This document shows positions 1-64,000 of a stretch of DNA of 64,000 nt, piece by piece. Numbering within the stretch: the stretch's first letter is position 1; each line of letters opens with the position of its first letter. Location: positions 62,001 to 126,000 of the forward strand of contig JAHHHI010000066.1 in assembly GCA_019359435.1 (NCBI GenBank), written 5' to 3'. A program made the position numbers and the translations under genes. The notes beneath the pieces were generated by a model, which searched no databases, was not told the origin of the DNA, and was given only the letters and a program-made list of their open reading frames with translations. This DNA comes from Kaiparowitsia implicata GSE-PSE-MK54-09C. Lineage in GTDB: Bacteria; Cyanobacteriota; Cyanobacteriia; Elainellales; Elainellaceae.

Positions 1-1
1 C

Positions 2-409
2 ACGACGAATTCCGTTGGGGGATCGCTCTCCTTGCAACTCAGCCCGGGGCTTGCGGTGAACGCCTTTGGAGGCTATACCGATCTCAATTTGCTCAACAAC
101 ACGGGCAGCGGCGAGATTTGGTACTACGGGCTAGGGCTAGCATTCCCCGATCTATTTGCCGAAGGAAACCTGGGCGGCCTAGTCGTTGGTGCAGAACCTT
201 ACTTGGGGGGCGCAACGGCGGCGGGGCTAAACCTGCCGCAGCTAGGGCTGAGCAACGATACCTCGCTGCATCTAGAAGCGTTTTATCGCTATGCATTGAG
301 CGATCGCCTTATGCTCACACCGGGCATTATTTGGATCACCGCCCCCGATCAGTTTCGAGGGAACGATGATTATGTAGTGGGCACGCTCCGCATGACGCTG
401 CGTTTTTGA
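2..409 (+). CDS. Cyanobacterial outer-membrane porin (iron uptake/OprB type), C-terminal part
   Basis: The reading frame is open from the window edge, so only the last ~135 residues are visible. They show alternating hydrophobic/polar beta strands with many Gly, Tyr and Leu. The end reads LMLTPGIIWITAPDQFRGND and finishes in Arg-Phe, the terminal aromatic expected for an outer-membrane beta barrel. This tail matches what I know of cyanobacterial SLH/OprB porins, now often called iron uptake porins. The SLH domain would lie upstream, outside the window. An ATG start cannot be assigned. The gene is convergent with the giant gene that ends at 461. Family assignment is by recognition of the tail, not by alignment. 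Confidence 0.75.
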   Translation, partial: TTNSVGGSLSLQLSPGLAVNAFGGYTDLNLLNNTGSGEIWYYGLGLAFPDLFAEGNLGGLVVGAEPYLGGATAAGLNLPQLGLSNDTSLHLEAFYRYALSDRLMLTPGIIWITAPDQFRGNDDYVVGTLRMTLRF

Positions 410-454
410 GCAGTTCATGAGGCCAATCATGAACTGCTTATGATTGGCCTCATG
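409..454. terminator. Two overlapping, mutually exclusive hairpins between convergent genes
   Basis: Hairpin A has perfect 12-bp arms at 409-420 and 427-438 with a 6-nt loop. Hairpin B has perfect 15-bp arms at 416-430 and 440-454 with a 9-nt loop. They share bases and cannot both form. The structure starts inside the porin stop codon and ends 7 bp before the end of the convergent giant gene, so a bidirectional terminator is the likely role. There is no T-tract, so this is inferred from position and structure only. Confidence 0.55.
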
Positions 455-460
455 AGAGGC

Positions 461-3400
461 TTAGGGACGAAAACCGCTGAACCCCACCCCGCGTTGAAAG
501 AGGATGTCATCATCCACCAGGGTCACCGTTGCCGCCCGCTGTTTGGAATAGGCCCCGACATGGCTAAAGCCAAACAGCGCCATCGTCAGATTCCGATCAG
601 GTTGATAGGCGGTGTTGCCGAGAACCCGCAGTGGCACCCAGGCCGTGGTTTGTCCGGCGGCAAAGTTCACCCGAGTGACGCCACCGAGGAAGTCGCGACC
701 GGCGATCGCACTGCCGTCCAACAGCCTGACCTTCACCGAGCCCGCCTGCGACACATTGCCCGAGCGAATCAGCGGAATTCGGACCGTGTTGAGCTGGTCG
801 CCCTCCTGCACCCGGAAGCTGGGCGCTCCAAAATCGTAGGCGGTTCTGGCATCATCATTGCGAATACGACCCACAGACCTCAGCGCATTGGGGTTAAGAG
901 ACCCACTCTGAGGATTGGACAACCGCACGAAAAATTTCTCGTTGCGTTCAAACTGGGTATCGCCCCGAACCAGCACAGTTACCCGCTGATGGGTCATCCC
1001 CGGACGGAACTTGATCTGGGTTGGCGTCACTCGACTGTAATCACCATCCGCCACGGTAGCCGTGCCATCCAGGGTGCGATATCGCACCGCCACCAGCTGG
1101 TCGCTCGCATGAGACAGCGACACGCGGAAGGCAAAGCGCTGAGTGCCCCGATTTCCTTCTCGACGGGTAGCCTTAATCGGGCGAATAGAGATCACCGGGT
1201 CGTTCGCCAAAATGGTCAGGGTTCCCTCAGGAGCAGTCGTGTTGATGCGATAGTCACCCTCCGCGAGCGTGATCCGAATCGTTTCATCGAGTTCACTAAT
1301 CGTGTCATTGATCGGATTCACCACCACATCCACAAAGGCTTGTCCTACGGGGATGATTGCAGTGCCTGAGAGCGTGTCGTAATCGACTCCATTCGTGGCG
1401 TTACCGGCCACTCTGTAGTTCACGGTGAGCGCTTGCGACAGGTCGCCTGTGCGGTTAAAGCGGAAGATGCCCGAGTTGGGGATGTGCTCGTTGATGATGC
1501 CATCCAGCACTGACACAGCTACCAGCGATCGCTCCACATCGGGAACGGGAGGAGCATCAATAATCGTGACAGCGGCGGTGTTTTGGGCATTATTCACCGC
1601 ATACTGGCCGCCTGCCAGCGTCAGCACTACGGTTTCATCGCCCTCTACCAACTCGTCCAATACAGGATTCACCTGCACATCTACAAACGCTTGACCAGCG
1701 GCGATGGTGGCTGTTCCTGTGAGCGGGCTGTAGTCCGTGCCGTTGGTGGCCGTGCCGTTGATGGTGTAGTTCACGGTGAGCGCTTGGGACAGATCGCCCG
1801 TGCGCGTCAGGCGGAACACACCGGGATTGCCCGGCAGTTCACTCGCGATCGCATCCTGCGCGATTACCGAAATCACAGGTGCATCTTGAATTGTTACAGT
1901 AGCGTCGTCTTGAGTTGAGCTAACGACATACGTCGAACTGTCATCTAGCGTGAGCACCACGGTTTCATCGCCCTCTACCAACTCGTCCAGAACGGGATTC
2001 ACCTGCACATCCACAAAGGACTGGCCTGCCGGAATCACAGCCGTGCCCGTAAGCGAGTTGTAGTCCGTTCCGTTGGTAGCAGTGCCGTTGACGGTGTAGT
2101 TCACGGTGAGCGCTTGGGACAGATCGCCCGTGCGCGTCAGGCGGAACGCGCCGGGATTGCCCGGCAGTTCACTCGCGATCGCATCCTGCGCGATTACCGA
2201 AATTACAGGTGCATCTTGAATCATTACAGTAGCGTTGTCTTGAGTTGAGCTAACGACATACGTCGAACTGTCATCTAACGTCAGCACTACGGTTTCATTG
2301 CCCTCCACCAACTCGTCCAGAACGGGGTTCACCTGCACATCTACAAAGGACTGGCCAGCGGCGATGGTGGCTATTCCTGTGAGCGAGTTGTAGTCCGTTC
2401 CGTTGGTAGCAGTGCCGTTGATGGTGTAGTTCACGGTGAGCGCTTGGGACAGATCGCCCGTGCGCGTCAGGCGGAACATACCAGGATTGCCCGGCACTTC
2501 AGACGCCGTGGGGTCGGTGGCGCTGATGGAAACCACAGGCGCATCTAGGATTTCGACTGTGGCGGTGTTTTGGGCATTGTCCACCGCATACTGGCCGCCC
2601 GCCAGCGTCAGCGCCACGGTTTCATCGCCCTCTACCAACTCGTCCAAGATAGGCGTGATGCCAATATCGACGGATGTTTGTCCGTCGGGAATGGTGACCG
2701 TGAGAGTTGAACCCGACACAGTGACGTTATTGCTAAAGACGTAGTCGCTGGCGGATGCGGTGCCTGCAAGCGTTAAGTTAACGGACAAGTTGCCGAAGCT
2801 GGTTTCTCGCTGAATGCGGAACAGGCCAGGGTTGCCCGGTAGCTCTGTGGCGATCGCATCAGGAGCCGTAATGGTGACCGTTTGGGGATTGACCGTAATT
2901 GTAAATGTCTGAATCGTCGAGACATCCACGCCGCCATTCTCTATGCCGCCGCTGTCGCGCACGCGCACGCCAATGGTGGCGGTTCCCGAGGTGTTGTTGG
3001 GGGTATAGGTGAGGGTGCCATCGGGGGCGATCGCCGGGTCAGCGGCAAACAATCCTGGATTGGTGTTGCTCACCACCTCGTAAGCGTCTACCGTCTGGGC
3101 GCTTTCGTTGGCTGGGCCGGGGTTAAAACCGGTGGCCCAGTTGGTCACGCTTTGAGCGCCAGACCCTGAAAGCACGGTTTGGTTGCCGCCAAGTGTAACG
3201 GTTGGTGCATCGTTGACCGGGTTGACTGTGAGACTCAGCGTTGTGACCGCAGTCGCCACGCCATCGCCCACCGTGAGGCTAATTTGAGCCGCCCCAAAGG
3301 CATCGGCGGCGGGGGTAAGGGTGAGGGTTCGACCTGCGCCACTACCGGCGATCGCCACATTTGCCGGGTCATTTGGCACAAGTGCTGGGTTATCCGACGA

Positions 3401-6400
3401 GGCCGTGACCGTCAGGGCATCAGCCGGGGTTTCCAGATCAAATATCCCGACGGGGATTGGCCCTGTGACTGAGTCTTCGTTGATGGTTTGGTTGGGCAAG
3501 GGCGTGGTTTTTAGAACGCTGACCTCGGCCAGACTAAAGCTGCCGCTGGCGGATGTGGTGTTGTCGCCAAAGAACACCAGGTTAGGCGTTTCGTAAGGGT
3601 CGATCGTCCCTACAAACGCGGTGTAATCGCGCAGTTTGCCACTGAGGATAGCGGTGCCGTTGAGGTATAGCGTATAGGTATCACCCACCATTGCCAGGTC
3701 ATAGGCTCCTAACCCAGGGTCGGTAACATCTACCCCTTCGGCTTGGGTGAAGAATAGGCGGGTATCGCCATCGCTGCTGGCTTGGGCGCTGGGATTGGCT
3801 TGGCTCGTGCCGTCTTCTTGAGCCCAAATGCGCAGCCCACCACCTAGCGTTTTGGTGAAGCCTAGCTCAATGGCACGCGAGTTATCGTTGCTGACCACGA
3901 TCAGGCTAAAACCTGCACGGTCGGGTTTGCCGTCGCCATTTTTGTCAGCGCCAGATCCCACCGCCGGGGCGAGGGCCTCTGTCAGCACCTGCGCCCGGAA
4001 GGACAACACGAAGCCATTGTCAGGGTTGAGGGTGGGAACGACACGGCTGTAGCCAGCCTGCAATGCTAAATTTGCAGAGGTGTTGAGGGTGGTTGCCCCG
4101 CCCCCTACCGATTCAACGGTGCCTGGGGAGAGCGCTGCGAGCCAGCCCTGGGCACCCGGTGCGGTGTTGAGTGCGCCATCATAAAGGACGGTGCGCTGAC
4201 CAATGAGCGGCGCGTCGTTAACCCCGGTGACGGTAACGGATTTGGTGACGGGGGTGCTGGTTTCGCCGTTTGCCGTCAGGGTAACGGCGATCGCCCGATT
4301 GCTCGCTGTGGTCGAAAGCTGTTCATCCACGCTGCTATAGGCGATCGCCCGCAGCAAGGTTTGAACCGTGGGGGCAGTGGCGTTGGCGTTGAATGCCACG
4401 ACCAGAGCCTCAGTGCCAAAGCCGCCAGTATAGGTACCAATTTGAGTGCCGCCTACCAGCACCCGCCGCCCGTCTAGTGAGACCCCGCCAATGGACTGAA
4501 TAGAGAGGCGATCGCTGGCCAATGCGCCCGTGGCAATGTCTACTGCTAACGTGCTGTTGGTGAAGTCTATGCCCCCTGGGTTAGAAAGGGTTGCACCTGC
4601 ATCCAACACGACAGCGGCAGCATTTTCGGTATAGCTAATGCCGCCAGCCGTGGGAAGGGCGATCGTGGGAAGTGGCAAAATATTCGATTCAACAGCACCG
4701 ATATCCACCGTGCCGCCCACAATGCGAGCCTGACCCCGCTGATCAGTTATTCCAACTGCCAAAGCATTGTTGCCTGCATTAGCGGCTCGACTGCCCGTTA
4801 GCAGCGCATGGGTTTGTGTGGGGCCACCGTTGTCGGCCAAGGCTCCTAATCCTGGATTCACCGGAGCGGCGATCGTGCCGACAATATTGCCGTTCGTGCC
4901 ATGGGTAAAGCCTGTGCTGCCATCGCTCTTGCCAATCAGGTTGTGGCCGAGGTTGTTGAAGGTACCTAGCACATCGGGAGAAGTCGCATGGTTATTGCCA
5001 GCAACAATGCTGTTCCTCAGGTTGACGCTACCGCTGTCACGCATGATGCCACCACCACCTCCACTCACAGCTGTGTTGTTGGTGATCGTGACATTAGCGA
5101 GGTCAGCAGTACCGCCAAAGTGGAAGATACCGCCACCTCCATTAGTAGCTGTGTTGTTGCTAATCGTGACATTTGTGAGGTCAGCAGTACTGTTATCGTG
5201 TAGGATGCCACCGCCCACTGAACCTGTGTTGCCACTAATAGTGCTATTCCTAACCGTAAGAATGGTGCCGCCAGCACTGTAAATGCCACCTCCCGCGCCT
5301 GTGGCTGTGTTGCCACTAATGGTGCTGTTATTGATTGTGGTGGTTCCAAAGGAATACAAGCCGCCACCACTCGCTGCACGGCTATTGCGAATAGCAACCG
5401 CGTTCAAAGTCAAAGTCCCGGAATTTTCAATGCCACCCCCGAAACCAGTGCCAGCATCTCCGTTGGCAATGGTGAGGTTGTTGATGTTGACGACAGAGCC
5501 GCTGACGATGAAAAAGACGCGAGAGGTATTGTTGCCGCTGAGGGTCAGTAAGTTAGCTCCGGTGCCATTGATGGTGATGTTGCTGGTGATGACGCTGGTG
5601 AGGGTAATGGTGTCGGGGATATCATCTTCAAAGGTGGCTCCGGTAAAGGTGATGGTGTCATCTCCGGCGATCGCATTGGCGTTCAAAATCGCCTGCCGCA
5701 GAGAGCCTTCTCCTGCGTCGGTGGTGTTGATGACAGTAAAGCCATTTTGGAGAATGCTAATGGTGGCATTGGCGCTAGCGCCCACGGTGTAGTCGCTGCT
5801 GGTTGCCAAGTTTAGCCGCAGCGTTTCGGTAGGCTCAGCAAACCCAACGGCTTCGACGAGGGCCGCCATCGACAGCGTGACCGAGGCTTGCCCATTGGGA
5901 ATCACCAGCGTGAGATTGCTGCCGGAAATAGAGACGCTGCCCCCGCTGAGGGTATAGTCTGTGGCGGAGGTGGTGCTGCTGCCATCAATTGTTAGGTTAA
6001 CGGTGAGGTTGCCAGTGGTGTTGGCCCCGCGCGAGATCACAAATGAACCGTTGCTGCCCTCGGCAATAGAGGGCGTGGAGGTGCTCAGGGTGAGAGTAGG
6101 TGGATATTCAAAGGCACCCATGTCTACTGTGCCGTCCACAATGCGAGTATTGCCCCGCTGATCAGTTGAGCCAACTACCAAAGCATTGTTGCCAGCGTTG
6201 ATGGCTAGACTGCCCGTCAGCAGGGCGTGGGTTTGAGTCGGGCCACCGTTGTTGGCCAAGGCTCCTAAACCTGAATTAACCGGGGCGGCGATCGTGCCGA
6301 TAATGTTGCCGTTCACGCCATTGGCAAAGCCCGTGCTGCCATCACTCTTGTCAATCAGGTTATGGCCTGGGTTGGTGAAGGTTCCTTGCACATCGGGAGC

Positions 6401-9061
6401 AGAAGCACTGATATTGCCAGCAACAATGCTGTTCCTCAGGTTGACGCTACCGCTGTCACGCATGATGCCACCACCACCTCCACTCACAGCTGTGTTGTTG
6501 GTGATCGTGACATTAGTGAGGTTAGCAGTACCGCTATTGTAAATACCACCTCCCCCATTTTCCGTGGCTGTGTTGCCACTAATGGTGCTGTTGTTGATTG
6601 TGGTGGTTCCAGTATTGTAAATACCACCTCCCCCATTTTCCGTGGCTGTGTTGCCACTAATGGTGCTGTTGTTGATTGTGGTGGTTCCAGAGTTAAACAA
6701 GCCGCCACCGGCTGGTGAACGACTGTTGCGGATAGCAACCGTGTTCAAAGTCAAAGTCCCGCGATTGTCAATGCTACCACCGACAACAGTGCCAGCATTT
6801 GCGTTGGCAATGGTGAGGTTGTTGAAGATGACAGTACCGCTGTCGATGAAGAAGACGCGAGAGGTGTTGTTGCCGCTGAGGGTTAGTAAGTTAGCTCCAG
6901 TGCCGTTGATGGTGATGTTGCTGGTGATGCTTAACTGACCGCTGGTAAGAGTAATGGTGTCGGGGGTGGCATCTGTAAAGGTGTCTCCGGCAAAGGTGAT
7001 GGTGTCGGTTCCGGCGATCGCATTCGCATTCAAAATCGCCTGCCGCAGCGAGCCTTCTCCAGCGTCGGTGGTGTTGATGACAGTAAAGCCATTTTGGAGA
7101 ACGCTAATGGTGGCATTGGCGCTAGCGCCGACGGTGTAGTTGCTGCTAGTTGCTAGGTTTAGCCGTAGCGTTTCAGTAGGTTCGGCAAAACCCACGGCTT
7201 CGGCGAGTGCCGCCATCGACAGCGTGACCGAAGCTTGCCCATCGGGAATCACCAGCGTGAGGTTGCTGCCGGAAATAGAGACGCTGGCTCCGCTGAGGGT
7301 ATAGTCTGTGGCGGAGGTGGTGCTGCTGCCATCAATCGTTAGGTTAACGGTGAGGTCGCCGGTGGTATTGGCCCCGCGTGCGATCACAAATGAACCGCTG
7401 CTGCCCTCGGCAATAGAGAGAGTGGAGGAGCTCAGGTTGAGGCTGGGAAGCAAACTATTCGATTCAACGGCACCCATATCCACCGTGCCGCCCACAATGC
7501 GAGCCTGACCCCGCTGATCGGTAGCGGCCACGCTGGTATTGTTGCCTGCATTAGCAGCTCGACTGCCCGGCAGCAGCGCATGGGTTTGAGTCGGGCCACC
7601 GTTGTCGGCCAACGCTCCTAAATCTGAATTAATCGGAGCGGCGATCGTGCCGACAATGTTGCCATTCACGCCGTTGACAAAGCCCGAGCTGCCATTACTC
7701 CGGCCAATCAAGTTATGGCTAGGGTTGTTGAAGAAGCCTTGCACATCGGGAGAAGTCGCATGGTTGTTGCCAGCAATAATGCTGTTCCTTAAGTTGACGG
7801 TACCGCTATTGAGGATGCCGCCACCTGAGCTCGTGGCTGTGTTGTTGGTAATCGTGACATTGGTGAGGTTAGCAGTACTGCTAAGGACTCGAATACCACC
7901 TCCCACTGTGCCTGTGTTGCCACTAATGGTGCTATTCGTAACCGTAAGGGTGTTGCTAACATTGAAAATACCACCTCCCCCGTTGGTCGTCGTGGCTGTG
8001 TTGCCACTAATGGTGCTGTTGTTGATTATGGTGGTTCCAAAGGAAAACAGGCCGCCACCAGTGCCTGCACTGCTGTTGCGGATAGCAACCGCGTTCAAAG
8101 TCAAAGTCCCGCGATTATCGATGCCACCACCGAAACCAGTGCCAGCATTTCCGTTGGCAATGGTGAGGTTGTTGAGGTTGACGACAGAGCCGCTGCCGAT
8201 GAAGAAGACGCGAGAGGCGTTGTTGCCGCTGATGGTCAGTGAGTTAGCTCCGGTGCCGTCGATGGTGATGTTGCTGGTGATGACTAACTGACCGCTGGTA
8301 AGGGTTATGGTGTCGGGGGTCGCATCGGTAAAGGTGGCCCCGGCAAAGGTGATGATGTCATCTCCGGCGGCGGCATTCGCACTCGCAATAGCCTGTCGCA
8401 GCGAGCCTGCGCCATTGTCGTTGGTGTTGATCACCGTAAAGGTGGCGAGGGTATAGGTATACGCGGTTGCCGCAGAGAGCGCAAAGGGAGTTCCAGTTTC
8501 GATCGCCCCCGTGGCAAATTCCAGTGTCCAGTTACCGCCGAGTGCGGCGTTGCCCGTCAGGTCATTAGAGGCGGCGACATCGGCTCCGGTGAGCTGGCTC
8601 AAGGCTGAGACGAAGGATTCTCCCTGGGCGGTGGCGGCCACGTTGCAGCCGTAGAGCAAAATGTCGGCGTTTTCGGTGAGGGCGGTGCCCCATTGCTGCA
8701 GTTGGGGGGCATAGTCGTCTAGGTTGCTGCCGGTGAGCCAGTCGCGCCCAATTTGCAGACCGCCATCTACCCCGTGAGACACAATGTGGACGCTGGCAAT
8801 GCCCGAGTGCCCCTGTAACGTTTGGGTAATGCGGGCGATCGCATCCTCATCGGGATCTAGCACCACCACCTGAGTTTTGGCTGCGATGCCAGCCACCAAT
8901 TGCTCATAGTCCTCTACCCGCGAATCAACGAACAGTAGCGTTTGGGTCTGGCTGGAACCCGTTAGCGGCTGGGTTGCCAATGCGTCTGCACCTGTCAGTG
9001 TGCTGTAAGAATTTGCTGCAAGTGAAGCCGATGAAGAGGAAAGTGCTACGGGGTCAGACAT
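461..9061 (-). CDS. Giant DUF4347 / beta-helix / Calx-beta repeat protein (~2866 aa)
   Basis: Probably a secreted or surface-associated adhesin-like protein. Domain order from the N-terminus: DUF4347 (about residues 40-195; motifs VSHGVDGG and LLYGCNVA, a caspase-like His/Cys pair); three right-handed beta-helix modules beginning FTVIN at about residues 207, 658 and 1107, rich in NNSTISGNT rungs; Calx-beta-like domains after the first two modules; a cadherin-like stretch (1475-1620); a lectin-like domain with DKNGDGKPD (1625-1860); further cadherin-like repeats; and a run of Calx-beta domains (2080-2850). The ATG at 9061 is preferred because GGAG lies 6 nt upstream; an in-frame TTG at 9079 lacks this. 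No classical signal peptide and no RTX nonapeptides at the C-terminus are visible, so the export route is unknown. DUF4347 proteins of this architecture are common in cyanobacteria; substrate or partner unknown. Confidence 0.9.
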   Translation of the reverse strand: MSDPVALSSSSASLAANSYSTLTGADALATQPLTGSSQTQTLLFVDSRVEDYEQLVAGIAAKTQVVVLDPDEDAIARITQTLQGHSGIASVHIVSHGVDGGLQIGRDWLTGSNLDDYAPQLQQWGTALTENADILLYGCNVAATAQGESFVSALSQLTGADVAASNDLTGNAALGGNWTLEFATGAIETGTPFALSAATAYTYTLATFTVINTNDNGAGSLRQAIASANAAAGDDIITFAGATFTDATPDTITLTSGQLVITSNITIDGTGANSLTISGNNASRVFFIGSGSVVNLNNLTIANGNAGTGFGGGIDNRGTLTLNAVAIRNSSAGTGGGLFSFGTTIINNSTISGNTATTTNGGGGIFNVSNTLTVTNSTISGNTGTVGGGIRVLSSTANLTNVTITNNTATSSGGGILNSGTVNLRNSIIAGNNHATSPDVQGFFNNPSHNLIGRSNGSSGFVNGVNGNIVGTIAAPINSDLGALADNGGPTQTHALLPGSRAANAGNNTSVAATDQRGQARIVGGTVDMGAVESNSLLPSLNLSSSTLSIAEGSSGSFVIARGANTTGDLTVNLTIDGSSTTSATDYTLSGASVSISGSNLTLVIPDGQASVTLSMAALAEAVGFAEPTETLRLNLATSSNYTVGASANATISVLQNGFTVINTTDAGEGSLRQAILNANAIAGTDTITFAGDTFTDATPDTITLTSGQLSITSNITINGTGANLLTLSGNNTSRVFFIDSGTVIFNNLTIANANAGTVVGGSIDNRGTLTLNTVAIRNSRSPAGGGLFNSGTTTINNSTISGNTATENGGGGIYNTGTTTINNSTISGNTATENGGGGIYNSGTANLTNVTITNNTAVSGGGGGIMRDSGSVNLRNSIVAGNISASAPDVQGTFTNPGHNLIDKSDGSTGFANGVNGNIIGTIAAPVNSGLGALANNGGPTQTHALLTGSLAINAGNNALVVGSTDQRGNTRIVDGTVDMGAFEYPPTLTLSTSTPSIAEGSNGSFVISRGANTTGNLTVNLTIDGSSTTSATDYTLSGGSVSISGSNLTLVIPNGQASVTLSMAALVEAVGFAEPTETLRLNLATSSDYTVGASANATISILQNGFTVINTTDAGEGSLRQAILNANAIAGDDTITFTGATFEDDIPDTITLTSVITSNITINGTGANLLTLSGNNTSRVFFIVSGSVVNINNLTIANGDAGTGFGGGIENSGTLTLNAVAIRNSRAASGGGLYSFGTTTINNSTISGNTATGAGGGIYSAGGTILTVRNSTISGNTGSVGGGILHDNSTADLTNVTISNNTATNGGGGIFHFGGTADLANVTITNNTAVSGGGGGIMRDSGSVNLRNSIVAGNNHATSPDVLGTFNNLGHNLIGKSDGSTGFTHGTNGNIVGTIAAPVNPGLGALADNGGPTQTHALLTGSRAANAGNNALAVGITDQRGQARIVGGTVDIGAVESNILPLPTIALPTAGGISYTENAAAVVLDAGATLSNPGGIDFTNSTLAVDIATGALASDRLSIQSIGGVSLDGRRVLVGGTQIGTYTGGFGTEALVVAFNANATAPTVQTLLRAIAYSSVDEQLSTTASNRAIAVTLTANGETSTPVTKSVTVTGVNDAPLIGQRTVLYDGALNTAPGAQGWLAALSPGTVESVGGGATTLNTSANLALQAGYSRVVPTLNPDNGFVLSFRAQVLTEALAPAVGSGADKNGDGKPDRAGFSLIVVSNDNSRAIELGFTKTLGGGLRIWAQEDGTSQANPSAQASSDGDTRLFFTQAEGVDVTDPGLGAYDLAMVGDTYTLYLNGTAILSGKLRDYTAFVGTIDPYETPNLVFFGDNTTSASGSFSLAEVSVLKTTPLPNQTINEDSVTGPIPVGIFDLETPADALTVTASSDNPALVPNDPANVAIAGSGAGRTLTLTPAADAFGAAQISLTVGDGVATAVTTLSLTVNPVNDAPTVTLGGNQTVLSGSGAQSVTNWATGFNPGPANESAQTVDAYEVVSNTNPGLFAADPAIAPDGTLTYTPNNTSGTATIGVRVRDSGGIENGGVDVSTIQTFTITVNPQTVTITAPDAIATELPGNPGLFRIQRETSFGNLSVNLTLAGTASASDYVFSNNVTVSGSTLTVTIPDGQTSVDIGITPILDELVEGDETVALTLAGGQYAVDNAQNTATVEILDAPVVSISATDPTASEVPGNPGMFRLTRTGDLSQALTVNYTINGTATNGTDYNSLTGIATIAAGQSFVDVQVNPVLDELVEGNETVVLTLDDSSTYVVSSTQDNATVMIQDAPVISVIAQDAIASELPGNPGAFRLTRTGDLSQALTVNYTVNGTATNGTDYNSLTGTAVIPAGQSFVDVQVNPVLDELVEGDETVVLTLDDSSTYVVSSTQDDATVTIQDAPVISVIAQDAIASELPGNPGVFRLTRTGDLSQALTVNYTINGTATNGTDYSPLTGTATIAAGQAFVDVQVNPVLDELVEGDETVVLTLAGGQYAVNNAQNTAAVTIIDAPPVPDVERSLVAVSVLDGIINEHIPNSGIFRFNRTGDLSQALTVNYRVAGNATNGVDYDTLSGTAIIPVGQAFVDVVVNPINDTISELDETIRITLAEGDYRINTTAPEGTLTILANDPVISIRPIKATRREGNRGTQRFAFRVSLSHASDQLVAVRYRTLDGTATVADGDYSRVTPTQIKFRPGMTHQRVTVLVRGDTQFERNEKFFVRLSNPQSGSLNPNALRSVGRIRNDDARTAYDFGAPSFRVQEGDQLNTVRIPLIRSGNVSQAGSVKVRLLDGSAIAGRDFLGGVTRVNFAAGQTTAWVPLRVLGNTAYQPDRNLTMALFGFSHVGAYSKQRAATVTLVDDDILFQRGVGFSGFRP
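1400..2480 (-). repeat. Calx-beta domain array with 330-bp period
   Basis: The same ~55-bp block encoding RTGDLSQALTVNY recurs at about 1761, 2091 and 2421, giving an exact 330-bp (110-codon) period. A more diverged unit lies about 350 bp from the first. Units carry GDETV or GNETV motifs typical of Calx-beta calcium-binding folds. Near-identity between units suggests ongoing homogenisation. Confidence 0.85.
4640..8440 (-). repeat. Three ~1.35-kb coding modules in the giant gene
   Basis: Each module starts with the residues FTVIN followed by a GSLRQAI motif and runs through beta-helix rungs. Matching points fall at about 8436, 7083 and 5736, giving periods of 1353 and 1347 bp, both multiples of three. 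Modules 2 and 3 are nearly identical at DNA level in their first and last parts; module 1 is more diverged at its start. The third module is not followed by the Calx-beta-like domain that closes the first two. Confidence 0.85.
6535..6690 (-). repeat. Perfect 78-bp tandem duplication (one beta-helix rung)
   Basis: Copies 6535-6612 and 6613-6690 look identical base for base. Each encodes 26 residues including NNSTISGNTATENGGGGIYN, about one coil of the beta helix. The absence of even synonymous differences implies a very recent duplication or gene conversion. Confidence 0.9.
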
Positions 9062-9351
9062 GAAGGCTCCACGGATCAAGGAATGTATTTAGAGTTCCCT
9101 GAAGCACCGAAATATCACTGACGCGGATACATATTTTTTCCCACGGCGAACTATTCTTAAGCGAAATTTATGTATTTTTAGGCAGAAGTTGTGGTACTGA
9201 TCGCTGCATGAGCAGGTTCTGCTCCATTCGCGGTGTGGGTGATGGCGTTGGTTCAGTCTGCATTACACATTGCTCCTGTGCTGCACAACGCTAGGCTCTG
9301 CGGTTTGCAGCGTGGGCCACAGGGGGTATGCCTGGGCAGCACCGACGGCCG

Positions 9352-10008
9352 TTAGCGAGATTGGGTGGGCGTGCCGTCAAAGGCGATGATGGTGTGGTGG
9401 GCGATCGCATAGGCACTCGACTGAGCCGTGAGCGGCACATCATACCCGCCGGTGAACTCCCCAAAGGAGGGCAGAATTAACTGCGGCTGTGCCCGGTCAT
9501 AAAAAAAGCAGGGCAGCCGAATATCATCTAGCTTGCTCTTGTAGCGGAAGCAGGGATGCACATGGCCGCAGATGTTGAGCCGTGGCGCAGCGGCCACCGG
9601 TTCATGGCTGAGCACCAGATCCTGCATCTGAACAGGTGCGGTGGTGCAGTGCATCGTAAACTGTTGCAGGGCGGGAATTAGCGGGCGATCGTGGTTGCCC
9701 ACAATGAGTTGGACGGACACCTGAGTCGTCTGCAAAAACTGGTGCCAAGCCTGAACCACAGCGTCCACCATGCCCCAGCTATGGTGAAACAAATCGCCTA
9801 AAATCACCATCTGCTGCACCGGGTGCATGGCGCAGAGCTGCGTCAACCGATGCAGCGTTTCCTGGTTAACCTGATGGGGAATGGGGATGCCCGCCCGCTG
9901 AAAGGTTTCGGCCTTGCCCAAGTGCACATCCGACAGCAGCAGCGTTTGGGTTTGGGGCAAATAGAGGGCTCGCTCTGGCAGCAGTTGCAGTGTGGTGTGG
10001 CGATACAT
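9352..10008 (-). CDS. pdeM: Ligase-associated DNA damage response endonuclease PdeM (metallophosphoesterase)
   Basis: A calcineurin-like metallophosphoesterase of ~218 residues. All metal-binding blocks are present in order: SDVHLGKAETF, ILGDLFHHSW, VGNHDRPL, LSHEP and CGHVHPC. The N-terminal LLPERALYLPQTQTLLLSDV is characteristic of the PdeM family, which occurs with the Lhr-like helicase directly upstream. I chose the ATG at 10008 because it gives the usual family length. An in-frame GTG at 10047 would add 13 residues that come from a 15-bp duplication and would overlap the helicase end. Neither start has a strong ribosome-binding site. The family is thought to process DNA ends in repair; no ligase or exonuclease partner is in the window. 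Confidence 0.88.
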   Translation of the reverse strand: MYRHTTLQLLPERALYLPQTQTLLLSDVHLGKAETFQRAGIPIPHQVNQETLHRLTQLCAMHPVQQMVILGDLFHHSWGMVDAVVQAWHQFLQTTQVSVQLIVGNHDRPLIPALQQFTMHCTTAPVQMQDLVLSHEPVAAAPRLNICGHVHPCFRYKSKLDDIRLPCFFYDRAQPQLILPSFGEFTGGYDVPLTAQSSAYAIAHHTIIAFDGTPTQSR

Positions 10009-10017
10009 GAGTTCTGT

Positions 10018-10047
10018 TAAAGCTTGCCCCACTAAAGCTTGCCCCAC
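10018..10047. repeat. 15-bp tandem direct repeat at the helicase/pdeM junction
   Basis: The unit TAAAGCTTGCCCCAC occurs twice without a gap (10018-10032 and 10033-10047). On the minus strand the first copy read encodes the helicase end WGKL plus its stop codon; the second creates the alternative GTG-led extension of pdeM. The duplication therefore separates two genes that probably once overlapped more tightly. Confidence 0.9.
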
Positions 10048-12503
10048 TGCTGTTTCAACCGTTCAATACGTTCTAGCAAGCTCTCGTTCGACAGCCGTGA
10101 ACTCAACCGCTCGACCAGCAGCGGAAAGGCAAAGGGTGAGGGGCGTCGCGTGGTTTTCCACACTAGGGACAAGTGTCGCAGACGGTGCAGGGTGTTGGCA
10201 AGGCGGTGGGCTTCGAGCTGGTCGCGCAGCACCTCTTGTTCGGCCTGGTGCAGCAGCAGATTATCGGGTTCGTATTTGGTAAACACATCAAACAATAGCG
10301 ACGAACTCACCTGAAGCTGGCTGACGGTTTTCTTAGAAGAAGGATAGCCTTTGAAGACGAGGCCAGAGATTTGGGCGATCGCCCGAAATTTGCGACTCGT
10401 CAGCTCCGAAATATTCAAGCTCGACTTCAGATCAGACTCCAGTGTGGATGCATCAAAGAATGCATCGGAGAATAGATCCTGAAATGGATAGCCTTTGGGG
10501 GCAAGAATTTCAAATCCATAGTCGTTGACCGACACGGTGAACGTTGCCCGTTGCTGCGTAGAAAAGCGATAGCCCCAGAGAAACCCCAGCCCCTCATGGA
10601 CAAACCGCCCTTCAAAGGGGAAGACATAGAGATGCTGCCCATCTCGCGTCTGGCAGGTTTCGATCAGCAGCTCATCTGTGGCAGGCAGTTGAGAGAGGCG
10701 GTCTTGTGTCGCCAGTAAGGGCGCTAGGCAGGTGATCTCATCGTTGAATGTTTCAGTTGTGCGAAGGGCACCAATTTCTTGACGAAGGTAGGTGCTGAGG
10801 GTGTCAGAAATTGTGAGGTTGCCGCCATACCAAATGGGCGTCACTGTGGATTTTTTGGTGGTGTTTTTCACATACACCACCATATCTTTCACCATAAAAA
10901 ATTCAAGCTGCCGTCCGGCAAAAAAGAAGACATCCCCCTTCTTTAAGCGAGAAACAAATCCTTCTTCGACCTGTCCAATATCTCTGCGATTGGTATACAC
11001 CATGCGGAGCGATTGGTTGGACGCAATGGTTCCAATTCCCACCCGATGCATTTTCATAATTTGAGCATCAGAGATGATAAATTTGCCATCCTCGCACACC
11101 ACTTTTTTGTATCGCGGATAGGCGTTCAAGCAGGTGCCGCCCGTGGTGATAAAGTCCAAAATCCAGCGGAACTCGTCGTCGGTGAGGGTGGCATAGGCGA
11201 GCGTGTCGCGGAGACTGGCAAGGGCTTGTTCTGGCACAAACCCATCGCCGCACGCCAGGGTGACCAAATGCTGCACCAGTACGTCATAGGGCTTGAGGAG
11301 CGATCGCCGTCCCTCTAAATCACCCGCCGCTAGCCCATTGCGAAAGGCTGAAATTTCCAATAGCTCTAGCGCATGGGTGGGCACAAACAAAATTTCTGAC
11401 ACGCCTTCGGGCACATGGGCCGATCGCCCCGCTCGCTGCAAGAGCCGAGCCAGATTCTTGGCGCTACCAATCTGCACCACCCGCTCCACTGGCTGAAAAT
11501 CCACGCCCAAATCCAGCGATGCCGTACACACCACCCACTTAATGTCGCCAGATTTAACACCCGCTTCAATGGCCTCTCGCTGCTTCACATCAATCGACCC
11601 GTGGTGCAGCGCCAGCTTGTCGCCATGCTCCGGGAGCGCAAAGCTCAACGCCTGAAACCACCGCTCAGACTGCGATCGCGTGTTGGTAAAAATGAGCGTT
11701 GACCGATTAATATCCAGCGCCGCCACCAATTCCTCAAACAGGCGCAGCCCCAAATGGCCCGCCCACGGGAAGGCATCAATGGACTCTGGCAGGACGCTTT
11801 TGATCACGGTTTCGCGCGTCAAGCCAGACCGGATGATGACCGGGGAGGTCGATCGCCCCACCGCGGCCTGGGCGGCCTCGTCGGAATTGCCGAGTGTGGC
11901 AGAAATCGCCCAGGTTTGCATCTGGGGCTGCACCTGCCGCAGGTGCGAGAGCGCCAGCTCGGTTTGGGTGCCGCGCTTAGAGCTGAGCAGCTCGTGCCAT
12001 TCATCCAGCACCACGCAGCGCAGCGCGGCAAACCGCTGGGCCGTGCCCGGATAGGACAGCATCACCGACAGCGACTCCGGTGTGGTGATCAAAATATGGG
12101 GCATGTTTTTGAGCTGACGGGTTTTGCGAGTACTGGGGGTGTCTCCCGTGCGGGACTCTACCCGCAAATTCCAGCCCATGTCTTCAATGGGGCGGCAGAT
12201 CGAGTGCTCAATATCTCGCGAGAGGGCGCGTAGCGGCGTTAGATACAGCAGTTGCAGCCCTTTCGTGGGGCCTTTGGGGGTTGCAGAGAGCATCAGGGCG
12301 ATCGCCCCCATCACCGCCGCATAGGTTTTGCCCGAGCCCGTCGGTACCTGAATCATGCCGCTGCGCCCGGCTAGCACCGCCTGCCACGCCGCCTGTTGAA
12401 AATCTAGCGGCAGCCAGCCCTGGGTTTGAAACCAGTCGAGAATCGGTTGCAGGCGCGGGTCAGGAGTCGTCTCGGGAATAGTCTTAGAATTAGAAAAGGT
12501 CAT
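10032..12503 (-). CDS. Ligase-associated DNA damage response DEXH-box helicase (Lhr-like)
   Basis: An 823-residue superfamily 2 helicase. Walker A PTGSGKT is at residues 54-60, the DEXH box appears as DEWH at 167-170, motif III is SATLGN at about 201, motif IV region LIFTNTRSQSERW, and motif VI is LLQRAGRSAH. The long C-terminal region matches the Lhr core. Length and architecture fit the ligase-associated DEXH helicase family, which co-occurs with PdeM, a DNA ligase and an exonuclease in repair cassettes. Here only pdeM follows directly, and the GH13 gene ends upstream 19 bp before this start, so co-transcription of all three is likely. The tryptophan in DEWH is a mild deviation from DEVH. 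Confidence 0.92.
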   Translation of the reverse strand: MTFSNSKTIPETTPDPRLQPILDWFQTQGWLPLDFQQAAWQAVLAGRSGMIQVPTGSGKTYAAVMGAIALMLSATPKGPTKGLQLLYLTPLRALSRDIEHSICRPIEDMGWNLRVESRTGDTPSTRKTRQLKNMPHILITTPESLSVMLSYPGTAQRFAALRCVVLDEWHELLSSKRGTQTELALSHLRQVQPQMQTWAISATLGNSDEAAQAAVGRSTSPVIIRSGLTRETVIKSVLPESIDAFPWAGHLGLRLFEELVAALDINRSTLIFTNTRSQSERWFQALSFALPEHGDKLALHHGSIDVKQREAIEAGVKSGDIKWVVCTASLDLGVDFQPVERVVQIGSAKNLARLLQRAGRSAHVPEGVSEILFVPTHALELLEISAFRNGLAAGDLEGRRSLLKPYDVLVQHLVTLACGDGFVPEQALASLRDTLAYATLTDDEFRWILDFITTGGTCLNAYPRYKKVVCEDGKFIISDAQIMKMHRVGIGTIASNQSLRMVYTNRRDIGQVEEGFVSRLKKGDVFFFAGRQLEFFMVKDMVVYVKNTTKKSTVTPIWYGGNLTISDTLSTYLRQEIGALRTTETFNDEITCLAPLLATQDRLSQLPATDELLIETCQTRDGQHLYVFPFEGRFVHEGLGFLWGYRFSTQQRATFTVSVNDYGFEILAPKGYPFQDLFSDAFFDASTLESDLKSSLNISELTSRKFRAIAQISGLVFKGYPSSKKTVSQLQVSSSLLFDVFTKYEPDNLLLHQAEQEVLRDQLEAHRLANTLHRLRHLSLVWKTTRRPSPFAFPLLVERLSSRLSNESLLERIERLKQQWGKL

Positions 12504-12522
12504 AGAGGACTAGCGCTAGAAC

Positions 12523-14496
12523 TTACGCAGCCCAGCGATCGCGCCACTTCACCACCCCCTCAGTCGCCAACAGCCAACGACGGCACACCAGATTTTCGTA
12601 AGCGGGCAGCCGCGTCACATTCCCAGAGGCATCGGGATAGATGACGGCATATTTGTAGGCGATCGCCCGCCCTGCGCTTTCATTAAACGGAATCTCAGCA
12701 AACCAGTTATTGGGATTCACATACTCCAACGGATAGGCTTGGTTGATATCCCACCCGCCCAATTCAGGACAGTCACCAACCACCACCACCTGCTCGCCCG
12801 GTGCCGTCGCCAGCCCATTGAGCTGCACCCGCACAATGATAGCTCCCTGCACCCGCTCACCCACGTGGCTAATGACAATAGCATCCCTCGGCTCTAGCTC
12901 TAGCTTGAGCAGTTTGCCGTCAATCACGTCATACTTGCGCCGCGTTAGCACACAGGTATGCTCCCGATCGGGAAGTTCTGTATCTAGCTCATCGAGCACA
13001 ATCGGCTCGTCGCTGCAGTTGAGAATGACCATACAGCGCGAGTCGCGATACCGCCGCATATAGGCATAGGTCTCAGACGAAACATACTTCTGCCATTGCC
13101 CCCCCAGAGAGACCGCCGGATTCAGCCGTCGCAGCCCAGAGAGCACCCGCATCGCCCAGTAAATCGGCGTATCCGTCTCCCACTGCTCCATCATGGGGCG
13201 GTTATAAGGGTCGTTGTTGCCATAGGGGTTCTCATCCCCATCGGTATCGTCATGCAAATATTGCTCAGTGCCATAAAACAGGCAGGGAATGCCTCGCACC
13301 GTCATCAGCAACACCACCGCCAAACGCAGAATCTCCGGGTCGGAGTTCAGCGTCTGAAACCGGTGCATGTCGTGATTGTCGATGAAAGTCACTAGCTCCG
13401 TAGCGCTGTCGTAGTGGTGGTCTTTGTTAAAGGTGTCTTGAATCACCTCAAACCCTTCCCCCAACGCCAACCCTTGCCGAATGGCCATGCACAAGCCAAA
13501 GTCCAGAATCGTCATCCCAGAGTTATTCGCAAAATCTACCGAACGCGCATCATCCGCGCTGCTGTAGATCCACTCGCCAAAAATGAACACATCGGGCTTA
13601 TGGGTTTGAATGTCGGCGTTAAATTCCTGCCAGAACCAGATAGGCATGTGCTTGATCGTATCCACCCGCAGCGCATCCACGCCCCGGTCGAGCCAGAGCT
13701 TAATTGCAGCCTTAATGTAATTGCGATAGCTCGTGTTGTTTTCGTTGAAGGTGGCCAGCCCTGCCAGTTCGCAGTTTTGCACCTGCCACTCGTCTTCCCA
13801 ATCCGTCACGCCGCCGTAATGGTGATACCAGTGGTTCACGTCGTCGTTGAAGTCGGCAACCAGTTTGCCATCGTCAAACAGGCGACCCTTAACGCCACCA
13901 GCATCGGGGCTGCTATGGTTGCACACGATATCGATGACGATCTTCATGCCGCGCTTGTGCAATTCGGCAATCAGCCGATCAAACACCGTTTCCCCGGTTT
14001 GAAATAAGGAAGGATTGTCTTCTGGTGCAATGTAGCGGGGGTTAATACGCTTAAAGTCTTTCGTCCAATAGCCGTGAATTGCCGCGTATTTGTCGAATAC
14101 CAGCCGCTCTACCTGTTCAAACAGGGGCGTTAGCCACACCGAGGTAATGCCCATCTCTTTGAGATAGTCAAGCTTGTCAATGACGCCTTGAAGATCGCCC
14201 CCCCAATATTTCCACCAGTCTTGGTGATCAGGGTCATACAGCTCTGGATTGGGGCCTTCATTGTTGCGCGGGTCGCCATCTCGAAAGCGATCCACCACGA
14301 TGAAATACAGCGTCTCTTGCCGAAACTCAATGTCGCGGGTGTAGAGAAATTCAAAATCCTCTGTTTGCCCTTGGCTTTCGTCAGTTTGGGCCGTTGTTTG
14401 AAGGGCAACGCCCCCGCCACCGATCGCCAACGTCGTATCGGTATCGGGCGCAATAGGCGGCGGTGAGGGAGTTGGGTCTTCGGGCTTTGACATCAA
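12523..14496 (-). CDS. GH13 alpha-amylase family enzyme with C-terminal CBM20 starch-binding domain
   Basis: A 657-residue glycoside hydrolase family 13 protein. Catalytic residues are visible: nucleophile in ALRVDT (Asp279), acid/base in FIFGEW (Glu308) and transition-state Asp in FIDNHD (Asp376). The conserved region I is IVIDIVCNH. The last ~100 residues (about 553-650) form a CBM20-like domain with VVVGDCPELGGWD and a W in NPNNWFAEI. The first 45 residues are Pro/Gly/Thr-rich and probably disordered, and no signal peptide is visible, so the enzyme is likely cytoplasmic and acts on glycogen or maltodextrins. Its position ahead of DNA-repair genes has no evident functional logic. Precise specificity (amylase, cyclomaltodextrinase) cannot be read from the sequence. 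Confidence 0.9.
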   Translation of the reverse strand: MMSKPEDPTPSPPPIAPDTDTTLAIGGGGVALQTTAQTDESQGQTEDFEFLYTRDIEFRQETLYFIVVDRFRDGDPRNNEGPNPELYDPDHQDWWKYWGGDLQGVIDKLDYLKEMGITSVWLTPLFEQVERLVFDKYAAIHGYWTKDFKRINPRYIAPEDNPSLFQTGETVFDRLIAELHKRGMKIVIDIVCNHSSPDAGGVKGRLFDDGKLVADFNDDVNHWYHHYGGVTDWEDEWQVQNCELAGLATFNENNTSYRNYIKAAIKLWLDRGVDALRVDTIKHMPIWFWQEFNADIQTHKPDVFIFGEWIYSSADDARSVDFANNSGMTILDFGLCMAIRQGLALGEGFEVIQDTFNKDHHYDSATELVTFIDNHDMHRFQTLNSDPEILRLAVVLLMTVRGIPCLFYGTEQYLHDDTDGDENPYGNNDPYNRPMMEQWETDTPIYWAMRVLSGLRRLNPAVSLGGQWQKYVSSETYAYMRRYRDSRCMVILNCSDEPIVLDELDTELPDREHTCVLTRRKYDVIDGKLLKLELEPRDAIVISHVGERVQGAIIVRVQLNGLATAPGEQVVVVGDCPELGGWDINQAYPLEYVNPNNWFAEIPFNESAGRAIAYKYAVIYPDASGNVTRLPAYENLVCRRWLLATEGVVKWRDRWAA

Positions 14497-14614
14497 GATA
14501 GCGGGGAGTGAGACGTTATCCCCTTAGAATACGCTTGATTAGAGTTTCCCGCACGAACAGCATAGGCAATTCTATTGGGTAGTAAAAGAATTTGTCGTAG
14601 CTCCCTGACGATAG

Positions 14615-14641
14615 ACAAAAAAGAGCGCTCATAGGCGCTCT
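14615..14641 (-). terminator. Rho-independent terminator after the DUF1232 gene
   Basis: Perfect 7-bp GC-rich arms (14622-14628 and 14635-14641) enclose a 6-nt loop. On the minus strand the stem is followed by six T residues. It lies 40 bp past the stop of the DUF1232 gene and upstream of the GH13 gene, so it likely separates their transcripts. Confidence 0.75.
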
Positions 14642-14681
14642 AATTCATAGATAAGGAGACTCACGGACATAGAATAAAACA

Positions 14682-14975
14682 TTAGTCGATGGATACCGCT
14701 GTGACATCGACGGGCTGCGGCTTTACATCGGTTTCGGATGTGTTGCTTGGCTTCTGTGTTTTGACACGCGCAATCAAAATTTGAGATAGCTCTGTGAATA
14801 GCAGGGTGATGACCAGCGCATCATCTAGCTGACCAATGACGGGAATAAAGTCGGGTAGAAAATCGAACGGCATCAGGATATAAGCGGCGGTGCCGGCAAT
14901 GATCCACCAGCGATACTTCGGGTTGCGAATGGTGCTGCGATACCAGGTATAGATGCTTTCTAGGGAAACGTTCAT
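14682..14975 (-). CDS. DUF1232 (YkvA-like) small membrane protein
   Basis: A 97-residue protein with a membrane segment around WWIIAGTAAYILMPFDFLPD and a second hydrophobic stretch LDDALVITLLFTEL. The core motif PFDFLPDFIPVIGQLDD is diagnostic for DUF1232. Function is unknown in the family. I prefer the ATG at 14975 because AGAGGA sits about 8 nt upstream; an in-frame TTG at 14996 would add seven residues. A strong terminator follows, so the gene appears monocistronic. Confidence 0.85.
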   Translation of the reverse strand: MNVSLESIYTWYRSTIRNPKYRWWIIAGTAAYILMPFDFLPDFIPVIGQLDDALVITLLFTELSQILIARVKTQKPSNTSETDVKPQPVDVTAVSID

Positions 14976-15127
14976 GGGCAAGATCCTCTCAATCAACTCT
15001 CAAGCAATACGTTTATTCTGTCAGAGACGCAGGCGGACGTAGAGAGGTGAAAACCGTCGATACATGGGGCAGAAACCCATCCAGCCCTGCTTCAACCCCG
15101 CTCATGGCCTAGGCTTCCCTAGACGTC

Positions 15128-16795
15128 TTAAAATCCAAAATCACCGGATGTCGGGAGGGGATAGGGTGCGGGCGTGAATAGCTGATCAAGGGCGATCGCC
15201 TGGGCTTGGTGCATTTGCCCATAGGAGAAAATCAGGGGTATGTCCGCAGAGACAAGGGGCTGCAGTGCTTCTAAGACATAGGGGCTGCCATAGATCACGA
15301 CGGCTTCTAAGTGTGATGCCGCGTGCAGCGATCGCACCCAGTCTTGCGCTAAGCGAATGAGGCCCGAACTGGCTCGAAACGGATTGCCGCGAATGAACAG
15401 TTGCAGCAGCGTGGGTTGAGGATCGCAGGTGACAGGAGACTGTTGATCTGCCAGGTGCAGCCGATAGCCGAATGCCGCAGGACGGGCGATCGCCGGGGCT
15501 TCGTGGCCCAAAAATGCACAGCTAAGCAGGTCGTCTACCAGAATGACGGTTTGCTTGGAGGAATCTAGTGCGCGCGACTGAAGCAGCGGTGATGACACGC
15601 GAACGGTCATGGACTCCTGCAAGAGAGTGGTTGCAGTGGCGATCGCCTGGGGCTGAGCCAGGTGCGTGGTCAGCGTAGCCGCGTCAACCGGGGGCGGGGC
15701 CATCTGCTCCCAGGCGTGAGAGGTGCCATGAGGATAGGCCGATGAGGGGGAGAGTGGGGGCGACTGCACGCGCTGCTTAGCGCGCCAGATGCGTTCTAGC
15801 GACGCTTCAATGCGAGATTCCTCAATGCGCCCCGCCTGCACAGCGTCGCAAAGGGATTGAATCACCGGCTCCGGCTCCGCAGGCATCAGCAGGATATCGG
15901 CTCCGGCTTCGACGGCGCGCAGGGCTGATTCGGTGGGGCTATACTGCTGGGCGATCGCCCCCATCACTAGGGCATCCGTCACCACCAGTCCGTCAAAGCC
16001 GAGATTCTGGCGCAGTTCGTCAGTCAGGCAGCGGCGTGAGAGAGTCGCAGGATGCTCAGTATCCCACGCGGACACCAGCAGGTGTGCCGTCATCACACTA
16101 TCGACCCCAGCGGCGATCGCCCGCCGAAACGGCACCAGTTCCACTGCGTCTAGACGCTGAGCGGAATGTGCCACAAGCGGCAGCGTCAGGTGTGAGTCCG
16201 TAGCCGTATCCCCATGACCGGGAAAATGCTTGGCGCAGGTCAAGACGGGATGCGGCTGCGTCCCCCGCAAAAATGCAGCAGCCAACTTGCTCACCACCGC
16301 AGGCGTGTCGCCAAAAGCGCGCACATTGATCACCGGATTATTGGCATTGTTGTTCACATCCACCACGGGGGCCAGCACCCAGTTGAGGCCGACGGCCAGC
16401 GCCTCTTGGGCGATCGCCCTACCCATTTGCTCGGCTAACTGCAATGCTTTGTCGGGCGATCGCCCATACACAGCTTGCAGCGCCATCGGCGGCGGAAACC
16501 ACGTACCGCCCGCAAACCGCTGCCCCACGCCCTCTTCCACATCCGCCGCCACCAATAGCGGCACCGAGGCCCACGCTTGCATCTGCTGCGTCCGCAGGGC
16601 GAGTTCTGCCGCGCTGCCCCCCAGCATAATCACCCCACCAATCCCCACCTGCTCAATCCACCGGCGCAGCGTGGCCGTGGGGGCCTCCCACCGGGGATAG
16701 CGAATCTGCTGGTCAAACAAATGGCCTGATGCGCGCACCACAATCATCTGCGCAACTTGTTCTGCCAGAGTTAGGCGGCGAAAGGAGGGCAGCAT
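15128..16795 (-). CDS. nagZ: Glycoside hydrolase family 3, NagZ-type beta-N-acetylhexosaminidase
   Basis: A 555-residue GH3 enzyme. The NagZ signature KHFPGHGDTATDSH is at residues 189-202 and contains the His/Asp pair used as acid/base. The nucleophile Asp274 is in VVTDALVMGAI. The first ~340 residues form the TIM barrel. A C-terminal region of ~200 residues resembles the second alpha/beta sandwich of longer GH3 proteins, so this is the two-domain form found in cyanobacteria rather than the short enterobacterial NagZ. Role: removal of GlcNAc from muropeptides in cell-wall recycling, inferred from family. In many cyanobacteria this gene follows rbfA and a DUF751 gene; here a broken GNAT gene intervenes. 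Confidence 0.87.
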   Translation of the reverse strand: MLPSFRRLTLAEQVAQMIVVRASGHLFDQQIRYPRWEAPTATLRRWIEQVGIGGVIMLGGSAAELALRTQQMQAWASVPLLVAADVEEGVGQRFAGGTWFPPPMALQAVYGRSPDKALQLAEQMGRAIAQEALAVGLNWVLAPVVDVNNNANNPVINVRAFGDTPAVVSKLAAAFLRGTQPHPVLTCAKHFPGHGDTATDSHLTLPLVAHSAQRLDAVELVPFRRAIAAGVDSVMTAHLLVSAWDTEHPATLSRRCLTDELRQNLGFDGLVVTDALVMGAIAQQYSPTESALRAVEAGADILLMPAEPEPVIQSLCDAVQAGRIEESRIEASLERIWRAKQRVQSPPLSPSSAYPHGTSHAWEQMAPPPVDAATLTTHLAQPQAIATATTLLQESMTVRVSSPLLQSRALDSSKQTVILVDDLLSCAFLGHEAPAIARPAAFGYRLHLADQQSPVTCDPQPTLLQLFIRGNPFRASSGLIRLAQDWVRSLHAASHLEAVVIYGSPYVLEALQPLVSADIPLIFSYGQMHQAQAIALDQLFTPAPYPLPTSGDFGF

Positions 16796-16935
16796 GGCGG
16801 CATTCCATTAGTCATGACTAAAGAGAGGGTTGAAACATGGGGTTATTAGCAGAAAGGCTTAACTAGGCCAGGGTTTGGGATTGCCAGCGTTTAGGATTGA
16901 ACATGTGGCGCTTCTAAACGCTCAGCCCGCGTGCA

Positions 16936-17422
16936 TCAACCCAGCCCAATCTGCTTTTCCATAAACACGCTGAGCGGATGTTCGACATAGTGGCCAAAGG
17001 CTGGACAAACCTGATAGCCCATCGCCTCATAGAGCCGCAAGGATTCAGGCTGGTAGATCCCCGTTTTGAGCTTGAGCAAGCTTAGCCCCTGCCGACGCGC
17101 CTGATCTTCGAGCAGTACCATTCGAGCAGTGCCATCAGTTGACAGCCAATGCGGCGTCGCCGATGCGTGGGGCTTACAAAGATCCGTTTGATTTCGCCAT
17201 AGAGCTCTGCCTCTGATTGCTGAACCACAAGAGCACCACAGCCGATGGGATGTGGCCCCCCATAGGCGGCGATAAAGGTGACCTGTGGCGGCTGCAAGTC
17301 GGCGATCGCCATGTAGTGATAGAGCTCGTTTGGATACAGCGCCCACAGGTAGGCATCCAACTCTTGGATCAGCGCGGCGATGCCGAGTCTACGACGCAAA
17401 CCTTGACCTCAGGCTCCAGCAT
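16936..17422 (-). pseudogene. GNAT acetyltransferase broken by frameshifts
   Basis: Three reading frames together spell one GNAT protein. From ATG 17422 the frame gives MLEPEVKVCVVDS; a second frame gives ALIQELDAYLWALYPNELYH and on to the acetyl-CoA loop region RRRRIGCQLM; a third gives LLEDQARRQGLSLLKL and YQPESLRLYEAMGYQ. The second shift is fully explained by a 14-bp tandem duplication at 17107-17134; removing one copy restores QLM-LLEDQARRQ. The first shift, near 17375-17380, would be repaired by adding one base. A truncated product from TTG 17399 to 17082 is possible. The gene lies between rbfA and nagZ. Two independent lesions favour a pseudogene, but sequencing error cannot be excluded for the first. 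Confidence 0.8.
17107..17134. repeat. 14-bp tandem duplication that frameshifts the GNAT gene
   Basis: Units 17107-17120 and 17121-17134 (TTCGAGCAGTRCCA) differ at a single base. An added 14 bp shifts the minus-strand frame exactly from the upstream to the downstream half of the acetyltransferase. Confidence 0.92.
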
Positions 17423-17454
17423 AATTCGTGTGGAGCGCTCCCAGACGTCTCGAT

Positions 17455-17937
17455 CTAGATGGAATCTGCCTGTGCATCAAGTGCATCTGCATCAAGTTCA
17501 TCTGCATTATCTACATCTGTATCCAGAATGTCATCCTCTACTTCAACCTCGGGTGAGTCGCCCTGCTGAGCTTCGCGCACTTGCCGCTCTTCGCTCAAGC
17601 AATTGAGCAGCGAGATCATTTGGGTGCCTCGCTCGAGTGAGCGATCTTCCACAAAGAGCACCTCTGGTGTGCGGCGCAGGCGCACCCGCTGCCCCAAAAC
17701 GCCACGCACATAGCCTGCCGCAGATTTTAGCCCCTGCATGGTGGCAGCTCGTTCGTCCTCTGTGCCATAGATGCTGACAAAAATTTTGGCATGCTGCAAA
17801 TCGCCGGATACATCCACATCCGTCACGCTAACCATGCCTATCTGCACCCGGTCGTCTTTAATGCCGCTCATCAGCAGTTGGCTGACTTCGCGCTTAATCA
17901 ATTCAGACACGCGGGCGACTCGCCGTTCGGTTGCCAT
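17455..17937 (-). CDS. rbfA: Ribosome-binding factor A
   Basis: A 160-residue protein. The N-terminus [20 protein letters not shown] and the core [20 protein letters not shown] are typical RbfA KH-fold motifs, followed by [21 protein letters not shown]. RbfA binds the 30S subunit during late 16S rRNA maturation. The last ~35 residues are a very acidic tail ([20 protein letters not shown]) beyond the conserved domain, as seen in some cyanobacterial versions. The DUF751 gene ends 27 bp upstream in the same direction, so the two probably share a transcript. Confidence 0.95.
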
Positions 17938-17964
17938 ATGCTTCTTCCCTTAATGCAGCGTCCC

Positions 17965-18183
17965 TTAATACAGCGCGGGCTGCACCGCGTTCAACCCCAG
18001 CATAGCGCGCAGGGTAAAGGTGAGAAAGGCAAAGGCCGCTAGCAACAGCACGCTCGCCAGAATGGCCGTCGATGGGCGTTGAAACAGGGGCCGAAACGGC
18101 TGAAAGAGTGTGAGCAGCACGCCCAAGGTGAAGGAGATGAAATAGCGGGGATACCGCGAAATGTTATTAAAAAAATCTTGCAT
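17965..18183 (-). CDS. DUF751 family small membrane protein
   Basis: A 72-residue protein with two hydrophobic helices (about residues 13-28 and 42-64). The N-terminus MQDFFNNISRYPRYFISFTL is the recognisable DUF751 start. The family is found in cyanobacteria and plastid lineages and commonly precedes rbfA, as it does here. Function unknown. Confidence 0.88.
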   Translation of the reverse strand: MQDFFNNISRYPRYFISFTLGVLLTLFQPFRPLFQRPSTAILASVLLLAAFAFLTFTLRAMLGLNAVQPALY

Positions 18184-18285
18184 GACTAAAATCTAGCGCT
18201 ATCCTTAATGTCTATCTGGGGCTAGTACGGTGTTAGTACAAGCTCAGTTACTGACCTAGCTACAGGTATTGTACGAGATCCACCC

Positions 18286-19116
18286 TTGCACGAGCTTATT
18301 GTTGATGCTACTCCGCCGCGTCCATTTCTGAAATGGGCGGGTGGCAAAGGGAGATTAATTTCCCAATATCATCCCTACTTTCCCCAGAGTTTTGAGCGGT
18401 ATCACGAACCGTTTTTGGGGGGTGGGGCTATTTTCTTTCACCTATTGCCGGAGCGATCGCGCCTGACCGATATCAACCCCGAGTTGGTGAATGTGTTCTG
18501 CACGGTGCGCGATGCGCCTGAGCGGCTGATTGCCCTGCTCAAAGGCCATGCCGCTCGCCATAGCAAAGACTATTACTATCAGATGCGAGCCAGTGTGCCA
18601 ATTGACCGGGTCGAACGCGCGGCGCGGTTGATTTACCTAAACCGCACGTGCTTCAACGGGCTTTATCGCGAAAACTCGCGGGGGCAGTTTAACGTGCCGA
18701 TGGGCCGCTATAAGCAGCCGCTGATTTGCAATGCTGACCTGTTGCGGTCGGTGGGGCGATCGCTCCGCTACAGCGAGATTCAGGTGGCTCCGTTTGATGC
18801 GGTGCTAGACCAAGCGCGGGATCGGCGGGATTTTGTTTATTTTGACCCTCCCTATTACCCTATCAGCGACACCAGCAAGTTCACCGCCTATAGCCGTCAT
18901 GCCTTTGCCGAAGCGGATCAGATTCACCTGCGGGATGTCTTTGGGGCGCTGGCGCAGCGCGGGGTGCAGGTGATGCTGTCGAACTCAGACTGCGAGTTCA
19001 TTCGCACGCTGTATGCGGGGTTTTGCATCACGACCGTCAGCGCCATGCGTGCGATCAATTCCAAGGGCGATCGCCGGGGCAAAATTACCGAAGTGCTGAT
19101 CACGTCCTATCAATAA
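18286..19116 (+). CDS. dam: Dam-type DNA adenine-N6 methyltransferase (D12 class)
   Basis: A 276-residue D12-class methylase. The SAM-binding motif appears as RPFLKWAGGKGRL (residues 12-24) plus YHEPFLGGGAIFF, and the catalytic motif IV is DPPY at 187-190. LNRTCFNGLYREN is another conserved Dam block. The likely target is GATC, as for cyanobacterial Dam homologues; this is inferred. That matters because HIP1 (GCGATCGC) contains GATC. No restriction partner lies nearby, so it looks like an orphan methylase. The start is a TTG at 18286: the frame is open to 18226 without an ATG, and the family begins about ten residues before the first motif. Confidence 0.9.
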   Translation: MHELIVDATPPRPFLKWAGGKGRLISQYHPYFPQSFERYHEPFLGGGAIFFHLLPERSRLTDINPELVNVFCTVRDAPERLIALLKGHAARHSKDYYYQMRASVPIDRVERAARLIYLNRTCFNGLYRENSRGQFNVPMGRYKQPLICNADLLRSVGRSLRYSEIQVAPFDAVLDQARDRRDFVYFDPPYYPISDTSKFTAYSRHAFAEADQIHLRDVFGALAQRGVQVMLSNSDCEFIRTLYAGFCITTVSAMRAINSKGDRRGKITEVLITSYQ

Positions 19117-21303
<2,187 letters not shown>

Positions 21304-21513
21304 GGAGCTAACCTAAGAATGCTCAACCGACGCGCAGGTGGAGAGTTCTGGAGAGCTCTATGAGCGAGTTTAGGAGGGAAGAAGCGTGTCGGGAGGAGAG
21401 GTCGTCACGCTTGTCGATGCCCTACCAACATTACGCTGTTGCGTTTGCCCGTTCGACCTCCCCAGTCTTGCAAGTTTAGGCAAATTTAGGACACGTTTAT
21501 CCAAGCTGCAGCC

Positions 21514-22107
21514 ATGGAGCCTGATCGGCAGACCGCTTTGTCTGTATCTGTTGAAGCCTTGACCGTGAACAGCGTATGGTCTGCGCTTGATGCCTTGGGC
21601 GAGGCGTACTGGTTGGCTTTTTCGAACTCGCTCTATGCAGAAACACGGGAAGATGCGCAACGGTTTCAGGAGCGCCTGACTGACCTAGTTTACGATGAGG
21701 GATTTCGCGGTTGGGTCGCGCGCGATCGCTCCTCTCACGCCATTGTGGGGTTTAGTTTGGGCTATACCAGCAGCGCCGAGCGATCGTGGGCCTTGAAGGC
21801 GGCAGAGGTGCTGGGGCGATCGCTCGCCCAGCAATGGCTCTCAGACTGTTTTGAATGTGTAGAACTGGCTGTGGTGCCCGACTATCGACGGCAGGGCATC
21901 GGCACACAGCTTCACGATCACCTGCTGGCAGGTCTCCCTCATGCAACCGCCCTGCTGATCACGCGAGAGAATTCACCTGCGCTCCAATTTTATCGCCAAC
22001 AGGGGTGGCAACCGCTAGGGCTACTCACTCTAGCCAATCCTGATTCCCCCAATCCACAGAGCGACCAGCTCTTGGGGCTGCGGCTTCGCACTTGGCAAAC
22101 GTTTTAG
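21514..22107 (+). CDS. GNAT family N-acetyltransferase
   Basis: A 197-residue protein. The acetyl-CoA-binding motif A is ELAVVPDYRRQGIGTQLHDH (near residues 118-137, with RRQGIG as the pyrophosphate loop), followed by motif B ENSPALQFYRQQGWQ. The N-terminal half carries no recognisable substrate-binding feature, so the substrate is unknown. It lies alone between pgm and the NAD block, 211 bp after pgm. Confidence 0.85.
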   Translation: MEPDRQTALSVSVEALTVNSVWSALDALGEAYWLAFSNSLYAETREDAQRFQERLTDLVYDEGFRGWVARDRSSHAIVGFSLGYTSSAERSWALKAAEVLGRSLAQQWLSDCFECVELAVVPDYRRQGIGTQLHDHLLAGLPHATALLITRENSPALQFYRQQGWQPLGLLTLANPDSPNPQSDQLLGLRLRTWQTF

Positions 22108-22273
22108 TTATATTCAACAATACCTTGAAGACAATACCCTGAAGACCATCGACGCGTCTCAGCTGCGGCTTGAAAGGGCCTAGTCAAGGCAAGTGCTTTG
22201 TATCAGGTGCTACACCCTATGCTTGTGGCAAATCTTTATGGAATCTTGAGCCACGATTTTTGGTTATTTTTAC

Positions 22274-22279
22274 TATAAT
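22274..22279 (+). promoter_or_regulatory. Candidate -10 element upstream of pncB
   Basis: A perfect TATAAT in an AT-rich stretch, 128 bp before the proposed pncB start. The best upstream match to a -35 box (TTGAGC, 22246-22251) is 22 bp away, which is too far, so this would be a -35-independent promoter if used. Confidence 0.4.
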
Positions 22280-22401
22280 TAAGGCTGGGATTTTGCGTTG
22301 CCGCGCTGTTTTTCACGGTAGTTGCGGCGGCGTGGGGTTTGCTTAATTGGTTGCTTGACTGGCTGACTGACTGAGTGACTTACTGCAATGGGTCTTGCGT
22401 G

Positions 22402-23799
22402 ATGCCTGAAGACTTGATGACAGCCCCGGCAACGGGTTCACCGCTAAACTCTAGCCCTGACCAGTATGGGCTACTCACTGATCTGTATCAGCTGACGATG
22501 GCGGCCTGCTATGTCGGCGAGGGACTGGCGGATCGGCGCGCCTGCTTTGAGCTATTTGTGCGGCGATCGCCCGCAGACTTTGGCTACCTAGTGGCGATGG
22601 GGCTAGAGCAAGCGCTGGAGTATTTGGAATGCGTCAGCTTTGGCGAGGCTCAGATTGGCGCCTTGCAGGCTACGGGCATCTTTGACCATGCGCCTGCGGA
22701 GTTTTGGCACCGGCTAAAAACGATGCAGTTTGAAGGAGAGGTGTGGGCGGTGCCCGAGGGCACGGTGGTGTTTCCGCAAGAGCCGCTGTTGCGGGTCGAA
22801 GCGCCGCTGTGGCAAGCGCAGATTGTGGAGACCTATTTGCTGAATGCCCTCAACTATCAAACCCTAATTGCAACCCGAGCCGCACGGCTGCGGGATATTG
22901 CGGGGGATGATGCGACGCTGCTGGAATTTGGCACGCGCCGGGCGTTTAGTCCTCAGGGGGCGCTTTGGGCTGCACGGGCGGCGCTTGCGGGGGGCTTAGA
23001 CGCAACCTCGAATGTGCAGGCGGCGATCGCCCTAGGGCAAAAGCCCAGCGGCACGATGGCGCACGCCTTGGTGATGGCGCTGAGTGCGCTAGAGGGCAGT
23101 GAACAGCACGCCTTTGCAGCGTTTCATCGCTACTTTCCCGGTGCACCGTTGCTGATCGACACCTTCGACACGGTGGCGGCAGCCCAGCACCTCGCCGCTC
23201 AGGTTAACGCCGGAAAGCTGACCCTAAACGGCGTGCGGCTCGACTCTGGAGATTTGGTCATGCTGTCGCAAACCGTGCGATCGCTCCTGCCAGATGTGCC
23301 CATTTTTGCCAGCGGCGACCTAGATGAAGCCGAACTGCTGCGCCTAGGCCAAGCCCATGCCGCCATCGATGGCTATGGCTTTGGCACCAAGCTCGTCACG
23401 GGGTCGCCCGTGAACGGCGTGTATAAACTGGTAGAAATTGACGGCATCCCCACGATGAAAGCCTCTAGCGGCAAGGCGACCTATCCCGGTCGCAAGCAGG
23501 TGTTTCGCCAACTGCACACCAATGGAGATTGGGTGGGCGATCGCCTGGGACTAATCACCGATGACAGTTCCAAATCTGACGAAACACCCCTGCTGCAGCG
23601 GGTGATGGAGCAGGGGAAACGCTGTCTGCCACCTGAAGCCCTGGGGGCGATCGCCCATCGTACCCGCCAGCATGTTCACCACCTTCCCCCCGATCTGCGC
23701 ACCATTGCTACGCCCCGTCCCTATACCCCCGCCCTTACGCCCGCCCTCGACGCGTTGACGCAAGCCACGCTAGACGGGTTAGGGAAATCGAACCCCTAA
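22402..23799 (+). CDS. pncB: Nicotinate phosphoribosyltransferase
   Basis: About 465 residues. It converts nicotinate and PRPP to nicotinate mononucleotide in NAD salvage. Recognisable blocks are [16 protein letters not shown] near the N-terminus, [20 protein letters not shown], and the phosphate-binding region VRLDSGDL then FASGDLDE and [10 protein letters not shown]. Starts at GTG 22375, ATG 22402 and ATG 22417 are all in frame; I chose 22402 as the first ATG, since the conserved region begins ~30 residues later and no ribosome-binding site decides. It is followed after 71 bp by nadD, the next enzyme in the route. Confidence 0.94.
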
Positions 23800-23870
23800 G
23801 CTGTCTCCTATCTCTCATCTCTCATCTCCTATCTCCTCTACCCACTACCCATCACTCCTACCCATCACCC
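23800..23870 (+). repeat. Pyrimidine-rich low-complexity spacer between pncB and nadD
   Basis: The spacer consists of repeats around TCTCATCTC and CCCATCACC. Such simple CT-rich spacers are common in cyanobacterial genomes. It contains no clear terminator, so read-through from pncB to nadD is plausible. Confidence 0.7.
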
Positions 23871-24485
23871 ATGCACATCGCCCTGTTTGGAACTAGCGCC
23901 GACCCACCGACGATGGCTCACCAACAAATTTTGGTGTGGTTGTCACACCACTATGACCAGGTGGCGGTATGGGCATCGGACAATCCCTTTAAGTCCCATC
24001 AGACGCCGCTAGAGCATCGGACGCGGATGCTGCGGCTATTAATTGAGGAAATTGACCCGCCGCGCCGAACCATCCAACTGCATCCAGAACTCAGCGACCC
24101 CAGAGCCTTAGCGACAGTAGAACGGGCGGGCGATCGCTGGCCCACTGCTACGTTTACCTACGTCATCGGGTCTGACTTGGTGGCCCAACTGCCCCGCTGG
24201 TATCGCGTGGCAGACCTGCTGCAACAGGTTAAGCTGTTGGTTGTTCGCAGACCGGGCTATGCCTTGGAGGATAGGGATCTGGCAGAACTGCGGCAGTTGG
24301 GGGCAGAGGTGGCGATCGCCGATTTCCAAGGCTTAGAAGTCTCCTCCAGCGCCTATCGCAGCGCCAAAGATGCCGACCTCGTGGCGCGCCCCATCGAAGA
24401 CTACATCCATCGTGAACACCTGTATGACGCTCAGCACGAATGCCAGGACGACGCACCAAAAAGCCTGACACCCAGCGGGCACTAG
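23871..24485 (+). CDS. nadD: Nicotinate-nucleotide adenylyltransferase
   Basis: A 204-residue nucleotidyltransferase of the HxGH type that makes deaminated NAD from NaMN and ATP. The N-terminal site LFGTSADPPTMAHQQIL carries the conserved phosphate loop with His17 (usual form GxFdPpHxGH, here PPTMAH). YVIGSDLVAQLPRWYRVADL is the next conserved block, and VSSSAYR corresponds to the usual ISSTxIR. The last ~15 residues overlap the next gene by 46 bp in another frame, indicating translational coupling. Product feeds the NadE encoded 1.6 kb downstream. Confidence 0.92.
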   Translation: MHIALFGTSADPPTMAHQQILVWLSHHYDQVAVWASDNPFKSHQTPLEHRTRMLRLLIEEIDPPRRTIQLHPELSDPRALATVERAGDRWPTATFTYVIGSDLVAQLPRWYRVADLLQQVKLLVVRRPGYALEDRDLAELRQLGAEVAIADFQGLEVSSSAYRSAKDADLVARPIEDYIHREHLYDAQHECQDDAPKSLTPSGH

Positions 24486-25177
24486 CCGACTTTAAAGTCG
24501 GAGTAGACAACGTGATTTTTTCGGTTGACACCGATCAAAACCGGGTCATGGTGTTGCTGGTGATGCGTGATAAAGCCCCTCACCTGGGCGATTGGTCGCT
24601 ACCAGGCACCTTGGTGCGCGAAGGCGAATCGCTAGAAGATGCAGCATATCGGGTGCTGGCCGAAAAAATTCGCGTCAGCAATCTCTATTTAGAGCAGCTC
24701 TTTACCTTTGGCGGCCCGCATCGAGACCCGCGCGAAGCCGTCAACAGTTACGGTAGTCGCTACCTCTCGGTCAGCTATTTTGCCTTGGTGCGCTTTGTCG
24801 ATGCCGAGCTGATTGCCGATGGCGTCAGCGGTATTGCCTGGTTTCCCCTGAGCCAACTGCCCGACCTCGCCTTTGACCACCATGAGATTTTGCACTATGG
24901 CTATCAACGCTTGCGAAACAAGCTGGCCTATAGCCCTATTGCGTTTGATGTGTTGCCAGAACTGTTTACCTTGGGGGATTTATACCAGCTCTACACCACT
25001 GTGTTAGGAGAAGGCTTTGCTGACTATTCCAACTTTCGATCGCGATTGCTTAAGCTTGGTTTTTTGGCCGATACGGGCATCAAGCAATCGCGCGGCGCGG
25101 GGCGTCCGGCGGCGCTCTATCGATTCGATGCCGATGCATTTGCGCCATTAAAAGATAAGCCGCTCGTCTTTATTTAG
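24440..25177 (+). CDS. nrtR: NrtR-like Nudix transcriptional regulator (degenerate Nudix box, winged-helix C-terminus)
   Basis: A 245-residue protein. The Nudix fold starts at VDNVIFSVDTDQNRVMVLLV. The Nudix box reads GTLVREGESLEDAAYRVLAE then KIR: compared with the consensus RE-U-x-EE-x-G, the first and third glutamates and the final glycine are replaced (Val, Lys, Arg), so hydrolysis is probably lost. The last ~85 residues (LGDLYQLYTTVLGEGFADYS to GAGRPAALYRFD) form the winged-helix DNA-binding domain of the NrtR family, regulators of NAD metabolism that sense ADP-ribose-type ligands. Its overlap with nadD and position between nadD and nadE strongly support that role. DNA target sites were not identified. 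An active ADP-ribose hydrolase is the alternative. Confidence 0.78.
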   Translation: MPGRRTKKPDTQRALADFKVGVDNVIFSVDTDQNRVMVLLVMRDKAPHLGDWSLPGTLVREGESLEDAAYRVLAEKIRVSNLYLEQLFTFGGPHRDPREAVNSYGSRYLSVSYFALVRFVDAELIADGVSGIAWFPLSQLPDLAFDHHEILHYGYQRLRNKLAYSPIAFDVLPELFTLGDLYQLYTTVLGEGFADYSNFRSRLLKLGFLADTGIKQSRGAGRPAALYRFDADAFAPLKDKPLVFI

Positions 25178-25275
25178 ACTAGGTTTTACGTAGGGTTGGA
25201 GTTTCGTTTTTCAGCCATTCTATGAGTTTGATCAGGTGTTGAATTCACTATCCATTTATGCCACCGAGTTAAGCT

Positions 25276-26046
25276 ATGCAGCATGACACTCTGTCTCAAT
25301 CGCGAAAGCTGGCGGTGTTGATTGATGCCGACAATAGCAGCGCCGATTTGTTGGAAGCCTTGCTCACTGAAATCGCCAAATATGGGACTGCCCATGTCAA
25401 ACGTATCTATGGCGATTGGACCAGCACACGGCTCACTAAGTGGAAGGATAAATTAAATCGCTTTGCGGTGCAGCCCATTCAGCAGTTTGGCTATACCACC
25501 GGAAAAAACGCGACTGATTCAGCCATGATTATTGATGCCATGGATCTGCTCTACGCGCAGAATTGTGATGGGTTTTGTTTGATTTCTAGCGATAGCGACT
25601 TTACCCGATTAGCCAGCCGCATTCGTGAATCGGGCCTAGTGGTGTACGGCTTTGGAGAACAAAAAACGCCCGAAGCGTTTGTTAGCGCCTGCGATAAGTT
25701 TGTCTATACCGAGATTTTGCGGGAGCCCGAAAAAGCGGTTGAAAAAGAAAACGGGACTATAAGCGCCTACGGCAAGAAGACAGTGGGGGCTAAAGCTGGA
25801 ACTGCTGCTGATCCAAAGTTGGTCAATAATTCAAAGCTGATTAAGCTTTTAAGGGATTCCTATGAGGCGATCGCCGAAGAAGATGAATGGATTCACTTGG
25901 GCCTGTTGGGAACCCAAATTACCAAGATCTCCTCTTCGTTTGACCCGCGAAACTATGGCTATAAAAAGCTAAGTGAGCTGGTGCAAGCGTCGCAGGTGTT
26001 TGAAATTAAAAAAGAGGCAAAAAGCATTCTAATTAAGTATCGATAA
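25276..26046 (+). CDS. NYN-domain ribonuclease with C-terminal OST-HTH/LOTUS domain
   Basis: A 256-residue protein. The N-terminal PIN-like NYN domain has its acidic active site in VLIDADNSS (Asp17, Asp19), KNATDSAMIIDAMDLL and LISSDSDFTRLA. After a basic, low-complexity linker (about 155-180), the last ~70 residues (KLIKLLRDSYEAI to FDPRNYGYKKLSELVQ) match the OST-HTH/LOTUS RNA-binding fold. The combination is typical of the Limkain/LabA-like DUF88 group that cleaves or binds structured RNA. It sits between the nrtR-like gene and nadE on the same strand with gaps of 98 and 77 bp, so co-transcription is plausible. Its link with NAD metabolism is unknown. Confidence 0.88.
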   Translation: MQHDTLSQSRKLAVLIDADNSSADLLEALLTEIAKYGTAHVKRIYGDWTSTRLTKWKDKLNRFAVQPIQQFGYTTGKNATDSAMIIDAMDLLYAQNCDGFCLISSDSDFTRLASRIRESGLVVYGFGEQKTPEAFVSACDKFVYTEILREPEKAVEKENGTISAYGKKTVGAKAGTAADPKLVNNSKLIKLLRDSYEAIAEEDEWIHLGLLGTQITKISSSFDPRNYGYKKLSELVQASQVFEIKKEAKSILIKYR

Positions 26047-26123
26047 GTGCCGATTTTGGGTGCCGATGTGTGCCTTGGTAGTTCTATTTTCTTTAGCTGA
26101 GTTATTGCGTACTGCGGGTACCT

Positions 26124-27926
26124 ATGAAAATTGCGATCGCCCAACTTAATCCCACCATTGGCGACCTAGCAGGGAATGCCCAGCGCATTCTCGATGCAGC
26201 AGTCCAGGCTGCCGCGCAGGGGGCCCGACTGCTGCTGACCACAGAGCTGTCGCTCTGCGGCTATCCGCCCCGCGATCTGCTGATGCAGCCCGAATTTTTG
26301 ACCACGCTGGCAAATACGTTGCACCAGTTGGCGCGAGACTTGCCGCCCCAGGTGGCGGTGCTGGTGGGCACGGTCGTTCCCAATCCCGATGCGGCGCGCA
26401 GTGGCGGCAAACCGCTGTTTAACAGCACCGGCCTGGTGCAGAACGGGACGGTGCGGTGCTACTTTCATAAGCGGCTGCTGCCGACCTATGACGTGTTTGA
26501 CGAAGACCGCTACTTTGAACCGGGGCGCGACGCCAACTGGTTTCTGCTCAACGGCCTGATGGAACAGCCGGGGGATGAATCCGTGGATGCATCCTTGCCC
26601 CACGTCTCGTCGCTAAAAATCGGCGTCACTATTTGTGAGGATCTGTGGAATGACGAAGCCTTTTGGGGCAAGCGCAATTATCCCAACAATCCGCTCGAAG
26701 ACTTGGCGGCACAGGGGGTAGACCTGATTGTGAATCTGTCGGCGTCGCCCTATAGCGTCGGCAAGCAGGCCATCCGAGAGGATATGTTGCGCCACAGCGC
26801 CGCTCGCTGCAGGGTGCCGATTCTCTACGCCAACCAAGTGGGCGGCAATGATGATTTGATTTTTGACGGCAGCAGCTTTGGGCTTAACCGGGAGGGCGAG
26901 CTGGTGTTTCGCTGTCGCGAGTTTGAGACCGATCTGGCGGTTGTGGAGTTTGACCCCGCCGGGGATGTGCAGCCCGGGGCGATCGCACCATCCATCGAAG
27001 ACGACAATCAAGAGATTTGGATGGCGCTGGTGCTAGGGGTGCGCGACTATGTGCGCAAGTGTGGGTTTAAGACGGCGGTGCTGGGGCTGAGCGGTGGCAT
27101 TGATTCGTCGCTGGTAGCGGCGATCGCCGCCGCCGCCATTGGCGCAGAGAACGTGCTAGGCATCCTCATGCCCTCTCCCTATAGCAGCGACCACTCCATT
27201 CAAGATGCGCTAGATCTGGCGAAGCAGTTGGGAATTCGCACCCACACCGTGCCGATTCAGCCCATGATGGCGGGGTTTGACGAAGCCCTGGCACCGCTGT
27301 TTGCGGGCACAGAGTTTGGGGTCGCAGAGGAAAACCTGCAATCTCGCATTCGGGGAACGCTGCTCATGGCTGTCTCTAACAAGTTTGGACAGTTGCTGAT
27401 TACTACGGGCAATAAGTCGGAAATGGCAGTGGGCTATTGCACCCTTTACGGTGATATGAATGGTGGCCTGGGGGCGATCGCCGACGTGCCCAAAACCCGC
27501 GTGTATGACCTCTGTCGCTGGCTCAACGCGCACAGTCAAGCCAGTGACATCACAGGACTGCCTGCGGTTTCAGAACTCATTCCCCCCAACGTAATTGCCA
27601 AACCCCCCAGTGCCGAACTCAAGCCAGGGCAACTCGATCAGGATTCGCTGCCGTCCTACGACATTCTGGACGACATCCTGGCCCGGTTTGTTGAGCAGCA
27701 TCAATCCCCATCTGACATTGTTGCGGGGGGACATGATCCCAATGTGGTGAACCTCGTGGTGCGCTTGGTGACGCGAGCTGAGTTCAAGCGCAAACAAGCC
27801 CCCCCTGGCCTCAAGATTACCGATCGCGCCTTTGGCACGGGCTGGCGCGTCCCCATTGCCAATCGCTGGTTGCCCACCTCTGCCGCAGCACCCGTCACGG
27901 CCCCGCCTGAGATGCCTGTTGTGTAG
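26124..27926 (+). CDS. nadE: Glutamine-dependent NAD+ synthetase
   Basis: A 600-residue two-domain enzyme that amidates deamido-NAD using glutamine. The N-terminal carbon-nitrogen hydrolase domain has the Glu41-Lys116-Cys171 triad (TTELSLCGYPP, YFHKRLLP, TICEDLWND). The C-terminal synthetase domain has the ATP P-loop LSGGIDSSLVAAIA near residue 323 and later TGNKSEMAVGYCTLYGDMNG. The end (NRWLPTSAAAPVTAPPEMPV) is a Pro/Ala-rich tail beyond the conserved GWRVPIANR. It completes the route pncB-nadD-nadE seen in this block. Confidence 0.96.
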   Translation: MKIAIAQLNPTIGDLAGNAQRILDAAVQAAAQGARLLLTTELSLCGYPPRDLLMQPEFLTTLANTLHQLARDLPPQVAVLVGTVVPNPDAARSGGKPLFNSTGLVQNGTVRCYFHKRLLPTYDVFDEDRYFEPGRDANWFLLNGLMEQPGDESVDASLPHVSSLKIGVTICEDLWNDEAFWGKRNYPNNPLEDLAAQGVDLIVNLSASPYSVGKQAIREDMLRHSAARCRVPILYANQVGGNDDLIFDGSSFGLNREGELVFRCREFETDLAVVEFDPAGDVQPGAIAPSIEDDNQEIWMALVLGVRDYVRKCGFKTAVLGLSGGIDSSLVAAIAAAAIGAENVLGILMPSPYSSDHSIQDALDLAKQLGIRTHTVPIQPMMAGFDEALAPLFAGTEFGVAEENLQSRIRGTLLMAVSNKFGQLLITTGNKSEMAVGYCTLYGDMNGGLGAIADVPKTRVYDLCRWLNAHSQASDITGLPAVSELIPPNVIAKPPSAELKPGQLDQDSLPSYDILDDILARFVEQHQSPSDIVAGGHDPNVVNLVVRLVTRAEFKRKQAPPGLKITDRAFGTGWRVPIANRWLPTSAAAPVTAPPEMPVV

Positions 27927-28002
27927 CCGCCCATTCAGGTAAAGCGCAAGCCGTTTTGAGGAGACGCTCTGTCGGACTGAAATAGCGCTACTGAACTCAC
28001 AG

Positions 28003-28470
28003 TCAGGGCAGATATTTTTGCACCACGCTCCAGCCGGTGGCAGACACCAGGGCAAACCCCAGCAGCAACGCCAGGTTTAGGGTGATATGGAGCGATCGCG
28101 CCCAAGGCTTCTGCGCCAAAATTCGGCTAGCACTCCAGGCCGACGCTAGCGTGAGGCTGACCACAATAAGCCCGGCAGGCAGGTGCACCGAATGCCCCAA
28201 GTCCCCGTAGTAGCCGAGGGTTCCCACGACGCCGACGGCCAACAGCAGCAACACCAGCGCCACCAACAGTGAGCCCATGACAACATGCGCCAGCCCTAAC
28301 CAGGCCGGACGAGAGAGCGATCGCACCCGCGCCACCCGCACCCACAAACCCGAGAGCGCCAACAGCGCATACAGCGTGACGGAAAGCCCCATCGACCACG
28401 CTGCAATACGCCACAACCAGAGAAACGAGGGTAAATCCAACTTAAACCCGACTTGAGGGAAATCCCTCAC
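28003..28470 (-). CDS. DUF4079 family membrane protein
   Basis: A 155-residue protein with four predicted membrane helices (around residues 22-45, 62-85, 98-115 and 130-150). The start region DLPSFLWLWRIAAWSMG is characteristic of DUF4079, a family mainly in cyanobacteria with unknown function. The GTG at 28470 is the upstream start; a TTG at 28440, just before DLPSF, fits the usual family start better. An inverted repeat TGAGGGAAATCCCTCA (28454-28469) covers the region between the two starts and could affect initiation. The gene is convergent with nadE. Confidence 0.78.
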   Translation of the reverse strand: MRDFPQVGFKLDLPSFLWLWRIAAWSMGLSVTLYALLALSGLWVRVARVRSLSRPAWLGLAHVVMGSLLVALVLLLLAVGVVGTLGYYGDLGHSVHLPAGLIVVSLTLASAWSASRILAQKPWARSLHITLNLALLLGFALVSATGWSVVQKYLP

Positions 28471-28491
28471 AAACTGCCTGATCTATTATTT

Positions 28492-28620
28492 AACCTGAGT
28501 TCGGGATAAGCTCAAACCCTCAATGTGCCCTGCGCGGTGCGCAGGGCACATTGAGGGTTTTGGGGCACCGCGCGTCGCGCGGTGCCCCAAAACCCTCTTA
28601 ACCCGAACTGACGTTAGGTT
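28492..28620. repeat. Nested palindromic element, copy A (129 bp)
   Basis: Outer ends are AACCTGAGTTCGGGATAAG and TTAACCCGAACTGACGTTAG. Inside are two perfect palindromes: arms 28514-28535 and 28539-28560 (22 bp, loop GGT), and arms 28553-28574 and 28576-28597 (22 bp, single-base loop). They share eight bases, so the two stems compete. An inverted near-copy lies at 34929-35052. It carries no open frame; a MITE- or REP-like element is the best guess. The remaining part of the 381-bp gap up to 28852 holds nothing recognisable. Confidence 0.9.
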
Positions 28621-28851
28621 TGATGGATTGGATCGTTGGAGCTGCAGTCCCCAGCCGTCATGGGAGTTTTAACTTTCTTTAAGATCATGCGATTCCATGA
28701 CGCGACAAGGCATTCTGTTCCATAACTTCTTAGACAGTGCAGATGGGTAGGGGCTGCTGCAACGCGCAGCAAAAGACGCACTCATAGCTCATTAAATGTA
28801 TCGATGCTAAGAAGACAGGTTGTTTATGAGCACTGAGTTGCGAAGGCAGTT

Positions 28852-29157
28852 ATGGAGCTTACTGGAAATTCTTACCCAATCCGCGCATTTATTCGCTATC
28901 AAGCAAAGATGCACATCCTGAAAAATTGCACCGATGAGATCGGGTGCCCTGCTCTTGACGAGGCCCTGTTTCAGGAGTTAGTCAAGACGCTCTTTCAATC
29001 GTCGCGGGGAGACGCCGTCTACCGAGCTTACGCTAAGCGAGAAGACGCAGAAGCCGTCGAACGCGAGATAGCGCTAGAAGTAGCAAGCGCCTATTGGCAA
29101 ATTCAGAATCAGCGTCAGCAGCCCCTAGTTCAACGGCTCAATAAACTCTTGCAATAG
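28852..29157 (+). CDS. Hypothetical protein, 101 aa
   Basis: No recognised family. The sequence is predicted mostly alpha-helical, with a charged helix KREDAEAVEREIALEVASAY and a C-terminal QRLNKLLQ. Two cysteines are present (CTDEIGC). The ATG is preceded by GAAGG at suitable spacing (about 6 nt), and composition resembles neighbouring genes, which favours a real gene. It is flanked on both sides by palindromic elements, so it could be accessory. Confidence 0.55.
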   Translation: MELTGNSYPIRAFIRYQAKMHILKNCTDEIGCPALDEALFQELVKTLFQSSRGDAVYRAYAKREDAEAVEREIALEVASAYWQIQNQRQQPLVQRLNKLLQ

Positions 29158-29304
29158 CCGAGATCACGAGCCAGTGCAACCGTTGCCCCGTCCCCCACTA
29201 AGAGATTTAGGGTGTAGACGCGGAGCGGCTTCTCTATGAGTGGGCTACAAACATGGGATGCATTCCACATCCTCTGCCGTCCCTTGTGTAATGCATACAG
29301 CACA

Positions 29305-29351
29305 AAAAAGGGTTTGGGCCCAGCGCGACGCGCTGGGCCCAAACCCTTTTT
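29305..29351. repeat. Perfect 23-bp-arm palindrome, copy D of the element family
   Basis: Arms 29305-29327 and 29329-29351 are exact reverse complements with a one-base loop (A). The sequence continues with AATCCGAACTC, the same type of end seen in copies A-C, but the inner arm differs (GGGTTTGGGCCCAGCGCG). The T-run on the right arm could act as a terminator for the hypothetical gene ending at 29157. The other ~300 bp of the gap to 29512 shows nothing else. Confidence 0.85.
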
Positions 29352-29511
29352 AATCCGAACTCGTGATGAATGGTGTGAAAGGTGGGTTGATAGCAGGTTC
29401 CACCGCACCCCAACTCACGTGATTTAGAGCAGGATTGAGAGCAGTATGATGGACGTAGACTACACGCTCATCACACTGCTCTGGTTTGTAACTGGCGTCC
29501 ATTCCCCAGCG

Positions 29512-30729
29512 TTACGAAACACCGTCTGCGCGGCTGGACTCTCTGGACTCTTGGGAAACCGTTTCATTGGGAGCAGCAGGCATGGCCGGTGGCCGAGTGA
29601 CAGATCTCGCAGGCAGGCGCACCGTAAAGATGCTGCCTTTGCCCAACTCCGACTTAACGGAAATGTTGCCCCGGTGGGTCTCGATAATGCGGCGAGACAG
29701 GTATAACCCTAAGCCGCTACCTGCACGTTTGTGGTTGCCTTGGCGAAATCGCTCAAACAGCATCTGCAAATCTTCGGAAGGAATACCGCCGCCTGTGTCG
29801 ATGACATCTAGCCGAACGCGGTTGGGGGTGTTCGGAGGATCTGCCCCTCTGAGGCGAATACTAATGCTGCCCTCGTCGGTGAACTTAATGGAGTTCCCCA
29901 CTAGGTTGATTAATACCCGACGCAGCTCTAGCGAATCGCCCAACACGCTTGTGAGGCAAGCGCCATCTTCAGGAAGATCGACGATAAGCTGCAATCCCTT
30001 TTCTTGGATTAGAGGCGTAAGTTCTTGAGCGACTTCTTGCACAATGCTGCGCATATCGCACAGAGAGAAGCTCATGGATTTGCGTCCCGATTCGTGGCGA
30101 TACACTTCTAACAGGGTATTCACCATTTGCAGCAGGTTTTTGTTGCTGCGCACCATCACGGCGATCGCATCTTGCATTTCGGGCGAAAGCTCGCCAAACG
30201 CATCCTCTTGGAATAGTTTGTACATGCGATCGGCAGCCACAAGGGGCGTCCGCAAGTCGTGGGTGAGGCGCGATACAAAGTCTTCGCGCTGACGAATCAA
30301 CTGTTCGCGCTGCTGTTTGGCAAGCTTGGCTTCTTGCTCGGCGCGATACACGCGCATCGAATTTTGCAATACCCGCGCGAGTGACTGCGGCGAAATGCGG
30401 GATTTTGAGAGGTAGTCTGATGCACCCGCTTTCATCATGTCTACCGCAACTTGCTCATCCCCTTGTCCGGTTAGCACAATCAGCGGAATGCGGATATTTT
30501 GGCCCCGAAGATCTTGCACCAGCGCTAGACCGTCTTTATCGGGAAGACGATAGTCAATAAAAATGCAATCAAATTGTTGAGTTTCTAACGCTGCGATCGC
30601 CGATGCAAAGTCCCACGCTTCAGTTAGGTTAACGGTTAACTGTGCTGTTTTGAGGGCGCGGCGCACAGCCATCCGATCTACCTCATCGTCATCCACAACC
30701 AAAATTTTAAATTGCTCTTCCATGCGCAA
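29512..30729 (-). CDS. Hybrid response regulator - histidine kinase
   Basis: A 405-residue two-component protein with the receiver at the N-terminus. The receiver has acidic pocket VVDDDE and phospho-acceptor Asp59 in FIDYRLPDKDG. A coiled coil (about 125-150) leads to the HisKA H-box FVSRLTHDLRTPL (His157) and a full HATPase domain: N box NLVGNSIKF, G1 DTGGGIP, F box ERF, G2 GSGLGLYLSRRI. The REC-HisKA-HATPase order means the receiver probably controls the kinase. No membrane segment, so cytoplasmic. The C-terminus has a short Pro/Ala and Ser/Glu-rich tail. Starts TTG 30729 (GAGG 5-6 nt upstream) and ATG 30723 are both possible. No partner lies next to it. Confidence 0.92.
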   Translation of the reverse strand: MRMEEQFKILVVDDDEVDRMAVRRALKTAQLTVNLTEAWDFASAIAALETQQFDCIFIDYRLPDKDGLALVQDLRGQNIRIPLIVLTGQGDEQVAVDMMKAGASDYLSKSRISPQSLARVLQNSMRVYRAEQEAKLAKQQREQLIRQREDFVSRLTHDLRTPLVAADRMYKLFQEDAFGELSPEMQDAIAVMVRSNKNLLQMVNTLLEVYRHESGRKSMSFSLCDMRSIVQEVAQELTPLIQEKGLQLIVDLPEDGACLTSVLGDSLELRRVLINLVGNSIKFTDEGSISIRLRGADPPNTPNRVRLDVIDTGGGIPSEDLQMLFERFRQGNHKRAGSGLGLYLSRRIIETHRGNISVKSELGKGSIFTVRLPARSVTRPPAMPAAPNETVSQESRESSRADGVS

Positions 30730-30826
30730 TGTAACCTCAGGAAAAATCTTCCTATGTAGGGGGTATTTTGCTGGTAGCGCGGTTAGCCATTAATTAAATA
30801 GAACTCTATAGACGACAGAAGAGATT

Positions 30827-30848
30827 GGATGCGTAAGCTTACGCATCC
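30827..30848. repeat. 22-bp perfect palindrome upstream of the hybrid kinase
   Basis: GGATGCGTAAGCTTACGCAT plus two further C residues forms a loop-free perfect dyad. It is about 100 bp upstream of the kinase start, so it could be an operator for a dimeric regulator; no data on which. Confidence 0.6.
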
Positions 30849-31898
30849 GGTTCTATTGTCTCTGGTTCTACTAATAATTCAAGCTGTCTGCGCTCAAAGC
30901 CAACGTAGGACAAATCTGTGGCGCTAAATTGGCTCGGTATTTCTGAGGCAGAGATAACGCATACGCTATGCCCAGCGCCCGTCATGGGCCTCAAAGAAAT
31001 TACTGCTCTATAGCGAATAAAGAATTGTATCGTGCAGCACGATTAACGTGCGTTCAATACTCTTAGTGGAGGGTTTGAAGTGGGTTGCGCCACAACAAGG
31101 GAGGGGCGCAATAGGACTACATTCAATAGTGTCAGGGGTGCCAATCTAAAACTCGGTTCGTGCTCAGTAATTTAGACGTAAAGGTTTGTCTTGCTTTTCT
31201 GCTAAATAATTAAATGGTTTAACCATCCAGCAACCTTGCTCAGACTCAAGATCCATCGAGATCAGGCTCAGTATTATATAGACTTTGAACACTGGGTTAA
31301 GGGCTATACCCTAATCCCATTGTCGGCTTTTAAGGATTTGCAAATTCGACTACTGCATCTATATTTAGAGGCCATGCGATGCGCGCATGAAAAACACAGA
31401 GTTGTGGTCGTAATTTGCAAACTGTCGTTATGCACAATCGGCATAAACGATGAACGTAACCAGCTCAGTTTAACGAAGGAGTTAATGAACAGTGTGGAAC
31501 TGATGTGGGCGATCGCCCTTTTATAGTTCTCAACAACTGCTTCTTAACGCACCACAGATGCTTAGGCGTAACGTGAGACAACTCTCTCGCCAATTGCTAC
31601 TCATTCACTCTAGCGACTGCGATTAATTTGTTGCAGAAGATATTACAGATTTTCTCATAAACCCAGTGTTTCTACCGAGATCTCTGAAACGTATATCCAT
31701 CAACAGGTTCAGCCAGTGAGAGGTGAGCTTGATGCGACCATATGGACTGTCACACTCCTTAAGACTATCTATAGTCGCCCACATTACCCACTATTCGAGA
31801 TACATCTAGTTGCTGGGCAAGTTTCTTGACCCCCTGGTTGACTCCATCGCTCCGCGAGGGTTTCACAACCCCCATACGCGTCAGTGCGGCAAATGCTC

Positions 31899-31935
31899 AA
31901 AACCGTGCTGTTCGCGTTGCGAACAGCACGGTTTT
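31899..31935. repeat. Hairpin with perfect 17-bp arms
   Basis: Arms 31899-31915 and 31919-31935 (AAAACCGTGCTGTTCGC and its complement) enclose the loop GTT. It lies 83 bp past the end of the radical SAM gene and has a T-run only for plus-strand transcripts. It resembles the other long palindromes in the window in form but not in sequence. Confidence 0.8.
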
Positions 31936-32017
31936 ATACGGCTTCAGCCCCATGCTGCAGTGTCTCAGGACGCCATACGACGTGTATCAGTCCTGGTAAT
32001 GTCCGCATGTCGCCATC

Positions 32018-33598
32018 TCAACTGGCAGTGCCTACGAGTCGCGGCGAGGCAGAGTCGGCAGCCGCAATGGGAGCCGTGAGGGCCTCTTCGAGGGGCGATC
32101 GCCCCAACCGCTGTTCTAAAATCGCCATCACCTCGCGGCCAAAGTCATTGGGATTGCGCTGCCACGCCTCTAAACACACGTCTCCAAAGAAAGACCCCAA
32201 CGGCTCAGGATTCCACAACAGCTTTTGCACCGTCCACGGCTTGACATTCATGGGATCGTAGCCCGGTTTGAGAATCTCGTGTTTGAGGGCATAGTCTTCG
32301 AGATGGGTGTGGGGCTGCAACCCAATGAAGAAGATCGCAGGTTCTACCTTATCTGCGCCAAAAATTGCCTCCAGTTCTCGATGGTAGGCAATCGTTTGGC
32401 GGATCGTTTCGGTGGTTTCGTCAATCACATTAAAGGAGTAGTTGACCGACACCAGGTCATTGAACCCTGCCGCCTTCAGCGCCCGACAGTTTTCGAGCAC
32501 GGTGCGCAGATTATAGCCCATCCGCATTTTTCGCACTAGCTCTTGAGACCCGCTGGTGATACCTATCTCAAAGTAATTCATCCCCGTTTGCACCATTAGA
32601 TCTGCCACTCGGGGAGACAAGTTATCAGCGCGGATATAGGCCGCCCAGTGAATATCCGTCATGCCAGACTCCACAATTTTCTGTAGCAGTTCCTCTGCGT
32701 CGGCAATGAAGCGCCGTGCCGGGATAAACTGCGCGTCTGTAAACCAGAAATTGCGGATGCCGCGATCATAGAGTTGGCGCATTTCCGCCACGACTTCTTC
32801 TGCCGGGTTAATGCGCACCTGCTTGCCTTCTACCACGGTATAGACGCAATAGCAGCAGTTGTGGGGGCAGCCTCGCTTAGTTTGTACGCCCACATAAAAA
32901 TCCTGATCTTGGAGGTAGTAGCTAAATTCGGGCCAAATCTGGGCGATGTAGTCGTAGTTGCACGCGGTCTTTTCTAGCGGGGACGGCTGCTCGTGAATAA
33001 GGCGATCGCGCGGAGCCTCTTCCCCCACTACATAACACCGTTCCGTTGAAATATCCTGCCCCTGCAGCAGCTTTTGCAGCAGCAGTTCACCTTCGCCCAC
33101 TGAAATAATGGCGCCCTTCGGCAAGGATGAGCCCAATTGCTCATAGAACACGCTCACCGCGCCGCCACCCACCACCAGCGTTACATCAGCGCAAAACCGC
33201 TGCGCTCGCCGAGTGCCGCGCTTGATCAATCCCAGGTTGCGCCACAGCTCGCCATAATAGCCCGACGCAATGCGCGTTAGCCCAAAGGCTCCCTTGAGCT
33301 TAATTAGGGGATTGCGGGAGTAAAAAAATTCAAAGGTGTATTGCAGTGGGTTGCCGCCGCGCCCACCCACAGGCGCATAGATTTGAATATCGCGCCAAGA
33401 AAAGACCAAATGTGTCGGCTGGAACTCATCAATGCAGCGATCTAATGCAGGGGCAAAATCGAGGGGTGGAACGGTACCCAAATCGAAGATTCGCTGCTCT
33501 ACCTCGGGCAGCACCTTATGCACATGGTCTGCTAGGTAAACGACCCCAATGGGGAAGATGGGGTTGCAGGGGAGTCGAACGTAGAGAATACGAGCCAT
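32018..33598 (-). CDS. B12-binding-domain radical SAM enzyme (cyanobacterial)
   Basis: A 526-residue radical SAM protein. The cluster motif CxxxCxxC is CPHNCCYC in VQTKRGCPHNCCYCVYTVV near residue 240. The N-terminal ~200 residues resemble a cobalamin-binding-type domain (YVRLPCNPIFPIGVVYLADH, later VVGGGAVSVFYEQL), though the DxHxxG cobalamin motif is not seen. Homologues of this length are widely conserved in cyanobacteria and, as I recall, are sometimes annotated as a photosystem II high-light acclimation radical SAM protein; I could not verify this. Substrate unknown. No neighbouring gene suggests a pathway. Confidence 0.85.
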   Translation of the reverse strand: MARILYVRLPCNPIFPIGVVYLADHVHKVLPEVEQRIFDLGTVPPLDFAPALDRCIDEFQPTHLVFSWRDIQIYAPVGGRGGNPLQYTFEFFYSRNPLIKLKGAFGLTRIASGYYGELWRNLGLIKRGTRRAQRFCADVTLVVGGGAVSVFYEQLGSSLPKGAIISVGEGELLLQKLLQGQDISTERCYVVGEEAPRDRLIHEQPSPLEKTACNYDYIAQIWPEFSYYLQDQDFYVGVQTKRGCPHNCCYCVYTVVEGKQVRINPAEEVVAEMRQLYDRGIRNFWFTDAQFIPARRFIADAEELLQKIVESGMTDIHWAAYIRADNLSPRVADLMVQTGMNYFEIGITSGSQELVRKMRMGYNLRTVLENCRALKAAGFNDLVSVNYSFNVIDETTETIRQTIAYHRELEAIFGADKVEPAIFFIGLQPHTHLEDYALKHEILKPGYDPMNVKPWTVQKLLWNPEPLGSFFGDVCLEAWQRNPNDFGREVMAILEQRLGRSPLEEALTAPIAAADSASPRLVGTAS

Positions 33599-33998
33599 CA
33601 GGTTGCCGTAATATCTGGTAGGATTTTCAGATTCGATTCATATAACTTCACCATAACACTGTGATTCTTAGACCCGCAGATCAAAGCCGCAGATCCGATC
33701 ATGGCGTGTTGCAGAGGGGCGATCGCCTGTAGGGTTGATTCAATACAAAATATTTGAAATAACGAGTAGTGGAATAACGAGTGGGGCAGTTCCTGCAGAC
33801 ATGAGAGCCAGCAATCCATCGGCTGATCGTCTCAAACCTAGACGCTGACTACCCTGCGCTTAGAGGTCGCCACAGCCACGCGACCTCCGGTTCCGCTGGG
33901 ATCATGCCGGGGTTGTAGTTGAGTTTACAGCGATGGGGATCAGACGGTGTTAGCGTTGTAGGCAAGTTCACATATCAGCGTTAAGGCTCCTCACCGCC
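33599..33998. other. Intergenic region, 400 bp, divergent promoters
   Basis: It separates the minus-strand radical SAM gene from the plus-strand DUF1830 gene and so must hold promoters for both. One HIP1-type site lies near 33720. No clear -10/-35 pair or dyad was seen, and the short open frames have no family match. Confidence 0.5.
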
Positions 33999-34355
33999 AT
34001 GGCCCAAATTATTGATCCCGTCCCGCAAGATAACCCCGACAATATTCTTTGCTGCTACGTCAATGCCACGAGCAAGATTCAGGTAGCCCGCATTACGAAT
34101 GTTCCCAATTGGTATTTTGAGCGCGTCGTGTTTCCCGGACAGCGGCTGATGTTTGAGGCGGTGTCTCATGCCATGCTCGAAATTCACTGTGGCATGATGG
34201 CGAGTTCCATCCTGTCAGATACCATCCCCTGTGAGCAGATTCGCATCGAAGCTGAGCTGAACGCCACCTATGACGCTTCGTTGGAGGGACTTTCGGGCAA
34301 TGCGTCGTTTCGAGAATCCCTAACGGTGGTGTCGGCGTCAGTTGTTCCAGAATAG
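33999..34355 (+). CDS. DUF1830 family protein
   Basis: A 118-residue protein. The block ILCCYVNATSKIQVARITNV followed by PNWYFERVVFPGQRLMFEA is diagnostic for DUF1830, a small cyanobacteria-specific family of unknown function. The C-terminal extension after CEQIRIEAEL is Ser-rich and less conserved. The ATG at 33999 gives the expected N-terminus. It appears monocistronic. Confidence 0.85.
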   Translation: MAQIIDPVPQDNPDNILCCYVNATSKIQVARITNVPNWYFERVVFPGQRLMFEAVSHAMLEIHCGMMASSILSDTIPCEQIRIEAELNATYDASLEGLSGNASFRESLTVVSASVVPE

Positions 34356-34732
34356 GCTGCTTGCTGAGAGGGCAAGCCAGTTGGGCCATGCCATTGCGGC
34401 TGGGCAATGGCGCCGCTGGGATTGGTGACCAAGCCGTGGCTAGGGAGCTAGGGTTGGTCGGCCAAGACGGGTTAAGGGAGTTAGATTTTTTAGTACAGTT
34501 ATAAATTAAACATTTGAATCACCCGGTTATGACGCAGGGCAGCAGAGATGTTGCCCTGTTTTGTGTGAATTCCATCGGGTGGGGCTCAACGCCGGGAGCG
34601 CCCCTTCTGCCCTGAATGCCTTGATTAAACGGATACAAAGCTCATAATTTTTAAGCCTTCTCTCTGCTCAAGCTACTGTGTATACATAAGTCCTAAAACG
34701 CTTGTGACCAGAGTTTTCCTCTTATCCCCCAA

Positions 34733-34759
34733 CCCCTTCTCCCGTTCTGGGAGAAGGGG
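34733..34759. repeat. CT-rich hairpin repeat
   Basis: Perfect 11-bp arms (CCCCTTCTCCC at 34733-34743 and its complement at 34749-34759) around GTTCT. A second, looser G/C-rich inverted pair follows up to about 34830. This resembles dispersed CCCCTTCTCCC-type repeats known from cyanobacterial genomes. Confidence 0.75.
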
Positions 34760-34928
34760 AGAAGGAAAGCCTTGTCTGGCCTCCCCCGCGCCCATTTTTG
34801 GGAGAGGGGGACTGAGGGGGTGAGGGCCAAGATTGTGTATAAGCAGTAGCTCTGCTCAAGGGTGCTGTATCTTGCAGTCCTTTACAAAACAGCGTGCAAA
34901 GTATTGCGCTGGAGCCTGAACGATAAAT

Positions 34929-35052
34929 AACGTCAGTTCGGGTTAAGGGGGTTTTGGGGCACCGCGCGACGCGCGGTGCCCCAAAACCCTCAATGTGCCC
35001 TGCGCGGTGCGCAGGGCACATTGAGGGTTTGAGCGTATCCCGAACTCAGGTT
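34929..35052. repeat. Nested palindromic element, copy B (124 bp, inverted)
   Basis: This is copy A (28492-28620) in the opposite orientation, about 6.4 kb away: AACGTCAGTTCGGGTTAAG at one end, then the ACCGCGCG palindrome, the CTGCGC palindrome and ATCCCGAACTCAGGTT at the other end. The palindromic cores are essentially identical to copy A; small differences lie at the ends (five bases shorter). It is intergenic. Confidence 0.92.
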
Positions 35053-35186
35053 AGGAATGGGGTTATGAAATCGTGATTAGGGGACGGTTTCACAACCCCA
35101 TTCGGTCTAGCTAACTCGACAGCCGTTCCCCAACTGATTGAGGCTGCTTGAGTCTCATGAGATGGGGTGGCTGTCTGGGTCAGCGG

Positions 35187-35228
35187 ATGAGTTAGTGGAG
35201 AGGGCGATCGCCCTCTCCACTAACTCAT
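35187..35228. repeat. 42-bp perfect palindrome centred on a HIP1 site
   Basis: Arms 35187-35207 and 35208-35228 are exact reverse complements with no loop; the centre is GGGCGATCGCCC. It begins one base past the stop of the minus-strand gene at 35230, so as RNA it could end that transcript. It shows HIP1 extended symmetrically far beyond its usual 8-12 bp. Confidence 0.9.
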
Positions 35229-35229
35229 G

Positions 35230-35793
35230 CTAGGAAGGGTAGACCTGCAGCAGCACCTTAGCGATATAGCCGTAGCCAATCACATCATGGCTGCACTTGT
35301 TTTGCACAGGGCCAACTTCGGCAGTGGCGCTGACAATATACAGACCAGGAGTCATACCCACCTTTTCAGGAACGCCAGCCAATTGAAGAGTATACTCATA
35401 CTCATCCTGCTCGGTGACGATAGAGGCAGCTAGATCCAACTCAGATGCCGCGCGACCTTGACCTTCAAAGTGGAAGTTGATGGTCACTTTAGTGCCCAGG
35501 CACATCAGCAGCGAAGTCAGGGGAGATTTGTTGAACTTGAGCTTAGCGCTAGCAACAAACCGCTCGCTCGACGCAATGATGTAGGGCGAATCAGCCGGGG
35601 CAACAAAATCAGGAAGCGTGGGAACTTCTACCTGCCCGAGCACTTTTAGCTCAGATAGGTCGAAGAACGTGGGGCCTAAGATGTTGCGAGAGCGCAATTC
35701 GCTATCCGTCCATTGCTTGGCGGGCTGCGCACCCCCCACAGGGGCAGGAGCGTGGTCAGCAGCAGCAGCCAGTTCAATCGTTTCGGTCTTCAT
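35230..35793 (-). CDS. Hypothetical protein, 187 aa
   Basis: No recognised domain. The N-terminus is Ala/Pro-rich and probably disordered (residues 1-25). The rest is beta-rich, ending LYIVSATAEVGPVQNKCSHDV and GYIAKVLLQVYPS, which suggests a beta-sandwich fold. No signal peptide. The start at 35793 is supported by TGAGGA about 9 nt upstream. A HIP1-centred palindrome follows the stop directly. I expect cyanobacterial homologues but cannot name a family. Confidence 0.7.
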   Translation of the reverse strand: MKTETIELAAAADHAPAPVGGAQPAKQWTDSELRSRNILGPTFFDLSELKVLGQVEVPTLPDFVAPADSPYIIASSERFVASAKLKFNKSPLTSLLMCLGTKVTINFHFEGQGRAASELDLAASIVTEQDEYEYTLQLAGVPEKVGMTPGLYIVSATAEVGPVQNKCSHDVIGYGYIAKVLLQVYPS

Positions 35794-35953
35794 GTTGACA
35801 AGTCCTCACAGACGTTAGTGGTTACTAGCTGTGAGCGTTGTAGCGGGAGAACGCTTTGGGGGCTGTTCACATCCACCCGCTCATCAGCCATGTATCTAAT
35901 CTGCCTGAAGATTTTGTATCAGCCATTACCCAATGCGGGTACTTTTTCTCTCG

Positions 35954-36247
35954 TCAGGGGCGTGGCTCTCTCAGAAAAGACCGCCCCCAATAGCTCAACA
36001 CCTCACCCTGAGCCGGGGTCAGCACGATGCCCGACGGCGGAATGGCAATCAACCGACTCCACACCGACTGCTCAGCATAGTGCAGCACATGCAGGCGGTG
36101 GATGGTGGCGCGAACGCCATCGGGAGAGCCAAGGATGAGATGGCGCAGGGGTTCTCGCCCTGGCTGAGTGTGGGGAGGTTGAATCAGCAGCGGACTCTGT
36201 TCGCCCGGCTCATCGAGAACCAGGCGATGCAATTGTGGGATGTACAT
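35954..36247 (-). CDS. Small conserved cyanobacterial hypothetical protein
   Basis: About 97 residues. The core REPLRHLILGSPDGVRATIHRLHVLHYAEQSVWSRL resembles a small protein found in many cyanobacteria whose function is unknown; the ATIHRLHVLHYAE segment is the most recognisable part. The ATG at 36247 is clearly preferred because GGAGGA stands about 7 nt upstream; a longer frame from 36307 has no such site. Confidence 0.72.
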   Translation of the reverse strand: MYIPQLHRLVLDEPGEQSPLLIQPPHTQPGREPLRHLILGSPDGVRATIHRLHVLHYAEQSVWSRLIAIPPSGIVLTPAQGEVLSYWGRSFLREPRP

Positions 36248-36511
36248 TGGGATTCCTCCGGCGAAGAGATGGGTTAGGAATCCCAAAAATTTGGCCGCCC
36301 CAGACATTGTGCAGTTCGGGACGGCCTAGAATTGACTCTAGCCTCCAGACTGGTCTGTTCAGTCTTGGGGGTCAGCCGCTGGTGAGTGGTGACACACTCG
36401 CCAGTGGCGCTTGACCAAATTTTTGGGAAAAGACAAGCTGCACGCAGACAGCCATGAAGAAAAAATTAGCGCATTTGGGGATCACGCGCCAGTCTCATTC
36501 GTTACGAAGTG

Positions 36512-37351
36512 CTAAACCAGCCCCGCCTCTGATAATGCCCGTTGCACCTCCTCGATTAGGCCTAACCGACTGGCCCATGCCATCAGGTAGCCCTGATCGA
36601 GACGATCGGCTTGAACTTTGAGAATCCCCAAGACATCTCGCCATTGCTTGTCTGACTGTGACTGCGCGCCCCAGCGAATTTTGTTAAGCACCAGATCTTC
36701 CGGGGAGATAAAGCAAAGCGCCTCACCCTCAGGAAGCTGAATGTGTCGGATGCGCTCAAAGGCGATCGCCGCAAACGCATCGCTACCGGCAATCATCAGA
36801 TCTGCCCGCGAAATACTTTCGATATGGGTGATGCCCAGGGTTGTAGTCTGTCCGTTTAGCACCGCGTCAACCCCCGGAACGTAAAAGCCACGGGCTTCGA
36901 GCGCGGCGACGAGTGGCTGGATGTGATGAGGGGCGATCGCCACAACCACATCCAGACCCCGCGTGGTGCGGGGTTCCCCATAGGCAATGGCTGCTACCCC
37001 GCCAGTCACATAGTAGGGAATGGAGACTGTGGAAAAAATTCGGTGGAGTTGAACCGCCAAGGTGGTTGAATCTTGAATCCAGCTCATGTCTGTTCCACCC
37101 GGCACAAAATCAAAGGGACAGTCATCTTGCAGCCAAGCCGTTGCCACCTTGACCGCAAACTGGGTAGGAGTGAGGTCTGAGAATTGCTGATGCAAGCTGC
37201 ACAACGACAACCGACGCGCATCAAGCATCATGCTTCGACCCATGAGCAGCCGCTGCAGGGCTGAGCGTTGACGCAACAGCCCAAAGAAAAACACATCGGT
37301 TTCCACGCTGGTGTCGTCTGCCTGGGTTCGGTATGAATTGTGGAGCACCAT
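36512..37351 (-). CDS. Nucleotidyltransferase-like protein (AbiEii/MNT-type fold) with extra N-terminal region
   Basis: A 279-residue protein. From about residue 105 it shows a nucleotidyltransferase-like core: YYVTGGVAAIAYGEPRTTRGLDVVVAI, then SPEDLVLNKIRWG and KQWRDVLGIL, as in AbiEii/DUF6036-type proteins of toxin-antitoxin and abortive-infection systems. The usual DxD is reduced to GLDVVV, so catalysis is uncertain. The first ~100 residues (LLMGRSMMLDARRLSLCSLH, ATAWLQDDCPFDFVPGGTDM) match no family I know. It is divergently transcribed from the orthocaspase gene 183 bp away, which is suggestive of a shared defence or stress role. No antitoxin partner is adjacent. Confidence 0.65.
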   Translation of the reverse strand: MVLHNSYRTQADDTSVETDVFFFGLLRQRSALQRLLMGRSMMLDARRLSLCSLHQQFSDLTPTQFAVKVATAWLQDDCPFDFVPGGTDMSWIQDSTTLAVQLHRIFSTVSIPYYVTGGVAAIAYGEPRTTRGLDVVVAIAPHHIQPLVAALEARGFYVPGVDAVLNGQTTTLGITHIESISRADLMIAGSDAFAAIAFERIRHIQLPEGEALCFISPEDLVLNKIRWGAQSQSDKQWRDVLGILKVQADRLDQGYLMAWASRLGLIEEVQRALSEAGLV

Positions 37352-37534
37352 GGCAAACCCTTGACCATCCTGACATCAGCCTACACATCCCGATATTAGG
37401 CGATTTCCACCCAAAAATAGTCTCAGTTCTATCGTAGGGACGAATGGCATTCGCCCTGCCAAACGGAGCAACTCGACTTTGCTCTGCTCGTATACTAGAA
37501 GCAGTATTTTCGTCACCGCTGGCTTGATTGCAGG

Positions 37535-39391
37535 ATGGGAAAGAACTGGGCAATTTGTATTGGGATCAACGATTACTACAATCTCAAGCCCCTTCATTAT
37601 GCGGTGCAAGATGCCGCCTCAATTCGGGATTTCTTTCAAACAGACATAGGGTTTGAGGAGGTCTTTTACTTTGCCGACGACGCTCCCCCTATTAACACTC
37701 CTCGCGGTTCTATGCGATCGCTCCCGACTTACGCAAATCTCAAACGCTTTTTTCGTGAGCGATTCAAGCAACCATTTTTGTCTAGTGGTGACAATTTGTG
37801 GTTCTTCTTTGCAGGACATGGAGAGCCGCACGAAGGGCATGACTATCTCATGCCCATAGATGTAGACCCTGGCAACATTCATGAAACCGCTCTGCGCGTG
37901 GGAGACATTACCGCCTGGTTGCGCAACTGCGGAGCCGATAATGTAGTGCTGCTTATTGATGCCTGTCGCCAACAGGGGCGTCGGAGCGGGTTGGGACTTG
38001 GCACCGAAGAGCAACAAGGCGTGATCACGATGTATTCGTGTAGCCCCCGCGAGTCATCTTACGAAATTGACGAATTGCAGCATGGGGCGTTTACCTATGC
38101 CCTTTTAGAGGGCCTTCGCCTCCAAGGATCGTCAAATTGTGCCACCGTTGAACGGCTGCATCACCACCTGCGCCATCGAGTTCCTTCCTTAAATCATCAA
38201 TACCGCAAGCCAGTGCAAACGCCGTATGCAGCCGTTGAGCCACTGTCTAAAAATCACTTCATTTTGCTACCCGAGAAGGCGACGCTTCAAGATGTGACAG
38301 CGCTTAAGGTTGACGCTCAAGCAGCAGAACTAGAGCATCATCTAGACCTTGCTGAACAACTGTGGATCAGAGTGCTGTCTGCATCGCGCGCAGATATGCA
38401 AGCCATTAAAGCCTTGCAACGAATTGCCCTTAATCGGGCGAATCAATCGGTTGCAGGTCAATCTGTATCAGTGCCCACTGCCGGCAGTCGCCGCGTTGCA
38501 GACTCAGTCTCAGAACCCAAGCCAGAGACCCAACTGCTCCGCATCCAAACGCCGCCGATACCAAGCTTTGAGTTTGAAGTGGTGACTGTCAATGCCCACG
38601 GTCACATTGATACCCGTGTAAAGAAGAGAACAGACTATCGCCGCGAAGAGTTGGGCAGTGGCGTCACGCTGGACTTGGTGATGGTTCCGGGGGGCAGCTT
38701 TATGATGGGTTCTCCCGATAGTGAAGTGGGTGACTCTGATGAGAAACCGCAGCATGAGGTGAAGGTTCCGTCTTTTTTAATGGGAAAGTATGCGGTAACA
38801 CAGGCGCAGTGGAAGGCGGTGGCAGCGCTGCCCCAAGTTGCGCGCGACCTAGAGGCTGACCCCTCTCACTTCAAAGGCCCCAACCGCCCGGTAGAGCAGG
38901 TGAGCTGGGGTGATGCAGTGGAGTTTTGTGAACGGCTGTCTCAAAGAACAGGCAAGCTCTATCGACTGCCCAGCGAAGCAGAGTGGGAATATGCGTGCCG
39001 TGCAGGCACCACAACCCCCTTTCATTTTGGGGAAACCATCACCACAGATCTGGGAAACTATAACGGCAATGACACCTATGGCAATGGACCAAAAGGAACA
39101 TACCGCGAGCAAACTACAGACGTGGGCACATTTTCTGCCAATGCCTTTGGTTTATACGACATGCATGGCAATGTATGGGAGTGGTGCTTAGACCACTGGT
39201 ATGACAACTATAGCGGTGCCCCGACCGATGGCAGCGCGTGGCTTTCTTCAAATGAAGACTCCAGACGGCTGCTGCGGGGCGGCTCCTGGTACAACTACCC
39301 TTGGTCCTGTCGCTCGGCCTATCGCTTCAGGAACGCGCGCGATAGCAGGCTCGACAACCTTGGGTTTCGGGTTGTCTGCGGCTCCTCGTGA
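37535..39391 (+). CDS. Orthocaspase - formylglycine-generating-enzyme (FGE/SUMF1) fusion, possible DGR target
   Basis: A 618-residue fusion. Residues 1-235 form a caspase-like peptidase: MGKNWAICIGINDYYNLKPL, His95 in FFFAGHGEP and Cys144 in LLIDACRQQG. A helical, Ala-rich linker (about 250-320) follows. Residues 375-615 are an FGE-sulfatase C-type-lectin-like domain: MVPGGSFMMGSPDSE, YRLPSEAEWEYACRAGTT, FGLYDMHGNVWEWCLDHWYD, LLRGGSWYNYPWSCRSAYRF and LGFRVVCGSS. Such caspase-FGE fusions in cyanobacteria are known as diversified targets of retroelements. The codons in 39290-39358 show that pattern (separate entry). Cytoplasmic, no signal peptide. The start is the only ATG at the family N-terminus; its ribosome-binding site is poor. 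A Pepco-like gene follows 257 bp downstream. Confidence 0.92.
   Translation: MGKNWAICIGINDYYNLKPLHYAVQDAASIRDFFQTDIGFEEVFYFADDAPPINTPRGSMRSLPTYANLKRFFRERFKQPFLSSGDNLWFFFAGHGEPHEGHDYLMPIDVDPGNIHETALRVGDITAWLRNCGADNVVLLIDACRQQGRRSGLGLGTEEQQGVITMYSCSPRESSYEIDELQHGAFTYALLEGLRLQGSSNCATVERLHHHLRHRVPSLNHQYRKPVQTPYAAVEPLSKNHFILLPEKATLQDVTALKVDAQAAELEHHLDLAEQLWIRVLSASRADMQAIKALQRIALNRANQSVAGQSVSVPTAGSRRVADSVSEPKPETQLLRIQTPPIPSFEFEVVTVNAHGHIDTRVKKRTDYRREELGSGVTLDLVMVPGGSFMMGSPDSEVGDSDEKPQHEVKVPSFLMGKYAVTQAQWKAVAALPQVARDLEADPSHFKGPNRPVEQVSWGDAVEFCERLSQRTGKLYRLPSEAEWEYACRAGTTTPFHFGETITTDLGNYNGNDTYGNGPKGTYREQTTDVGTFSANAFGLYDMHGNVWEWCLDHWYDNYSGAPTDGSAWLSSNEDSRRLLRGGSWYNYPWSCRSAYRFRNARDSRLDNLGFRVVCGSS
39290..39358 (+). 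other. Candidate diversity-generating-retroelement variable region
   Basis: The codons are TAC AAC TAC CCT TGG TCC, then TGT CGC TCG GCC TAT CGC, then TTC AGG AAC GCG CGC GAT, then AGC AGG CTC GAC AAC. Ten codons have the form NNC (TAC, AAC, TAC, TCC, TTC, AAC, AGC, CTC, GAC, AAC) at positions where known cyanobacterial template repeats carry AAC; TGG and TAT fit AGG and AAT. Fixed stretches GGSW, CRSA and LGFRVV flank them. This is what adenine-specific mutagenesis of a template would leave. No template or reverse transcriptase is in the window, and ordinary FGE domains share part of this motif, so it remains a hypothesis. Confidence 0.5.
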
Positions 39392-39453
39392 CTCTTGCTT
39401 GCCCTCTGCTCTTTTGCCCTCTTGCTCTTTACACTTCTTTACATTCTTCGGGT

Positions 39454-39484
39454 TCGCGCGTAGCGCGATCAAAATTTAAATTTT
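39454..39484 (+). promoter_or_regulatory. Hairpin and AT palindrome downstream of the orthocaspase-FGE gene
   Basis: TCGCGC GTA GCGCGA (39454-39468) is a 6-bp-arm hairpin with a three-base loop, followed after two bases by the perfect palindrome AAAATTTAAATTTT (39471-39484). It may be a terminator. Structured DNA also follows the variable region in DGR targets, but this one is ~95 bp away, further than usual. The 257-bp gap also has a CT-rich stretch at 39390-39445. Confidence 0.5.
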
Positions 39485-39648
39485 AGAGTGGGTGACTTTA
39501 CCAGGTTGTATGTATGGCTGACGATTTACCAATTATTCAAAAAACTACGATCTGATCACCGGATGCACTAGCCTGGTTGGCACGCCTTGCTAAACGGGTG
39601 CTTCATTCTTGTAGCGTTTAACCATTCATATTTAGGCAACACTTGCAC

Positions 39649-40026
39649 ATGTCAGAAGATCACCAGCTCTGGATCGTAGCCGACACCGAAGAGGTGGAAG
39701 AAATCGTGGAGATTGAAGGCCGCCGGTCGAGCACCGACCGGGGGGGTGGCTTTGGGTTGCCAGATACCGTAGAAACAGTGAGGACAGTGGCTCGGCGCAA
39801 GCGGGTTTCGCTAGATGCGCAGGCGCTCAAGACCCAAATGGAAAGTATGCTGGCGATCGTAAATGACCTGTTTGGTCAGGCCGATGCAGCGGCAGCCGGG
39901 TTGCGGCTAGACGAGGTGGAACTGTCGGTGGAGATCAACACCGAGGGGCATCTCAGCATTGTGGGCAATGGTGGCAAATTGGGCAACAGCGGCGGCATCA
40001 AGCTAAAGTTCACCCGCCCTCATTAA
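39649..40026 (+). CDS. Pepco-like (peptidase co-occurring) small protein
   Basis: About 125 residues. The C-terminal half (LRLDEVELSVEINTEGHLSI to GGIKLKFTRP) matches the pattern of the Pepco/CU044_2847-type domain, a glycine-rich beta fold that occurs next to trypsin- or caspase-like peptidases in predicted conflict systems. The N-terminal half is acidic and includes a Gly-rich turn (STDRGGGFGLP). Its position just after an orthocaspase gene fits that role. The ATG at 39649 is preferred over an in-frame TTG six bases earlier. The assignment is by motif recognition and context. Confidence 0.7.
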   Translation: MSEDHQLWIVADTEEVEEIVEIEGRRSSTDRGGGFGLPDTVETVRTVARRKRVSLDAQALKTQMESMLAIVNDLFGQADAAAAGLRLDEVELSVEINTEGHLSIVGNGGKLGNSGGIKLKFTRPH

Positions 40027-40110
40027 AGGTGCCTGTTTGAGTTCGGGTGGTTTGTCCGTGGGGTTGTGGGTGAGTGTGGGCATCTCGACCCCATGCAATG
40101 CAGAGGGCGA

Positions 40111-42327
40111 TCAATTCTCGGGCAGGCGGCGAGCGGGGACGGAGTTGGGGGTGAGGCGAGCGAGCTGGTCAGACACGGCAGGGTTATAGAGCCGCAGATA
40201 GTTCCAGTAGTTTTCAAACACCGCTTCCACATAGCCCTTGGTTTCGGGATAGGGAATTTGCTCCACAAACTGATCGGGATCGCTGAGGCTAAAGCGGTCT
40301 AGCCATCCGGCGACGGCACCCGGCCCGGCATTGTAGCTGGCGATCGCCAGCAGAGAGTGGTTGTCGTAGGTTTCGTGGGTATAGTCCAGATACCAGGTGC
40401 CAAAGCTCACGTTATCGTCGGGATCGTCGAGGTTGAAGTCAGGCTTGCCGATTTGGTCAGCGATGAAGTTGCCGGTTTCTGGCATCACCTGCATGAGCCC
40501 CGTTGCGCCCACCACCGATTTAATTTGAGGCTCAAACCGCGACTCTTGCCGAATCAGCGCTGTGACCAGCATGGGGTTGAGCTGGCGCTGCTGCGACCAT
40601 TGTTCGATCAGCTCGATATAGGGAAAGGGGTAGAGGGCTTCCCAATAGGCAGATTGGCGTCTTAGCTCTTGGTGCTCCGCTTGCTCATCGGCGGTTTCGC
40701 GGTTGGCAAGGCTAGAAATCATAAAGAGGCCGTTGAGGTTGTCGCCAACCGCCAGCCGCATCAACCCATCTGTAAACTGCTCGGCTACGCTGGGCTGACG
40801 CAGGCTGGTAAATTCCACTTGCCAATAGTTATAGGCATCGCGGTTTTGGCCCAGTTGGTAGAGTTCTTGGAGTGCATCTGACCCGGCGGAGGGAATGGGG
40901 CGATCGCCCAATGGCCGCACCTCAGGCTGCTTGTTGCGCACGGTGGTAAAGTCACCCACGTCCCACCCCAGCATCACCGCTGAGCGCCAGGCATAGTAGG
41001 ACTCGGGATAGCGGCTCAGCACATATTCATAGGCGGTTCTGGCATCAGCGTCGCGCCCGATCTGCTGCGACCATTTGCCAATGGAATAGGCAGCTTTGGC
41101 GGCGGGGTCGCTGTCGGGATTTTCGGTTGCCACCTGCCGCGCCCACTCCCATGCGGTTTCGAGTTCGCCCGCTTCTAGATAGCGCTCTGCCAGACTCCAG
41201 CGCAGCTCGGCAGCCGCGTTCGAGCTGCTGTGCTCCTTCAGCAAGATCTGCCGCGCCTGAGACGCGCTTTCGGGGCTGTTGGCGGCATCCAACTGTTGCG
41301 ACTTACGCAGCAGCGCATCGCCCGCGCGGTCGGGATGGTTGGCGATCGCCGCATCTAAAAAGGGCAGAGCCGCTTCGGGCGATCGCGCCAGATCGGCCAA
41401 TCGCAAGAGCGCCGTGGCTGCCTCGGGCGTATCGGGAAACTGATCGACCACCTGCTGATAGAACAGCAGCGCATCGGCACGGCGGTTGCCCAAATGCGCC
41501 CCCCGTCCGGCTCGGTATCGGTTGACGGCGGTGATCGGGGCGCGAGCGTAGGCGCGGCCTGCGGCATCGTAGGAGACGTTTTCCCAATAGGCAAAGCCGA
41601 TTGCTTCCCAATCTTCTGGGGTGAGCTGGTCAGCATAGTCAAAGGTGAGGCGGCTCAGCACATCGCGGATGATTGGCAGATCAATGCCGTGGGTGGCCAG
41701 CAGCACCAATAGCTGGGGCTGGTTGGGGTCTTCATCCAATAACATTTGGGCAATCTGCCAGGTGCGGGGATGGGCGGGAAATTTGGCAATCGCCTGTTGC
41801 CAATAGGCGCGATCGCCTTGCCCCAGCACATACAGCGCTTCCGCCGCCGCCGGATCGTCGGGATGCTGCTCAAGGAGCGATCGCCAGCTTGCTGCCGCGT
41901 CTAAGTCTTGCCCCGTTGCCGCTAATGCTTGCGATCGCCGCATCAGCACCGCTGCTGCCAGCAGGGGATAGTCATCTTCTAAGCCCTCTAGCAGCGGCAG
42001 AGCTGCGCCCGCGCGTCCCTGCTGAATCAAATCTGACGCGAGCAAAAACCGCACCCGCGCCTGCTCCTGCGACTGTGCCCCCTGCGTGAGCAACTGCAAC
42101 TGCGCTTCTCGCTCCGCAGGCGACGTCATCGCCAGCCCCAGCACCGTTGACGTATTTTCTGGCTGCACCTGCAGCTCACTCTCTGAGGAGGGCATCAACC
42201 AGGGCAGCGGCAGCATCCCTAACGACGACAGTGTCGAGGCGGCTGCCCCCAGCGTCAGGGCGGTGACCCCAGCCCCCATCGCGATATACAGCTCTTTTTT
42301 ACGGCGACCTAGCATGTGCATCCCCAT
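40111..42327 (-). CDS. slt: Soluble lytic murein transglycosylase
   Basis: A 738-residue protein. The N-terminus is a basic stretch (GRRKKE) followed by a hydrophobic segment (residues ~14-38), a signal anchor. Residues ~60-520 are alpha-helical TPR-like repeats forming the superhelical domain. The catalytic lysozyme-like domain holds the acid Glu in ALIRQESRFEP, then GATGLMQVMPETG and IASYNAGPGAV, as in Slt70-type enzymes. It cleaves peptidoglycan strands to anhydro-muropeptides. Starts ATG 42327 and ATG 42315 are both possible; the latter has GGGGA 5 nt upstream. It is transcribed alone, convergent with the Pepco-like gene. Confidence 0.93.
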   Translation of the reverse strand: MGMHMLGRRKKELYIAMGAGVTALTLGAAASTLSSLGMLPLPWLMPSSESELQVQPENTSTVLGLAMTSPAEREAQLQLLTQGAQSQEQARVRFLLASDLIQQGRAGAALPLLEGLEDDYPLLAAAVLMRRSQALAATGQDLDAAASWRSLLEQHPDDPAAAEALYVLGQGDRAYWQQAIAKFPAHPRTWQIAQMLLDEDPNQPQLLVLLATHGIDLPIIRDVLSRLTFDYADQLTPEDWEAIGFAYWENVSYDAAGRAYARAPITAVNRYRAGRGAHLGNRRADALLFYQQVVDQFPDTPEAATALLRLADLARSPEAALPFLDAAIANHPDRAGDALLRKSQQLDAANSPESASQARQILLKEHSSSNAAAELRWSLAERYLEAGELETAWEWARQVATENPDSDPAAKAAYSIGKWSQQIGRDADARTAYEYVLSRYPESYYAWRSAVMLGWDVGDFTTVRNKQPEVRPLGDRPIPSAGSDALQELYQLGQNRDAYNYWQVEFTSLRQPSVAEQFTDGLMRLAVGDNLNGLFMISSLANRETADEQAEHQELRRQSAYWEALYPFPYIELIEQWSQQRQLNPMLVTALIRQESRFEPQIKSVVGATGLMQVMPETGNFIADQIGKPDFNLDDPDDNVSFGTWYLDYTHETYDNHSLLAIASYNAGPGAVAGWLDRFSLSDPDQFVEQIPYPETKGYVEAVFENYWNYLRLYNPAVSDQLARLTPNSVPARRLPEN

Positions 42328-42577
42328 TGGATAACCGCAGATTGAGCCGACTCAACCTTCATCTATGATGCAAGATCAATTCAATTTCGCCCGGTTTTTT
42401 TAGACAGCATTTATAAATTTAGGTTCAGGTAGGTTCAGGACGTTCAGCTCAGCCCAACCCGTCCCACCCTGACCTAGCGTGATGAAGATGAAGCGGCCTC
42501 GACTCGGACTAGCTGTGCTAGCGGCTCTTACGCAATACTGTAAAGATAACGACACATATTCACAAAAGGATGATGCG

Positions 42578-44053
42578 ATGGAGCTTCGAGGACTGGAAAC
42601 CCCCCGCCACGAGTGGACGGGTGACTGCTTAGCCGTGGGGTTGTTTGAGTATGCGGTAGAGGTGACCGGCGACCTTGCCACGCTCGATACTCAACTGGCA
42701 GGCACCATTCAGGAATTAATCAGCGAGTTTGAATTTCAAGGCAAGGTCGGCAGTTCTGCTGTGGCGCGGGTAGGCGGCAGCAACCCCATCCGCAAGGTGG
42801 CGCTGATTGGCCTGGGCAAGGCCGATGCGCTGACGCTAGAGGGGCTGCGCCGTGGATCTGCCGCTGCTGTCCGCATTGCCAAGCGCGAAAAGTGTAAGAC
42901 CTTGGGGCTCAGCCTGCCCCTGTGGCAAACCGATGTTGCTCAGTCGGCCCAGGCGATCGCCGAAGGCGTTGAGCTAACCATTCACCACGACAGCCGCTTC
43001 AAATCGGGAGATGACGATAAGAAAGAGGCGGTGCTGACTCAGGTTGACCTGCTGGGATTCGCGGATGAAGCAGAGGCGCTGACCCGCGCTCGTCAGATTG
43101 CGCTGGGTGTCGTTCTGGCACGGGAGCTGGTGTCTGCCCCTGCCAATGTGGTTGACCCAGTGACGCTGGCGGAAGCAGCAGAGGCGATCGCCCGCGAAGG
43201 GGGGCTAGAGATCAGCATCCTCGAGCGAGAGGACTGCGAGAAGTTAGGGATGGGGTCGTTTTTGGGTGTGGCTCAAGCTTCTGACCTGCCGCCCAAATTC
43301 ATCCACATGACCTATCGGCCCCAAGGCACCCCCCGCAAAAAGCTGGCCATTGTGGGCAAGGGCCTGACCTTTGACAGCGGCGGCTTGAACCTGAAGGTTG
43401 GCGCTAGCAGCATCGAAATGATGAAAACCGACATGGGTGGGGCCGCCGCCACCTTTGGGGCTGCCAAAGCGATCAGCCTGCTCAAGCCGGATGTCGAAGT
43501 GCACTTCATCAGCGCGGTGACAGAAAACATGATCAGCGGCCATGCCATGCGTCCTGGCGATATTCTGACGGCGTCCAACGGCAAAACCATCGAAATCAAC
43601 AACACCGATGCCGAAGGTCGCCTCACCTTGGCGGATGCGTTGGTCTATGCCGAGAAGCTCGAGGTCGATGCCATTGTGGATCTTGCCACCCTGACGGGCG
43701 CTTGTGTGGTTGCCCTGGGAGATGAGATTGCCGGTCTGTGGAGCACTGACGACGCTCTGGCGCAGCAGTTTCTCGATGCGGCGACGCGCTCGGGTGAGCA
43801 GTTCTGGCGGATGCCGCTAGAGGAGAAATACTTTGATGGGCTAAAGTCCGTAGTGGCGGATATGAAAAACACGGGGCCTCGCGCGGGCGGCGCGATCACA
43901 GCCACGCTCTTTTTAAAGCAGTTCGTCAAAGCCACACCGTGGATTCACTTAGATGTGGCTGGCCCTGTGTGGAGCGATAAAGACAGCGGGTATAACAACG
44001 CAGGCGGCACCGGATTCGCAGTGCGATCGCTCGTGAACTGGGTCGTGAGTTAG
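42578..44053 (+). CDS. pepA: Leucyl aminopeptidase (M17)
   Basis: A 491-residue M17 metallopeptidase. The zinc and catalytic blocks are [27 protein letters not shown], and the family signature [14 protein letters not shown]. The N-terminal regulatory domain begins [20 protein letters not shown]. The ATG at 42578 has AAGGA about 8 nt upstream and matches the family start. A longer frame from 42479 adds 33 residues without a ribosome-binding site and is probably not used. Removes N-terminal residues in cytoplasmic peptide turnover. Monocistronic by spacing. Confidence 0.95.
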
Positions 44054-44233
44054 GGCGTGAGGGTTTGGGGGATGAACCAGCGGGGCATCACTGGGTGAAG
44101 TACCCAGTAGGCATAAATAGGCATAGGGGAATTTGAGGTTGATGGCAACCTTATCCCGGCCTATTGCCATCCCTCAACTCTAGGCCCACCCTTGATTTTG
44201 GGCGATCGCCTCGAAATGTAACAGATTGCAACA

Positions 44234-44239
44234 TATAAT
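44234..44239 (+). promoter_or_regulatory. Candidate -10 element upstream of crtP
   Basis: A perfect TATAAT, 74 bp before the crtP ATG. No -35 hexamer at 16-18 bp was found, as in the -35-less promoters of many cyanobacterial light-responsive genes. Confidence 0.4.
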
Positions 44240-44294
44240 TTAAGGTAAATGAGATCCCTCGCATCGTCGGGGTCTTGGCAGACAGAGTTTGTAA

Positions 44295-45740
<1,446 letters not shown>

Positions 45741-45782
45741 GCGGTCATCGGTCAGCTCTGCCATTAGTTTGATTGATAGATT

Positions 45783-45828
45783 CTTGATTTTAGGAGAGTG
45801 GAGGGCCCTCCACTCTCCTAAAATCAAG
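45783..45828. repeat. 46-bp perfect palindrome between crtP and crtB
   Basis: Arms 45783-45805 and 45806-45828 are exact reverse complements with no loop; the centre is GGGCCC. It begins 42 bp past the crtP stop. As RNA it would form a 20-bp or longer stem, which could end or stabilise the crtP message. There is no T-tract, so termination is not certain. Confidence 0.9.
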
Positions 45829-45994
45829 CTAAATCCAACAAGGTTGACCCCACTGTTTCGATCAGCCGACCTGATAAACCGATTAATCTCACTTTGGGGT
45901 TTATTTCCAGATGATAGCGAACGCTAATCACTGGCTAATGAAGCTGAACCCTCATAGCTGATAGGTTTAACTGTATCCCCAGCCCTGCGATGTA

Positions 45995-46918
45995 ATGCTG
46001 CAATTGCCTAAACCGACCCATAAGATGCCGATGGTTTCTCTGGAAGAAGCCTACGAGCGCTGCCGCCAAGTCACAGAAGAGTATGCCAAGACCTTTTACT
46101 TAGGCACGTTGCTGATGTCTGAGCAGAAGCGGCGCGCGATCTGGGCAATTTATGTATGGTGTCGCCGCACGGATGAGCTGGTGGATGGGCCCCAAGCGCA
46201 GTTTACAACTGAGTCAACGCTCGACGCCTGGGAGCAAAACCTAGAGGCTATTTTTGCAGGGCATCCCGTTGATGATGTGGATGTGGCGCTGGTGGATACG
46301 CTGGAACGCTTTCCCATCGATATTCAGCCGTTTCGCGACATGATCGAAGGGCAACGAATGGATCTGTATCGCGATCGCTACCAAACGTTTGATGAACTCA
46401 ACCTTTACTGCTATCGGGTCGCAGGCACGGTTGGGCTGATGTCGTCTGCGGTGATGGGGGTAGAGCACAATCTGCGGAATGCGCCATGGCGGGATCAACC
46501 CTACAATCCTCAGTCGGAGGCGATTACGCTGGGCATTGCCAATCAGCTTACGAATATTTTGCGGGATGTGGGTGAAGATGCCCAGCGGGGGCGCATTTAC
46601 CTGCCGCTGGAAGATTTGGCGGCCTTTGACTATACCGAAGAAGACTTGTTTAAGGGTGTGATTGATGAGCGTTGGCGATCGCTCATGGCGTTTCAAATTC
46701 AGCGGGCACGTCACTATTTTGCCGAGGCAGAACAGGGCATCGGCTATCTGCATCGCGATGCGCGGTTTCCAGTCTGGGCGGCGCTAATGCTCTACCGCCA
46801 GATTCTAAACGCCATCGAACGCAATCAGTATGATGTGTTTAGCAAGCGGGCCTACGTCTCGACACCGCGCAAGTTTTTATTGTTGCCGCTGGCGCGCCTG
46901 CGGGCTGAAGTGCTCTAG
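45995..46918 (+). CDS. crtB: Phytoene synthase
   Basis: A 307-residue head-to-head prenyl synthase that joins two geranylgeranyl diphosphates. The two Asp-rich motifs are RRTDELVDG (first) and LTNILRDVGEDAQRGRIYLP (second). Other typical blocks are EEYAKTFYLGTLLM, IWAIYVWCRR and YCYRVAGTVGLM. ATG 45995 gives the expected start; a second in-frame ATG (45-50 bp later) also exists. It forms with crtP the committed step of carotenoid synthesis. Confidence 0.97.
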   Translation: MLQLPKPTHKMPMVSLEEAYERCRQVTEEYAKTFYLGTLLMSEQKRRAIWAIYVWCRRTDELVDGPQAQFTTESTLDAWEQNLEAIFAGHPVDDVDVALVDTLERFPIDIQPFRDMIEGQRMDLYRDRYQTFDELNLYCYRVAGTVGLMSSAVMGVEHNLRNAPWRDQPYNPQSEAITLGIANQLTNILRDVGEDAQRGRIYLPLEDLAAFDYTEEDLFKGVIDERWRSLMAFQIQRARHYFAEAEQGIGYLHRDARFPVWAALMLYRQILNAIERNQYDVFSKRAYVSTPRKFLLLPLARLRAEVL

Positions 46919-46994
46919 GCTCTGTGTCGTTAGATAAATCACCAATAAATCACTAATTCTGCAGCGCGGGTCTCAGGTTCCACAGGTTTCTAGC

Positions 46995-47573
46995 ATGAGT
47001 CATCAAACGAGACAGTGGGACAGAATCAGGATTAGGGCGATCGCCCGCCATGCCATTTCCGCTGGTTCGAAGCTGTTGCTTCTAGTAGGGATGCTGCTGG
47101 GGATCATGGGGAGCATGCCTGTTCCTGCGGCTCAAGCGTCAATCCACCACTATCCCGACGGGGCCGATCGCGTGATGGTGCGATCGCTACAAACCCTACG
47201 CGACAGCCAAAATCAAGCTTGGCAATTGGTGTTATTTAAGTGGGTAAGCCACGGTCAGGTGGAATCGCTGCACCTGCGGCTGGTGGGCTTTCCGGGTGGC
47301 GATGCGCTCACGCACCCGCAGCCGCTGACGGTGGCTCTGCCAGGCGGCGACACCCTCAAGGCCGATGATGTGTTTCCCCAAACGCGCCTAGAACCAGAAC
47401 TGGCCGATGCGATTGGTGAATACGACCTGCAATGGGTGATGCAATCCGTAGCGGCAACGCTGCCCTCCAATGCCTCGCTGACCCTGCTGCTGCCGCTTCA
47501 GCACGGGGATAGAGAACTGCTGGTGCCACCCTTTGCTGTGCGCGAGTGGCGGCAATTGCTGGATGCCGTGTAA
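46995..47573 (+). CDS. DUF3122 family exported protein
   Basis: A 192-residue protein. The N-terminal basic region and hydrophobic helix (about residues 24-44), ending MPVPAAQASIHHYPDG, form a signal peptide with a likely Ala-x-Ala cleavage. The mature part (VMVRSLQTLRDSQNQAWQLV, then LHLRLVGFPGG) is the DUF3122 pattern, a cyanobacterial family with unknown function, probably periplasmic or lumenal. It starts 76 bp after crtB and may be read from the same transcript. Confidence 0.82.
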   Translation: MSHQTRQWDRIRIRAIARHAISAGSKLLLLVGMLLGIMGSMPVPAAQASIHHYPDGADRVMVRSLQTLRDSQNQAWQLVLFKWVSHGQVESLHLRLVGFPGGDALTHPQPLTVALPGGDTLKADDVFPQTRLEPELADAIGEYDLQWVMQSVAATLPSNASLTLLLPLQHGDRELLVPPFAVREWRQLLDAV

Positions 47574-47656
47574 TTTGAGGCCCTGTGATTTGAGGCCCTG
47601 TGATTAAAGACGTGTGCCGAATTGATGTGAAATTAGACCGGAGCTGACGAGGCGAG

Positions 47657-50377
47657 CTAGCTCTGAGCGTGGAGAGTTGCAAGCGTCGCTTGCAGGGCGA
47701 TCGCCACCCGTTTGTATTCTGCCACCAGCGGCGTCACCACCTGAAAATTCGTTGCCGTATCCGCCGCCATTAACGATTGCTCAATGTACTCGCAGAGCGC
47801 TGCTAGAGGGAGCGCCCCTACCACAGCGCTGCTAGATTTTAGCGTGTGGGTGGCTCGGCATAGCGCTTGGGTATCCTGCTTTTGCGCAGCGATTTGAATG
47901 CATTGCACCAGCTCGGGAGCCTCTTTCAGGTAGCACTGAATCATTTCCTGCAGTACCCGGTTTGCGCTGCTGCCTAAATCCTCTCTAAACTGCTCAAATA
48001 CCGAGGCATCCAAGGGTGCAGGGTTACTGTCTGTCTGTGCATAAAGTGGGGGACTCTCTAAATCGCCAACGCTCTGAGACTTGGGGGCGATCGCACAGTC
48101 TTCTAAACTCAGCCCAGAGGCCCCATCCTTCAGCGCCGTGCAGCGCGGGGTGCAGCGGCTCAGCATTTGGGATAGCAGCTCTAGACGAATCGGCTTGCTG
48201 ATATACGCATCCATACCCGCCTTCAGGCATTCATCCTGATCGCCCTGCATCGCGTTTGCCGTCACCGCAATGATGTAAGGCCACTGCTCAGGTGGAAAGG
48301 TTTGCTGAATGGTGCGGGTGGCAGTTATGCCGTCCATTTCAGGCATCTGCACATCCATCAAAATTACATCGTAGGAGCGGTGCTGCAGCGCTGTCAGCAC
48401 CGCTGTCCCGTTTTCTGCCAGATCTGCGGTATACCCAAGACGCTCCAGCAAGCGTTGCAGCACCTTCTGGTTCACCTTGTTGTCTTCTGCAATGAGAATG
48501 TGTAACGGCTGGGTCGACGGCTGTTTTATGGGCGGCACCGGGGTGGAAGCCTCGGGGTAGGGCGATTTCAACAACGCATCCACCAACGCTTGCTGAAACT
48601 GTGCCAGCCGCACCGGCTTTGGTAAAAACTGCGTGTTGCTCGGGGGCGCAGCATCATATAGCTTATGGGACTTACGCGGCACCAGCAAAATCAGCGGCAG
48701 CCGTTGCGCTTTGTCGATCTGTCGCAGTTGGTCCACTACATCTAGTCCAGATTCCCCCTCGATCTTATCATTCACCACCACTGCATCAAACGGAGGTGAG
48801 CACTGAACCCACGTTTCTACCTCGTGACGAGAGGTCACCGCACACACCACCATGCCCCAAGATTGAGCCTGCTGCATTAAATTGGTTCGCCGAACCCAGT
48901 TGTCGTCTAACAGCAGCAGTCGCTTGCCGGCTAGCTCTACGGGCGCTAGGGATGCCGCCCCTGACACTCGCAGCGGGGGAGCGGCGGCCCCATCTGCGAC
49001 AATCGCCTGAGCCACAATACACACGTGGAATGTTGAGCCAGCATGAGGTTCGCTTTCTACCCAAATGCGCCCACCCATCAGCTCACTCAGCCGCTGGCTA
49101 ATCACGAGCCCTAGCCCCGTGCCTCCATAGGTGCGGCTGACCGAGGCATCGACCTGGCAGAAAGGCTGAAACAGCCGATCTAATCGATCTGACGGAATTC
49201 CCACACCCGTATCTTGTACCGAGAAGCGAATCGTATAGGTCGGCAAGGGTGCTGAGGCTGGCTCAGCTGCAAGGGTTGAGGTCAGCAGCCGTGCCGATAC
49301 CTTAAGCAACACCCGACCGGTGGCTGTGAACTTAATTGCATTGCTGAGCAAGTTAATGAGAATTTGCTGCACCCGCATGGGGTCGCCGATTAACCCGTCG
49401 GGCACGTTTAACTCAATTAAGTAGGCTAGATCCAAATCTTTCTCAGCGGCTTTGGGCGCTAGCAACCCCAGCGCTTTCTCAACACACTGGCGCACGCTAA
49501 AGGGCACCTGCGCTAGCTCTAGGCGGCCCGCATCGATTTTTGAAAAGTCTAAAACATCGTTAATGATGGACAGCAATGTATCGCCGCTGGCGCAAATGGT
49601 CTCCACAAAATCTCGTTGCTGCGGCGATAGCTCTGTGGTTTGCAGCACCTCGGCCATGCCCAGCACTGCATTCATCGGCGTCCGAATTTCGTGGCTCATG
49701 GTGGCCAAAAAATGACTTTTGGCGTGGTTTTCGCGCTCAGCCTTGAGGCGGGCAAGTTCTAGATCCGCCTCGGCTTGTTTGTAAGTGGTGATGTCGGTGG
49801 TCGTTCCTAAAATGCAGTGGGGCTGCCCGGCCTCACTGCGATCAAAGATGGTGTAGCGAGTGCGGAGCCAGCGCCATTCTCCGCTGGCGTGGCGGAGGCG
49901 ATAGGAGGCTTCACAGGCCTCGCCGTCCGTTAGGGATAGGACATGCTGGAGATTTTTATCTAGCGTCGCGAGATCTTCGGCGTGAACCAATCGCCTCAAG
50001 CTTTCGTTATCCATTTCACGAATCACATACGCCGAATAGCCCAGCATGTCTTGCACTTGGCGGTTCAAAAAGACAATGCGCTGCTGCTGCAAATCATACA
50101 GAAACAGTAGGTTGGGTGTAGTTTCCAGGATTTGCTGAATGAATCGCTGGTTCTCTTGCAGGGTGGCTTCGGTCTGTTGCCATTCTCGCAGTGCCCGTTC
50201 ACGGTGCACCAGTTCTAGTTTGAGGGCGGCATTTTCCGTTTCTAGTTCGGCGAGCCGCGCCTCACTACGGCGCTCAACCTCTGCCTCAATCAACCGCTGA
50301 AGCTGGGGTGGTGCTGAATTCAACGGGAATGCTTCAGGCTGGGTTGGGAGCGAGTGGGGAGAATCGGTTCCGCTCAT
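47657..50377 (-). CDS. Multidomain phosphorelay kinase (PAS-HisKA-HATPase-REC-REC-HPt)
   Basis: About 906 residues. Domain order: coiled coil (to about 75), PAS with PAC motif (80-210; GYSAYVIREMDNE), HisKA with H-box SHEIRTPMNAVLGM, HATPase with NLLSNAIKF, DTGVGIP and GTGLGLVIS, a first receiver, a second receiver with DVILMDVQMPEMDG, and an HPt domain with His in CRATHTLKSSS. The first receiver reads AVVVNDKIEGESGL, with Asn where the phospho-acceptor Asp belongs, so it is probably not phosphorylated. No membrane segment is visible. I chose ATG 50377; a TTG at 50410 is also in frame. Signal and output regulator unknown. Confidence 0.92.
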   Translation of the reverse strand: MSGTDSPHSLPTQPEAFPLNSAPPQLQRLIEAEVERRSEARLAELETENAALKLELVHRERALREWQQTEATLQENQRFIQQILETTPNLLFLYDLQQQRIVFLNRQVQDMLGYSAYVIREMDNESLRRLVHAEDLATLDKNLQHVLSLTDGEACEASYRLRHASGEWRWLRTRYTIFDRSEAGQPHCILGTTTDITTYKQAEADLELARLKAERENHAKSHFLATMSHEIRTPMNAVLGMAEVLQTTELSPQQRDFVETICASGDTLLSIINDVLDFSKIDAGRLELAQVPFSVRQCVEKALGLLAPKAAEKDLDLAYLIELNVPDGLIGDPMRVQQILINLLSNAIKFTATGRVLLKVSARLLTSTLAAEPASAPLPTYTIRFSVQDTGVGIPSDRLDRLFQPFCQVDASVSRTYGGTGLGLVISQRLSELMGGRIWVESEPHAGSTFHVCIVAQAIVADGAAAPPLRVSGAASLAPVELAGKRLLLLDDNWVRRTNLMQQAQSWGMVVCAVTSRHEVETWVQCSPPFDAVVVNDKIEGESGLDVVDQLRQIDKAQRLPLILLVPRKSHKLYDAAPPSNTQFLPKPVRLAQFQQALVDALLKSPYPEASTPVPPIKQPSTQPLHILIAEDNKVNQKVLQRLLERLGYTADLAENGTAVLTALQHRSYDVILMDVQMPEMDGITATRTIQQTFPPEQWPYIIAVTANAMQGDQDECLKAGMDAYISKPIRLELLSQMLSRCTPRCTALKDGASGLSLEDCAIAPKSQSVGDLESPPLYAQTDSNPAPLDASVFEQFREDLGSSANRVLQEMIQCYLKEAPELVQCIQIAAQKQDTQALCRATHTLKSSSAVVGALPLAALCEYIEQSLMAADTATNFQVVTPLVAEYKRVAIALQATLATLHAQS

Positions 50378-50534
50378 GGAGGAGGATATTGCGGGGGATA
50401 GGGAGCCCAACGGTGGTTAGCCAGGACTTGCTTAGAGTGCCACAAAACTAGCAAAACCGATCAGGTAGGCTTTGCCCGCCTAAACTTTGGCGTTTGCGAT
50501 GGCAAGGGTTTGAGCAGGTATAGGCATGGCATGC

Positions 50535-53500
50535 CTAGTTGGAGGGCTGCTGGATAGAGTCTTCCCAAGGGACTAGGGGATCCTGGGCGATGCGGCGAGA
50601 GGTTTCGTAGGCTCCGTAGCGGTTGAGGTGGCTGGGGTCAGAGAAGTAGTTGTATTCAGTCAGCCAGCCTTCGGAGAGGTCGCGGAAGATGAAGCTGGAG
50701 TGCGCGCGGGCCTGCCGCAGCATGTATTGGCGAAACTGCTGTTCGTGAGCGAGTCGCACGGGGTCAAGGTATTCGTCGGTGAGGGGTAAGTTGACAAAGA
50801 TGACTGGAATTTGGCGATCGCCCGTAAATTGCAGCAGTGAGTCCATGGCATCGGCCTGAATGCCTTCGATGCGGAAGTCGGTATAGTCGCCGTCGTAGCG
50901 CCCTTCTACCCGCGCAAACTCTTGATAATAGGTCGCAGGGTTGAACCGGACGGAGAGGGGTAAGAAGCCATCGAAGTCGATCATGTCGCGCCCCTGTTCA
51001 GACAGCGATTGCACTGAGGGAGGCACAGAGCGGCCTGCCAGTGGAGCGGGTGCAGCGGCGGCAACATTGCGAAAGAGCGCGTTTACCCAAGATTGCAGGC
51101 GATCGCGCTGCCCATAAATGGCGGAGATTTGACCCAGGCGATCGCTCAACTGCCGATCAATCGTTTGGTAGCTTTCATATAGCGACTCGCCAATGCCCCC
51201 AGGCGTTGACGACGTTGGGGCGGCTGCCACCTCAGATGACTGTCCGGTTGTCTGGTTGAGTGCGGTGAGCGCCCGATAGCCCTCTGACACCTGCACGCCG
51301 TTGTAGGTGACATCAACAGAATTACTGTTGAGCGCACGAGCCCCATCTGCCCAGATGATGATCTTGGGCAGCTCGCCAGGGCGGATAAATTGGCGGAGCA
51401 GCAGATCGGTCACTTGAGCTGTTGCCCCGTTGATGCCGTAGTTAAACACCGTTACATCGGGGTAGCCAAGGGCTGCTAGCTCTTGACGTAGTGCTATGGG
51501 ATCGACGCCCCGCAACGCGCGCGAGCTACCCATGATCAGCACATCCGGTGCGCCATACTGCTGCACCCGCTCGCGATAGAGCATGTACTTTTCATCTAGC
51601 AGTCGCGTGTTAAAGGTGGGTAGCGGAGGCTCGCTGGCTAGAATTTCGGTGGCAATTTGCTGCAGCCGGGGATCTTGCTGGGTATAGGGAAGAGCCCTGG
51701 CGGCTGGGGTCGCAGGGGCAGCGGATGGGGCAGGGGCCTGAGTCGGCAGGCGCTCGGCGGCAGCGCCGGGTGCCGGGGTGCCGCCGGGTGCCGCTTCGGG
51801 TAGAGCGGTGCTGGGGGCTGGTGGGCTATCGGTGGGCCTAGTCGAGACGTCTGTCGCCTCTGCTGAGGCTGTGCCTGCGCCCTGATCGGTAAAGCCAGCG
51901 GGATCGAACACATCGGTTCCGTCGTCTGGAGAGCGATTGAGCGACACATCGGCCAGCTCATCCAGTGGCGATGCCGTAGGCTGGGGCGATGGACTGGCGG
52001 GCAACAGGGCTGGCGGCACAGCGTCTGCCGTTGGGGGAGGCGTTGGGGGGGAGGCATCGGCCTCTGTCGTGTCGCCCTCAGCAGGGGACTCGTCAGCAGG
52101 GGACTCTACGGCATCCGGGGCGATCGCCCCCTCTGACTGCGCTGCTGGAGCCTCGTCTTGCGGCTCTGCCTGGGTTACGGCGCGTCCCAGCCCCCAGTCA
52201 ATTTGCAGCGCCAGCAGCAGCCCAACGACCGTCCAGATGAGAGCCAGTCGCCACGGTCGAGCGGGAGCTTCTGCCACGATTCCGTCGCTCACGGCTTCTG
52301 CTTCGGGCCGTGTCAGTGCCGCATCAGCCAACACCTCGTCGGGCACAAACAGCTGACTCTGAGCTAGCCCCGTCCGCAGTCGCTGGCCGAGGTGCCCAGC
52401 CCAATCCCGGAGGGCGATCGCCTTCTCTTCTTCTCTATCTAAATCAGCAAGGCCTGTCGCCAGCTCAGAATGAAGCACCATAGTGCCACCGGGAGCCAGC
52501 AAATCCCCCACATAGGCATCGGTTGCGGCAAACTCAGGCGTAATGTCGCTGCCGCGTCGATAGCGCGATACAAAATCAATGCCATCTGTCCACAGGGGGC
52601 GCTTTTGCCCCGCCCGCCGCCCATAGAGCCGCACCCCGCTCAGGTGTGACAGCCGCAAATCTTGAATGAACCGCACGACTGGGGCACTCACCTGCGCGAG
52701 CGGCGGGCATATCGGGGCATCGGCCATGATGTGGAGCAGATACCGCGATGCAGTTGCGTCGTTAGGCGCTGCGTCTGGAGCATGAGCCGCCATCGCATCG
52801 GGCTTGGGCAACAACTGTAGCCGAATACCACCCGTTGCCAACTGGCGACCAATGTCAGGATTGAGTAATCGGTTGAGCAAATAGGCGATCGCCCCCCAGT
52901 CACCCCGCTGAGCCAGGGCAAACGGGGTTTCTGCCAATTCCTCGTGATCCTTGGCGGGCAAGTCTAACCACATCACCCAGCCTGGGTCTTCTAGACCTGG
53001 CACCTGCCCATATACCGTGGCGCTGTGGATGCCCTGAGGCGCAAGCGTATCCAAAAGGGGCACCAAGGCTTCCCGCACCCCAGTTTGGTCAGGTGCCACC
53101 GCCGCCGTTTCTGCCGCATCCCCCGTCCACGGTAGGCAAGACAGGTGCAGCGTTGCGTCGTGCAGGGTGGCCGTGGTGAGCGTTGCCCCCACGGGCTGCA
53201 ATACCTGATCCATCAGCCGCGCGAGCGCAGGCACATCGCCCCAGCGCGCCCACTCTCGCAGCATTTCTCCGGGGGGGGTTAAATCTACCCGCAGCAGCCA
53301 GTCGGGCTGCGCCTCGCCCCGCACCTGAATCAAAATAATGGCATCGCGGAAGCCTTCTAGCTCTAGCGTTCGCAGCCGCTGGGCAATGGGCTCTGACACC
53401 AGCGTGGGGTCGGGGCTGTAGGTGGCATCGCAGACGATCCACAGCCGCCGCAGCCCTTGGGTGGGTTGGGGAGCGTGGGGGGCGACGACCGCCGCCGTTG

Positions 53501-54119
53501 CGGTGACGCGGTAGGGCATCGCCTTGGCGCTGACCTGCACCGCTACACCGAGAGCACTCAGGGTTTCGCTCAGGTAGCGGGCGATCGCATCGGTATTGCC
53601 CTGCTTCGCCTGACTCAGGTTTGAGAGCTGAATCGCCGCTGCGCTTTCGTAGGAATTCCGGGGCGGCTTCACAGGGGCATAGTGAGCACCCGCAAGCGGC
53701 GGGCTATCCCCCGGGCGACTTGGTCCGGCACCGGGCGACACGAGCACTCGGGCTGCCGCTAAATCGGTTAACCCTTGGTTTGACTGGCGCAACAGATCTA
53801 AATGACGCTCTAACTGGCTGAGATCAATGGGGACTGACCAGTCGGGCCGCTGCTGCCCTGGCCGCCGACCATAGACCACAAGCTGATAAATATGCGGCTG
53901 GTTGACGGGCACCAGGGTGTTGAGGTCGATGCGCTTTAGCGCGGGCAACAGTTGCGTCAGCACTTGAGTTAAATCTGGGACAGGAGATCCCTCACAGAGG
54001 ATGTGGAGAATGTTGCCGCGCAGTCGAAACCGTACCCGTCCCTGCTCTAAGGTCACCGTTTGATGGAACCACTGCGCGAGGGGCGATGTGCCGCGTTTGC
54101 GAGGATGCTCGTGAGTCAT
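50535..54119 (-). CDS. Large DUF1574 (SGNH-like) protein with repeated N-terminal domains
   Basis: About 1194 residues. The first ~620 hold about four diverged repeats of one domain, each with a YGRR or YGQ motif near its end (VVYGRRPGQQRPDWSVPIDL, VYGQVPGLEDPGWVMWLDL, LYGRRAGQKRPLWTDGIDFV). A membrane helix (PWRLALIWTVVGLLLALQID) is near residue 650, followed by a ~200-residue Pro/Ala/Ser-rich linker. The C-terminal ~330 residues are DUF1574, SGNH-like: VLIMGSSRALRGVDPIALRQ (GSS in place of GDS), WADGARALNSNSVDVTYNG and SDPSHLNRYGAYETS (DxxH). The protein probably spans the membrane once with the SGNH domain outside. Known only in cyanobacteria to my knowledge; function unknown. The ATG at 54119 is favoured over TTG 54143. 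Confidence 0.8.
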   Translation of the reverse strand: MTHEHPRKRGTSPLAQWFHQTVTLEQGRVRFRLRGNILHILCEGSPVPDLTQVLTQLLPALKRIDLNTLVPVNQPHIYQLVVYGRRPGQQRPDWSVPIDLSQLERHLDLLRQSNQGLTDLAAARVLVSPGAGPSRPGDSPPLAGAHYAPVKPPRNSYESAAAIQLSNLSQAKQGNTDAIARYLSETLSALGVAVQVSAKAMPYRVTATAAVVAPHAPQPTQGLRRLWIVCDATYSPDPTLVSEPIAQRLRTLELEGFRDAIILIQVRGEAQPDWLLRVDLTPPGEMLREWARWGDVPALARLMDQVLQPVGATLTTATLHDATLHLSCLPWTGDAAETAAVAPDQTGVREALVPLLDTLAPQGIHSATVYGQVPGLEDPGWVMWLDLPAKDHEELAETPFALAQRGDWGAIAYLLNRLLNPDIGRQLATGGIRLQLLPKPDAMAAHAPDAAPNDATASRYLLHIMADAPICPPLAQVSAPVVRFIQDLRLSHLSGVRLYGRRAGQKRPLWTDGIDFVSRYRRGSDITPEFAATDAYVGDLLAPGGTMVLHSELATGLADLDREEEKAIALRDWAGHLGQRLRTGLAQSQLFVPDEVLADAALTRPEAEAVSDGIVAEAPARPWRLALIWTVVGLLLALQIDWGLGRAVTQAEPQDEAPAAQSEGAIAPDAVESPADESPAEGDTTEADASPPTPPPTADAVPPALLPASPSPQPTASPLDELADVSLNRSPDDGTDVFDPAGFTDQGAGTASAEATDVSTRPTDSPPAPSTALPEAAPGGTPAPGAAAERLPTQAPAPSAAPATPAARALPYTQQDPRLQQIATEILASEPPLPTFNTRLLDEKYMLYRERVQQYGAPDVLIMGSSRALRGVDPIALRQELAALGYPDVTVFNYGINGATAQVTDLLLRQFIRPGELPKIIIWADGARALNSNSVDVTYNGVQVSEGYRALTALNQTTGQSSEVAAAPTSSTPGGIGESLYESYQTIDRQLSDRLGQISAIYGQRDRLQSWVNALFRNVAAAAPAPLAGRSVPPSVQSLSEQGRDMIDFDGFLPLSVRFNPATYYQEFARVEGRYDGDYTDFRIEGIQADAMDSLLQFTGDRQIPVIFVNLPLTDEYLDPVRLAHEQQFRQYMLRQARAHSSFIFRDLSEGWLTEYNYFSDPSHLNRYGAYETSRRIAQDPLVPWEDSIQQPSN

Positions 54120-55036
54120 GAGTCGTGAATTCTGCAACGACAACGCAGGGCGGTAATACCCTGTTTAGGTGAGGAATAGTGCGGATCTGCCTATCAGGGA
54201 TAGCACACTCTCTAGAAAAAGAACCAACTTTCCTCAACATCTAGTGGTTCATCCCGAAGCCAACCCCCAAAGCCACGCTTTTTCTGGGTTCTTTTCCCGC
54301 TTCTCTTGACGATAATGCTTGACGATACTGATCGTCAGGTCTTGGTTGAGTAAAGTAAGGGATGCGACCACTCATGATCTACCTTAGGACAACCCTTTTA
54401 ACTACGAGCTCGAAGATGAATGCGGTCGCTCAACAATCAGGGTTTGTGGGATAGGGTCTGTGGAACTTCACATGTTGACCCTAATCTCAGCAGTTCATCA
54501 CTCGACCGTCGATATGATTGATGACTGCGTGGCTTCGATGGATGTGCCTGATTAGCTCCTGAATTAGCCTGAATTTAGTTAGAGCGTTTCGTTAGGTTTT
54601 GTGACAAACGGGTTTGACTGACTGGATCAACAACATGCTTGTGCGATCGCCCAAAAACTGAGAATTCTAAAGGTCTGACTCAAGCCTTAGCCCCAAACCG
54701 ACTGCGAGACCTCAAGATAGGGCAACACCGCCAACATCATAGAGACCCGTTTAGAAGCCCATCCAGTATGGGCAACGGAGTGGTGCATGCTTAAATTCAG
54801 GAGATTTTAGAAGGTGCAAGGGGTTTGCCTTGTACTCAGCCATTAGACTTAAATGAGAGAGCCGAAGAGAACTGGAATTCTGTCTGGGGAGAGGCAATTT
54901 TTGGAAGAGATGATTTAAGAAGGATCGGAGACAAACTCATTCCCCGTTGCCCGAGACTATCCTACTGTAGATTCTAGGTCTCCATCTTTAGCTCAAGGCA
55001 AATTTTTGTTCGCAATCTCATAACTCGCAGGTCGCC
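54120..55036. other. Intergenic region, ~0.9 kb
   Basis: No open frame with a family match and no long inverted repeat. Base composition is AT-richer than the genes. It holds divergent promoters for the DUF1574 gene and the small 55037 gene; no clear elements were seen. A small RNA here is possible but nothing supports one directly. Confidence 0.5.
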
Positions 55037-55273
55037 ATGGCAGACTCAAAACCAGAATCATTCGCGGAATCATTCATGAACAATTCAGGGCTGTGGGTGG
55101 GTGCTGCAACGGTGCCGTTACTAGCAGGAGTGATAGCCGGACGGGTGCTGTCGCGCGCGCTGCTGGTTGTCAGTATTGCTAGCGAAGAAGTGTTTCGGGG
55201 CGATCGCCTGCCGGTACTCCATTTTGAGCCAGCCGAGCTAGTCTCAGAGAACGCCTCGCCTGAGGCAGATTAG
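55037..55273 (+). CDS. Small membrane protein, hypothetical (78 aa)
   Basis: One hydrophobic helix (about residues 18-48, LWVGAATVPLLAGVIAGRVL and on) is followed by IASEEVFRGDRLPVLHF and an acidic tail. The SEEVFRGDRLPVLHF segment looks conserved-like and includes HIP1 sequence. No family name known. The ATG lies after AGGT at a suitable distance. Confidence 0.6.
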   Translation: MADSKPESFAESFMNNSGLWVGAATVPLLAGVIAGRVLSRALLVVSIASEEVFRGDRLPVLHFEPAELVSENASPEAD

Positions 55274-55392
55274 CAAAACTAAGGGGGCATCTGGTCTCTA
55301 ATTTAGCTCTTTAGCAATACAAAACGATTCTACACACAGCGATTCCACTACAGCATGGGTTTAGGCAGTTGCCGAACTGGCGTGATTCCGAT

Positions 55393-55425
55393 AAAAAGCG
55401 ACCCCGATAGTAGGATCAGGGTCGC
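55393..55425 (-). terminator. Rho-independent terminator of the 55489 gene
   Basis: Arms 55398-55408 and 55415-55425 (11 bp with one mismatch) enclose AGTAGG; the minus strand continues with five T residues (55397-55393). It lies 64 bp past the stop of the minus-strand gene. Confidence 0.75.
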
Positions 55426-55488
55426 CAAGTTTCAGTAGTTATTCGTTACGAGTTACTGCGGGTGAAGACAGGAGTAGTCGTCCTATCA

Positions 55489-56043
55489 TCAACTCGTCGC
55501 GCTACCTACAGCGCCCTTGAGCGCCGCAATGCCCTGTTCAACGCTTGCCCACAGACCCATGTCAGGCTCCTTGCCCGCTAGCTCTCGAGTCCCCACGAAA
55601 TACAGCACGCCTTTGAGGACTTCCTGATGGGCGCGGTTCTCGAAGTTGACTTTGTTGAGCGGTTCCATTGCGTGTTGCAAACGGTCGTCCAACGATTGGG
55701 CTGCTTTGTGCAATACGAGGCCGGTCATCGTCTGCTGATGCTTCAGCAATTCAAACTGGAAGAATTTGTCGTACAGCGTCAGTTCGGAGCCGTTCATCAT
55801 CTGGCTAACCGCTTCAGCATGCTTCTGAGTGATGTCCCGAGGTTCAGCACGGATACCGAGCTTAGAAATAGCTTCTTCGATCACAGGAAGGTTCTCGCGA
55901 TCGCTCTTAACCATTCCTTCTAGCCGTTCGCGAATCGTGCTATCGTCCGTCGCTGTCATCAGCTTTTGGGCACTCTCAATCAGAATGCCTTGAAATAGTC
56001 TTAGGTCAGCAAGCTTGGTTGCCAGCGTTGTCATATCGGACAT
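55489..56043 (-). CDS. Helical-bundle protein, hemerythrin/ferritin-like (cyanobacterial)
   Basis: A 184-residue, entirely helical protein: TTLATKLADLRLFQGILIES, then KHAEAVSQMMNGSELTLYDK and FELLKHQQTMTGLVLHKAAQ, ending MGLWASVEQGIAALKGAVGS. Close homologues in cyanobacteria are, as I recall, annotated as hemerythrin HHE-type proteins; several His and Glu residues (KHAE, KHQQ, LHKAA) could bind metal, but the full HHE set is not evident. The ATG at 56043 is set by a perfect AGGAGG 7 nt upstream; the longer frame to 56064 would run through it. Strong Shine-Dalgarno and terminator suggest high expression. Confidence 0.72.
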   Translation of the reverse strand: MSDMTTLATKLADLRLFQGILIESAQKLMTATDDSTIRERLEGMVKSDRENLPVIEEAISKLGIRAEPRDITQKHAEAVSQMMNGSELTLYDKFFQFELLKHQQTMTGLVLHKAAQSLDDRLQHAMEPLNKVNFENRAHQEVLKGVLYFVGTRELAGKEPDMGLWASVEQGIAALKGAVGSATS

Positions 56044-56361
56044 GGTATTACCTCCTAATCGCAACCCTAATCGATTGCGACCGATTTAAGTCATTGGTTC
56101 TATGCTTGCGTAATGATTGAAGGCTAGCTTCCGTCTTCTGGAAGATTCACTTAAAATCTATTTCCCTGGATCTATCTGAATTCATCGGATTTATTTACTA
56201 TCTAAAAACATTAATCGCCTGCATCCTGATTTGATTAACTTAAGCTTAAATAATAGTTAACAGATGGCATCCTCAAGCGGTTCTAACGATGTCAGGTTTG
56301 ATAATTTTTTTGGCATCCATCTGTCTGTTGTGGGTTTGTGGGTCAAGGGGCGATCGCCCCC

Positions 56362-57507
56362 TCACACGCGTCGCGTTGCATCCCCATCTATCATCCCGAC
56401 CCAATCCAGAATGCGGTTGATCGCCCACCAGGGATCGGGATCGCCGTAGTGCTGCTGGCATGAGGCGCTGCTGACATAGCCCACATGCCCGCCATGGGGC
56501 GTCAACACCAAGTCAATGGCCGAGTTTTCGGCGCAGGCCGAATCCAGATCAGGCACCAAGGTGGGATCAAACATGGGGTCATCCACGGCATAGAGAATCA
56601 GCGTGGGTTTTTGAATCTGGGGCAAAATTCGCAGCGGGCTGCTGAGGGCATAGTATTCCTCCACCGTGGGGATGCCGAGCCGACCGATCACCAGTTCCTG
56701 ATCAAAGCCCCAAATGCTGTGGGCGCGCGCAATGGCGGCAGGGTCAAAGTCATTGGGATGATGGCGATGCAGGTTCCATGCGAGGGTTTTGAGCGCGCGG
56801 GTAATGGAGCGCTCTAGGTAGCGGCCTAGGGGGTGCGCCATGAGGTAGGTGAGCGATCGCGCCGATTCCACACTGGGGCAGATCACCGCACCCCCGCCAA
56901 TGTTGTCGGCGATACCAAGCGAGGCAGCGTAGTTCTGCGCTTCGTAAATGCCCCACAGAGCCAACTGCCCACCCAGCGAATAACCCACAAACCAAAACGG
57001 TGGCGGACAGCCCAGTGCTTTGGCTTGGGCGGCCAAATGCACAAAGTCTTTGCCCTCGTTTAGCCCGTCAGAGGTCAGCGTGGGCGATAGTTCTGCCGTT
57101 TTTCCATGTCCGCGCCAGTCGAACCGCACCACGCTATACCCCTGCGCCACGGCCTTGCGCCCCAAGAGGTTGAGAATCCACTGATCCTCAAGAGAGCCTG
57201 TGATGCCATAGGTGCAGATGAGGGTTCCCCGGGCCGAGCCTGCGTGCGCCACTTCGCCATAGATGGGCACCGCTTCAAACCCAGAGAACACATGGGGTTG
57301 ATAGGTCGGGTCGGGATCGGGAGAGTGCCGCTGCCAGCGATGGCGATCGCCCATCCAGAGCGCCGCATACAGCGTCATCACCAGCCCGCTGCGCAACCAC
57401 ACCGGCGGAGAATAATAAAACTTCATATCCTCATGGTACAAGCGGTGGTTCTCTCCTGCTGAAGTGTGGGCTAACGGGAGGGATTTGGGGCAATCCAAGT
57501 GATTCAT
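56362..57507 (-). CDS. Alpha/beta hydrolase, YheT-like
   Basis: A 381-residue hydrolase. Nucleophile elbow FVGYSLGGQLALWG (GxSxG with Ser), acid in YAVDDPMFDP and His in LTPHGGHVGYVS. WGFDQELVIGRLGIPTVEEYYALSSPL matches the YheT/abhydrolase-1 group of esterase-like proteins. The N-terminus is uncertain: ATG 57507 and an ATG 81 bp later (MKFYYSPPVWL) are both possible and neither has ideal spacing. The first gives an N-terminal extension without homology signal. Substrate unknown. Confidence 0.83.
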   Translation of the reverse strand: MNHLDCPKSLPLAHTSAGENHRLYHEDMKFYYSPPVWLRSGLVMTLYAALWMGDRHRWQRHSPDPDPTYQPHVFSGFEAVPIYGEVAHAGSARGTLICTYGITGSLEDQWILNLLGRKAVAQGYSVVRFDWRGHGKTAELSPTLTSDGLNEGKDFVHLAAQAKALGCPPPFWFVGYSLGGQLALWGIYEAQNYAASLGIADNIGGGAVICPSVESARSLTYLMAHPLGRYLERSITRALKTLAWNLHRHHPNDFDPAAIARAHSIWGFDQELVIGRLGIPTVEEYYALSSPLRILPQIQKPTLILYAVDDPMFDPTLVPDLDSACAENSAIDLVLTPHGGHVGYVSSASCQQHYGDPDPWWAINRILDWVGMIDGDATRRV

Positions 57508-57583
57508 ACTCCTCTTTTAGGGATTTATGGCATTGTGGTGAAATAGGTCGGTGTCGGACTAAACGAATCCTGATGGGGATGGG

Positions 57584-59332
57584 ATGATGAGCAGCCAGAT
57601 TGTCGATGGAGCCTTGCAGGAGTACCGAGTGCGGCTGAATGATTTGCTGCACATCATCGAGCGCTTAGCCGCAGACACCCACAACACCAAACTCGAAGCG
57701 ACCGTGGTGAGCTTGCGCAAAAACGTGAACGAGCCGTTTTTGTTTGTGGTGGTGGGGGAAGTTAAGGCGGGCAAGAGCAGCTTTGTGAATGCGCTGTTGG
57801 GTGCAGAGGTTTGCGAAACCGACATTGAGCCGCGCACCGATGCAATTCAGCAAATCGTTTATGCACCGGAGCGGTTTGTGCAGCAATTAGAGCCCAGCCA
57901 TAAAAAGATTGGCCTGCCCATCGATATTCTCAAAGACATTTCCATCGTGGATACGCCGGGAACGAACACCATGATTGCGGAGCATCAAATTGTGACGGAG
58001 CGCTATATTCCCAATAGCGATCTGACATTTTTTGTGCTGTTTGCCAAAAATCCCTATCAAAAAAGCGCATGGGATTTTCTCGATTTTGTCAGCGCAGAGT
58101 GGCGCAAGAAAGTGGTGTTTATTCTGCAACAGGCAGATTTGCTAAAGCCTGCAGATTTGCAGACCAATATTGAGCGAGTGCGGGAATATGCGAGTCAGAA
58201 GCAAATCAAATCTCCGGTGATTTTTCCGACGTCGGCAGAGTTAGAACTGGCGAGCGATCGCACCAATAGTGGCTTTGAGTCCGTCCGCAATTACATTCGC
58301 GCCATGGTTTCTAGCGGGGAGAGCTACAAGATTAAGCTGCGGTCGGTGAGTAGCACTACCCAAAAGCTGATCGATTCGCTGTCGTTGGATGTAGCCGCAT
58401 TGCAGACTCAGATGGAGAGCGATCGCCAAGCGGTGGTCAGCATTCGCAGCAAAATTGACGCTGGACGGAAGCGATCGCGCTACGAGATCGACAACTTAGT
58501 GGAACGTCTGGTGGGGCGCTATGACGGCATTTCTGGACGGATCAAGCGCGAATTTAGAGAGAGTTTGTCGGTGTTCTCAGTTCTGCGTAAATCCTTTGTC
58601 GGCATTTTTAATTCAGATGCTTCGATGCAAGCCTGGGTAGAAGACTTTCGAGAACGCTGCCAGCGAGATTTGAAATATTCCCTTGAAGAAGTGTCGAACG
58701 AGGGCGCACAGCATTTTGTAGATGGAATTCGACAATTATTAGATGGATTGGCACAGGATTTAGACAGCGTTAAAACTCAGCCCATTCAAGGCAGCATGAT
58801 TTCGCTTAAGATTCTAGAACGACGCCAAGAAGTGATTGAAAGCGTCAAGTGCAAAGTAGAGCGAATGTTCACTGAGGAAGGCTTGATTGATACGATTTCA
58901 ACCGATGCCGATAATATGTCGGTGGAAATTGTAGGTGGAGCGATCGCCACCGTAACAGGGACGATTCTGCACATCATTGAGTTTGCGGTGGCGGATGCGA
59001 TTTTGAGCGCAATTGGGATTGCCTTTGCCGGGATTGGGGCGATCATCTTTGTAGTGGGGTTGGCCTGGCAGCGAAACAAAATTATTAGCCGATTTGAACG
59101 CGCCTTAGAAAACGAAAAAGATCGATTTAAAGCAGATGTAACCGAACGACTCAACGAAAAACTGGGATTGATTTATGAAGAAGTAGAGCGCACCTTTGTG
59201 CAGTTCTTTGACTATGTAGAGCGAGAAGAACAGGAGATTGAACCGGTGCTGGCGCGCTATCAAGAAATTAACCAGCAAAGCGAACGGCTGTTTGGTGATA
59301 TGGCGACTAAGTTAGCGTCTAAATTGACGTAA
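57584..59332 (+). CDS. Bacterial dynamin-like GTPase
   Basis: A 582-residue dynamin-superfamily protein. G1 is GEVKAGKSS (residues 58-66), the switch-I Thr region TDAI, G3 is DTPG at 123-126, and G4 is degenerate (LQQADLL). The middle is a long coiled-coil/helical stalk (about 235-400), and a hydrophobic pair near residues 440-490 (ATVTGTILHIIEFAVADAIL, AIGIAFAGIGAIIFVVGLAW) is a membrane hairpin, as in bacterial dynamin-like proteins that remodel or bind the membrane. Transcribed alone, divergent from the hydrolase 76 bp away. Role unknown, possibly membrane repair. Confidence 0.88.
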   Translation: MMSSQIVDGALQEYRVRLNDLLHIIERLAADTHNTKLEATVVSLRKNVNEPFLFVVVGEVKAGKSSFVNALLGAEVCETDIEPRTDAIQQIVYAPERFVQQLEPSHKKIGLPIDILKDISIVDTPGTNTMIAEHQIVTERYIPNSDLTFFVLFAKNPYQKSAWDFLDFVSAEWRKKVVFILQQADLLKPADLQTNIERVREYASQKQIKSPVIFPTSAELELASDRTNSGFESVRNYIRAMVSSGESYKIKLRSVSSTTQKLIDSLSLDVAALQTQMESDRQAVVSIRSKIDAGRKRSRYEIDNLVERLVGRYDGISGRIKREFRESLSVFSVLRKSFVGIFNSDASMQAWVEDFRERCQRDLKYSLEEVSNEGAQHFVDGIRQLLDGLAQDLDSVKTQPIQGSMISLKILERRQEVIESVKCKVERMFTEEGLIDTISTDADNMSVEIVGGAIATVTGTILHIIEFAVADAILSAIGIAFAGIGAIIFVVGLAWQRNKIISRFERALENEKDRFKADVTERLNEKLGLIYEEVERTFVQFFDYVEREEQEIEPVLARYQEINQQSERLFGDMATKLASKLT

Positions 59333-59370
59333 CGCGATGCATGTATTGATCAGACTAGACATCGGTCGCT

Positions 59371-59435
59371 TTGTGACTAGTTTGTGACTAGTTTGTGACT
59401 GGTTTGTGACTGGTTTGTGACTGGTTTGTGACTGG
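59371..59435 (+). repeat. 11-bp tandem repeat, six units, upstream of glutaminase
   Basis: The unit TTGTGACTRGT is repeated six times without gaps (the last is one base short): units 1-2 have A, units 3-6 have G at the variable base. The 11-bp period is close to one helical turn. It is intergenic, 38 bp after the dynamin-like gene stop and ~110 bp before the glutaminase ATG. Confidence 0.92.
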
Positions 59436-59546
59436 AATAATTAGTATGCTCTTACTGCTCTTGTCCTCCGCCTGAATTCGAGCGAATTCCAGTGAATTTG
59501 CGAATCATGGTCAGCCGTTTTGTCCCCTTCGTCGAACCCTCCGTAT

Positions 59547-60554
59547 ATGACCATTTCTCCAGCGATTCCCAATACGGATGCGGCATTTCAGGCGTTTTTA
59601 GACGAGCTGCATCAGCAGTATGCGCCGCTGTCTGAAGGCACGGTGGCGAGCTATATTCCTGAACTGACGAAGGTTGATCCCGCTACCTTTGGCATTTGTG
59701 TGGTGACGAGGGATGGCCGCGTGTTCGAAGCGGGAGACACGCGGCACATATTCACCATTCAATCCATCTCGAAGGTGTTTGTGTATGGGATGGCGCTGCA
59801 AGAGCATGGGCGAGACTATGTGCTGACGCGGGTGGGGGTAGAGCCAACTGGCGATGCCTTTAATGCGATCGTGCTGGATGATCGCTCCATGCGCCCCTAC
59901 AATCCCATGGTCAATGCGGGGGCGATCGCCACCACGAGTCTGATCAAGGGCGATGGCCCCACCGAACGGCTAAACCGCATGCTGGATATGTTCCGTGGCT
60001 ACATTGGGCATGACATCTTTGTGGATATGTCGGTGTTTATGTCAGAGCGCACCACCGGGCACCGCAACCGAGGCATGGCGCACCTAATGCGCAACTTCGG
60101 CATGATCGACGAACGCATCGACGAATCGCTGGATCTCTATTTTCAGCAATGCTCAGTCACGGTTGACTGCCGCGATCTGGCGGTAATGGCGGCGACCCTC
60201 GGCAACCACGGCAAAAATCCCATTACGGGCGCGCAAGCGGTAAATCAGCGCTATATTCGCGACATTCTCAGCGTTATGCACACCTGCGGCATGTATGACT
60301 CGGCGGGCGAATGGGTGTATCGGGTGGGGCTACCGGCCAAAAGCGGCGTCTCAGGTGGCCTCATTGTCGTGGTGCCTAACCAGTTTGGTTTAGCAGTGTT
60401 CTCTCCGCTGCTCAATGCTCAGGGCCACAGCATACGGGGCTTGCGCGTTTGCGAGGCGCTCTCTGATCACTATGGGCTGCACCTGTTTGATTCGTCGATG
60501 GGCTGCACCCGCTTTGTGCAGCAGCTCGGGCAGAGCAACGGCGAGGTGTCATGA
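59547..60554 (+). CDS. glsA: Glutaminase A
   Basis: About 335 residues, a serine-dependent beta-lactamase-fold glutaminase converting glutamine to glutamate and ammonia. The catalytic SxxK is in [10 protein letters not shown] (Ser73, Lys76); other family blocks are [32 protein letters not shown] and [21 protein letters not shown] chose ATG 59547; an in-frame TTG at 59520 would add nine residues. No strong ribosome-binding site. Transcribed alone after an 11-bp repeat tract. Confidence 0.95.
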
Positions 60555-60609
60555 CTTAAAAGGTTTAGAGTCGAAGCTTTCGAATTTGGGAGTCTTGAGC
60601 TAAAGCGCG

Positions 60610-60654
60610 TGAGTTCGGGTTAATCGGGTTTTGAGCTTATTCCGAACTCAGGTT
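60610..60654. repeat. Short palindromic element, copy C (ends only)
   Basis: TGAGTTCGG (60610-60618) and CCGAACTCA (60642-60650) form the outer inverted repeat; TTTTGAGCTTATTCCGAACT is close to the end of copies A and B. The inner palindromes are missing, so this may be an unexpanded or deleted form. It lies between convergent glsA and the TVP38 gene. Confidence 0.8.
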
Positions 60655-60666
60655 GTGTCAGGCGAT

Positions 60667-61377
60667 CTATGGGATTTCTTGTTGGGGAGACTCGTCAGAA
60701 CCGTCTGGCCGCAAGGCTTTTCGCGCTAGGTTTGTGGTATACCACCCTGCGGCGATCGCCAGCACGGCACCTCCCCCTTGCAGCGCAATGTTCTCAGGGG
60801 TGATTCCGTCTTGAAACAGCGTTGACCCCAACGACCCCAAATAGACATAGAGCGAAATCACCGGCAGCATGCCCACCCACGAAAAAAAGCAGTACTGCCA
60901 AAAGTTGACCTGGGTGCAGCTAAATCCATAATTCAGCACATTAGAGGGCACCAGCGGAGATAGCCGCGTGAGCAGCAAAATCTTCCAGCCCTTTTCGCCC
61001 ACCGCTTTGTCAAGCTGAGCAAAACTGGGGTTCTTGCTCAGCCACCGTTCGATGCGGCTGCGGGCCAGCGTACGCCCCACCCAAAAACAGGCGATCGCAC
61101 TTAAGGTATCTGCAATAGAAACGGCTGCAATTCCCTTCACCAAGCCGAATACTGCCCCACCCACGAGAACCAGCACAATGTTCGGCAACCCAAACACTGT
61201 TGCCAGCAAATACAGCACGATAAAGGCTGGCACTGCGGCTGGCCCCAGCGTTGAAAGCCAATTTTCGGTTTCCGCAAACCAATCTTGAAACGGTAGTTTG
61301 CTGGTAACCAATGTAAGAATAAGGCCACCCACCACAAAGAGCCAAAATTTTCGACTACGTAAAAATGTCAGCTTCAT
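60667..61377 (-). CDS. TVP38/TMEM64 family membrane protein
   Basis: A 236-residue protein with about six membrane segments. The family core is visible as FGLPNIVLVLVGGAVFGLVK with FWVGRTLARSRIERWL and LLTRLSPLVPSNVLNYGFSC, including the conserved GGxxFG and R(L/I)SPL-type motifs of the SNARE-associated/DedA-like superfamily. Such proteins are putative lipid scramblases or transporters; substrate unknown. Monocistronic. Confidence 0.9.
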   Translation of the reverse strand: MKLTFLRSRKFWLFVVGGLILTLVTSKLPFQDWFAETENWLSTLGPAAVPAFIVLYLLATVFGLPNIVLVLVGGAVFGLVKGIAAVSIADTLSAIACFWVGRTLARSRIERWLSKNPSFAQLDKAVGEKGWKILLLTRLSPLVPSNVLNYGFSCTQVNFWQYCFFSWVGMLPVISLYVYLGSLGSTLFQDGITPENIALQGGGAVLAIAAGWYTTNLARKALRPDGSDESPQQEIP

Positions 61378-61616
61378 TCCAACCTAGTCCGACGCTAAGA
61401 GATGAGGCGTAGGACTTTTTAAGTGTGGCAGCGATTGGGTGTTTTGTCCTCTGTATTAGATCTTGTGTATTAGATCTTGTATCAAATCTGTATTAGAACC
61501 ATTGACTACTAGGACGCCGCACAAAGTTCGTCAGTCCTGTAGGCGGCATCCTGTAGGCCACAAAAATGGAGACGCTGAATGGACTCCATCACCCGCAAGG
61601 CTTGGTTTTTGGTCAA

Positions 61617-61690
61617 CGCCCCAGGCAGGACTCGAACCTGCGACCGACTGCTTAGAAGGCAGTTGCTCTATCCGGCTGAGCTACTGGAGC
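61617..61690 (-). tRNA. tRNA-Arg (anticodon UCU)
   Basis: On the minus strand: acceptor GCTCCAG/CTGGGGC (one G-T wobble), D arm with AGCTCAGCCGGATAGAGC, anticodon arm ACTGC-CTTCTAA-GCAGT giving anticodon TCT, and T arm GCAGG-TTCGAGT-CCTGC. Length 74 nt with discriminator G. CCA is not encoded. The anticodon TCT reads AGA/AGG arginine codons. Confidence 0.95.
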
Positions 61691-61956
61691 AATCCGTTTA
61701 AACTTAGCGTGTTTGACGTGAGTCTAGAATAGGCTCAAACTCCCCAGCTTGTCCACGCATCGCCAGACTGAATGTTGTTTAGAGAAGTGGAGAGGGCTAG
61801 AGCGATCGCCCGCTACGGTTCTCCTGGAGTAAAGCGTTCTATCTCACGGGTGCAAAGAATCCTGCCTGATCCAAAGAGGGAATGCCCATTTCGACCCAAG
61901 TCAGGGGAGAATGTTGAAGATATGTAAAACTGGACTGTCGCGCGAGGATCGTTTTT

Positions 61957-62328
61957 GTGTACACCTACTACTCCCCTCCCTACATCTTGCTAGTGGCAGG
62001 TCTGTTGGCAGGCATCACCTCTGGGGCTGCATTTGAGGCCACACTTAAGCTGGCAGTCAAAGATTGGTCAAAAAATCGCTCCACCCGGACGCTGGCAAAC
62101 CTTCAGGGAATGCAACTGCTGACGCCATTTCTGGGCATCTGCGGGGGCATTTGCTTTTTCTTAGCGGCGGGGTTGCAAATTTTTGGATTTCCTGGCTGGC
62201 TGGGGTATGCCATTGCGGTGCCGCTGACGTTGTTAATCGGCTTGTTGATCTGGACGCAGCTAGCTCAAGTGCTGAAGCAGCTAGAGCAGGGTGGGTCTCA
62301 AGCGCTTGATTTAGACTCGTTTGGTTAG
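61957..62328 (+). CDS. Small cyanobacterial membrane protein, hypothetical
   Basis: A 123-residue protein. Three hydrophobic helices (about residues 9-25, 52-76 and 79-100) are followed by a short cytoplasmic tail with LKQLEQGGSQAL. The N-terminus YYSPPYILLVAGLLAGITSG and AAFEATLKLA look like a conserved cyanobacterial family without a known function. The start is a GTG. The stop overlaps aroE on the other strand by 4 bp. Confidence 0.72.
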   Translation: MYTYYSPPYILLVAGLLAGITSGAAFEATLKLAVKDWSKNRSTRTLANLQGMQLLTPFLGICGGICFFLAAGLQIFGFPGWLGYAIAVPLTLLIGLLIWTQLAQVLKQLEQGGSQALDLDSFG

Positions 62329-63188
62329 GGGGTGAAATGGGCCATCAGTGCCTGCCGCATGATGTCAATGGGAGCGGGTTGGCCCGTCCAGTGGTGCAGG
62401 GCGATCGCCCCCTGTTGCGCCAGCATTTCTAGACCATCTAGGGCGATCGCCCCCTGCGCCTGCGCCAATTGCAAGAACTGGGTTGGGCGCGGGGTATAGA
62501 TTAGGTCATAGGCGATCGCCCCGGCTGGCAGCAGCGCTAGTGCCTCTGCCGTTAGCGGCGACACGTCGATATGGGGATGCATCCCCACGGGTGTGGTGTT
62601 CACCAGCAACGTGGCGCGAGGGAGCAGCGTCGGCAAGGCCTCCCATGGGGCGATCGCCAGCCGAGATGCCACCGATGCCGTCGCCCAACTTTGCTGAAAC
62701 GCTTCGAGTTTAGCCGTATTGCGGCCTACGACCACGATCTGCGCGCAGCCCAGCAGGTCGCAGCCCGCCACCACCGCCCGCGCAGCGCCACCATTGCCTA
62801 GCACCACCGCTGTCGTCTCCTCCCAAGCGCGCGGCATGGCGTGCAGCGGTGCCACAAACCCCGCCACATCGGTGTTGGTGCCCACCCAGCCGCGATCGCC
62901 CCACCACACCGTGTTCACCGCTCCTACCCGTTGCGCCAGTTCCGATACCTCCGTTAGCAGGGGCATAATGGCCTGCTTGTGGGGAATCGTGACACTAAAG
63001 CCCACCAGCCCCATAGCCTCAAACCCGGCGATCGCCTGGGCTAACTGTTCGGATGGCACCAGCAGCGGCAAGTAAACATAATTTATGCCCAAATGGGCGA
63101 TCGCCGCATTGTGCATTAATGGCGACAGCGAATGCTCTACCGGATGCCCAAGGACGCCGAGGAGTTTAGTCGTACCAGAGATGCGCAT
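62325..63188 (-). CDS. aroE: Shikimate dehydrogenase
   Basis: A 287-residue NADP-dependent enzyme of the shikimate pathway. N-terminal substrate site GHPVEHSLSPLMHNAAI, catalytic Lys in VTIPHKQAIMP, dinucleotide loop GNGGAARAVV and NTTPVGMHP are all present. ATG 63188 gives a start that matches the family (MRISGTTKLLGVLGHP). It is convergent with the small membrane protein and divergent from the kinase gene. Confidence 0.95.
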   Translation of the reverse strand: MRISGTTKLLGVLGHPVEHSLSPLMHNAAIAHLGINYVYLPLLVPSEQLAQAIAGFEAMGLVGFSVTIPHKQAIMPLLTEVSELAQRVGAVNTVWWGDRGWVGTNTDVAGFVAPLHAMPRAWEETTAVVLGNGGAARAVVAGCDLLGCAQIVVVGRNTAKLEAFQQSWATASVASRLAIAPWEALPTLLPRATLLVNTTPVGMHPHIDVSPLTAEALALLPAGAIAYDLIYTPRPTQFLQLAQAQGAIALDGLEMLAQQGAIALHHWTGQPAPIDIMRQALMAHFTP

Positions 63189-63200
63189 AGAATCTAGATA

Positions 63201-63237
63201 GTATTAATGCAATTCACGAGTATTAATGCAATTCACG
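63201..63237 (+). repeat. 19-bp direct repeat upstream of the Ser/Thr kinase gene
   Basis: GTATTAATGCAATTCACGA occurs at 63201-63219 and again, one base short, at 63220-63237. It lies between the divergent aroE and kinase starts, so it could be a duplicated regulator site or a replication-slippage product. Confidence 0.85.
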
Positions 63238-63263
63238 CAAGATCAACGCAGACTGAGCAAGCC

Positions 63264-64000
63264 ATGTTGGGAACGCTGCTAAGCGGACGATACACACTGC
63301 TGCATGAGCTGGGGGCAGGCGGATTTGGGCAAACCTATCTGGCCGAAGACGCCACCCAAGAGCGGCAGTGCGTCGTGAAGCAGTTTAAGCCCAGTAGCCA
63401 TGATAAGCAGGTTTTGGACGTGGCGCGCCGCCTGTTTAAAACGGAGGTCAATACCCTGCGGCGGCTAGGGCAGCATGGGCAGATCCCCGATTTCTACGAC
63501 GCCTTTGAGGAACAGGGCGAGTTTTATCTCGTTCAGGAGTTCATCGATGGGCGATCCATCGCTGATGAATTTAGCAATCGGGGCAGGCTGTCAGAACCTG
63601 CGGTGGTGTCGCTGATTAAAGACGTGTTGGACGTGCTCCAGTTTGTTCACGCCAACCAAGTGATCCACCGCGACATCAAACCGGGGAATTTGATTCGCCG
63701 CTACAGCGATGGCAAGGTGGTGCTGATCGACTTTGGTGCCGTCAAAGAAATCCAGACCCAAATTTCGACCCTGCAAGGCGAAACCAACCTCACGGTCGGC
63801 ATTGGTACCCAGGGCTACACCCCTAGCGAACAGCTGATGGGCAAACCGCGCTATTGCAGCGACATCTACGCCTTGGGGATGACGGCCATTCAGGCGGTCA
63901 CTGGGCTGCCCCCCGTGCGCCTGCCCGACGACGACCTCAGCTTAGAGGTGCTCTGGCACAACCGCGCTGAGCTATCGCCGGGGATGACCTTTGTGATTGA
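63264..64000 (+). CDS. Ser/Thr protein kinase, N-terminal part (truncated by window end)
   Basis: The frame runs open past the window end. From the ATG at 63264: glycine loop LGAGGFGQTYL (residues 16-26), catalytic Lys in CVVKQF (Lys39), a VQEFIDG hinge, catalytic loop VIHRDIKPGN, metal loop LIDFGAVKE and GTQGYTPSEQ, SDIYALGMT. These are a complete set of Hanks kinase motifs of the cyanobacterial Pkn2/SpkB type. The C-terminal part, where such proteins carry sensory or repeat domains, is outside the window. Confidence 0.92.
   Translation, partial: MLGTLLSGRYTLLHELGAGGFGQTYLAEDATQERQCVVKQFKPSSHDKQVLDVARRLFKTEVNTLRRLGQHGQIPDFYDAFEEQGEFYLVQEFIDGRSIADEFSNRGRLSEPAVVSLIKDVLDVLQFVHANQVIHRDIKPGNLIRRYSDGKVVLIDFGAVKEIQTQISTLQGETNLTVGIGTQGYTPSEQLMGKPRYCSDIYALGMTAIQAVTGLPPVRLPDDDLSLEVLWHNRAELSPGMTFVI

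Follow-up and report, generated by a model that had tools for sequence, protein, structure and literature searches.

An orthocaspase-FGE gene of Kaiparowitsia implicata is probably the orphaned target of a deleted DGR cassette

The window analysed here is a stretch of 64,000 nucleotides from the cyanobacterium Kaiparowitsia implicata GSE-PSE-MK54-09C (contig JAHHHI010000066.1, positions 62,001 to 126,000). At 37535..39391 on its + strand, the list of open reading frames and Pfam give a gene for a caspase C14 plus FGE/C-lectin-fold protein of 618 aa (Peptidase_C14, PF00656, 1.7e-23; FGE-sulfatase, 3.8e-58), with its stop codon at 39389-39391. The orthocaspase domain (37544..38227, + strand, Pfam Peptidase_C14) has a candidate catalytic His in a FAGHG motif (codon 37817-37819) and a candidate Cys in a DACR motif (codon 37964-37966), to which we attribute catalytic roles from knowledge of the family. 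With the C14 domain and its His-Cys dyad present, the protein is assigned to the orthocaspases (C14) and is predicted to be a protease. The FGE-sulfatase/C-lectin-fold domain (38672..39376, + strand, from Pfam and alignment) runs to residue 614 of 618, and the variable region (VR) of the gene makes up the 3' end of this C-lectin-fold (CLec) domain. Cys336 and Cys341 are the active-site cysteines of human FGE. In an alignment to human FGE chains this pair falls opposite a gap and a proline, and since both cysteines are missing, the domain is not a formylglycine-generating enzyme. It is a sequence relative of Treponema TvpA (2y3c, 1.2e-21), and on this similarity is classed as a C-lectin-like binding module, as in TvpA.

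Three features follow 3' of the caspase-FGE gene: a hairpin at 39454-39468, a stub of avd, the accessory gene of diversity-generating retroelements (DGRs), at 39514-39558 and a Pepco-domain gene at 39649..40026 (+ strand; Pfam PF24393, 1.5e-30), a peptidase-associated conflict-system partner. The caspase-FGE gene and the adjoining Pepco gene fit the protease conflict systems described for multicellular bacteria (PMC7159879, PMC10907252).

The VR core (39290..39361, + strand) has the pattern of a DGR target, with codons of the template types AAC/AGG/AAT diversified and every other codon fixed. In the frame of 37535, the codons at 39287-39370 read TGG TAC AAC TAC CCT TGG TCC TGT CGC TCG GCC TAT CGC TTC AGG AAC GCG CGC GAT AGC AGG CTC GAC AAC CTT GGG TTT CGG. 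An earlier note on this DNA had counted ten NNC codons, together with TGG and TAT, where cyanobacterial template repeats (TRs) have AAC/AGG/AAT, and the count is exact; the fixed flanks GGSW, CRSA and LGFRVV also lie where it placed them. Codons ending in C make up 28% of the upstream FGE domain and 10 of 10 at these sites of the VR, a difference with a naive p of ~3e-6 that ignores the conserved FGE motif. A consensus TR was built from 16 template repeats, all from other genomes, which served as independent templates; the VR mismatches it at 16 of 29 adenines and, at codon positions 1 and 2, at 2 of 33 non-adenines. Most of these TRs belong to TR/VR pairs found in relatives, and nearly all differences within the pairs are at TR adenines; thus, the method recovers known DGRs.

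A second caspase-FGE gene of the same genome, on contig C59, is the nearest paralogue. The two VRs differ at 16 bases, which fall on 13 of the 29 consensus-template adenines and on 3 of the 64 other sites (Fisher p = 8e-6). Third-base changes are many under ordinary divergence and almost none under homing from one template. The ratio of differences at codon positions 1 and 2 to those at position 3 is 14:2 in the VR, compared to 46:54 in the upstream FGE domain (p 0.002). Two VR differences are not template-adenine changes (the third base of GAC/GTA, and CTT/CTC). The restriction to template adenines, which the earlier note had proposed as a check, supports past diversification. An EgtB-type gene of the FGE family in this genome (contig C108), an ordinary relative, does not have the VR pattern, and a search of plasmids with the VR sequence gave no match.

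The invariant 3' part of the VR (39362..39399, + strand) continues past the stop codon to GACTCTTGC and is identical in the C59 paralogue. Its end matches the point where TR/VR homology stops (..ACTCTT) in intact DGRs, and it is probably an IMH-like element at which mutagenic homing would have started. The DNA hairpin TCGCGC-GTA-GCGCGA (39454..39468, + strand), a putative target-side recognition-type element, was identified from motif counts and a ssDNA fold (z -2.2). The motif GCGC-N3/4-GCGC occurs no more than 130 bases 3' of the repeat in 29 of 52 VRs, in none of 17 TRs and in 1.2% of random 130-mers from the same loci, a contrast between VR and TR that favours a target-side function, short of proof. 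The hairpin could alternatively be a terminator, as a short GC stem precedes A/T-rich sequence. No Rfam families were found within 39000-40000. Homing of the Bordetella phage BPP-1 DGR requires a hairpin just 3' of the VR (PMC3240598), and this system is like the present locus in its adenine mutagenesis, its hairpin, and its avd and reverse transcriptase (RT) genes. However, the BPP-1 target is a phage tail protein, and its hairpin has an 8-bp stem and a 4-nt loop, compared to a 6-bp stem and a 3-nt loop here.

The avd pseudogene stub (39514..39558, + strand) is 45 bases long and begins 122 bases 3' of the caspase-FGE stop codon. It reads MADDLPIIQKT, then after a one-base deletion YDLI, where homology ends; 17 avd genes of such cassettes start with (D/E)LPIIQKTYDLI or near it. 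The stub was first spotted by eye in the sequence, and afterwards tested with a profile built from the nucleotide sequences of the 17 avd starts, which was needed because the stub is too short for protein search. Across the window and other loci of its own genome, the profile gives the stub an E of 7.9e-7 (nhmmer), with the next hit at E 2.1. An avd protein search of the genome found no intact avd, the best match (E 0.8) being elsewhere. Between the stub and the Pepco gene lies a deletion scar (39559..39648, + strand) from which the remainder of avd, the RT and the TR are absent. Part of it (39562-39609) is weakly like the end of the trailer of a template RNA, at a score reached by 7 of 1000 shuffles and by 22 of 600 random 89-mers of the window; given these frequencies, we do not interpret the right edge as the end of a TR trailer. 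Other caspase-FGE-Pepco loci without RT (L095, L097, L112, L118 and G037) yielded no avd stubs. The stub lies at the position expected from two relatives (G013 and L151, below), and its placement 122 bases past the stop codon implies that a cassette was most likely once present in cis and later deleted. Thus the suggestion that this gene was a remote target is probably wrong for 37535-39391.

The intact state of such a locus is seen in Synechococcales cyanobacterium M55_K2018_004 (G013; locus L065 = L099), of the same family, where a complete target-avd-RT-TR arrangement is found at the orthologous caspase-FGE gene. The caspase is 64% identical, and the TR/VR pair differs at 19 sites, all of them TR adenines. 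The target gene is orthologous, the VR has the same length, and the target-side non-coding flank, hairpin included, is 85% identical over 80 bases; the two loci differ in that the cassette is intact in G013, and that Pepco is upstream in G013 but downstream in K. implicata. A partly deleted version is found in Leptolyngbyaceae RM1_1_2 (L151), where the caspase-FGE gene is followed by an avd fragment of ~60 codons and then Pepco, the same order as here; no DGR-type RT was found in that genome. In FACHB-502 (L095:7624-7895) and in G002 (L178:5515-5756), the target gene runs straight into the conserved trailer of the template RNA (nhmmer 2e-46 and 2e-29, respectively). No DGR RT was detected in either genome, and G002 is a one-contig genome without any RT match to Brt. 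These fusions look like what recombination between VR and TR, removing avd and RT, would leave, and the direct VR/TR repeats may make the cassette easy to lose. Where the cassette has been lost, the solo targets would keep recognisable scars, the avd stub (K. implicata and L151) or the TR-trailer fusion (L095 and G002).

The conserved trailer follows the TR, about 190 bases 3' of it, at L063, L065, L066 and 13 other TR loci, and is probably part of the template RNA in cyanobacteria. In genome G016 (contig C37; L177, around 6430-7470), some 314 bases separate the two members of an intact TR/VR pair. The 16 kb of sequence read there contain neither avd nor RT, and the genome gave no clear match to a DGR-type RT. 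In Microcystis, caspase-FGE genes are directly followed by pieces of the C-terminus of a DGR RT (L123:3448-3660 and L149:8032-8364), which probably represent further decayed cassettes.

The draft genome of K. implicata (109 contigs, 99.92% complete, 4.4% contamination) was searched for an active DGR with three RT queries, PF00078, BPP-1 Brt and a cyanobacterial DGR RT. No DGR RT was found, in a draft where an assembly gap could hide a whole DGR (about 2 kb); the only RT domain, matched by all three queries, belongs to an RT-Cas1 protein. This RT-Cas1 fusion lies at 4810-5517 of contig C44 (L013). Of 79 genomes searched with Brt, about 17 give clear DGR-RT matches. With all adenines free and 3 mismatches allowed, a TR search of the K. 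implicata genome matched only the two VRs, and a generic cyanobacterial TR pattern, which has matches in 30 of the 79 genomes, has none here. With neither DGR RT nor TR found, diversification of the caspase has probably ceased. The earlier note had held that the gene is, or was, a DGR target: the past tense is well supported by the adenine-limited differences, and the present tense is contradicted, draft permitting, by these searches of the full genome, since the lack of a DGR RT is an outcome that the note itself had named as refuting. Likewise, its self-diversifying caspase fits the orthologues in other cyanobacteria but not this genome today.

These searches bear directly on the alternative that the gene is an active remote target, with an RT and TR elsewhere (in an assembly gap, on a plasmid or in a phage) still rewriting the VR in trans. 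The VR, its IMH-like end and the hairpin do look intact, the little synonymous divergence in the paralogue VR suggests fairly recent homing, and trans-diversified targets have been reported in Thiohalocapsa PB-PSB1 (PMC10907252). However, an active remote target is improbable where three queries find no DGR RT and no TR is found in a 99.92%-complete genome, and where the adjoining cassette is visibly destroyed.

The FGE modules of the window gene (contig C71) and the C59 gene, compared over 38672-39391 of the window and L011:9130-9852, share 80% identity upstream of the VR, against 38% for the caspase domains. The FGE module therefore moves between caspase genes within the genome, and cyanobacterial CLec modules have been described as mobile inside genomes (PMC7517822). 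This mobility raises the alternative that a module, VR and 3' flank included, had been diversified before it arrived as a copy, by horizontal transfer or from a different locus, and that the locus itself never hosted a DGR; if the copy extended ~170 bases beyond the stop codon, it could even have brought the avd stub along. This has little probability in view of the cis position of the stub and of the G013 orthologue, which has its cassette exactly there. The C59 paralogue, which lacks any remnant of avd, is more plausible as a former remote target than the window gene. On contig C6 (L012:6397-9663, - strand), the genome has a third FGE gene of the VR type, which adjoins genes for a MoxR-type AAA ATPase, a VMAP-C/EAD1 protein and a trypsin/EAD1 protein, a ternary conflict system; this sensor gene also has a GCGC hairpin after its VR, in a genome where no DGR RT was found. 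Finally, that conservation in the FGE family plus relaxed or diversifying selection on an exposed loop produced the NNC pattern is hardly credible: GGSW, CRSA and GFR are motifs general to the FGE family and the exposed sites coincide with the template-adenine sites, but such selection fails to predict the C-ending codons at 10 of 10 sites, the presence of only two third-base differences, the hairpin confined to VRs or the adjoining avd stub, and the EgtB-type gene lacks the pattern.

The caspase-FGE gene is thus, with good though not full confidence, an orphaned and frozen DGR target whose former cis cassette has been deleted. The ancestor would have had an avd-RT-TR cassette between the caspase-FGE and Pepco genes. 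The RT would have copied the TR with random bases at adenines, and the copies would have homed into the 3' end of the caspase-FGE gene, guided by the 3' end of the VR and the hairpin 3' of it; some 14 codons on the binding face of this C-lectin-like domain would have been varied in this way. A deletion would then have taken the cassette away, with the first ~15 codons of avd remaining, frameshifted. Since the genome yielded no other DGR RT, the VR that the sensor has at present is probably a single, fixed variant. The gene presumably continues to function, and a ligand on the VR face may release or direct the N-terminal caspase.

Caspase-CLec DGR targets, remote targets and one remnant target have already been described (Vallota-Eastman et al. 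2020, PMC7517822). The cyanobacterial DGR-diversified orthocaspase-CLec proteins of that study are like the present one in their N-terminal caspase, C-terminal CLec/FGE domain, VR at the 3' end and paralogues dispersed over the genome; they differ in that here no RT or TR was detected in the genome and the adjoining cassette is down to an avd stub. In the same study, all3226 of Nostoc PCC 7120 resembles the K. implicata gene as a target that keeps remnant TR-VR homology but has no RT in its vicinity. However, all3226 is reported to have neither RT gene nor pseudogene nearby, with two DGRs elsewhere in its genome, whereas here a cassette pseudogene stands beside the target and no DGR RT was found genome-wide. 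Removal of the machinery once a variant is fixed has been suggested for a cyanobacterial DGR target lacking a nearby RT gene or pseudogene (PMC7517822). Thiohalocapsa PB-PSB1 similarly has FGE/CLec sensors tied to proteases and MoxR-vWA-VMAP ternary systems (PMC10907252; PMC7159879), but its DGRs are reported to diversify in nature, while the machinery of K. implicata appears lost. To our knowledge, from a short literature search on relic DGRs, three features are new: the avd stub, an RT-less genome that has three genes of the VR type, and the scars of pop-out type seen in relatives.

It can be speculated, although we consider it unlikely, that cyanobacteria repeatedly diversify and then freeze such sensors, a useful VR being fixed and the cassette lost, in certain lineages through VR/TR recombination, so that loss would be recurrent and perhaps selected, not plain decay. 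In K. implicata the scar can be seen next to the target, and the genome has no detectable DGR RT; VR-like genes should not be labelled active DGR targets unless RT and TR are found. Relatives have similar loci in which the cassette is intact, partly deleted or deleted in full, and the fate of hypervariable caspase sensors is therefore testable.
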